Positions 1 to 33,654 of a stretch of 33,654 bases of DNA are shown here, piece after piece. Within the stretch, counting starts at the first letter, position 1. The number at the start of each line of letters is the position of its first letter. Under the pieces are notes generated by a model. That model was not told the DNA's origin and did not search any database. It saw only the letters and a list, made by a program, of their open reading frames with translations. The DNA comes from a virus: the IMG/VR virus record IMGVR_UViG_3300044294_000370, positions 1 to 33,654 of that record, one strand, 5' to 3'. Both the position numbers and the translations under genes were made by a program.

Positions 1-629
1 TCTTTTACTGCTCCTTTTTTTAATAAGTCGTATATTTGCTGTTTTTCTTCATCAGTAAGTCCATCAGGGAGAAATTGTTTAAAATCCTCTAAAGTTTTTT
101 TTGGGTTGAGTAGTGTATCACGAGCTGTTGTTCCGCTTACCTCAGTACCAGGCTCATCAAATACTTCAGGTACTTTAGGTGTATCAGGTACATCAGCAGG
201 AGATTTAATTATTTTTACTTTTATATTAGGATATATCTCAATATTTTTGGTGCGACTTGCTATATCAGCTGCATCACTTTCTTTACCTTCTCTTTCTCCT
301 AAAAAGAAATATACAATTTGATCGGGATTATCTCTACCATAACGTATGATATCGCCTATAGGGGAAGGGGAAGGTTGAATATCAACTTTATTTCCTAAAA
401 GATCTTTATATCGATCCCAAACTACTAAAGATTGTTCTTGAGTAATACCATCTCGGATTCCACCTCCAACATAAACTATAAGTTTATCTAATTCGGGATA
501 TTCTTTTAAAGCTTGTTCTACAACTCCAAAGTGTCCTTTAGTAGGTGGTTTAAACCCCCCTCCAAACAAGCCTATAACTTGCCTATCTTCAAGAAGTTCT
601 CCTATTAAATATTTAGTAAGTTGGTTCAC
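1..629 (-). CDS. HIGH-type nucleotidyltransferase (NMNAT/cytidylyltransferase-like), 3' end missing
   Basis: The frame opens at a GTG (629-627) two bases after the stop of the preceding gene and stays open for 209 codons to the window edge. Residues 24-33 read GGFKPPTKGH, the (T/H)xGH nucleotide-binding signature of the nucleotidyltransferase superfamily. Residues 164-170 (VSGTTAR) match its second signature, (I/V)SxTxxR. The family transfers AMP or CMP onto a phosphate substrate (NMN, phosphopantetheine, glycerol phosphate); which substrate is used here cannot be read. The first ~15 residues (MNQLTKYLIGELLED) precede the fold and resemble helical N-termini of other genes in the window. It lies at the end of a coupled run with a kinase gene. 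GTG is chosen for its position after the upstream stop; no Shine-Dalgarno site is seen. Confidence 0.8.
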   Translation of the reverse strand, partial: MNQLTKYLIGELLEDRQVIGLFGGGFKPPTKGHFGVVEQALKEYPELDKLIVYVGGGIRDGITQEQSLVVWDRYKDLLGNKVDIQPSPSPIGDIIRYGRDNPDQIVYFFLGEREGKESDAADIASRTKNIEIYPNIKVKIIKSPADVPDTPKVPEVFDEPGTEVSGTTARDTLLNPKKTLEDFKQFLPDGLTDEEKQQIYDLLKKGAVK

Positions 630-631
630 TA

Positions 632-988
632 TTATCTAAGTTTTTCGATTTTTTCTTTAGCTGCTTTTTTCTTGTCGTCAATACCTTTTTTAGCTTCTCT
701 AAACTCATTCATAGCATCTTCCATTTCTTTAAGTTGCATTTCATATTCTTTTAGAGCTTCTGTAGCATGACGATTAGCTTCGGATCTAATTTTATAGACT
801 CCTCCTGTTTCGCCCATTTTGATTTCATCAAATACAGTAGCTTCATATACCATATCTTCTTTGGTCATTTTTCCTTTAGGTTTTCTAACTACAAAAAATT
901 TACCTACTTCGTCTATAGGAGTATATTCTTCTTGTTGTATTGCTTCTAATTCTTCTTTAATTAGATGGCGTAATTGGTTTAGTTTCAT
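632..988 (-). CDS. small highly charged coiled-coil protein, unknown function
   Basis: 118 residues. The N-terminus MKLNQLRHLIKEELEAIQQE is an amphipathic helix of the type shared by several genes here. The C-terminal half (about residues 75-118) is an uninterrupted Lys/Glu-rich helix, probably coiled coil. The ATG overlaps the stop of the upstream kinase gene (ATGA at 988-985), and the nucleotidyltransferase begins 2 nt downstream, so all three are probably translated together. No enzyme motif is visible. A scaffold-like or virion-internal role is inference from the N-terminal helix only. Confidence 0.75.
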   Translation of the reverse strand: MKLNQLRHLIKEELEAIQQEEYTPIDEVGKFFVVRKPKGKMTKEDMVYEATVFDEIKMGETGGVYKIRSEANRHATEALKEYEMQLKEMEDAMNEFREAKKGIDDKKKAAKEKIEKLR

Positions 989-1746
989 GATAAAAATTGG
1001 TTTATTTTAGTTTTAGCTATAGATAAAGTATCAAACTGAGGCAATGTATCTACCATTTGTTGTATATCTTGGTTTAATTTTTCTATATCAGCTTTTGCTT
1101 TAGCAATTTCTTCTGGTGTTTTTGGTTTTCCTTTAGCAGATGAAGTATCAAAAAATCTTCTTTTAACCTCTTCAGGACTAAATTGCATTTCAGCATCTTT
1201 AGGATTATTATTAATTAATATAAATCTATTTTCTCCAAACATATCTTTATATGTATTTATATTTAAATTTACATCTCTCCATGAACGCAACACAATACCA
1301 GGAAGTAAACTGCGTTCACGTTTTTGATTGCGTTCTAGGGATGTTGTAGGAGAAACATATAACATTAACATCATTGTATCATATCCTAAAGCTTCAAGTT
1401 GTTCTTTTTTCTTACGAATAGGGTTAGATGCAGCTCCTGTTCCATCTACAATTACATTTTTAAGATTTTTTATTAGTTCTTCAAATTTTTCTCGTGTTTG
1501 TTTTTGAGCAACAGCCATTAATTTAGCTGCTTGAGAAAGTTGATCAGGTGTAAAATTTTTCATATCTATTCCTAATCCCGTATCTTTTAACATTTGTTCG
1601 TATGTGTCGTCAACATTTATAACAGATATATTAGATGGCAACAATTGTTTTGATATTGTAGACTTCCCTGAACCCGCCGGACCTGCTAAAAATATAGCTT
1701 TAGGTTTTTTAATGGCTTCTCTTAAAAGGGATACCAGTCTAATCAT
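985..1746 (-). CDS. P-loop kinase, zeta-toxin/AAA_33-like
   Basis: 253 residues from the ATG at 1746. An in-frame upstream ATG at 1791 lies inside the terminator hairpin and is rejected as the start. Residues 22-30 (GPAGSGKST) are a Walker A loop. The next block carries VNVDDTYEQM, as in the acidic substrate-site segment of zeta-type kinases, and VIVDGTG is a likely Walker B-type strand. A basic stretch (RNQKRERS) could be the lid. Family members phosphorylate UDP-sugars, polynucleotides or small metabolites; the substrate is unknown. An N-terminal helix (IRLVSLLREAI) precedes the core. The gene follows a terminator, so it probably has its own promoter, and it overlaps the next gene by ATGA. 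Confidence 0.78.
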   Translation of the reverse strand: MIRLVSLLREAIKKPKAIFLAGPAGSGKSTISKQLLPSNISVINVDDTYEQMLKDTGLGIDMKNFTPDQLSQAAKLMAVAQKQTREKFEELIKNLKNVIVDGTGAASNPIRKKKEQLEALGYDTMMLMLYVSPTTSLERNQKRERSLLPGIVLRSWRDVNLNINTYKDMFGENRFILINNNPKDAEMQFSPEEVKRRFFDTSSAKGKPKTPEEIAKAKADIEKLNQDIQQMVDTLPQFDTLSIAKTKINQFLS

Positions 1747-1757
1747 AGCAGATTTTG

Positions 1758-1766
1758 TTATAAATA
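1758..1766 (-). promoter_or_regulatory. TATTTATAA element before the kinase gene
   Basis: The coding strand reads TATTTATAA 11 nt before the ATG at 1746 and just after the terminator T-run. The same element precedes four other minus-strand genes (near 7913, 18214, 21879 and 28134). It may be a late promoter or only an AT-rich leader. Confidence 0.35.
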
Positions 1767-1768
1767 TA

Positions 1769-1796
1769 TAAAAAAAGGCTTGGATAACCAAGCCTT
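1769..1796 (-). terminator. Rho-independent terminator
   Basis: On the minus strand a perfect 9-bp stem (AAGGCTTGG / CCAAGCCTT, 1775-1796) with a 4-nt loop is followed at once by a run of T (1776-1769). It lies ~70 nt after the stop of the 83-residue gene and would end transcription of the primase/nuclease unit before the kinase unit. Confidence 0.85.
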
Positions 1797-1867
1797 CTGA
1801 ATTATTGTGTGTTTTTTTATTATTTTTTAATATTATTTTTTAGTATCTTCTGCTTTTTTACTTTCAC

Positions 1868-2119
1868 TTACAACGCATCATCTACTGCAGTTGTAAGATT
1901 ACGGATCATTTGAGATAATTTGGTTTTATCTTCTTTAGGTAAGTTTTTAAGATTTTCTTTTTGTTTTATTAAATCCTTAACAAACTCCTCACGAAGTGTT
2001 TCAATTTTTTCTTTGTACTTTTCAAATAAATCTTCTTCAGCTTTCTGTTCATTTTCGTCTAATTGAAGACCAGCAAGAGCATTCATGCGTTGAAATTCTT
2101 CGGATAGTAATTGTTTCAT
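1868..2119 (-). CDS. small helical protein, unknown function
   Basis: 83 residues, almost entirely helical and rich in Lys and Glu. The N-terminus is MKQLLSEEFQRMNALAGLQL. The LLSEEF segment has the (I/L)xE triplet seen in other N-terminal helices of this window. The ATG overlaps the stop of the nuclease gene (ATGA, 2119-2116). It is the last gene before the terminator at 1769-1796. No catalytic motif is seen; similar short helical proteins in large phages are often structural, but that is inference. Confidence 0.7.
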   Translation of the reverse strand: MKQLLSEEFQRMNALAGLQLDENEQKAEEDLFEKYKEKIETLREEFVKDLIKQKENLKNLPKEDKTKLSQMIRNLTTAVDDAL

Positions 2120-2880
2120 GTTGTTCTTTTTACATTGGTTTTAAATTGTTCAAATTGTGGTTCCGCATTTGGGTTTTCCAAATCAAACAATTGTTTTACT
2201 ATCATAAATATATGAAGATTTTCACTCTGCGATCTCTCAGATGTAACTATTTCCCATCCTTTCCCTTGCATTTTCTCTTTGTTAGCCTTGCGTTTTGATG
2301 ATTTTAACCATAGTATTCCGTAGTTTTCTATAGTTTTGCCAAAACACTCTTCGTAACACTTACCATAAACTGCGGTTTGTAGTTCGTAGGTAGTTTGCAT
2401 ATGGTTTGATGTTTTAATGTCTAATAACCATAGTTTGCCGTCTATTTCACAAATCAAATCGCATGTTCCTGCTACTTTAAGTTCATCTGAAAATAAATGA
2501 ACTTCGGTTTCTATGAGTTTAGGATTATATGTTTCCCAAAATTCTGTAAATCGCAAAAACATTTGCCAAACATCAGGAGCATATATGGGGTCTCCATTTT
2601 TGGATAGATAGTTAAGTTCTTCTCCGTTCAAATATTTCTCTACTAAATTGTGTACTTGAGTACCTTCTTCAGATGCTTTTTTAACTATATATTCTGAAGC
2701 ATATCCTACTTGCTTGAGCCAATTTTCAAAGTATTTACCCTTTGGATAATATTGTAATATATAAGTGATAGATGGATAGTATTCTCCGTTACGCCTGTAA
2801 TAGCGGGAATCGGGCATCGTGATTTGTTTGTGATCATCGGATATTTCTAATATCCTGTCATACGAATGTTTTATTATCAT
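2116..2880 (-). CDS. PD-(D/E)XK nuclease (RecB/Cas4-type domain)
   Basis: 254 residues. The catalytic block is clear: His77, then Glu126, GTCD (138-141) and DIK (154-156), followed by a Gln/Tyr helix (ELQTAVYGKCY). This is the RecB-family arrangement, in which acidic residues bind the metal and Lys completes the active site. There are no cysteines arranged for a Cas4-type iron-sulfur cluster, so a plain PD-(D/E)XK exonuclease or recombination nuclease is likelier. It overlaps the primase gene by ATGA (2880-2877), which suggests a replication or recombination role. Confidence 0.8.
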   Translation of the reverse strand: MIIKHSYDRILEISDDHKQITMPDSRYYRRNGEYYPSITYILQYYPKGKYFENWLKQVGYASEYIVKKASEEGTQVHNLVEKYLNGEELNYLSKNGDPIYAPDVWQMFLRFTEFWETYNPKLIETEVHLFSDELKVAGTCDLICEIDGKLWLLDIKTSNHMQTTYELQTAVYGKCYEECFGKTIENYGILWLKSSKRKANKEKMQGKGWEIVTSERSQSENLHIFMIVKQLFDLENPNAEPQFEQFKTNVKRTT

Positions 2881-3809
2881 ATTAGTTGAAGTTTTTTCTC
2901 TAAAAGATTAGAGAATGTTAAAGGGTAAGTTTCTTGAATAAGGTGGGTAAAATTTGTAAATCCCATATCCGCAGGGTCTTTATCTTGCAAATCTACAAGA
3001 TATACTTCTTTTCCCTCTTTCATAAGGTTTTCACAAAAATTTAATGCTTGTTTTTGGGCATCTTTATCTAACGCTATATATATTTTACCTACTGCTGATG
3101 TGACAAGTTTTTTCATTAAACTAGGTTGTATTGTTTTACCTAATAAAGGCACAACATTACGTTTAATAGCTAAGGCATCAAATGGTCCTTCACATAATAT
3201 AACAGGTACATTCCAATTTATAAATATTTCAAATGGTATTATATTGCGAGAAGTAGATGGGTTTTTATATTTTACTGGGTTGGATTTATCAAATGTTCTA
3301 GCAGTAAAATAATTTAAATTTCCATTTTCATCATATGAAGGAATGATAATATGATTAGCATACCTTCCTTTTTCACAATATCCCATATTGTATTTAACAA
3401 TATCGTCTTTTATAATACCTCTAGCTTTAAGATATGCTAAAGCATGTCTTCCTATAATATTGTGGGGTGTAATATCAAGTAGCGATTTAAATTCTTTAGG
3501 TAATTCTATTTTTTCTTCTTGTTTAGGAACATCTATAGCAAAATATGTTTTAACTATAGATTTAAGTTCTACAAGTTTCTCCCCAGGTACACCTATAAGC
3601 TTAAATATTTGGTGTATTTTTTTACCTTTTTTATTGCAAGTCCAACAATGCCAACTTTCATAATTTTTAGATTCTTCATCAAAGTTTATTTCAAGTTTTG
3701 GCTTAGTATGTTTGCAAAAGGGACAAGTATAGGCGGCGTTGCCCCTAGCAGTAAGCTTTCCGGTACCAAGTACAGAGTTTACTAATGTAACTAGAGTTTG
3801 ATTTACCAT
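2877..3809 (-). CDS. DnaG-type DNA primase (zinc ribbon plus Toprim)
   Basis: 310 residues. An N-terminal zinc ribbon uses Cys29, Cys32, Cys55 and Cys58 (CPFC...CWTC). The Toprim core follows: strand VILCEGPFDALA gives the catalytic Glu and IYIALDKDA gives the DxD metal site. Together these make the RNA primers for lagging-strand synthesis. It is shorter than bacterial DnaG and has no helicase domain, so the helicase must be separate. It sits between a GIY-YIG gene and an overlapping nuclease gene. Confidence 0.88.
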   Translation of the reverse strand: MVNQTLVTLVNSVLGTGKLTARGNAAYTCPFCKHTKPKLEINFDEESKNYESWHCWTCNKKGKKIHQIFKLIGVPGEKLVELKSIVKTYFAIDVPKQEEKIELPKEFKSLLDITPHNIIGRHALAYLKARGIIKDDIVKYNMGYCEKGRYANHIIIPSYDENGNLNYFTARTFDKSNPVKYKNPSTSRNIIPFEIFINWNVPVILCEGPFDALAIKRNVVPLLGKTIQPSLMKKLVTSAVGKIYIALDKDAQKQALNFCENLMKEGKEVYLVDLQDKDPADMGFTNFTHLIQETYPLTFSNLLEKKLQLI

Positions 3810-3830
3810 AATGGGGAATATATAAAATCC

Positions 3831-4277
3831 CTATTTGGAATCAAAATCTTTTCTGTAAAATTTGCCTAAAACGTTATCGTTAAAGTATTCTGTAGGTTTT
3901 TCTAATACCCCATGCTTAAACAAATACTTACACTCGTAATATGTTAGCAGTTTTTTACTATAAACCAGCTCTAATATTTCACGTTTAAATTCTTGCTGTT
4001 TACCTTCTTTTAACATCCCTAAAATGGGCTTAGCAGAACCATAATATGTTTTCCAATCACTTTCTTTTTGGATAGTTTGGTGAGTTGGTTTACGGCCTGG
4101 TCCGGTATGGGCAGCAAGTTCTTTTTGCGTTAATTTGCGTTTTATATTGTGATATAGCACCTTCTTCCCAATATACGATATTCCGCTCGGTATGTGAGTT
4201 GTCATGTATATAAACCCGTATAAACCGGAAGGAAAATCATCTATTGTTTCTATAACTTTATTATTGTATAACCACAT
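3831..4277 (-). CDS. GIY-YIG nuclease
   Basis: 148 residues. Residues 21-24 (GFIY) and 35-37 (YIG) form the two signature strands, with a conserved GKK after the second. Glu115 in LLTYYECKYLF is the likely metal-binding catalytic Glu. The block DWKTYYGSAKPI is typical of phage members. It is a stand-alone domain without an obvious C-terminal DNA-binding module. Its place between virion and replication genes fits a free-standing Seg-like homing endonuclease or a repair nuclease; the sequence alone does not decide. Confidence 0.75.
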   Translation of the reverse strand: MWLYNNKVIETIDDFPSGLYGFIYMTTHIPSGISYIGKKVLYHNIKRKLTQKELAAHTGPGRKPTHQTIQKESDWKTYYGSAKPILGMLKEGKQQEFKREILELVYSKKLLTYYECKYLFKHGVLEKPTEYFNDNVLGKFYRKDFDSK

Positions 4278-4287
4278 AAATTATTTT

Positions 4288-5280
4288 TTAACATACTCCT
4301 GCTATAATATTATCACCTACTCTTCTAAATTGAATAAAAGCGCTGCCACCACCTGCAGCCAATATAATACTAGTTCTTGCGGCACTAGTATTATTTGACC
4401 CACTAACTAAAAAAGGTGATGAACCGTTACTACTAAGAGAACCACAGAACCTTAAAATAGGATTTCCCATTGTTGCTGTGTGCCTAATATATAAATCTAA
4501 TGATAATCCATCTTGGGGCATAGATGCTGTTATTCTAAGCTCCCCACCCCCCGCAAGCTCTCCTATCCAGGCTACACTACCTGTTAAACTAGCATCTACA
4601 TTAATTACCCCTAAACTTGTATAAGTAGCAGTTGCTCTTCTATAATTATTAGCTAGCATGCTTGAAGCTGTTATACCACTTGATGCAGATATTATAGAAG
4701 AAGTTATAGCTCCTGTTGTTACTAAGGTAGTACCAAATAGTCCTGCTGAGGAACTAATAGCACCTGAGGAAGTTATAGCTCCTGTTGTTACTAAGGTAGT
4801 ACCAAATAGTCCTGCTGAGGAACTAATAGCACCTGAGGAAGTTATAGCTCCTGTTGTTACTAAGGTAGTACCAAATAGTCTTGCTGAGGAACTAATAGCA
4901 CCTGAGGAAGTTATAGCTCCTGTTGTTACTAAGGTAGTACCAAATAGTCCTGCTGAGGAACTAATAGCACCTGAGGAAGTTATAGCTCCTGTTGTTACTA
5001 AGGTAGTACCAAATAGTCCTGCTGAGGAACTAATAGCACCTGAGGAAGTTATAGCTCCTGTTGTTATTAAGGTAGTACCAAATAGTCCTGCTGAGGAGCT
5101 AATGGCTCCTGAAGAAGTTATAGCACCATTAGCTATACGAAAAGATCCTGTAAGAGTTAAACTACCACTAATGGTTATATCATAATCTGTTTGTCCTGTT
5201 AAAGCATCTATTGATTGAGTTATATGAGATGCTTGTATAGTTTGACTATTTGATATTCCTGTTTTGCTTAATATTGCCAT
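4288..5280 (-). CDS. repeat-containing tail fibre-like protein
   Basis: 330 residues. After a ~50-residue head with ITISGSLTLTGSFR, six copies of a 23-residue unit follow (core GAITSSGAISSSAGLFGTTL), encoded by 69-bp DNA repeats. The Ser/Gly/Thr/Ile periodicity suggests a trimeric beta-helical shaft. The non-repeated C-terminal ~110 residues look like a compact beta domain (MPQDGLSLDLYIRHTAT, IQFRRVGDNIIAG) and could be the receptor-binding tip. It is last in the tail block, as fibres often are. The minus-strand reading is preferred over an antisense frame because it matches neighbour orientation and composition. Confidence 0.75.
   Translation of the reverse strand: MAILSKTGISNSQTIQASHITQSIDALTGQTDYDITISGSLTLTGSFRIANGAITSSGAISSSAGLFGTTLITTGAITSSGAISSSAGLFGTTLVTTGAITSSGAISSSAGLFGTTLVTTGAITSSGAISSSARLFGTTLVTTGAITSSGAISSSAGLFGTTLVTTGAITSSGAISSSAGLFGTTLVTTGAITSSIISASSGITASSMLANNYRRATATYTSLGVINVDASLTGSVAWIGELAGGGELRITASMPQDGLSLDLYIRHTATMGNPILRFCGSLSSNGSSPFLVSGSNNTSAARTSIILAAGGGSAFIQFRRVGDNIIAGVC
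4703..5116. repeat. six tandem 69-bp repeats
   Basis: Units begin at 4703, 4772, 4841, 4910, 4979 and 5048, and a decayed seventh begins at 5117. Copies are nearly identical, with single-base changes that give Gly to Arg in one unit and Thr to Ile in another. That homogeneity indicates recent expansion or gene conversion. The period is an exact multiple of three, so copy-number change keeps the frame. Confidence 0.92.
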
Positions 5281-5281
5281 A

Positions 5282-6208
5282 TTATCTATCTATATTTATT
5301 AGTATTGTTGTATCTGTTGTTGCTGAAGTTGGAAGAGGTTGAGCGAGTTTACCTATAGCTAATAAATTTTGATTATCGTCATATAATCCTATCGTTGATA
5401 CATATGGAGAAAAATATGAACCTGTAACAAAATTATAAAGAGTACTATCGGTTGAGCCTGATATAATAGAAGGATTTAAACTAAAATTAAATTCATTTTC
5501 TCTTATAGTACATTTGTATTGTGTTTCATATATTGTAAGTGAGGAGTTAAAAGAACAAGTAACAGCAGATGAGGTTACAAAATTAAGTATGTCTGCTGAT
5601 GATCCGCTTGTTATAATTGCTAATCCGTGGTAATAAAATATATTTCCGTATATTGTTGATCCTGATATTAAATTACCCTCTCCGTCATCTATAATAGTAA
5701 AGCTACTTGATTTCCACAAAAAAGAATTGGGTTGGATGTAATTCCCAAATAAACGAGAAGGTATAGATATTACTCCAATAGTAGAGTCGGATGCTGTAGG
5801 AAAATATTTAGGGAATGTTAAATCGGTTTGATTATAATTAAAATATCTTCCTGTTGAAGAAGGTGATCCTACTAAAACATTACCAGTTTCATCTACCCCC
5901 GGATAAATATACCCAATATTAACTGGGTCTCCATAACTTGAAGTACCTCCTAAACTGGAGCTTAGATAGTTTGAGTAATATAATTCTTTAATTGAATTAT
6001 ATACTAAACGTTGGTATCTTGTAGATACTTGTCCTGTAGTTGGGTCTGTTAAAGTATTAAATAATGAACTTGTGTTAAGTCCTAAAAATCTATCTATAGA
6101 GACATTAGATGCAGTTAAAGCTGCTGCCCCTTGAAAAGTAAACGACTTGTTTACTTCAAAAGGAGTAATAACTACATCAGAGGCTAAAAGTTGTTTGTAC
6201 GCACTCAT
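5282..6208 (-). CDS. tail/baseplate structural protein with shared C-terminal domain
   Basis: 308 residues, Ser/Thr/Tyr-rich like the other tail genes. The last ~70 residues (NFSLNPSIISGST ... STIGLYDDNQNLLAIGKLAQPLP) align by eye with the end of the next upstream gene (6214-7233), so the two share a domain through duplication. The GLYND..ELLAVAKLSRP-type ending is, to my recollection, widespread in virion proteins of marine T4-like phages. The exact position in the particle is unknown. It sits 6 nt downstream of its paralog and 2 nt before the fibre gene. Confidence 0.7.
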   Translation of the reverse strand: MSAYKQLLASDVVITPFEVNKSFTFQGAAALTASNVSIDRFLGLNTSSLFNTLTDPTTGQVSTRYQRLVYNSIKELYYSNYLSSSLGGTSSYGDPVNIGYIYPGVDETGNVLVGSPSSTGRYFNYNQTDLTFPKYFPTASDSTIGVISIPSRLFGNYIQPNSFLWKSSSFTIIDDGEGNLISGSTIYGNIFYYHGLAIITSGSSADILNFVTSSAVTCSFNSSLTIYETQYKCTIRENEFNFSLNPSIISGSTDSTLYNFVTGSYFSPYVSTIGLYDDNQNLLAIGKLAQPLPTSATTDTTILINIDR

Positions 6209-6213
6209 TCATT

Positions 6214-7233
6214 TTAAAAATCTAATTTTACACGAATTAATGCTTCTTTAGTAAAATCTTTAGGTAATGGTCTAGATAGCTTAGCTACTGCTAATAGTTC
6301 ATTTGTGTCGTTATATAATCCTATTGTTGTAATATAGCTACGAGGAGTATTAATAAAGTCGCTATATAAGATTTCTCCAGTAGAACCAGAAATGTATGAA
6401 GGATTAACAGAATAGTTAAACTCCGAACTTTTAGCTCTAATAAATAAGTAGTTCGAAGATATTGTTTCATTTGAATTTAAAATAAAATTAGCGCCTCCAC
6501 TTATATGAGCAAATAATGAAAGATTAGGAGAAATGTTAGGAGTTACACTTGAATTAGATGCACTGTATTGAAGAGCCATTCCTCCACTTACAGCAGGGGT
6601 AGCTAATGCTCTAGGATTTAGTAATATTGTTCCTATATCCGGTAATAACCAACCATATGATCCTGAATTTTTTGTATATCCACTAGAATCAATACTTGTA
6701 TTAAGTGATCCTGCTGATCCTGAAACTAATTGAAATACTCTGTTAGAACCAACATATTGTGGAGTAACTGTTGTTAAACTATTATCGGTTATTGTCTGAG
6801 TAATAGAAGCACTAGTAAATCTAAGAGTCAAAGAACCAGGTAGCAAAGTCTCCTTAAATCTAGCTCTTTCAAAAGTTAAAGCAAAAAATTCAGTAGTAGT
6901 GATGTTTCCAAAAACAAAATCTGTATTTTCATCTCCTAATACTAAATCTTGAAATTGCCCATAAACAGTAGATGTAGGAGAATTATTACTAATTGTACTG
7001 TTGTAAGATAAACTACCACTTCCTAAAGCATTACCATATGCTATATCAAATTGGGGTGTAGATAGGCTTGAACTACCATAAACAGTTAAATAAAATTTAC
7101 CCGAAGACCCAGCTATTTGAGTAGAAGAACTAAAAAAGGTAGTTAGTGTTGGACTATTTGTTGACCATATTGGGGCAGATATAGCATCTGAACTTAGTAC
7201 GAAATCGGAAGACTCTAATCTATTAAAGGACAT
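6214..7233 (-). CDS. tail/baseplate structural protein, paralog of the next gene
   Basis: 339 residues. The N-terminal part (MSFNRLESSDFVLSSDAISA) is rich in Ser and Thr and predicted mostly beta. The C-terminal ~70 residues (NYSVNPSYISGST ... TTIGLYNDTNELLAVAKLSRPLP) are shared with the downstream 308-residue protein, while the N-terminal regions have diverged. This looks like a conserved attachment domain with variable outer parts. Role inferred from position in the virion gene block. Confidence 0.7.
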   Translation of the reverse strand: MSFNRLESSDFVLSSDAISAPIWSTNSPTLTTFFSSSTQIAGSSGKFYLTVYGSSSLSTPQFDIAYGNALGSGSLSYNSTISNNSPTSTVYGQFQDLVLGDENTDFVFGNITTTEFFALTFERARFKETLLPGSLTLRFTSASITQTITDNSLTTVTPQYVGSNRVFQLVSGSAGSLNTSIDSSGYTKNSGSYGWLLPDIGTILLNPRALATPAVSGGMALQYSASNSSVTPNISPNLSLFAHISGGANFILNSNETISSNYLFIRAKSSEFNYSVNPSYISGSTGEILYSDFINTPRSYITTIGLYNDTNELLAVAKLSRPLPKDFTKEALIRVKLDF

Positions 7234-7243
7234 ATTTTATATT

Positions 7244-7891
7244 TTAAGATATTTTTGTTACTATAAATGGGACAGTTATACGAGCTCCACTATCCCTACC
7301 TTCAATTGTTAAAGTAGCAGTTAATTGGGTTCGTGAACCAAATAATGTATTAATAGTAGTGGCTCTAATATTTATTGTAGTTCCAACAACTGTTTTAGAT
7401 ACAGATGTTCCTAAAGTTGTAGTTTGGTTAAGAGCCTGAGCTTGTGGAGTATTAATACCTACGCCTTCAAATTGATTAAATAACCTTACATCTGAAACTG
7501 TAGCTGTATAGCCACTGGATTCAAATGTATTTCCTCCTAGATAATTTAATGTTTGAGGAGTAATAGCAAGTGAGGCACCTTGTTGTAAATTGTATTGAGA
7601 ATTAATTCCTCCAATAATAGGCATTTTGGCTGTTCCTCTAGGCAAAGTAAGTAATTTATATTTCATCACTTGAGTTTCTTGAGGAAGCGCTTCAAGTAAA
7701 GGCATATTTTCAATTGCTTCCCCGTAATAAGCAGAACCGGAAGGATGAGTTGGATTATATAAAGTATAATCTATTTCATCATCTGCTAAAGCAAATTGTG
7801 TTATATTAAAATTTCCTTGTGCTAGTAATTGACGGCCTTTTGTCGTCAAAATAGCATCTACTGTAACTACTGAATTATCTAGATATCCCAT
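7244..7891 (-). CDS. virion structural protein (conserved large-phage family)
   Basis: 215 residues beginning MGYLDNSVVTVDAILTTKGR. The segment NITQFALADDEIDYTLYNP is one I recognise from structural proteins of marine T4-like phages, where the family is annotated only as virion protein. The C-terminal half is beta-rich. It begins 44 nt after the stop of the 840-residue gene, behind a TATTTATAA element, so it may start a transcript. Confidence 0.72.
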   Translation of the reverse strand: MGYLDNSVVTVDAILTTKGRQLLAQGNFNITQFALADDEIDYTLYNPTHPSGSAYYGEAIENMPLLEALPQETQVMKYKLLTLPRGTAKMPIIGGINSQYNLQQGASLAITPQTLNYLGGNTFESSGYTATVSDVRLFNQFEGVGINTPQAQALNQTTTLGTSVSKTVVGTTINIRATTINTLFGSRTQLTATLTIEGRDSGARITVPFIVTKIS

Positions 7892-7908
7892 TTTTAATGA
7901 TTATTTTA

Positions 7909-7917
7909 TTATAAATA
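7909..7917 (-). promoter_or_regulatory. TATTTATAA element before the 215-residue gene
   Basis: The coding strand reads TATTTATAA 17 nt before the ATG at 7891, in one of the few non-coding gaps of the tail block. Candidate promoter by recurrence at five sites; no transcript evidence. Confidence 0.35.
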
Positions 7918-7935
7918 TATGTGTTTTTGAATTTA

Positions 7936-10458
7936 TTAACTTTCAAAACTTGAAATAATATTATTTATTACATTTTCTGTTTGAGAAGTAACATATTCTG
8001 GTTTCATTATTCCTGTGCTGGTGCCTCCTGCTGGTTTAGCTGTACTTAATATAATAGATCCCACATCATCAACATATCTTCTTAAAAGAAAGAAATCAGT
8101 ATTAATATTAGAAGATATATTTTTATCTAATATAAGTGTTAAAGATTGATAAGGAGGTATCCCCGCAGATGAAGTCAAAGACTGAGACACTTGTAATATT
8201 GTATATGTTTGAGTTTCAGTCCCTGTAAATCTAATTTCATCGTATGGTTGAGGCTTAAAATCAAGTAATATAGGATCAAATCCACTATTATTAATGTCTT
8301 GTTGTTTTTGACCAAATACATCATTTAATCCTATGTTTCCTCCTGTTCCTTTTTTAGCAAATAGTAAATTGGAATTAGAGCCTGTCATCCAAAAACTGTT
8401 TACATTTCCTGTATTCGGAGAAGGGCACTGTGTTACTTTAAAATAACTACCATCTGCTACTTGAATTAATCCATATCCTGCATAAAGACCACCACCTCTA
8501 CTTAAAGCTGCTACTCTATAAAGAGAAGAAGTTGTTGCTGATCTATCAACACATTTTAAATAAAAATCTGTAGAAAAAGAAGGATTTGTTCCGGGGAAGT
8601 AGGGATTATGAATAGCTAAATCATCCCAATTATTCCCTTCATCAATTGATTTTTGTAAAGCAAAATTTATTATAACCCCCCCTATATTTTCGAGGTTTCT
8701 AAGATTAGAATTAACCTTTAAAAATGCTTCTAAATATAATATATAGCCTGATCCTGATAGTTGTCCCAATGAACCAGTAGGTTTATATATTGAACCAGTA
8801 GATGGATTAGTTAGACCAGAAGAAGTAGTAAAGCTAGCAGATGTTCCTAATTGTATAGGAGAATTAAAATTTATTTCTTTAGGAAATGATTCAGTAATAG
8901 CATATTTGTTAATTTCAAATACTCTATTAGGTAAAAATGTAGTTGTGTAAGTATCTAATAAAGGTACAAAAGTCATTAATCTATAATCATTAACATTACT
9001 ACCTGGAGGGCTATTTAGAATATCTCCATCTGTAAAATTTATAGAGCCTGTATAATTATAACCGGAAACACCTCCATTTTCATTATATTGGGCAACTTGA
9101 GTATATATTATAGGTTTAATTTTTTTCCCTGATTTAAAAATAGGAAAAGTTCCATTTAAAGAACTCATATCAGTTCCAAATGCTTCAGGATTACTTAATT
9201 GTATTGTAGCATTTTTTCCTTCTTCAAAAGTTTGTCTTATAATACTCAAATTTACACCCTCAGAGTCAGTTACTGGTTTAATATTATTTTCGTTTTCATC
9301 TGTTATATATTTTGTACTGCTATATATCTTACTTTCTCCGCCAAAAGTTCCCCATTCTGGAAGGGTTCCTGCTAACCAATTGAATTGAGTAAAATATGTT
9401 TGAGGATTACTTACATTTGGAGTTTTGCCATATGAAATATCTCCTTCAGTATACTTGTTAAATTTAAAAGATTGAAGTTGTTTTCCTTCATATCTAGAAC
9501 TTATAACGCGTTGCGTTGTATAATTAGAATCTTGAACCGGAGCAGCAACCGCAGAACTTGAAAGTATAGTTCTTAAATTAACAGGAGTCACTTGGTTAGA
9601 ATCAGAATAATCAACATCCATATAAACAGTACTTGTTCTATTTACATAGGCATTATTAATTAAAGAATCATAATCCGAGTTAATGAATGGAGTTGTAATA
9701 TATGGTTCTAGGATGGTTTGGGCGCCTATGTCTGCTACAGGGGAGATGGATTGGGTAAATGATAAACTAGCCGTATTGATACTAAAACTATAACCAGAAA
9801 AATTAGCTATATATAATTGGTATTGTTGTCCTTCTATTGGAGTAAAAGATCCACTAAAAGTGAAAGTAGAAAGAGAAGTAGTATAACTACTATATCCCCC
9901 ACCAAAAAATTCTAAGGCTGTTCCTTGATTATTTAATAATGCTATAGCAGCATATACTCTAGTAGAATTTGAAGATCCATTCCATTGTACAGAAGCAGTA
10001 TATATTAAAGGAATATTAGGAGTATTTCCTAAGGTATATATCCCGGTAGTAGGATTAAAATAATTTAAATTATCAACAGATTCAGTAAGATTTGCAAGAT
10101 ATACTTCAGTATTAATATTCATATTAAAACTAACATTTCTACTAGCACTTACCCTATAATTCAATATCTGATTATTTGTGCTAGAAGTTATATTCGTGGT
10201 TACTGTCTGGTATAAGAAATAAGGACTATTTAAAGATGAACTTGGATATTCTGTTATAGCAACTACAGGATAATTTATAATACCTCTATCAGTAGTATTG
10301 ATTCTAATATTATCTAATTCGCGTAATGATTGATAATTATCATTGCCAAAAGCATCATATCGTGATATCTTTATATATTTTACCCCGGGCAAATTTTGTT
10401 GGGCATAAAAACTTTCATCTTTTTCACGATTAGCTAAATTATTTGGGATTGCAGCCAT
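7936..10458 (-). CDS. large virion structural protein
   Basis: 840 residues, one of the two largest proteins here. The N-terminus NNLANREKDESFYAQQNLPGVKYIKISRYDAFGNDN is well ordered. The rest is rich in Ser, Thr, Asn and Tyr with many short beta segments, as in tail or baseplate appendage proteins. No enzymatic motif is seen. It lies between the 1199-residue protein and the 215-residue virion protein, 14 nt after the former. Exact role (baseplate arm, tail fibre or connector) is not determined. Confidence 0.7.
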   Translation of the reverse strand: MAAIPNNLANREKDESFYAQQNLPGVKYIKISRYDAFGNDNYQSLRELDNIRINTTDRGIINYPVVAITEYPSSSLNSPYFLYQTVTTNITSSTNNQILNYRVSASRNVSFNMNINTEVYLANLTESVDNLNYFNPTTGIYTLGNTPNIPLIYTASVQWNGSSNSTRVYAAIALLNNQGTALEFFGGGYSSYTTSLSTFTFSGSFTPIEGQQYQLYIANFSGYSFSINTASLSFTQSISPVADIGAQTILEPYITTPFINSDYDSLINNAYVNRTSTVYMDVDYSDSNQVTPVNLRTILSSSAVAAPVQDSNYTTQRVISSRYEGKQLQSFKFNKYTEGDISYGKTPNVSNPQTYFTQFNWLAGTLPEWGTFGGESKIYSSTKYITDENENNIKPVTDSEGVNLSIIRQTFEEGKNATIQLSNPEAFGTDMSSLNGTFPIFKSGKKIKPIIYTQVAQYNENGGVSGYNYTGSINFTDGDILNSPPGSNVNDYRLMTFVPLLDTYTTTFLPNRVFEINKYAITESFPKEINFNSPIQLGTSASFTTSSGLTNPSTGSIYKPTGSLGQLSGSGYILYLEAFLKVNSNLRNLENIGGVIINFALQKSIDEGNNWDDLAIHNPYFPGTNPSFSTDFYLKCVDRSATTSSLYRVAALSRGGGLYAGYGLIQVADGSYFKVTQCPSPNTGNVNSFWMTGSNSNLLFAKKGTGGNIGLNDVFGQKQQDINNSGFDPILLDFKPQPYDEIRFTGTETQTYTILQVSQSLTSSAGIPPYQSLTLILDKNISSNINTDFFLLRRYVDDVGSIILSTAKPAGGTSTGIMKPEYVTSQTENVINNIISSFES

Positions 10459-10472
10459 TAAATTACATGTAT

Positions 10473-13400
10473 TTATATACTAGTTCCAGTGTGGTCATAT
10501 AATAAATATATTTCTCCTTGATTTGGTGAAGTATTTTGGTTAAGAAAATTATCGGCGGGTATCAAGCTTGTGCTATAAACAGACGCAGTGTAAAATAATG
10601 CTAGTGTACTGGGGTTTAAAAATGGATTTCCACCATTTAGATCCCCATCTGTAACTAATAAACGTGAGCCACTTAATTCTCCATTATAAAATTCTATTTG
10701 AGAAGATTGTGTAAAAGGAACAGAGCCACTAGTTCCTATATTAGTTCCACTCCATCTTTGAGTTACGCTGAAATTATAATTAGAAGGTAATAAAACACTT
10801 GAAGTCTGTCCATTTAAGTTAGGGAAAGATCCGGCATTACTTCCTGTTACTATGTACATTTGAATGCTTGATCCTGATACTAATATGTTTTGGAACGTAA
10901 AAGGTGTATTCCAAGCAATGTTATTACTTCCACTTCCTTGTACTGCTATAGGAGTTCTAGTAACTACTTGAGGAACAGGGTATTTATTTCTTTCTAATAA
11001 ATGTTGTTTAATCACAATACCAGCCGATAATCCAGATCTAGCAGGGGTAAAATCTTTAATCATTTTAAATAAAGAATTATCAAAATATTTGATAAGTCTT
11101 ATATAATCATTTATATTGTAATTATAAACATATTTTTGAAAATAATTATTTCGTAAAATGTCTAAATCAGGATATGATTGAGCTGATGAAGACACTAACC
11201 TAGGATCACCAATATATTCTCCTATATCAATAAATCCAATTTGTGAACTAATATCATCATTTATTTCATTTTGTGGTGAAAATGCTACTTCGATATAGTT
11301 TATGTCTTTAGTATAACTTTGGCTAATTGCATAATCTTGTTGTATAGACCTAAATGGAGATAAAATTGTATTATCGGGAATATTAGCCAAGCTACTACTG
11401 TGTGGTAATGTAATATCCTGTAATTTAATTTTATTAGCTACGGGATTTTTTATACCAACAGGGGGTTGATCAAAGAATATAGATTGTGTATTAGGAACAA
11501 ATACTGGGGTAGTATTAAAATTAAAATTACTATTGCTTGTAAACGATGATGTAGTAGCCCAAGATCCTGTTACTTTGGGATGCATTGAAGTTGAACCAGT
11601 ATATAGTTCTCCACCTAAAGATGCTCTAAAAGCAAGTTGATTTGGTCCTTGATTTATTCCATTTCCTTTAATGGAATTAGGATTCATTACATAATCGTCA
11701 AATACACTTTCGTTTATTGCTGTATTGTAATATCTAATTTCTTGAAATGAGCCTGAAAATCTGTTATAATTAGCTAAACTAGATGATCCAAAAAATGAAG
11801 TATTTGTAGCTGTCCAAATCGAATTATCTCCAGCAACTGAACTAGAAGCTTGAAATCCTAATTGATTTCCATCATACCCACTATATATTGAATTTTTAGA
11901 ATATAATGTAAAATTACTACCACTAGTTAACATAACTGACCACCAATCTCCATTAAAGAAAGGTAAATATACACTAGCTGAAGCATTTAAACTTGCTGTA
12001 TTAGGTAAAAAATCTAGTTTTGCGTATTGGTAATATGGATCTATTGGATCTGCACTACTAGATATAAAAGAAGAAGTAGTATATCCTGATCCTGTATAAG
12101 TTAAAATAATAGTAGCCTGACCACTAGACCCTGAGATTAACCATAAACTTTGAGATCTAGGTATATTAGATGTAGGTAGTCCATTAGTTCTAAATCTAAA
12201 CATCAAGATTGCAGGAATATTATTGGTTGCTCCCCAGTTTGAATTTAACTGCCAGGAAGATGAGATAAAATTATTTCCATCTTGCTTATAAGTATAATTG
12301 TATTGATCATACCAATAATCCCAATCACTTGAATTATCTTTATCTTTACCTCCGTATTCGTTTATTCTTAATATAGTATCGGGAATACCATATAATGTTA
12401 TAATTGCTCTTAGACCTTCTATAGTACCTTTTTTCTTTAAAAGATAAGGTAAATTGTGATATATTCTTTTATATATTGATTTATTTACATCATCAACGGG
12501 TTGTAAAGAACCAGTAGCAGAAGCAGTAACATATGTTGTAATATATTCAAATCCTGTTGGAGCAGGTGAAGAAGGTGTGGTATAAGGTAAATTATATAAA
12601 CTGCCTGAGGGAGTGATACCAATTAAAGCAGCATATAGATCGTCTGTTGAAAAATTATTTTGGTATATTTTAATACCTAAATCGCGCAATATATCTGCTA
12701 CTAAATCTTTAGATACACCATAGTTTAATCGGTTATCAGCATTGTATTTCTCGGTAACCCCCTGTAAATAAGAAAATACATTATCAAAATGTTGACCTAT
12801 CATTTCAATAAACAACTCGTATTGTGCGTTGCTTGGATCGTCTCTTAGATAAGAAGGAATAGCATTTACTAAAGCATTGTTATTTTCTCTATCGTATAAT
12901 TCTGCTACAGCAGATTGAGATACAAACCAATCATACCCTGCCCCAGGATTAGCTGTAGAAGCATTTGTGTATAGGGGTGTACTATTTGTTTTAGGCCAAG
13001 CTGTTGACCCTGATTCATAGTATAAGTAATATTCATAACCATCAAAATTGGTTATAATTTCATCTATTTTTGATTGGTATATTACATTATTAGAATTTAA
13101 ACCATTGGTAGATAAGCTAGCACTATAAGTATATTGTTCTATTAAGGCTAGCTTATAATAAAAATTTTCTAGGCGAGTTTGAGCAGAAGAGAAATGAATA
13201 AAATTATCGTAGCTAGAATAGTCTACATTTAATTCAACATTGCTTTCTGCCAATAAACTATTTAATTGGTATCTTAAACTTCCTGATCCTGTAGCGGATG
13301 TTGTAGCTGTTAGAGAAGAAAGACTAGCATATTGTGTATAATTATTAATTTGATCTGATATGGATAAATTATAATTTGGTCCTTTTAAGGGGATATTATC

Positions 13401-14072
13401 ATCTTCAATATTAAATACAGGAGTAATACTGATATTGTAAGCTACAGATTCTGCTACTTGAACTGTAATCCAACATTCACTTTTTAAATCAAATTGTAAA
13501 GGGAGGGGTTCATATAGTTTTATTAAAACTGTAGGATCATTTATATTAGTATTATCTAATAAAATATTATTAGCTATTACTAAATTATTATTATCAAAAT
13601 TTAAATAAAAATCTAAATATCCCTGATTAGATAATTGAATTTCTCTAGTAAAATTAGCTGCACTATTTACTACTTCCAAATTTGGAATATCAGTAGTATT
13701 AAGTCTTATTTCGGTTCTATTAGAACTGATTTGATCAATATAATATTTGTTTAAAGCAGATGATCCTAAACGGGGGCTTAGAAAATTATATAAAGTATTA
13801 TATTGCCCTTCTGTGTATCCAAAAGATTTCAAGTCTGCTTCTGGGTCTATTATTACTTGATTATCTAAAAGGGTATATTGTTTATAGCCAATTGTATTTC
13901 CATATAATATATCTTTATCTAAATTATATATAAAATATTCTATATAATCATTTTCTGGATTAAAAGATGTCAAAAGTGTATTAGATAATATTAAAGAATT
14001 ATCCTTTGAAGAGTATTCTTGTAACTCAAAAGTAGTAGGATCAATACTTTGTATATTAACTATTTCCGTCAT
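10473..14072 (-). CDS. giant tail/baseplate protein with LamG-like insert
   Basis: 1199 residues. The middle (about 520-570) has the motif YHNLPYLLKKKGT..GLRAIITLYGIP, which I associate with baseplate-linked proteins of T4-like marine phages. Residues about 600-800 resemble a concanavalin/LamG beta sandwich (SLWLISGSSG, FNGDWWSVMLTSGS, FQEIRYYNTAINES), a fold that often binds glycans. It overlaps the preceding 134-residue gene by 17 nt, so translation is probably coupled. Receptor contact is inferred from the LamG-like part. Confidence 0.7.
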   Translation of the reverse strand: MTEIVNIQSIDPTTFELQEYSSKDNSLILSNTLLTSFNPENDYIEYFIYNLDKDILYGNTIGYKQYTLLDNQVIIDPEADLKSFGYTEGQYNTLYNFLSPRLGSSALNKYYIDQISSNRTEIRLNTTDIPNLEVVNSAANFTREIQLSNQGYLDFYLNFDNNNLVIANNILLDNTNINDPTVLIKLYEPLPLQFDLKSECWITVQVAESVAYNISITPVFNIEDDNIPLKGPNYNLSISDQINNYTQYASLSSLTATTSATGSGSLRYQLNSLLAESNVELNVDYSSYDNFIHFSSAQTRLENFYYKLALIEQYTYSASLSTNGLNSNNVIYQSKIDEIITNFDGYEYYLYYESGSTAWPKTNSTPLYTNASTANPGAGYDWFVSQSAVAELYDRENNNALVNAIPSYLRDDPSNAQYELFIEMIGQHFDNVFSYLQGVTEKYNADNRLNYGVSKDLVADILRDLGIKIYQNNFSTDDLYAALIGITPSGSLYNLPYTTPSSPAPTGFEYITTYVTASATGSLQPVDDVNKSIYKRIYHNLPYLLKKKGTIEGLRAIITLYGIPDTILRINEYGGKDKDNSSDWDYWYDQYNYTYKQDGNNFISSSWQLNSNWGATNNIPAILMFRFRTNGLPTSNIPRSQSLWLISGSSGQATIILTYTGSGYTTSSFISSSADPIDPYYQYAKLDFLPNTASLNASASVYLPFFNGDWWSVMLTSGSNFTLYSKNSIYSGYDGNQLGFQASSSVAGDNSIWTATNTSFFGSSSLANYNRFSGSFQEIRYYNTAINESVFDDYVMNPNSIKGNGINQGPNQLAFRASLGGELYTGSTSMHPKVTGSWATTSSFTSNSNFNFNTTPVFVPNTQSIFFDQPPVGIKNPVANKIKLQDITLPHSSSLANIPDNTILSPFRSIQQDYAISQSYTKDINYIEVAFSPQNEINDDISSQIGFIDIGEYIGDPRLVSSSAQSYPDLDILRNNYFQKYVYNYNINDYIRLIKYFDNSLFKMIKDFTPARSGLSAGIVIKQHLLERNKYPVPQVVTRTPIAVQGSGSNNIAWNTPFTFQNILVSGSSIQMYIVTGSNAGSFPNLNGQTSSVLLPSNYNFSVTQRWSGTNIGTSGSVPFTQSSQIEFYNGELSGSRLLVTDGDLNGGNPFLNPSTLALFYTASVYSTSLIPADNFLNQNTSPNQGEIYLLYDHTGTSI

Positions 14073-14460
14073 TAGGTAAAGATAAATTTAAAGAGGATAA
14101 TTGTGTATTGGAAATTTCTAAAAGTTGTTTTTGAAGTAAGCTATTCTGTTCTCTTAATTGATCTATTTCACTAGTTAAAGATGCTATTAAAGGGTTATCT
14201 ATATCTCCTCCAATATATTCTTTACTAGTTTGTATAAGATACTCATGAGAATTTATTTGGCCAAGTTTAGGTATATCAAAAAATAGTTTTTGGTATTGAC
14301 TAAAAAATTGATTAATTTGAGTATTGATAGAAGGAGTAGTAGCAGCTATGGCCTCTACACTAGGAGCAAAAGCTAATTGAGTAAATTGGGTATTGATTAC
14401 TCTACTATATTGATTTCTGTCATATATAGTTTTAGTTAAATTTATTATTTCTTTTGCCAT
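14056..14460 (-). CDS. small structural protein with C-terminal coiled coil
   Basis: 134 residues. The N-terminal half is Thr/Gln-rich; residues about 95-120 (SEIDQLREQNSLLQKQLLEI) have heptad spacing typical of a coiled coil. The start overlaps the upstream stop by one base (TAATG) and the end overlaps the giant protein's start by 17 nt. That placement suggests it assembles with one of those two. No family is recognised. Confidence 0.65.
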   Translation of the reverse strand: MAKEIINLTKTIYDRNQYSRVINTQFTQLAFAPSVEAIAATTPSINTQINQFFSQYQKLFFDIPKLGQINSHEYLIQTSKEYIGGDIDNPLIASLTSEIDQLREQNSLLQKQLLEISNTQLSSLNLSLPNDGNS

Positions 14461-15587
14461 TACCCATTAACAACTTTAAAGCTATAATTATCATCAAATA
14501 CTATTGTTGATCCTTGAATTGTAGTTTGAATTAAAACAGTATAATACCTTTCAGGTTCTAATCCGTTCATATATAATTTAAAATAACTTCCTGATGCATC
14601 ACAACTTAATTTAGTATATGTTGTGTCGAAATCTATAACCATTTCGTTAGTATCCAAGTCTTTTATAGCATAATATGATTCTGCTGGTAAAGCGTAGTTA
14701 GTTATATAAATAGAAGATGTTTGCCATACCTTTGGGGGATATGTTGGTCTTGCATTTACACGAAAAATATTAACACTTTGATCATAAAACACCCCAGGAT
14801 TTTGGGCTAATAAAATAGTAGCAGGATTAGTAATTAACACTGTTAAACTACCTGTATTATATACTGAATCATCCCATTTAAATTCTAAGCAGGGAGGATA
14901 TATAGTATAAGTATCTCTAGAGAAATATTTTAAAGTTACTTGTTCATTAATGCTGTTTACAAATTCTTGAGATTCTGTTTGCCTAACTATAAACCCATAA
15001 TTATTCCAACTTCCACTATTCCATTTTTCTACTATAGATTTAACATTAAAGCTTAAATCTAAGTCTGAATAGTATGAAAATATATTTGTAGCTTGAGAAC
15101 CAGTCCACCATACCCCACCTCCTGAAGAACTAGGATTAGTAGATAAATTATATGAACCTGTTTGTCCTGTTGAAAAATCAGCAGTAGCCCAAGCATTGCT
15201 TCCTGAGTAGAATCTCCAAATCCACGATACACCATTTTGAGTTTCAGGATTATTTAAATAACGCCCTGTACCCATATTCCATATTTGAGCAACAGCATTA
15301 GCTGCTACTGCTGTAGTACCAGATAATCCACCATCATTAGCTACAAAAAGCTTAAGATTAGCTGCCCAACTTGCTGTTCCTATTAAAGAAGCACTTACAT
15401 ATGTAATTTCATCAGAATCAAATTGGACTAAAAAACGAGAAGCTTGAGGATATTCTCCATTTGTTTCTGTAACTCCTATTTTAAAATTAGTAGATGCTTC
15501 TAGGATTTCGTCTATTCCTGTATTCATGGCAGGATAAGCCGAATATAATGTGGCGTCTTGAGAAGGGAATATTTTATATACTGCCAT
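14460..15587 (-). CDS. virion protein with DNRLRE-like beta domain
   Basis: 375 residues. The N-terminus MAVYKIFPSQDATLYSAYP followed by DEILEAS matches the opening pattern of DNRLRE-type beta-sandwich domains (positions 1-35), and strand patterns such as SRFLVQFD continue it. The C-terminal ~100 residues look like an Ig-like fold (PARPTYPPKVW region to ERYYTVLIQT). It follows the gp6-like gene by 9 nt and is coupled to the 134-residue gene by TAATG. A baseplate or fibre-connector role is inferred from position. Confidence 0.65.
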   Translation of the reverse strand: MAVYKIFPSQDATLYSAYPAMNTGIDEILEASTNFKIGVTETNGEYPQASRFLVQFDSDEITYVSASLIGTASWAANLKLFVANDGGLSGTTAVAANAVAQIWNMGTGRYLNNPETQNGVSWIWRFYSGSNAWATADFSTGQTGSYNLSTNPSSSGGGVWWTGSQATNIFSYYSDLDLSFNVKSIVEKWNSGSWNNYGFIVRQTESQEFVNSINEQVTLKYFSRDTYTIYPPCLEFKWDDSVYNTGSLTVLITNPATILLAQNPGVFYDQSVNIFRVNARPTYPPKVWQTSSIYITNYALPAESYYAIKDLDTNEMVIDFDTTYTKLSCDASGSYFKLYMNGLEPERYYTVLIQTTIQGSTIVFDDNYSFKVVNG

Positions 15588-15596
15588 TTTATGTTA

Positions 15597-17456
15597 TTAT
15601 AAAGGTACTACTCTGCCTTGAATATCTGTATTTGGGTATTTTACTTCGAATATCATAGGATCAAGTGAAGGATAAACTACATTGTTTTTTGTAGCTTCTA
15701 TGGCATCATATGAGTATTGACTATATCCTAAACTTGTGCCTACTTTATTTGTAATTTCTATGTTTTTAACTGTTTGTACACCTTCAATCCTATCCAATAA
15801 AGCATATATATCTCTAAGGATTATAGGTTGATTAATTTGCCATTTATCTATTGCAAAATAATCTTGCAATGCTATTATACATTGAGTTAATACTTCATTT
15901 GAATTATAATTAGGTAATACTATAATATCAAAATTCACACCAATATTAACAATAAAAGCATCTTTTATAGTAATAGAATCATTTATCATTCTATACAAAG
16001 ACAAATATGTTTGTATATTTTGTTTTAGCGCGGGAGAAGTAGTAGTTAATTTTTTATCAAGATCATAAGATAAAACATATAAATCTAATACTCCTAAAGC
16101 TTTTCCTGATGATACAGATTGTGCTTTTGTAGGTTCAATATATGCTTTTGATACAACACCATATTTAGCAGGCATAGATAATGTTCTTACTAAATAATCA
16201 TCTTGTGTTACATTACGTAATTGTGTTGCAAAATTTGCAGAAGCATTTTGTCTAATTTCTTCTATTGTATCTCCATCCCCTCCACCATCAGCGGCCGCTG
16301 GATTATTTGCAACTAATGAATTTATAACAATATTAGCTGTGTTTACATTTAAATTATTATTTAAAAATTGTATGTTTCCTGATAAGCTAGTTAAGTTATT
16401 TGCGGGGATGTTTGATTCTACTCCCCCACCTGTTAAATATCTAACAGTTAATGTTGTTTGGGAAGGAGCGATTCCGTATGTTTTTGTAAATAAGAAGTTT
16501 GAGGGAGAATAAGCTGCTGTAAGTTTATCCTTTTCAAATGGTAATCCTATACCCACATTGTCTGGATTTGGGGTTATTTCTTCATCTGTATCTGTTGCGC
16601 TTCCGGCACCAAATTGTATTTGCAATGATCCTGTATTTATGACCCTTGTAACAAATCTTCTTTGAACTTGTTCTAGCTTTAAAAGATAAGGAGCATCCCC
16701 AGAATATTGGGATAGATTAGGGTCATTTATGTTAGTATTTTTAATACTATTAAATATAGTTTCTTGGGCTAAATAATCAACTTCATACCATTCATTGCTA
16801 TCTGTATCAAATATATCTAAAACTCCTATAATTCTATCTGCATTTATTGTAACAGTGGAAAATTGTTGAGGGGTCCCAAAGGAAAATTGAGTAGTATTTA
16901 TAGTTCCTGATGTAGCTTTTCTAGTCTTTTTTAAAAGATAAAAAGTAGGATTATTAGAATTATCAACACTATATATAACAGCTTCTGTAGGATCTCCTGA
17001 GCTGGATACTGAAAAATCTACAGGATCTTCTATGATAAAAAATGTGTTGGGAAATGTAGGGGATGAAATTGTTGAATTTCCTCCAATAAATAAAGAATAA
17101 TTATAATCTGGAATGTAAGTTGGTGCTGATAGTATGGCGGGAACCTGTTGATAAAAATCAATATTTGTTGTGGCAACTTGGGTTACATTTGGTTTATAAC
17201 CAAACATATATGCTAATTCATACAAATTATTTGGTTGACGAGCATATTGTAAAAATGTTTCTTGAATTTGATTATCAAGATAAAAAGATAAAACATCACC
17301 TACATAAGCAGCCATCTCCATAAACATCATACCAGGCGAGGCTGGTGTGAAATCATTATATGTTGTTGGGAAATAGGTTTTGGCATAGTCTATCAGACTA
17401 GTTCTAAATTCACCAAAATCTCGGTTTATGTATCGTATGTTTTTTCTTTGTGCCAT
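15597..17456 (-). CDS. baseplate wedge protein, T4 gp6-like (baseplate J family)
   Basis: 619 residues, close to T4 gp6 (660). The N-terminal block (NRDFGEFRTSLIDYAKTYFP...SPGMMFMEMAAYVGDVLSFYLDNQIQE) is the conserved signature of gp6/gpJ wedge proteins. A central segment (about 395-430, GGDGDTIEEIRQNASANF and RNVTQDDYLVRTL) is also typical of the family. In T4, gp6 dimers join neighbouring wedges and form the inner baseplate ring. It lies directly after the gp25-like gene and shares one base with it (TAATG). Confidence 0.92.
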   Translation of the reverse strand: MAQRKNIRYINRDFGEFRTSLIDYAKTYFPTTYNDFTPASPGMMFMEMAAYVGDVLSFYLDNQIQETFLQYARQPNNLYELAYMFGYKPNVTQVATTNIDFYQQVPAILSAPTYIPDYNYSLFIGGNSTISSPTFPNTFFIIEDPVDFSVSSSGDPTEAVIYSVDNSNNPTFYLLKKTRKATSGTINTTQFSFGTPQQFSTVTINADRIIGVLDIFDTDSNEWYEVDYLAQETIFNSIKNTNINDPNLSQYSGDAPYLLKLEQVQRRFVTRVINTGSLQIQFGAGSATDTDEEITPNPDNVGIGLPFEKDKLTAAYSPSNFLFTKTYGIAPSQTTLTVRYLTGGGVESNIPANNLTSLSGNIQFLNNNLNVNTANIVINSLVANNPAAADGGGDGDTIEEIRQNASANFATQLRNVTQDDYLVRTLSMPAKYGVVSKAYIEPTKAQSVSSGKALGVLDLYVLSYDLDKKLTTTSPALKQNIQTYLSLYRMINDSITIKDAFIVNIGVNFDIIVLPNYNSNEVLTQCIIALQDYFAIDKWQINQPIILRDIYALLDRIEGVQTVKNIEITNKVGTSLGYSQYSYDAIEATKNNVVYPSLDPMIFEVKYPNTDIQGRVVPL

Positions 17457-17863
17457 TATGTGAATGTTATTGATATTTCGTCATTTATACCCGTATTTAC
17501 AATGTTATACGTTAATATAACAGTGGCTTCATATGTATCCGGGTTTCCGGTTACTTCTAAATCTTGAACGAGCACATTTGGAAAAAACGCAGTTAATTGT
17601 GCTTGAATATCTTGTTTTAAAAAATCTAAATTTCCACTTGTAATTTGTTCAAAAACAAAAGCTCTTAAATTGGCACCGAAATTTGAATTTAAATATCTTT
17701 CGGTTTTATTTGTTAAAAAAAAATTTATTAGATTATTTCTAACAGCATCTTTTGTAGTATATGTTGTTTTAAAAACAGCAGGAGCATTAAAAGGAATAGC
17801 TATTCCAACCCCTGTTCCGGGTTTGGTATCTATAGGGAATATTCTTTTTGCTCCGAATGCCAT
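17456..17863 (-). CDS. baseplate wedge protein, T4 gp25-like (GPW_gp25)
   Basis: 135 residues, the same size as T4 gp25. The core AVRNNLINFFLTNKTERYLNSNFG and the following FVFEQI match the gp25/GpW family, which seeds sheath polymerisation and clamps wedge components. The C-terminus ends in a beta hairpin (TVILTYNIVNTG) as in homologs. It is coupled by TAATG overlaps to both the 114-residue gene and the gp6-like gene. Confidence 0.92.
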   Translation of the reverse strand: MAFGAKRIFPIDTKPGTGVGIAIPFNAPAVFKTTYTTKDAVRNNLINFFLTNKTERYLNSNFGANLRAFVFEQITSGNLDFLKQDIQAQLTAFFPNVLVQDLEVTGNPDTYEATVILTYNIVNTGINDEISITFT

Positions 17864-18207
17864 TATTTATTCATTAAGTTCATTATTTGATCTAAACCAA
17901 CACTTCCATCAGGCAATGCTCCGTTTACTGTGTCTGTAGATTTGGGTTGAAATTGGCCGGCGTATGCTGAGGTAGCTACTGTCCCCTGTTGCATTTCTCC
18001 TAATATACCAGAAAACATATTTCTGCGTTCTTGAGCAGTTAATTGTTTTGGTTTTTCAATATAAGGCTGTGCATATGTATCTCTAACAGATTCATTTACG
18101 ATTGTCTTTGGAGAACGAACTGCTTCGAGAAGAATATCCTTAAGTTCTTCTTGGATAGCTTCTCTTACAGCTTCTTTAATGATTTTTTTAAAGTCTTGGG
18201 TTTTCAT
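17863..18207 (-). CDS. small protein with amphipathic N-terminal helix
   Basis: 114 residues. The first ~30 (MKTQDFKKIIKEAVREAIQE...LLEAVRS) form a long charged helix strikingly like the T4 capsid-targeting N-terminus; the rest is flexible with a short C-terminal helix (LDQIMNLMNK). The IKE triplet is at residues 10-12. It sits upstream of and overlaps gp25 by TAATG. Virion packaging, core or chaperone roles are possible; none is shown by a domain. Confidence 0.7.
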   Translation of the reverse strand: MKTQDFKKIIKEAVREAIQEELKDILLEAVRSPKTIVNESVRDTYAQPYIEKPKQLTAQERRNMFSGILGEMQQGTVATSAYAGQFQPKSTDTVNGALPDGSVGLDQIMNLMNK

Positions 18208-18209
18208 GA

Positions 18210-18218
18210 TTATAAATA
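18210..18218 (-). promoter_or_regulatory. TATTTATAA element before the 114-residue gene
   Basis: The coding strand reads TATTTATAA only 2 nt before the ATG at 18207. If it is a -10 box, transcription would start inside the gene, so an AT-rich translation leader is equally possible. Confidence 0.25.
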
Positions 18219-18223
18219 TTAAA

Positions 18224-20224
18224 TTAGTAAGCTTTTAAATTATCTCTGTCAATAATAAATTTAAGTTCATCAATTAAAAATTGAGGATTAGTAGTAAATG
18301 ATAAAGGTGTTTCTATAAGTTTAATTCCGCTTTGATTAATTCCAACCGCTTTTCTACGAGTAACAGTAGGGCTAAATGGTACTTCTTCAATTTCTATTAT
18401 AAATCCATTATATAAAGCTCTATTTAACGTTTCAGAAGCAACTTGTTGTCTATTAGCTGCCTGTATTAATTCTTCAGATATAGGGGTTATATTTTCTTCT
18501 ATTCCATTTTCTAAAGAACATTTTACTAATAAAAAATCTACAAAATTAAGTAAAGTTACAGCTTGTCCTATAACAGAACTAGCTAGAGTTAGAGGAGGTT
18601 CTACAGATTTAATAAGTTCTTCTAACTTATCTAATTTAGGAGTACCTTGAGGGGCATATTTAAGATTATCTGCTAATTCTGTAAGATCCCTTAAAACACT
18701 ATCAAGTGGAGCTGGTAGTCTTATAGGGGGCACAGCAGTTGACAATGCTTTGGCAGATAATAAAATGATCTTTCTAATGGCTCTTATAGATAACAATGTT
18801 TGTTTAGTTAATCTTAATCCAGTAGAAATAACTACTATAGTTAAAGATATACTTTGTATATAAGAATTTATTGTCTCTAAAGAAGATAAAATATTATTTC
18901 TAATATTAACTATTTGTCTTAAAATAGGTTGAGGAGGACAAATAGGAGGTAAAAGAGGAAGTAGTGCTAATAAAATTCTTTTTCTCTCTAAAGGGGGTAA
19001 ATCTTTTAGTTTTATTTTGCCTCTAAAAAAATCTTGTAATATTTGAGGATCAATAGCTAAAGGAACTCCTAAAGATCTTATTAGTTGTATTACAGCAGGA
19101 TTTGAAAAATCTTTTTTTATAAGAAAGGTTAATATTTGAGGCTTTACTCCTAATTTTTCTAGTAAAAGTCTAGTTATTCCATTAATAATAAAATCTTTTA
19201 TTCTACTTATTAGTCGCCTAATTATAGTTCCTAACTGGACACGAAATTGTGAAGGAATACTAAGTTCAGGCTCTTTAAATTCATATGGAACTTCTGGAGC
19301 TTTAGATTTAAATATGAGGGCGCTAGGAATATCCTCTTCTTGATATACAACACTCTCAGAAAATAAAACGGGTTTGGGTGAATCAGTACCTGAATTAACT
19401 AAGGATACTTCTTCAATTATAGTGTTTTTTTCATTAATAAGTGCAGAATATATATATTGTGTTTGTTCTTCAGCAGAAACCGGTTGAATATTTAAAGGGG
19501 AGTAAGGGGAATTTTCTTTTTTAGGAGAAAATATAAATATAAAAGGGTTATCATCATTACTACTATTTTCATAAGATATTATTATTTTATTTTCTTTTGT
19601 TTCAATTCTATTAATGAATTCTGGGTATTGGTTGTTTGAATATTGATCATATCTTAAAAAGGCTATTTGTTTTAATTTTTCATTAAGTACTGCTATATCA
19701 AGACCATCCAAATCATCCTGAATATTCAAAGGGGTAAAATCAGAATTATATATAGCTAATTTAAGAATTTTGAGTGGTTTGGCCTCCAACAGAAATTCTC
19801 TAAGTTGTTGGGTTTGAGGTTGTAAATCAAATATATAAACCCCATTACTATCAGGAGCAGGAAAAGGATTAACATCAATAGGTTGATCAAACCCCTGCGA
19901 TATAGCACTTTTAGCACTATCCGTATCTTTATTTTTTTGGTTTTCTTTGTTAGAAAGGATAGTTAATTTTCCTGAGGATGGACCAAATAACTTAAATTTA
20001 GTGCTGAGAGTTGAGGGAAAAAAAATATAATTGTTTATCGAATTAAAATCGGGAATAGTAAATGACCCATCTTGTGGTAATGTGGGTATTATTTTATAAT
20101 TTCTCCCAAAATCCCGATCAGGATATGTAACTTCATAGATACTCTCATACCATATTATATTATTATTAAGGGAGTATTTTATTATTTCACTATCTATTTT
20201 TATATATCCTTTTAAATCAGCCAT
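18224..20224 (-). CDS. large baseplate-region protein with hydrophobic helical segment
   Basis: 666 residues, family not recognised. The N-terminal half is beta-rich and polar. Between about residues 330 and 560 there is a long, strongly helical hydrophobic region (ITRLLLEKLG, ILLALLPLLPPICPPQP, SLTIVVISTG, IILLSAKALSTAVPP), unlike its neighbours. The C-terminus returns to a beta domain (VTRRKAVGINQSGIKLIE). It lies between the candidate spike and the gp25/gp6 genes, so it is probably part of the hub or wedge. The hydrophobic part could pack a hub core or contact membrane. Confidence 0.65.
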   Translation of the reverse strand: MADLKGYIKIDSEIIKYSLNNNIIWYESIYEVTYPDRDFGRNYKIIPTLPQDGSFTIPDFNSINNYIFFPSTLSTKFKLFGPSSGKLTILSNKENQKNKDTDSAKSAISQGFDQPIDVNPFPAPDSNGVYIFDLQPQTQQLREFLLEAKPLKILKLAIYNSDFTPLNIQDDLDGLDIAVLNEKLKQIAFLRYDQYSNNQYPEFINRIETKENKIIISYENSSNDDNPFIFIFSPKKENSPYSPLNIQPVSAEEQTQYIYSALINEKNTIIEEVSLVNSGTDSPKPVLFSESVVYQEEDIPSALIFKSKAPEVPYEFKEPELSIPSQFRVQLGTIIRRLISRIKDFIINGITRLLLEKLGVKPQILTFLIKKDFSNPAVIQLIRSLGVPLAIDPQILQDFFRGKIKLKDLPPLERKRILLALLPLLPPICPPQPILRQIVNIRNNILSSLETINSYIQSISLTIVVISTGLRLTKQTLLSIRAIRKIILLSAKALSTAVPPIRLPAPLDSVLRDLTELADNLKYAPQGTPKLDKLEELIKSVEPPLTLASSVIGQAVTLLNFVDFLLVKCSLENGIEENITPISEELIQAANRQQVASETLNRALYNGFIIEIEEVPFSPTVTRRKAVGINQSGIKLIETPLSFTTNPQFLIDELKFIIDRDNLKAY

Positions 20225-20233
20225 TATATTCTT

Positions 20234-21535
20234 TTACTTTGCGGTACGAACAGTTTGAGATAATAAAAGAGAATTATTTTGATCATTTTTTTTATATTTA
20301 TCCAATAAAATATTAATATTACTAGCTACTTTAAAGGCATCATTAGCCGTATTAGGAAAAGGAGTAGAAAGTTCTTTTTCGATAGTATTAAATAATGCTT
20401 TTAAATCATTTAATAGCGAAAAAATTAATTCATACATCTGTTCTCCCATCACAGCTGGTTCTGTTTTTCCTATTTCAGGACTACCTAAATATACCCCCCC
20501 AATTTTACTAGTCCATGTTGAGGTGGATAAAACAATAGGTCCAGAAGTATCAAAGTTAATACTTTTAACGGCATTTAAATTAATAGATTTTTTAGAAGAT
20601 AACAACAAATGATCTTGATTAGTATTAAATACCAATCTTCCTGAGTTTATAAGAATTTGTTTTCCATGATATTGGAGAGGATTTTCTGGGGCAGGATTAT
20701 TGGGTAATGTTGTATAACTTTTATATCCATTTGTACTAGATATAATTAAAGGAACATTTTGGGTTGATGTTAAATAAATAGAAGAATTATCAGTATTAAT
20801 ATTTTCTGTTATTGGTATCCACCCCTCTCCACTATTGTCTATCTGCCCATTTCTTAAAATAGTAATAGGGTCTCCATTTGACCCGGTAACTGACCAAAGA
20901 TTAGGGTTATTTTTTACTGTAGATCCAAAACGGATACTATTCCCCCATCTCCCTTCCATTATTACATCTCCCTCAAAAGGTAAAAGAGGACGAATATATG
21001 AACGTTCTTCAAATGTATCTCCTAGATATATATTAGTAGATTGATCAGTAATTTTTCTTACAGCTCCCCCCAAACTTTGAGTATAATCAACTCGTTGCGA
21101 AGAGGGTAGATTAAGAGGATCAGCAGGATACCCATTGTGGTGGGGATGATTCCATAAAGCAACTGGGGTTATGTAATATATTGTTTGATTAGTTGCAATA
21201 CTACCAATATCATTACTTGGTAATATAACTAAATAGACAATTTCATTTAGTAAGGGATAATTTTTTAGATTAGGGTATAATGGTTTAGCAGTATTTTTAA
21301 TATTAAATGTTGGAGGATTTGTTAGATTTCTATCATAGAAAATAGTTCCTAAGCCATTCCATTCTCCTACTTCTTTAAATAAATACTCATTAGAGTCATC
21401 TAAAACAATATCTACTACTCTAGCTGAAATAATAAGATTATTTAAAGTATAATCTCTTTCTTCATTTCTTCCATTATTAATTGAGTTTTGAGAGCCATTA
21501 TTACCATCATATAAAACATCAAAACGACTACCCAT
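20234..21535 (-). CDS. candidate baseplate central spike (gp5/gpV-like, no lysozyme)
   Basis: 433 residues. An OB-like start (LNNLIISARVVDIVLDD) is followed by LPFEGDVIMEGRWGNSIRFGST near residue 185, a pattern common in phage spike and hub proteins. Residues about 280-350 carry regular short strands (KQILINSGRLVFNT, SKKSINLNAVKSINF, GPIVLSTSTW) that suit a triple-stranded beta-helix needle. No lysozyme catalytic core is visible. It begins a run of baseplate genes and shares one base with the upstream gene (TAATG). T4 gp5 analogy is inference. Confidence 0.6.
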   Translation of the reverse strand: MGSRFDVLYDGNNGSQNSINNGRNEERDYTLNNLIISARVVDIVLDDSNEYLFKEVGEWNGLGTIFYDRNLTNPPTFNIKNTAKPLYPNLKNYPLLNEIVYLVILPSNDIGSIATNQTIYYITPVALWNHPHHNGYPADPLNLPSSQRVDYTQSLGGAVRKITDQSTNIYLGDTFEERSYIRPLLPFEGDVIMEGRWGNSIRFGSTVKNNPNLWSVTGSNGDPITILRNGQIDNSGEGWIPITENINTDNSSIYLTSTQNVPLIISSTNGYKSYTTLPNNPAPENPLQYHGKQILINSGRLVFNTNQDHLLLSSKKSINLNAVKSINFDTSGPIVLSTSTWTSKIGGVYLGSPEIGKTEPAVMGEQMYELIFSLLNDLKALFNTIEKELSTPFPNTANDAFKVASNINILLDKYKKNDQNNSLLLSQTVRTAK

Positions 21536-21867
21536 TACTCCTCCTTTATATTATTAATAGCGGCTAATAATTGCTCTTTTTCAGCATCAGATATTGTTAA
21601 TGGATCTCCTGATGCTTGGCTAGCTATAGCTCGTTGGGCTAATGCTGCCATTTTAACAAGTAAATCGTCGTTTTTAACTCCTATTTCCATATATTCTTTA
21701 ATTAAAGGAACTATAAGAGTAGCATCACCTATCTCGTTTATTAATGGTTTTAGTTCCGAGATAAGTGTAGATATTTGTTTATCTTTTTTCTTTTGATTAG
21801 AATGAATTTCCTCTAATAAATCGGAAAATTTTACATTTTTAAAAATAACTGAATCTAATTGTCCCAT
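21535..21867 (-). CDS. small helical protein upstream of the spike gene
   Basis: 110 residues, all-helical and charged (DLLEEIHSNQKKKDKQISTLISELKPLINEIG). No domain is recognised. It overlaps the spike gene by one base and starts 21 nt after the late sigma factor gene, behind a TATTTATGA element. Position suggests a baseplate or assembly partner. Confidence 0.65.
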   Translation of the reverse strand: MGQLDSVIFKNVKFSDLLEEIHSNQKKKDKQISTLISELKPLINEIGDATLIVPLIKEYMEIGVKNDDLLVKMAALAQRAIASQASGDPLTISDAEKEQLLAAINNIKEE

Positions 21868-21874
21868 ATTTTTA

Positions 21875-21883
21875 TCATAAATA
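21875..21883 (-). promoter_or_regulatory. TATTTATGA element at the head of the baseplate block
   Basis: The coding strand reads TATTTATGA 7 nt before the ATG at 21867, a one-base variant of the TATTTATAA element found at four other gene starts. Its place at the start of the baseplate run makes it a candidate late promoter. Confidence 0.3.
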
Positions 21884-21888
21884 TAGGG

Positions 21889-22563
21889 CTATTGAAAGTT
21901 TATATAGCCGTTTTCTTTATAAAAAAGATAATTATATTTAAATATTTCGTAAAGTTTATTAGATACTTTAGTTATTTTAGGTGTCTTAACATCTATTATC
22001 TCGCGAACGTATATATATAATGCTTTTTTATTAAAAATAGTTAAATGTTCTCTTTTACGAAATAACTCTAAAACAGCATCTGCTATTCTAGCATCTCCTT
22101 CTTTAGGAAAAATTTTATATATATTTTGAGTACAATAATTTATATACTCATCCATAAACACAGATAAATTAGATGATGAAAGATCTAATTCATATGAATG
22201 TTTAGAATCATCATGTATCTCTTCTACAGGAGTAGTTTCTATTCTTTTTTTATAATTTTTTTGATTGTCTAATATTAAATAACGTTTTGCTATAGTTCCA
22301 AAATAAGAATAAGCCTTAGCTCCTTTAGAAGGATCAAATAAATGTATTTTAGATAAAAGAAATATCATTACTTCGTGTTGTAAATCTTCAATATTCTCAA
22401 CTTCAGTATAATAAAATTTAAAAGTATGTACTATATTTTCTGTTAACTTAAAAAAAGCAGGATGAATTTCAGACTCATATATTTTACTCTTAATTGAGGA
22501 ATTAATCTCATTATTATATCGTACAATAGCGTCTTCTGTCTTTTGAGTAAAATATACAGCCAT
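21889..22563 (-). CDS. late sigma factor, T4 gp55-like
   Basis: 224 residues. Residues about 55-105 (VENIEDLQHEVMIFLLSKIHLFDPSKGAKAYSYFGTIAKRYLIL) match region 2 of sigma-70 factors, including the core-binding helix and the aromatic -10 recognition helix (KAYSYFGTIAKRYL). No region 4 is apparent, as in gp55, which reads only a -10-like box. It should redirect host RNA polymerase to late genes such as the adjacent tail block. Coupled by TAATG to the upstream membrane protein. Confidence 0.88.
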   Translation of the reverse strand: MAVYFTQKTEDAIVRYNNEINSSIKSKIYESEIHPAFFKLTENIVHTFKFYYTEVENIEDLQHEVMIFLLSKIHLFDPSKGAKAYSYFGTIAKRYLILDNQKNYKKRIETTPVEEIHDDSKHSYELDLSSSNLSVFMDEYINYCTQNIYKIFPKEGDARIADAVLELFRKREHLTIFNKKALYIYVREIIDVKTPKITKVSNKLYEIFKYNYLFYKENGYINFQ

Positions 22564-22838
22564 TACAGATTTTTTACGTTAAATGAATTAAGAATAGTCT
22601 GAATGCTTTTGATATTTTCAAAGAAAAATCCAATTTCATCATCTGCTTTAAAAGAGCCTCGATGATCTATCTCTTGTAATTTTTTATCTGATTCATCTAT
22701 AACTTTAGAAATTTTATTTAGATAAACCATATATCCTGTAAGAATATCCTCTTGTTTTTCGTTTTTGTGTAAAAGGTTAAAGGTCGTGTATCCAAGGATC
22801 ACGACCATTAACGCTAAAATTATTATTAATAATATCAT
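22563..22838 (-). CDS. single-pass membrane protein
   Basis: 91 residues. Residues 2-23 (ILLIIILALMVVILGYTTFNLL) are one transmembrane helix, followed by a charged, helical soluble tail. It overlaps the HD gene upstream (ATGA, 2838-2835 on the 22-kb scale) and the sigma gene downstream (TAATG). Could be an inner-membrane phage protein; function unknown. Confidence 0.75.
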   Translation of the reverse strand: MILLIIILALMVVILGYTTFNLLHKNEKQEDILTGYMVYLNKISKVIDESDKKLQEIDHRGSFKADDEIGFFFENIKSIQTILNSFNVKNL

Positions 22839-23614
22839 ATATTGTCTAATAGATTTTTTAATGTTTCACTTTTTATGGTACTTAATGCTTTTTGTTGTTT
22901 ATTTAAATTTGGTTTAGCATTAGTATCTAGGGTAAAACTCTTTTTTGGAGCCTCCACGGAATTTTTAAATTTTGGCAACCATTCTCTTTCAAACTCAATT
23001 CTTGCTGCCATTAAATCTGCTTGATGTAAAATGAATGGAAGACAGGTACGTGGCTTCTGCTCAGGCAGGTAAGTCATAAGATATTTTTTATTACCTTCAT
23101 CGTATAATCCATCATGAGTTTGAATAGCTATCATCTCGTTAAATGAATATTGGATACCATGAGATTGAAGCAAATATAAACCGCGATCAGGAACTGAAGC
23201 AAATGCTACTTTGTTGTTAAACATATAATCTTCGCCTAATTTATCTCGGCGCCATTGATCTGTTTGGGGGACATAAGATTCGTTTGTTTCGTCTCCCATT
23301 TTACCTAAATCGTGGTTAATAGCAGAAAATACAAGTTCTTCAACTGTGTATGTGTTTAAATCTGCTCCCATTTCACCCCACAAATTATTAAGTTTAAGAG
23401 CGCAATCTACAACACGATTAACGTGTTCGATATAACCTCCTGGAAAAGCATTGTGATATTCTTTTTTGTGGGCTGCAGGCATTAGAATTAAACGATCTTT
23501 ATATTGTTTGTAAAATTCTAATAGTTTTTCTTTACGAGGGGAAGATATCCAAGTATTAATATGTTGGATAAAATATTCCCAATTTTCTTGAATTTGTTCT
23601 GCTGTAAGTTTCAT
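22835..23614 (-). CDS. HD-domain phosphohydrolase
   Basis: 259 residues. His64 (GGYIEHVNRV), the His101-Asp102 pair (INHDLGKMG) and a later Asp (HQADLMAARIEFE) supply the metal ligands of the HD superfamily. Members hydrolyse nucleotides or cyclic nucleotides, and phage versions can degrade signalling molecules or dNTPs; the substrate is unknown. The gene is followed at once by the membrane protein (ATGA overlap). Confidence 0.82.
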   Translation of the reverse strand: MKLTAEQIQENWEYFIQHINTWISSPRKEKLLEFYKQYKDRLILMPAAHKKEYHNAFPGGYIEHVNRVVDCALKLNNLWGEMGADLNTYTVEELVFSAINHDLGKMGDETNESYVPQTDQWRRDKLGEDYMFNNKVAFASVPDRGLYLLQSHGIQYSFNEMIAIQTHDGLYDEGNKKYLMTYLPEQKPRTCLPFILHQADLMAARIEFEREWLPKFKNSVEAPKKSFTLDTNAKPNLNKQQKALSTIKSETLKNLLDNI

Positions 23615-23625
23615 AACTATTTAAA

Positions 23626-23817
23626 TTAATTTATTTCATTAGGACCTAATGGTTCTTGTTGTACAAAAGATTTAGCATCTTGCAAAACTTCTTGTGTGTC
23701 TCTAAGAAAAATCTCAAATTCATCTCTAGAACCAGCGCGTTGAAGTATTAAAAATAATTTAGCAATATTGCCTTCTGCTTTTTCTAATCTTCGCATTATA
23801 ATTTCTCTATTTTTCAT
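23626..23817 (-). CDS. small helical protein, unknown function
   Basis: 63 residues, highly helical (IIMRRLEKAEGNIAKLFLILQRAG). It lies 11 nt before the HD gene and probably shares its transcript. Nothing more can be said. Confidence 0.6.
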   Translation of the reverse strand: MKNREIIMRRLEKAEGNIAKLFLILQRAGSRDEFEIFLRDTQEVLQDAKSFVQQEPLGPNEIN

Positions 23818-23869
23818 AATAAAATTGTTTATACATACAATATATATAAAACTAATAATAAAGCCAAGT

Positions 23870-24280
23870 TTATTTTGTATTTTCTAAAAAAATATTTTTA
23901 ATTTTAAGAATGTATGCACATTTTTCATATTCTTCTTCAAGTTCAAAAAACGATATAGCCATATTCAAGGTATTCATTAATTGGGGGCTATAATATTGTT
24001 CAATTACTTGAACATGAGTTTTATTAGATATATCAATTTTAGATAGATGAAAAAAGGCCCTATTGAAAATAATTAAATCTCCAATCCGTCCTATGTTTTC
24101 TGGGATTATTTCAGGATCTATCATAGATAAAAATTCTATGTTTTTTGTTCTAAAGGTTATATGATTAAGGATTAATTTTTTAAACATTCCTAATAAGTAA
24201 ACAGGATGTTCTGTAAAATCAATATTGACAATATTATCTTCTGATTCTGTAAATGAATTAAAAATTTTATTAATATCCAT
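23870..24280 (-). CDS. conserved-looking small protein, unknown function
   Basis: 136 residues from the ATG at 24280; a GTG codon directly before it is a weaker start. Helical, with a hydrophobic core and the ending EEEYEKCAYILKIKNIFLE. No motif identifies a function. It is the first protein gene after the tRNA cluster in the direction of transcription and precedes the sigma factor region. Confidence 0.65.
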   Translation of the reverse strand: MDINKIFNSFTESEDNIVNIDFTEHPVYLLGMFKKLILNHITFRTKNIEFLSMIDPEIIPENIGRIGDLIIFNRAFFHLSKIDISNKTHVQVIEQYYSPQLMNTLNMAISFFELEEEYEKCAYILKIKNIFLENTK

Positions 24281-24313
24281 CACATATACATATATGTAAT
24301 TATTTTAAAGATG

Positions 24314-24386
24314 TGATTCCGGGCAGGCTCGAACTGCCGACCCATACATTAAAAGTGTATTGCTCTACCTGCTGAGCTACGGAATC
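24314..24386 (-). tRNA. tRNA-Lys (anticodon TTT)
   Basis: 73 nt. Acceptor GATTCCG pairs with CGGAATC; the anticodon arm is ATACA-CTTTTAA-TGTAT, giving TTT. The T arm is GGCAG-TTCGAGC-CTGCC. The discriminator is A and CCA is not encoded. It reads AAA, a frequent codon here. Confidence 0.95.
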
Positions 24387-24391
24387 ATTTG

Positions 24392-24464
24392 TACTCTCGA
24401 CGGGATTTGAACCCATAACCTCGATGGTATAAGCATCTTGCGCTAACCATTGCGCCACGAGAGC
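24392..24464 (-). tRNA. tRNA-Ile (anticodon TAT)
   Basis: 73 nt. The D arm is GCGC...GCGC and the anticodon loop CTTATAC gives TAT, reading AUA. The T arm is ATGGG-TTCAAAT-CCCGT. The first acceptor pair is G-U and the 27-43 pair is mismatched. Most bacteria read AUA with a modified CAT tRNA, so an encoded TAT anticodon is unusual. It lies 5 nt from the lysine tRNA. Confidence 0.9.
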
Positions 24465-24469
24465 ATTAA

Positions 24470-24634
24470 TTAATTTTTAGGTAAAAATATCCAAAGAAGT
24501 ATATATATCCAAAATGCGTATGGAAATACGAATAAAAATCCTATTCTCCAAAGCATTGAAGGAATATTTGACCATTCACCTAACCCAGCACACACCCCAC
24601 CAATATAACCATGTCCTAAATATAAATTTCCCAT
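24470..24634 (-). CDS. PspC-domain membrane protein
   Basis: 54 residues from the ATG at 24634. An in-frame start 24 nt further upstream has weaker support. GYIGGVCAGLGEWSNIPSMLWRIGFLF followed by FWIYILLWIFLP is the complete PspC domain: a GGVCAGL turn and two hydrophobic segments. PspC proteins sense or counter envelope stress and phage-encoded toxicity. The start 5 nt from a tRNA suggests an acquired accessory gene. Confidence 0.82.
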   Translation of the reverse strand: MGNLYLGHGYIGGVCAGLGEWSNIPSMLWRIGFLFVFPYAFWIYILLWIFLPKN

Positions 24635-24713
24635 CTTAAATAAATAAATTTTTAACAAAAAATAAACATACTTTTGTATGATATTTTTATTATTTTAATC
24701 TATGTTCAATTAG

Positions 24714-24829
24714 CAGTCAGGACAGGATTCGAACCTGTAATGGGTAACTAGGATTTTACATGGACTTTCACCATACCACTGAATTTCACTAAGAATTATT
24801 TCTGCGTCTACCAATTCCGCCACCTGACT
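24714..24829 (-). tRNA. abnormal Leu-like tRNA, 116 nt, anticodon not assignable
   Basis: The ends form a good tRNA: acceptor AGTCAGG pairs with CCTGACT, the D arm GGCGGAATTGGTAGACGC is leucine-type, and the T arm is ACAGG-TTCGAAT-CCTGT. Between D and T arms there are 65 nt instead of about 32, and no 17-nt anticodon arm with 5 clean pairs could be placed. The 33 extra bases suggest an insertion or intron, too small for group I. The discriminator is G rather than the leucine-typical A. It may be a defective copy. Confidence 0.6.
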
Positions 24830-24839
24830 AATTTATTGA

Positions 24840-25007
24840 CTACTGTATTACATTTACAGTAGTATCAACATTTTCAACCTGCCCTACAGTATCTTGATAG
24901 AGCGTATCAACTAATTCAGTAGTTGTTTCAGTTGTAGTTGATTCATTTGTTGAACAACTTGTAATAATTGTAGCACAAACGAACATTAACGCGAACATGT
25001 TTTTCAT
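24840..25007 (-). CDS. small lipoprotein
   Basis: 55 residues from the ATG at 25007 (an ATG at 25037 would add a non-signal extension). It has a basic N-terminus (MKNM), a hydrophobic core (FALMFVCATI) and a lipobox ITSC with lipidated Cys18, then a Thr/Ser/Glu-rich tail. It is probably anchored in the host membrane or moved to the surface. It sits between tRNA genes. Exclusion of superinfecting phage is a possible but unproven role. Confidence 0.75.
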   Translation of the reverse strand: MKNMFALMFVCATIITSCSTNESTTTETTTELVDTLYQDTVGQVENVDTTVNVIQ

Positions 25008-25082
25008 AATTTTGGTTTTTTTTAAATTGTTAAACATAATATAATATACAAATAAACTTTCAAATATCCAAGCTTATTTTTG

Positions 25083-25156
25083 TGATCTTAACAAGAGTCG
25101 AACTTGTAACCTACAGCTTAGAAGGCTGTTGCTCTATCCAATTGAGCTATAAGACC
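25083..25156 (-). tRNA. tRNA-Arg (anticodon TCT)
   Basis: 74 nt. Acceptor GGTCTTA pairs with TAAGATC (one G-U). The anticodon arm is ACAGC-CTTCTAA-GCTGT, giving TCT, which reads AGA. The T arm is ACAAG-TTCGACT-CTTGT with discriminator A. Confidence 0.94.
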
Positions 25157-25164
25157 ATATAAAT

Positions 25165-25231
25165 AGGGGGCTCCCTGTTGTTAACTTCCGGATAGTTACA
25201 AACAGCCGTATTTCTTACCCTCCCCCTTTTT
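25165..25231. ncRNA. structured element between tRNAs, G/C-armed, with T-run on plus strand
   Basis: AGGGGG at 25165-25170 can pair with CCCCCT at 25222-25227, and inside it CTGTT(G)..AACAG with GTTAACT..AGTTAC forms a second hairpin. On the plus strand the outer stem is followed by T5, like an intrinsic terminator. No tRNA T-loop or D-arm signature is present. It could be a bidirectional terminator, a small structured RNA or a tRNA-processing spacer. Confidence 0.4.
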
Positions 25232-25232
25232 G

Positions 25233-25317
25233 TACCCCAAGCCGGACTTGAACCGGCACGACCTCATCGGTCACAGGATTTTAAGTCCTGCGTGTCTACC
25301 TATTTCACCATCAGGGC
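25233..25317 (-). tRNA. tRNA-Leu (anticodon TAA)
   Basis: 85 nt with the long leucine variable arm. The anticodon arm is CAGGA-CTTAAAA-TCCTG, giving TAA for UUA. The T arm is GCCGG-TTCAAGT-CCGGC with discriminator A. Several acceptor pairs are G-U. Confidence 0.94.
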
Positions 25318-25322
25318 ATATT

Positions 25323-25511
25323 TTATTTTAATGCTAATTGTTTTTTTATATTTTCTATAATTTGTACAACATTTTCATACTCAGAAATAATTAATGGATC
25401 AAGATTAGATTTATCTTTATATTTAGACCAAAGGTCTTCTTTATGCTTAGTATAAAATACTAAATCATCCATTAATTTTTTTTCCATTAGATTATTTGTT
25501 TCGTTTTTCAT
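25323..25511 (-). CDS. small helical protein, unknown function
   Basis: 62 residues, mainly charged and helical, no motif. It starts in an AT-rich leader ending AATATATG and ends 5 nt before the leucine tRNA. Its reality rests on the clean frame, orientation and gap-filling fit. Confidence 0.5.
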   Translation of the reverse strand: MKNETNNLMEKKLMDDLVFYTKHKEDLWSKYKDKSNLDPLIISEYENVVQIIENIKKQLALK

Positions 25512-25573
25512 ATATTATTATATTAATATGCATGCCCATTAGCCCCACCCCTCCTCTCTTCATCCGTATATAC

Positions 25574-25948
25574 TTATCTATCAACATATTTCCATTGTTT
25601 TAAATAAGGATCCCACACAGAATACCCTGTTCTTTTATATTGGTTATCATAATGATCTATTCTATTTAATAAATGGTTTTCTCTAGAATATCCTTTTTTT
25701 CTATATTGGTTATCATAATGATCTACTTGATCTAAAAATGGATTCTTTCTAGAATACCCTGTTTTGTTACCCGAAGCATCATAATGGTCTGTTTGCTTAA
25801 GCCAACTATTTTCTCTAGAATATCCTATCATAACTCCATTTTTATAAATCTCCATTCTTTCTAAAAAAGGATTATATCTTTCAATTGTTTGAGCTTTTAA
25901 ATTAATAAATGTTATTATTAGTAGGCATGTTGTAAATATTGTTTTCAT
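25574..25948 (-). CDS. secreted 22-residue-repeat protein
   Basis: 124 residues. Residues 1-19 are a signal peptide (MKTIFTTCLLIITFINLKA, cleavage near KAQ). Three 22-residue units follow, each GYSR(E/K)N..L...DHYD(N/A)..., plus a partial fourth GYSVWDPYLKQWKY. Adjacent units differ at several residues, so they are older than the 69-bp tail repeats. Such repeats are characteristic of exported bacterial proteins rather than phage structural genes, which suggests host origin. The start overlaps the end of the upstream 66-residue gene by 47 nt in a different frame. Confidence 0.72.
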   Translation of the reverse strand: MKTIFTTCLLIITFINLKAQTIERYNPFLERMEIYKNGVMIGYSRENSWLKQTDHYDASGNKTGYSRKNPFLDQVDHYDNQYRKKGYSRENHLLNRIDHYDNQYKRTGYSVWDPYLKQWKYVDR

Positions 25949-26102
25949 TATTGTTGGTTTTTACGTGTCTATAAGCAAGTTCTACTTTATCTCGCATCTC
26001 CATGTGAGAATGCATTTGCTGTATTGTATCTAACGTTTTAAGCACCTGTTCACGCAAACCTTCACGATGGGCTTCAAACAAAATATCTTCAATTATACAC
26101 AT
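25902..26102 (-). CDS. small protein, unknown function
   Basis: 66 residues. The first ~50 (EDILFEAHREGLREQVLKTLDTIQQMHSHMEMRDKVELAYRH) form plausible helices, while the tail is Asn-rich (TNNNENNIYN) and lies over the next gene's signal-peptide region. The functional part may therefore end near residue 50. The start follows a terminator by only a few bases, so its promoter is unclear. Confidence 0.5.
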   Translation of the reverse strand: MCIIEDILFEAHREGLREQVLKTLDTIQQMHSHMEMRDKVELAYRHVKTNNNENNIYNMPTNNNIY

Positions 26103-26103
26103 A

Positions 26104-26139
26104 TAAAAAATTTAAGCCCCCACCATTGGGGGACTTAAA
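26104..26139 (-). terminator. Rho-independent terminator after the DUF932-like gene
   Basis: On the minus strand TTTAAGTCCCCCA / TGGGGGCTTAAA forms a strong stem with one bulge and an ATGG loop, followed by a run of T (26110-26105). It closes the transcript of the 261-residue gene. Confidence 0.85.
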
Positions 26140-26147
26140 TACATATA

Positions 26148-26933
26148 TCAATTTGCATATTCCATTGCCAACTCAAACAATTCAGAATTAATTTTCATGT
26201 CTTGTTGGAAATTTTTAATTTTGCGAGCTTTACGCAACTTTGTACTTTCAACATTAACATATGTAAAACCACCATTAATCAATTTTTCTTGAATAGTATT
26301 AAAGATATTCCACAATGTTGGGGCTTCATCTTCTTTGCGAGTTGGGCGAAGTAGGTCTTCAAGATCAACTTCTACCATTTCTCCTTTAAAACGAGTTTCA
26401 AGAGCTCTTTTAGCAAAGTCAAGTGCTTGCTCTTGACCCAATTCAACTTGAGCCAAATGGTTCATGGCTTCGATTGTTAATGGAAGTCTTTCAAGCATTT
26501 GTTTAATTGTTTGTTGCAATTCTTCAAACGAATAACCCATATGACGAATACGCATGTTTTCAAAAGTCTGGGTTGATATTACCAATCCGTTAGAGCAAAT
26601 TAATCTAAACAAGCCGGCTGTGAAGGTAAATGAGTTTTTACCATCGTGCGAATTGGTAAGGAGGATTTGTGGATAAACATTATCGCCATTTTCTCCAGTA
26701 ATTTGAATATCATTATTGCGGAAAATAATTAAATGTTTTTGGAACCCAATATCTTTACGGGCTTTAACTTCTTTAGCATCGAAAACTTCCCAGCCCAAAA
26801 GATTCATATCGTTTATGATTTTTTCGGTAGGAATATGGGTGTACTTTTCACTAACCGTCGGTGCGGCTTGCAAGGTGAAAATTGAAGGGGCTTTTGAACG
26901 GATTTCGTTCTTGGTGAGGAATTGGTTTTTCAT
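26148..26933 (-). CDS. DUF932-family phage/plasmid protein
   Basis: 261 residues. The segment LLTNSHDGKNSFTFTAGLFRLICSNGLVI is the hallmark of the DUF932 (PF06067) family, which occurs on phages and plasmids; biochemical function is unknown to me. The remainder is helical and charged (about 135-261). The gene has its own promoter (26962-26993) and terminator (26104-26139), so it is a single-gene unit, probably early and strongly expressed. Confidence 0.82.
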   Translation of the reverse strand: MKNQFLTKNEIRSKAPSIFTLQAAPTVSEKYTHIPTEKIINDMNLLGWEVFDAKEVKARKDIGFQKHLIIFRNNDIQITGENGDNVYPQILLTNSHDGKNSFTFTAGLFRLICSNGLVISTQTFENMRIRHMGYSFEELQQTIKQMLERLPLTIEAMNHLAQVELGQEQALDFAKRALETRFKGEMVEVDLEDLLRPTRKEDEAPTLWNIFNTIQEKLINGGFTYVNVESTKLRKARKIKNFQQDMKINSELFELAMEYAN

Positions 26934-26961
26934 AACTTTTTATTTTTTTTATTTTATGTCG

Positions 26962-26993
26962 GAAATATACTAAAGGGATCCTGTAGAGCCAAA
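26962..26993 (-). promoter_or_regulatory. Bacteroidota-type promoter for the DUF932-like gene
   Basis: The coding strand has -33 TTTG (26993-26990), 20 nt, then -7 TATATTTC (26969-26962). The leader to the ATG is A/T-rich and ends AAAAAGTT. The flanking CATAACTCC block of the right-hand cassettes is absent. Confidence 0.6.
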
Positions 26994-27010
26994 TTTTTTA
27001 GATGACTTTT

Positions 27011-28117
27011 TTATGACGTTGTTTGAATATTTTTACCTGTTTCAATCAATTGTTGTATTTGGCTTTTATTCATTTTTTCTATGACGTCTTTAGCATATTG
27101 TAAAACAATTTCTGCGGGTACTGATAGAGATTTAGGTGATTTATTATCACGAAGATTTTCACAGTATATTCTAGCTTCTTTTATGGCACCCATTTGTTCA
27201 ACAGTCTTTTTTTCTTTTCCAGCGTTACTTAAACCTATTAAATACCCTATAAGAGCATTATATGTGTTTTTTAAATTTTCATCGGTATATGAGAGTTCTG
27301 TTTTATATTTATTTGATAAATTATCTTGAGAGTTAGGTTGAGCTTTTATTCCTCCTAAAGAACCAATTAGGGTAGCTAATCCTACTAATATATTTTTTAT
27401 TTCCCATCCTTCATTTATTTCTTCTTGAGAAGAATACGGTTGTCCTAATTGATTAAATAATGTTGGTATATAAGTTGATGCCATTTCTAAAAAATGCGGG
27501 GTGACTGTTTGTACAACTAAACCAACCGATGTTGCAAATGCTTCTTCATCTATAATAACGATAGGATTATTTTTATCATCAATGTCACCTATTGCTGGCC
27601 AAAAATATTCACCACCTCCATAATCAAATGTTATCCATTCCCCATTAACTATATCAACTCCATTATTTTTGGCAATAGCACGAGTAAGAATTAATCTGGT
27701 TAAATGTGTACATTCATGAGATATTTGCTCTATAACTGCAGGCCAAACCCCATTCTGTTGAGCAGCACCACTTAACCTCATTCCATTGGTCCAAAAGAAT
27801 ATATCTGCTCCACCATTCATTGCATTGCAAAGTCCATATACATAAGCATCGGATGGGGTTTCTTTATATTTTTGAGCATCTTTAAGATTAAGACCTGAAA
27901 ATTTTTCGATATCATTTCCTAATGAAAAAACTCCTGTTGAGTTTGGAGAAAAAGCAAGTGTGAATTCATCTTCAACTTTTCCAATTTCACTATTCCAATC
28001 AATATTAAAATTTATTTTAATAATTTTAGTATTAGTTTTTTCTAAAAGTAAGTTGTTTTCGTTTATTACTTGTCTAATCTCTTTTTTAATAATTTGTTTT
28101 AGTTCTGAGATTCTCAT
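27011..28117 (-). CDS. putative zinc metallopeptidase with capsid-type N-terminal helix
   Basis: 368 residues. H134-E-C-T-H138 is an HExxH zinc site in a helix (VIEQISHECTHLTRLIL). Glu191/Glu192 in IDEEAFATSVGL fit the third ligand and following helix of zincin peptidases. The N-terminal ~22 residues (MRISELKQIIKKEIRQVINE) are a charged amphipathic helix like those of other genes here. The C-terminal ~130 residues are helical with a hydrophobic stretch (NILVGLATLIGSLGG). No signal peptide is present. It may act inside the virion or after injection; the target is unknown. Confidence 0.7.
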   Translation of the reverse strand: MRISELKQIIKKEIRQVINENNLLLEKTNTKIIKINFNIDWNSEIGKVEDEFTLAFSPNSTGVFSLGNDIEKFSGLNLKDAQKYKETPSDAYVYGLCNAMNGGADIFFWTNGMRLSGAAQQNGVWPAVIEQISHECTHLTRLILTRAIAKNNGVDIVNGEWITFDYGGGEYFWPAIGDIDDKNNPIVIIDEEAFATSVGLVVQTVTPHFLEMASTYIPTLFNQLGQPYSSQEEINEGWEIKNILVGLATLIGSLGGIKAQPNSQDNLSNKYKTELSYTDENLKNTYNALIGYLIGLSNAGKEKKTVEQMGAIKEARIYCENLRDNKSPKSLSVPAEIVLQYAKDVIEKMNKSQIQQLIETGKNIQTTS

Positions 28118-28129
28118 TAGGATAATTTA

Positions 28130-28138
28130 TTATAAATA
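28130..28138 (-). promoter_or_regulatory. TATTTATAA element before the metallopeptidase gene
   Basis: The coding strand reads TATTTATAA 12 nt before the ATG at 28117. It is one of five such elements; promoter function is suggested by recurrence only. Confidence 0.35.
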
Positions 28139-28244
28139 TTGTATATCCTTTTTTTAATATGTAATATTTTTTTTAAGAGTAAAAATAGGTTCTATGGATT
28201 TTTTAATAAAGTTGCTATATTGAAAATGCTAGTTAATTGTGGGG

Positions 28245-28307
28245 GATATAAGGATATACGTGTCGATAATAAGAGTGGTTGGTTAGATATAAGGATATAC
28301 GCGTCGA
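28245..28307. repeat. pair of 22-bp direct repeats
   Basis: GATATAAGGATATACGTGTCGA at 28245-28266 and the same sequence with one change (C for T) at 28286-28307; centres are 41 bp apart, close to four helical turns. An inverted GGATATAC core lies at 28141-28148. This spacing suits protein binding on one face of the DNA. Confidence 0.8.
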
Positions 28308-28412
28308 GGGTGAGATATAGTTAAGAGTGTAATTTCCATCTAAGCTTTTTTCAGCCACCCCCGGCCGCCGTTATGGACACTAACGCACGTGGTATATTAT
28401 ATAGTATAATAA

Positions 28413-28440
28413 TATGCAGCGTACGTACGTACGCTACATA
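28413..28440. repeat. 28-bp dyad with perfect 18-bp core palindrome
   Basis: AGCGTACGTACGTACGCT (28418-28435) is a perfect palindrome; adding the flanking TATG/CATA arms gives 28 bp with a single mismatched pair. Such a site is improbable in this AT-rich DNA and marks a likely protein-binding or cruciform-forming element. Confidence 0.85.
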
Positions 28441-28453
28441 CTATCTACCATCC

Positions 28454-28585
28454 TTACTTACTTATCATATCTACTATCACTGTATAAAGGCCATAAAAAA
28501 AAGCTACAAACAACAATGTGATTACTATGCTTGAAGTAACTTGAGTGAACACCCGTTTTAGGGCTTTGATTTCTGATTTTTTCAT
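28454..28585 (-). CDS. 43-residue membrane protein
   Basis: From the ATG at 28585. A basic N-terminus (MKKSEIKALKR) precedes one hydrophobic helix (residues ~19-39, SIVITLLFVAFFYGLYTVIV), so an N-in orientation is expected. It follows the 72-residue gene with only an A-rich leader, hence is probably on its transcript. Function unknown; small single-pass proteins in phages can alter host envelope processes. Confidence 0.6.
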   Translation of the reverse strand: MKKSEIKALKRVFTQVTSSIVITLLFVAFFYGLYTVIVDMISK

Positions 28586-28617
28586 AACTGGGTTATTTGT
28601 TTTGCTATTTTATTATT

Positions 28618-28836
28618 TTAATTATTTGTAAAATTCTCATCCTGCATTACATCGATTATATTAAATAAATCCCACAACTCATCTATGTCAGTATGTTTGT
28701 CGTTAATATCTAATTTAGAATTTAACAACCATTTAATAAAACGTAAACGCAATTCGGCTTGCTCTTGGAGATGAGGGTGATTCATCTCAATTAATACATC
28801 ACTCAGGTGGGATTGGATTGCCATTTTAATTGTCAT
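28618..28836 (-). CDS. 72-residue protein, intact copy of a duplicated gene
   Basis: The sequence HLSDVLIEMNHPHLQEQAELRLRFIKWLLN is helical; the C-terminal part is acidic. A second copy of identical length lies at 32080-32298 and is interrupted by a stop. It has its own promoter cassette (28837-28908). No known domain. Confidence 0.7.
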   Translation of the reverse strand: MTIKMAIQSHLSDVLIEMNHPHLQEQAELRLRFIKWLLNSKLDINDKHTDIDELWDLFNIIDVMQDENFTNN

Positions 28837-28908
28837 AACTTTTATTTTTTTTTATTTAGTGTAAATATACGAACAAGGATCATAATCTCCAAATGACGGA
28901 GTTATGAC
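28837..28908 (-). promoter_or_regulatory. promoter cassette 1
   Basis: -33 TTTG at 28893-28890, 20-nt spacer, -7 TATATTTA at 28869-28862, then an A/T leader ending AAAAGTT before the ATG at 28836. The upstream edge is the conserved CATAACTCCGTCATTTGGAG block. Confidence 0.7.
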
Positions 28909-28928
28909 CCTTACTCACACAACAAATA

Positions 28929-29720
28929 CTACATTCTAACGTATATGATCTTGCTATTTGATAATTCAAAATACATTTTCTGTTCAACCATTCCATTTCG
29001 GTTTTTACTAAACATTATGTATGACATTCCACCATCATGTTCTGCTTCACGTCTCATTTCCATCATAGCATCAACCATGTGTTTCAATTTATTTGAACCT
29101 ACAAATACACCGGCTTTAGTAACTTGCTGGATTAGCAAAAATGATGTGTATTTATATTCTTTATTTTCACCTTTATTCTGCTTCATACACAAATCAACTA
29201 ACCATGATTCTGCCATTTTGCGGTCCCAATTATTATCATCTCTAACACCATCAATTATTTCAGCAATACTGTCAATCAAAACTAAATCCCAACCTAAATT
29301 AAGTGATTGCTCAATAACATCTTTGGTATTGTAATCAAGGTAATCTTGAATAAATAATGTTTGAACAATACCGAATTGCTTAAATCGTTCAGTGTATTTA
29401 AACATTTGCTTTTTACCCATTTCACCTGAAATAAATAAGCACTTACGACCTTTGTTTTGAACTGAAGCTAGAATATCTAACAACACTGTTGTTTTACCAA
29501 CACCTGGATCGCCAACACACATAATATTTGTGGCACATGGAATACCACCTTCATGAGAAATAAGTTCATCAACTGCTAAGCCACTTGGCATTGTTTCCAT
29601 CATTTTGCTATCAATATTCAAGCTGTTTAATTTAACAATACTTGAAAAATCAATTAGTGATGGAAGTGGAGCAACATTACTTGCAATTGGATTTTTACGT
29701 GGACGTCCTCTTTGTTTCAT
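28929..29720 (-). CDS. RadA/RecA-like ATPase with N-terminal AT-hook-like motif
   Basis: 263 residues. Walker A is GDPGVGKTT (70-78), and LVLID (146-150) is Walker B. KNRNG at 239-243 corresponds to the RadA-type KNRFG motif. The RecA-core order fits RadA/Sms- or DnaB-like ATPases that process recombination or replication forks. RGRPRKNP (4-11) resembles an AT-hook for minor-groove binding. There is no zinc ribbon or Lon-like domain. It could serve as a helicase or recombination factor with the primase elsewhere in the window. Own cassette at 29721-29792. Confidence 0.82.
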   Translation of the reverse strand: MKQRGRPRKNPIASNVAPLPSLIDFSSIVKLNSLNIDSKMMETMPSGLAVDELISHEGGIPCATNIMCVGDPGVGKTTVLLDILASVQNKGRKCLFISGEMGKKQMFKYTERFKQFGIVQTLFIQDYLDYNTKDVIEQSLNLGWDLVLIDSIAEIIDGVRDDNNWDRKMAESWLVDLCMKQNKGENKEYKYTSFLLIQQVTKAGVFVGSNKLKHMVDAMMEMRREAEHDGGMSYIMFSKNRNGMVEQKMYFELSNSKIIYVRM

Positions 29721-29792
29721 AACTTTTATTTTTTTATTTATGGTATAAATGTACGAACGAAATTTGTGATCTCCAAATGACGGAGTTATGAC
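29721..29792 (-). promoter_or_regulatory. promoter cassette 2 (RadA-like gene)
   Basis: -33 TTTG at 29777-29774, 20 nt, -7 TACATTTA at 29753-29746; the conserved upstream block ends at 29792, 3 nt from the stop of the neighbouring gene. Confidence 0.7.
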
Positions 29793-29794
29793 TC

Positions 29795-30364
29795 TTACTT
29801 ACACTCAATTGCAAACCAAACCGAACGATACAGGCCTTCATATTGTTCATTTTTATTACCATACAACACTCCATCAATTATTGCTACTGCATGACCTTGA
29901 ACTATTAATACAAATCGGCCTACTGGATTGTTTTCCATAAATGATTTAAGAGTATAACCGGTTGGTTTTTTATATTTAGGATTAATTAACATTGGGCGTT
30001 TGATTGTATTTAAGGATGAATTATAGATGTATTTATCATGGTGTAAAGATGGATGAGAGCCTACTAAATCAATCTTGTATCCATTTTTAACTTTACCAAT
30101 AATTAATCCACCAAATGCTACCATCATAGCACCTTGTCTATTTTTACGAAACAATTTCTCTTTAACCCACTCATGCGCTTGATCGTATGAAATATCTAAA
30201 GCACACATAAATGCTCTAACAACACAATCATTGGTTTCCTTTGAAGCCAATTTACTAACTTGTCGTTTGGCTAAGGAACTGGAACATACAAAACGATTGT
30301 CTGAAATCATTTCTCGTTCTTCACCCCACCATGTTTTTGATTTACATGTTACTTGTATTAACAT
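29795..30364 (-). CDS. candidate papain-like cysteine peptidase
   Basis: 189 residues from the ATG at 30364, which sits right after the promoter leader; a longer frame to 30418 would run back through the promoter. ETNDCVVRAF (Cys47) starts the helix expected for the nucleophile. GRFVLIVQGHAVAIIDGVLYGN (His158, then Asp and Asn) is the His-strand of a papain-fold (C39/transglutaminase-like) enzyme. Three basic segments fit a nucleic-acid or protein substrate, but none is shown. Activity is inference from the Cys/His layout. Confidence 0.6.
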   Translation of the reverse strand: MLIQVTCKSKTWWGEEREMISDNRFVCSSSLAKRQVSKLASKETNDCVVRAFMCALDISYDQAHEWVKEKLFRKNRQGAMMVAFGGLIIGKVKNGYKIDLVGSHPSLHHDKYIYNSSLNTIKRPMLINPKYKKPTGYTLKSFMENNPVGRFVLIVQGHAVAIIDGVLYGNKNEQYEGLYRSVWFAIECK

Positions 30365-30434
30365 AACCTTTATTTTTTTATTTGTAGTAAATATACGAAC
30401 GAATTTTACAATCTCCAAATGACGGAGTTATGAC
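30365..30434 (-). promoter_or_regulatory. promoter cassette 3 (cysteine peptidase-like gene)
   Basis: -33 TTTG at 30419-30416, 20 nt, -7 TATATTTA at 30395-30388. The conserved upstream block contains the TAA stop (30430-30428) of the preceding gene. Confidence 0.7.
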
Positions 30435-30712
30435 TCTTCTACTTTTACTATTACAGTTGTTGAGGTAAGTAAATTATGTAGATAAGTTAATAAAAATCCT
30501 TCCTCGTATTTTTCTGTTTTCATTATTTTTCTAATACCTTCTATATTAACAATTTGGTGGAGTTGGTGTAAAGTTAAATCTATAAAAAAGTATTGTTCTT
30601 TAAGACACTTATTTATTAATTCGTAAGTATTAGGATAAATATCTTTTTGATTTTCAATAAGGGTAATAACTTCGGGCTTTAACCGGTCGTAAAGATTAAT
30701 TGCTTTTTTCAT
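30428..30712 (-). CDS. small protein, paralog A
   Basis: 94 residues. The pattern LYDRLKPEV..IENQ..YPNT..L..CLKEQYFFIDLTLHQL..IV matches the 83-residue protein at 31150-31401 position by position, a paralogous pair. No known domain; helical. The stop codon lies within the conserved block of cassette 3. Confidence 0.7.
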   Translation of the reverse strand: MKKAINLYDRLKPEVITLIENQKDIYPNTYELINKCLKEQYFFIDLTLHQLHQIVNIEGIRKIMKTEKYEEGFLLTYLHNLLTSTTVIVKVEES

Positions 30713-30782
30713 AACTTTTATTTTTATTTATGGTGTAAATGTACGAATAAACTTTATGATCTCCAAATGACGGAGTTATGAC
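30713..30782 (-). promoter_or_regulatory. promoter cassette 4
   Basis: -33 TTTG at 30767-30764, 20 nt, -7 TACATTTA at 30743-30736, serving the 94-residue gene. Confidence 0.7.
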
Positions 30783-30882
30783 TTAAATCATTACTAATAG
30801 GAAATGGTATGTTAAGATGAGCATTGTCCGGTTGAGTCTTTGTTTTGAGTTGTTAAATATTGAATGGATAAAAAAGAATTAA

Positions 30883-31137
30883 TTAATAAAACCAGCGCTC
30901 TGTAATTGCATAATTATTTAAGGCCTGCTCCAAACCGGTATAAACTTGGTCGCCAGCTTGCTCTTTTGCAATATTAATTTTCTTATTAAAGTAATCAATA
31001 TAAATTCTAGCACGGTGGAACGAGTTGCTGCGTTTGTACAATACTTTGGCATTCCAATCATAAGCATAGTTGGCCTCACGCTCCAATTCCCCTTCGCTGT
31101 AACGAATTACTTGTTGTATTTTGATTTCTGTGTTCAC
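30883..31137 (-). CDS. small protein, unknown function, GTG start
   Basis: 84 residues from a GTG at 31137; an in-frame stop lies 15 nt further upstream. It begins 12 nt after the stop of paralog B, so is probably co-transcribed with it. Charged and helical with no recognised motif; ends with aromatic residues (TERWFY). Confidence 0.6.
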   Translation of the reverse strand: MNTEIKIQQVIRYSEGELEREANYAYDWNAKVLYKRSNSFHRARIYIDYFNKKINIAKEQAGDQVYTGLEQALNNYAITERWFY

Positions 31138-31149
31138 TATGTGTTTGGT

Positions 31150-31401
31150 TTAGTTATTAAATAATTTATACAAATTGGTAATCAATAAATCATTAATGTA
31201 ATTACATCCATCTATTCCTGCTATTTTTCTTAATTTACTATCTCTGGCTAACCGCACAATATAGTCATATTTTATGTCTCCAAGACAGTAATTAGATTTT
31301 AGTTCCTCTGTAAGTTTAGCAATAGAAAATGGATATAAATTTGCTTGTTCATTAATTATTGCTTTGGCTTCAGGTTTTAATCGTTCAAATAGATTTTGCA
31401 T
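31150..31401 (-). CDS. small protein, paralog B
   Basis: 83 residues. LFERLKPEAKAIINEQANLYPFSIAKLTEELKSNYCLGD aligns with paralog A (30428-30712), sharing the RLKPE, YP and RKI positions. The A-rich leader before its ATG overlaps the end of the 150-residue gene upstream, so the two are co-transcribed without a separate promoter. Confidence 0.7.
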   Translation of the reverse strand: MQNLFERLKPEAKAIINEQANLYPFSIAKLTEELKSNYCLGDIKYDYIVRLARDSKLRKIAGIDGCNYINDLLITNLYKLFNN

Positions 31402-31406
31402 AACTT

Positions 31407-31859
31407 TTATTTTTTTATTTGATGAACTTCATTTAAAAGAGAATAATATTGTTCTTCAGTAATAGATATTGCTTGATTACGACCACAACTTTTGTGAGTA
31501 CCTCTAAATCTAATATTAAAATCTTTAGCATAATATGATTTTGGATTGGGAAATGGAATAAACTCAAATTGCCCTTCTATATTTTCAGGGGTTTTTTCTA
31601 AAGTAGGCCAATTCCTGTTTGTATTATAAAGATCAACAGTAACCTGAGGATTAATACGGGTAGCTATGCCTGCAACTTTATAATCACCTTCTGAGGGTCC
31701 TGTTACTCGGAAAGAAACAATAGCACCTTTTTGGTAGTTTTTTTTTAAGCCTCCTTTACGACGAACAAATTTCCCCGTACGAATTGAATTATCCATATCT
31801 ACCCAACTATTACTATTAAATATAATAAGGTAAAAAGAATTTGTTTTTAGTGGTTTCAT
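31407..31859 (-). CDS. 150-residue basic protein, unknown function
   Basis: A beta-rich N-terminus (NSFYLIIFNSNSWVD), a basic central region (VRRKGGLKKNYQKGAIVSFRV) with mixed beta strands, and an RGTHKSCGRN segment near 120 precede a helical end. The KG..V.F.V segments suggest an SH3-like or RNA/DNA-binding barrel, which is only a guess. Own cassette at 31860-31943. Confidence 0.65.
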   Translation of the reverse strand: MKPLKTNSFYLIIFNSNSWVDMDNSIRTGKFVRRKGGLKKNYQKGAIVSFRVTGPSEGDYKVAGIATRINPQVTVDLYNTNRNWPTLEKTPENIEGQFEFIPFPNPKSYYAKDFNIRFRGTHKSCGRNQAISITEEQYYSLLNEVHQIKK

Positions 31860-31943
31860 AACTTTTATTTTTATTTTTATTTTTTTATTTATGGTGTAAA
31901 TGTACGAACAAACTTTATGATCTCCAAATGACGGAGTTATGAC
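31860..31943 (-). promoter_or_regulatory. promoter cassette 5
   Basis: -33 TTTG at 31928-31925, 20 nt, -7 TACATTTA at 31904-31897. The T-rich leader (A-rich in RNA) is lengthened by extra TATTTTT units compared with the other cassettes. Confidence 0.7.
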
Positions 31944-32066
31944 TTAAGCCATTACTATAAGAATAAACATAGTTACAAACAATGCACTAAAAATAACAAA
32001 TAACATACCTATGAAGTCTTTAGGTGACTCTTTGTAATAATTTTTTAATTCTCGTAATATATTCAT
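31944..32066 (-). CDS. 40-residue membrane protein
   Basis: From the ATG at 32066. A basic start (MNILRELKNYYKESPKDF) and one hydrophobic helix (residues 19-39, IGMLFVIFSALFVTMFILIV). The stop touches the conserved block of cassette 5. It lies downstream of the interrupted gene and would be read from cassette 6. Function unknown. Confidence 0.6.
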   Translation of the reverse strand: MNILRELKNYYKESPKDFIGMLFVIFSALFVTMFILIVMA

Positions 32067-32079
32067 AGTGTTTTTTTAA

Positions 32080-32298
32080 TTATTTAACAAAACATTCTTG
32101 AAGCTCATAATTTACAGATTGAAATGAATTCCACACCTCATCTGTATCTGTTTGCTTATCATCAAAATTTAGGTTTTCCATATTTATCAACCATTTAATA
32201 AAACGCAAACGCAATTATGCTTGCTCTTGGAGTTGAGGATGATTTATTTCAATCAATGTATCACTTAGGTGGGATTGGATTATTGTTCTAATTTTCAT
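32080..32298 (-). pseudogene. duplicate of the 72-residue gene, interrupted by TAA
   Basis: Same length (219 nt) as the intact gene at 28618-28836 and clearly homologous (HLSDTLIEINHPQLQEQA*LRLRFIKWLIN against HLSDVLIEMNHPHLQEQAELRLRFIKWLLN). Codon 28 is TAA where the paralog has GAA; the rest remains open to the natural stop. It still carries a perfect promoter cassette. Sequencing error, recent decay or a truncated N-terminal product are the alternatives. Confidence 0.75.
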
Positions 32299-32368
32299 AA
32301 CTTTTATTTTTATTTATGGTGTAAATGTACGAACAAACTTTATGATCTCCAAATGACGGAGTTATGAC
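32299..32368 (-). promoter_or_regulatory. promoter cassette 6
   Basis: -33 TTTG at 32353-32350, 20 nt, -7 TACATTTA at 32329-32322, in front of the interrupted gene and the 40-residue membrane protein. The block includes the TAA (32364-32362) ending the next upstream gene. Confidence 0.7.
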
Positions 32369-32496
32369 GTTTTATTACTTGGTCTACCTATATTTGTAAT
32401 AGGACGTTTTCCGTTTGGAATACGGGGTAAATTTTTCAATTGAAGTTTTTTACCTTTAAGGTAATTTGTCTTAGAAATAAGTTTTAATGATGGCAT
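32362..32496 (-). CDS. 44-residue very basic protein
   Basis: From the ATG at 32496: MPSLKLISKTNYLKGKKLQL... rich in Lys/Arg with an end NIGRPSNKTS. Its stop is the TAA inside the conserved CATAACTCC block of cassette 6. The charge suggests nucleic-acid or ribosome binding, but no motif is recognised. It is preceded by cassette 7. Confidence 0.55.
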   Translation of the reverse strand: MPSLKLISKTNYLKGKKLQLKNLPRIPNGKRPITNIGRPSNKTS

Positions 32497-32577
32497 TATT
32501 TTTATTTTTTATTTATGGTGTAAATATACGAACAAGATTTGTGATTTCTAAGCATTTAATATGACGGGGTTATGACG
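32497..32577 (-). promoter_or_regulatory. promoter cassette 7, divergent -33 region
   Basis: -7 TATATTTA at 32528-32521 and the leader are intact, but 20 nt further upstream the coding strand has CTTA instead of TTTG, and about 9 extra bases separate it from a CATAACCCCGTCAT block (to 32577). Either weak or regulated differently. Confidence 0.5.
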
Positions 32578-32839
32578 TTTTATGCATTTAAATCATGTAT
32601 GACACGATTATGACAGATATATCTTTTCGATAAATATGGTTGGGGGTGAGGGGAATTTTGGTTACCTTCCACTCCCCCCCACTAACCCACTCAATCGTTT
32701 CTTTCCATTTGCTCTACTTCAATTAGACATCCCTCTACCCTTTCCTCTATTTCTCTCCACCCATTTGTCTACTATATTGAGACAATTGTCTATCATATTG
32801 AGATGTCTACTATATTGAGACATTTTAGTTGTTTTATTT
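32578..32839. other. 262-bp gene-free region with pyrimidine-rich strand and TGTCT/AGACA sites
   Basis: No supported gene. From about 32650 to 32762 the plus strand is strongly C/T-rich, and at 32766-32822 three operator-like repeats follow. The region lies between the end of the 48-residue gene and cassette 7. Confidence 0.5.
32766..32822. repeat. three operator-like repeats TGTCTayyATATTGAGA
   Basis: Copies at 32766-32784, 32787-32805 and 32804-32822. The outer two are identical (TGTCTACTATATTGAGACA), with 5-bp inverted arms TGTCT/AGACA; the middle has TATCATATTGAGATG. Start spacing is 21 and 17 bp. Likely a repressor or replication-protein binding cluster. Confidence 0.75.
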
Positions 32840-32986
32840 TTACCTCACCTCAGTAATTGTTCCTGTAATAACATGATTACCATATCGTTCCTTAATTCGT
32901 TGAGCTGCTTCATTAGTTGACCAAGCATGAATTTCATCCACACGTTGTGCTCCACGATCATTGAAATTAACTTTGTATTTTTTCAT
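32840..32986 (-). CDS. 48-residue basic protein, unknown function
   Basis: From the ATG at 32986: MKKYKVNFNDRGAQRVDEIHAW, then STNEAAQRIKERYG and HVITGTITEVR. A beta-alpha-beta layout with basic ends. It loosely resembles the core of the 82-residue protein at 33197-33445 (KYKI..VWEYEVEATSEEEAVE), so both may belong to one small fold family. Part of a run with the membrane protein upstream. Confidence 0.6.
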   Translation of the reverse strand: MKKYKVNFNDRGAQRVDEIHAWSTNEAAQRIKERYGNHVITGTITEVR

Positions 32987-33007
32987 TGTTTTGTTTTGTT
33001 TAATGTT

Positions 33008-33181
33008 TTATTTAATGTTATTAGTTCTATTTGTTATCCATATACAATACATTCCGGTAATTGCCATCAATGTTAGTGCTTTTAGTTCACAATCAGTTAC
33101 ATAATTTAGGATTAATTGCATTGTAATTGCAAATACTATGATCGATATTAGTTCGAATAGTCTGGGGTTTATTGATTTCAT
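33008..33181 (-). CDS. 57-residue two-helix membrane protein
   Basis: From the ATG at 33181. Two hydrophobic stretches (LFELISIIVFAITMQLIL and ALTLMAITGMYCIWIT) flank a short polar turn (NYVTDCELK). Only an A-rich leader separates it from the 82-residue gene, so it is likely on that transcript. Function unknown. Confidence 0.6.
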   Translation of the reverse strand: MKSINPRLFELISIIVFAITMQLILNYVTDCELKALTLMAITGMYCIWITNRTNNIK

Positions 33182-33196
33182 TGCTATTTTATTTTG

Positions 33197-33445
33197 TTAT
33201 CTTATTAGTTGTATTTCCATTTCAGTTTCATCGTTGTTAGAGTCAATATAAAACTTGGAAGGTTCTATTTCTCCATTGCATGCTTTTTCAACTGCTTCTT
33301 CTTCAGATGTGGCTTCAACTTCATATTCCCATACTTGGGTTGCAGATATTGATTGTGTTATTTTATATTTTTTTAATGTAGCACTATAATTATCTTCTGT
33401 GGTTACAATGTGCCAATACTCGGGGTGTGGATTTGTGTTTTTCAT
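33197..33445 (-). CDS. 82-residue acidic protein, unknown function
   Basis: Contains KYKITQSISATQVWEYEVEATSEEEAVEKACNGE, a strand-strand-helix pattern (VEA.SEEEAVE..) seen in many small phage proteins of unknown role. The C-terminus is acidic (NNDETEMEIQLIR). Own cassette at 33446-33517. Confidence 0.65.
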   Translation of the reverse strand: MKNTNPHPEYWHIVTTEDNYSATLKKYKITQSISATQVWEYEVEATSEEEAVEKACNGEIEPSKFYIDSNNDETEMEIQLIR

Positions 33446-33517
33446 AACTTTTATTTTTTTATTTATGGTGTAAATATACGAATAGATTTTATGATTTCCA
33501 AATGACGGAGTTATGAC
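33446..33517 (-). promoter_or_regulatory. promoter cassette 8
   Basis: -33 TTTG at 33502-33499, 20 nt, -7 TATATTTA at 33478-33471, then an A/T leader to the ATG at 33445. Confidence 0.7.
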
Positions 33518-33523
33518 TCTTGT

Positions 33524-33654
33524 TTAATTTAAACCAAGATCTTTCTTCTCTTCCATTAAATACTCTACTTGTTCCATTGGAGCAGAAAGTATTAGTTGAC
33601 GTAACATTTGCCATTCCATGCCAATTTCTCTTAAAATGTGTTCCATTGTTTCAC
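33524..33654 (-). CDS. partial gene at the right edge
   Basis: An open frame enters from beyond the window and stops at 33526-33524. Visible residues include ILREIGMEWQMLRQLILSAPMEQVEYLMEEKKDLG, helical and charged. A Met at 33646 could be the start, but there is no cassette or leader in the remaining 8 nt, so it probably begins outside. Function unknown. Confidence 0.55.
   Translation of the reverse strand, partial: ETMEHILREIGMEWQMLRQLILSAPMEQVEYLMEEKKDLGLN

Follow-up and report, generated by a model that had tools for sequence, protein, structure and literature searches.

Dispersed predicted promoter cassettes with a phased GTCAT repeat in a probable Bacteroidota myophage

Near-identical predicted promoter units of about 70 letters precede many small genes of the phage represented by a 33,654-bp virus record (the window, i.e. 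the whole stretch of DNA analysed here), in which the large genes all lie on the − strand. The DNA of these cassettes seems to double as an on-switch and a swap joint, since predicted promoters precede the genes and rearrangements between the window and its sister phages end there. We propose, with a probability of roughly two in three, that the cassettes are self-contained start units forming one regulon, whose repeats recombine so that genes can be swapped and yet keep a promoter. The window very probably belongs to a myophage of Bacteroidota, because its baseplate protein shares 47% identity with its counterpart in the cultured Flavobacterium phage immuto, the record of which names T4-like gp20 and gp23; the capsid genes lie outside the window. 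When the window was compared with annotated phages at the DNA level, only tRNA matches were returned.

Anatomy of the cassettes

Seven cassettes on the − strand have GTCATAACTCCGTCATTTGGA…TTCGTAyATTTA and an A/T leader in common (Table 1). A previous sequence-only reading of this DNA had listed eight cassettes, each directly upstream of an ATG. All eight are there, and each listed end is exactly the base immediately 5′ of an ATG on the − strand, but the count has to be extended: a search of the window for further copies yielded a ninth, diverged cassette before the DUF932 gene as well as a leader remnant before the 83-aa gene. The reported motif (TTTG, exactly 20 nt and TA(C/T)ATTTA) was seen in seven copies, with the 32497 cassette as the exception; TTTG is present in 7/8 of the listed copies and in 8/9 when the DUF932 cassette is counted. 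Over a 47-nt core, the pairwise identity of the seven cassettes is 83–100% (mean 90%), with 35 of 47 positions invariant. Their similarity does run through the spacer and the leader, as had been claimed: the 20-nt spacer is 79% identical compared with 29% expected at random, and the leader, which is 23–37 nt long, unstructured and without a Shine–Dalgarno site, is common to the copies. The 22-mer CTCCAAATGACGGAGTTATGAC (up to three mismatches) occurs seven times, on one strand, compared with zero occurrences of the reversed control.

The most conserved stretch, GTCATAACTCCGTCATTTGGA, lies upstream of the −33 box and overlaps it, and contains two GTCAT repeats that are 11 bp apart. The pair GTCAT-N6-GTCAT has 14 matches in the window (at most one mismatch), compared with 1.7 expected. 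A weaker third repeat, ATCAT, accompanies the pair in several copies. The stop codons of the 368-, 94- and 44-aa genes fall inside the GTCATAA of the downstream cassette and that of a 40-aa membrane ORF (31944–32066) abuts it; most cassettes are therefore the gap between one stop and the next start. The genes behind the cassettes had been described as small, which is true of many of them, but they include a 263-aa RecA/KaiC-like ATPase and, behind the 32299 cassette, one decayed duplicate.

Both boxes resemble the Bacteroidota −33 and −7 types. The −7 box of the primary sigma factor of Flavobacterium psychrophilum is TAnnTTTG at −12 to −5 (PMC9723704). The match that had been called clear is good for TTTG, but the −7 box of the cassettes (TAyATTTA) ends in A and not G; they further differ from the Flavobacterium promoter in their fixed 20-nt spacing, in the GTCAT repeats and in the TTCG preceding the −7 box. 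We found nothing direct in the literature on promoter cassettes of Bacteroidota phages. The window also encodes a protein with a sigma-70 region 2 (21889–22563), for which other records have weaker matches. On the model of T4 gp55, this protein might act on late genes, with the host-type cassettes left for the non-structural module.

Table 1. Cassettes and associated features of the window
Feature	Position	Strand	Remark
Cassette before 82-aa gene (33197–33445)	33446–33517	−	Derived arrangement
Second GTCAT pair near the 32497 cassette	32599–32614		
Diverged cassette before 44-aa gene (32362–32496)	32497–32576	−	−7 box and leader kept, without TTTG; GTCATAACCCCGTCAT in common arrangement, 37 nt before TATATTTA
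Cassette before decayed duplicate of 72-aa gene	32299–32368	−	GTCATAA gives the upstream 44-aa gene its stop
Decayed duplicate of 72-aa gene	32080–32298	−	In-frame stop at about codon 24
Cassette before 150-aa gene	31860–31943	−	Core same as in the 32299 cassette; long leader (37 nt)
150-aa gene	31407–31859	−	Missing here in sister L008; stop codon within the next leader
Leader remnant AAATAAAAAAATAAAAGTT (19 nt) before 83-aa gene	31402–31420	−	Without promoter; the 150-aa gene indel ends here on one side
Cassette before 94-aa gene (30428–30712)	30713–30782	−	
Cassette before 189-aa gene (29795–30364)	30365–30434	−	GTCATAA gives the upstream 94-aa gene its stop
Cassette before RecA/KaiC-like ATPase gene (28929–29720)	29721–29792	−	
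Cassette before 72-aa gene (28618–28836)	28837–28908	−	
Segment with 368-aa gene	27018–28125	−	Missing in sister L111; one junction is the first base of a GTCAT element
Ninth, diverged cassette before DUF932 gene (26148–26933)	26934–27017	−	GTCATAA gives the upstream 368-aa gene its stop; common arrangement, GTCAT-N6-GTCAT-N8-TTTG-N20-TATATTTC

The GTCAT pair across related phages

A scan of viral contigs with GTCAT-N6-GTCAT-N8-TTTG-N20-TAyATTTA returned 14 stretches, and scans of whole records found 19 copies in G001 (148.6 kb), 15 in G006 and seven each in G008 and G009, with 0–1 in the controls. Among 12 records, the gap between the two repeats is 6 in 55 cases, all of them (55/55) on the coding strand, and every other gap up to 20 occurs 0–2 times. 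If one-base variants are included, the same records hold 71 pairs: in 53, to which the two diverged window copies (32497 and DUF932) belong, the distance from the second GTCAT to the −7 box (TAyATT) is exactly 37 bp, and in eight it is 28 bp. For most of the remaining pairs there is no TAyATT close enough (G003 and G010; the box in G010 reads TATCTTT). The consensus of 54 promoters is aacGTCATA-nnanc-GTCATA-nnAAAna-TTTGGC-…-TTCGTATATTnA, and if the −7 box is given the Flavobacterium position of −12 to −5 (PMC9723704), the repeats fall at about −60 and −49. The GTCAT pair defines a dispersed predicted promoter throughout this family of phages.

Neither immuto (complete, 160 kb) nor eight of the nine other long relatives compared, which are of the same family and reach 171 kb, contain the pair, the ninth having a single chance-like match (ten records in all). 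Immuto has a cassette sequence of its own, GTTGC…TATATTTAGgTATCAATAATTAAAAC, before about 18 small genes, at about 63–77 kb of MW353175, and some of these cassettes have a terminator-like hairpin in the spacer. Judging from these sequences, the wider phage family uses the same cassette strategy with other sequences. A strict scan of 85,000 prokaryote genomes matched two contigs, one of which (L111) is a misbinned phage relative with the same ATPase and DUF932 genes, and the other of which is chance-like; the site therefore belongs to phages, and a host regulon of this exact form is rejected. In a tree of the ATPase gene, the sequences with GTCAT do not form one clade (three changes, at least two of them forced by supported branches), which suggests that the element goes with the genome and not with the gene, although the sampling is thin.

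The seven window copies depart from the common arrangement. In them, 39 and 28 bp separate the repeats from the −7 box, and GTCATTTG merges a repeat with the −33 box. The common arrangement is found at the orthologous ATPase genes of G008 and G009 and at the homologues of the 72-aa gene in these two records, as well as in the DUF932 and 32497 cassettes of the window. The derived one is common to the sisters L008 and L111, and G010 has one similar site. The simplest reading of these sequences is that one rearranged cassette spread within the lineage of the window.

Copying of cassettes and exchange of genes

The 31860 and 32299 cassettes have identical cores and the 30713 core is one base off, yet the genes behind them are unrelated; conversely, the gene duplicates at 28836 and 32298 have cassettes that are less alike than these. 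We compared 177 cassettes from 16 phages. The similarity is 0.53 for cassettes of unrelated genes in the same phage, 0.43 for those of homologous genes in different phages and 0.39 for the unrelated background, and the nearest neighbour of a cassette is in the same phage in 110 of 177 cases, compared with 12.8 expected. The comparison supports cassettes having been copied apart from their genes, although selection by a common regulator could explain part of the similarity within a genome. The sequence-only reading had a promoter-plus-leader unit copied in front of new genes. The identical cores before unrelated genes support the copying, but the unit starts farther upstream, at the GTCAT repeats, and the account has to be widened, as cassettes also travel with genes and act as junctions of indels and of reordering.

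Three rearrangements with respect to L008 and L111 end in cassettes, namely two gene indels and one change of gene order. L008 and the window are 99% identical, but the 150-aa gene is an addition in the window, with both ends in leaders. L111 lacks the 368-aa gene, the junction being position 27017 of the window, the first base of a GTCAT. The 189-aa gene is upstream of the ATPase gene in the window and L008 and downstream of it in L111, with a cassette at every joint (1–526, 443–1167 and 1080–1865 of L111 match 29354–28829, 30438–29715 and 28919–28126 of the window, respectively). In addition, the 72-aa gene was duplicated along with its cassette; the homology begins at GTCAT and amounts to 81% over the cassette and gene. 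The 94- and 83-aa genes are also paralogues, at about 30%. It should be noted that the region is compact and cassettes are nearly all of the intergenic DNA of the module, so that junctions within them are expected to some degree even without repeat-driven recombination.

Mechanism, alternatives and known systems

The anatomy of the cassettes, their fixed spacing, the copies and the endpoints of the rearrangements can be read directly from the DNA; we infer from them promoter activity, a binding factor with an activating role and recombination as the cause of the gene exchanges. Each cassette would be a self-contained transcription start unit between the stop of one gene and the ATG of the next. 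A transcription factor, probably phage-borne, would bind the two GTCAT repeats, which at 11 bp are on one face of the helix, and adjoin the RNA polymerase; the −33/−7 promoter would be read by the host primary sigma factor; and the third part, 3′ of the promoter, would be the A/T leader without a Shine–Dalgarno site. With the same unit before many small genes, these would form one regulon with a promoter for each gene. Because homologous repeats would recombine with each other, cassettes could be copied and homogenised within a genome, and the genes between two cassettes could be lost, gained, duplicated or moved with a promoter retained.

Searches for the regulator gave no candidate. OmpR/PhoB-type winged-helix domains (PF00486) were found in none of ten records, which are mostly fragments, the control genomes being positive, and the regulator may be a host protein; nor was an HTH_3 domain found in ten records, again mostly fragments. 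A search for the C-terminal domain of MotA (MotCF) gave no match, with an uninformative control. Among the genes conserved in phages with GTCAT, mostly fragments, and absent from immuto, there was no convincing small or DNA-binding protein.

Could the cassettes be alike simply because they are strong promoters, drawn together without any copying by selection for the host sigma factor and one common regulator? The positions of the boxes and repeats are strongly constrained in all phages with GTCAT, and selection alone can maintain such constraint. Yet the spacer (79%) and the leader are also common to the copies, as is the rearranged upstream part of the seven window copies, which is missing in most sister phages, and two identical cores with a third one base off precede unrelated genes while the cassettes of gene duplicates are less alike. 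We therefore regard convergence as quite improbable, and the earlier preference for homologous modules is well supported. A miniature mobile element that inserts beside genes and carries a promoter by chance is scarcely credible: its expected near-identical copies in intergenic gaps are there, but the cassettes have no inverted repeat at their ends, keep a single orientation, always end at an ATG and enclose three upstream stops inside GTCATAA.

Alternatively, a phage repressor might use the repeats as operators and silence the regulon, much as temperate phages do. Each of the seven derived copies has its inner repeat overlapping the −33 box, so that a protein bound there would stand in the way of the polymerase, and, no regulator having been found, either sign of regulation would fit. 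We nevertheless find a repressor unlikely: the repeats of the common arrangement, at about −60 and −49, stay clear of the core promoter and occupy a position typical for activators, 19 and 15 copies are spread over a large gene region, and no repressor or integrase gene was noticed within the window. PeSL cassettes of T4-type phages were reportedly described by Arbiol et al. in 2010 and Comeau et al. in 2014. A strict PeSL, with a promoter and a terminator stem-loop, would have a CTCCG/TGGAG hairpin ending the upstream transcript. Several cassettes have such a hairpin by prediction, 5 bp long and of about −5.6 kcal/mol, longer ones are predicted before the 189-aa and 72-aa genes, and other family members have strong spacer hairpins. 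It is, however, weakened in the 33446 copy and gone from the 32497 and 26934 copies, all of which keep GTCAT, and a terminator scan gave none at the cassettes. We consider a strict PeSL very unlikely; a terminator role of the CTCC/GGAG hairpin was rejected, as there is no T-run and some copies lack it.

To return to the recombining start units proposed above, mobile regulatory cassettes of the PeSL kind are known from T4-type phages (PMC4503421). The two systems appear alike in having dispersed host-type promoter cassettes in plastic small-gene regions of a large myophage that are shuffling joints between close relatives. In the window, a host-type promoter is present as a sequence match (TTTG-N20-TAyATTTA, seven copies), and three events have shuffling breakpoints in cassettes. 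The window cassettes differ in having an upstream phased direct repeat and no terminator stem-loop, in their Bacteroidota-type promoter and in a conserved unit that extends to the start codon. Since the only hairpin is weak and absent from some copies, we class them not as PeSL but as mobile promoter cassettes of a new variety, judged by their predicted architecture.

T4 middle promoters (MotA/AsiA) are also numerous, dispersed and built from a host sigma box and a short phage-specific motif; there the MotA box takes the place of the −35 element, around −30 (PMC2988021), whereas the window keeps both host-type boxes and has its motif upstream, at about −60 to −45. Cluster O mycobacteriophages have more than 30 near-invariant 17-bp repeats, many in short intergenic gaps, and their gene indels are attributed to recombination between dispersed repeats (PMC4351075). 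Those repeats are palindromic and also occur within genes, unlike GTCAT, which is directly repeated, keeps to one orientation and stands at a constant distance from the boxes. The SAS/ESAS of Cluster K mycobacteriophages resemble a ribosome site and are tied to translation starts (PMC3203893). They share with GTCAT that they are phage-specific repeats, lie in front of start codons in a subset of non-structural genes and are nearly absent from host genomes, but GTCAT is a predicted upstream promoter element.

These findings bear on how phages keep gaining small genes and yet express them at once. Promoter cassettes as swap joints were already known in T4-type phages, and the same logic now appears in phages related to immuto; what is new here is a different architecture, a predicted regulatory site that is sharply delimited and open to testing, and rearrangements seen between sister phages that are nearly identical. 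The GTCAT site offers a handle with which to find the regulator and to call genes and operons in these poorly annotated phages. More tentatively, it may represent a novel type of activator site, with GTCAT repeats phased by 11 bp at about −60/−49, through which a Bacteroidota phage family would run a regulon encoded by the phages; the cassettes would be the joints by which new small genes are wired in, and lineages would swap the upstream site and re-homogenise their copies.

Leaders and hairpins of the promoter cassettes

The leaders of the seven derived cassettes, the predicted promoter units that share a rearranged upstream part, finish in A(A/G)GTT-ATG or a similar sequence. They carry a G at position -3, whereas the favoured base at this position in Flavobacterium johnsoniae is an A (PMC6847099). 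In the related phage records L042 and L047, and at positions 5665 and 7949 of the cultured Flavobacterium phage immuto (L106), a terminator-like hairpin (for example GGCTCC..GGAGCC) occupies the spacer that separates the -33 box from the -7 box, which makes the promoter overlap with the terminator.

Motifs and repeats

An LKQIIKKEI stretch is found at the N-terminus of the 368-aa protein, with similar stretches in the proteins at 632-988 and 17863-18207; it is possibly a common targeting or assembly tag. The two motifs of the 189-aa protein are reminiscent of papain-like cysteine peptidases. The TGTCTCAATATAGTAGACA tandem is located upstream of the cassette preceding the 44-aa gene, and the GACGCGTATATCCTTATATC repeats, which adjoin a CGTACGTACGTACG run, differ in copy number between the window and the sister phage L008.

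Features of the window
Feature	Position	Strand	Description
Fibre-like protein	4288-5280	-	~6 near-perfect repeats of TGAITSSGAISSSAGLFGTTLV
224-aa protein	21889-22563	-	sigma-70 region 2 match
368-aa protein	27011-28117	-	HECTH motif, zinc-peptidase-like
GACGCGTATATCCTTATATC repeats	28240-28310 (L008: 3210-3320)		gene-free stretch
189-aa protein (phrog_3754)	29795-30364	-	NDCVVRAF and GHAVAI stretches
TGTCTCAATATAGTAGACA	32762-32825	- (reading)	imperfect palindrome, three near copies in tandem

Possible host and sigma-like protein

The close relative L111 (DOMR01000029.1) is a contig within a Chitinophagaceae MAG; it is probably misbinned, or else hints at the host. The match of the 224-aa protein to sigma-70 region 2 passes Pfam's threshold, with an E-value of 5.6e-6; the related phages G001, G010 and G014-G016 show weaker ones. 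This protein is a possible phage late sigma factor resembling T4 gp55.
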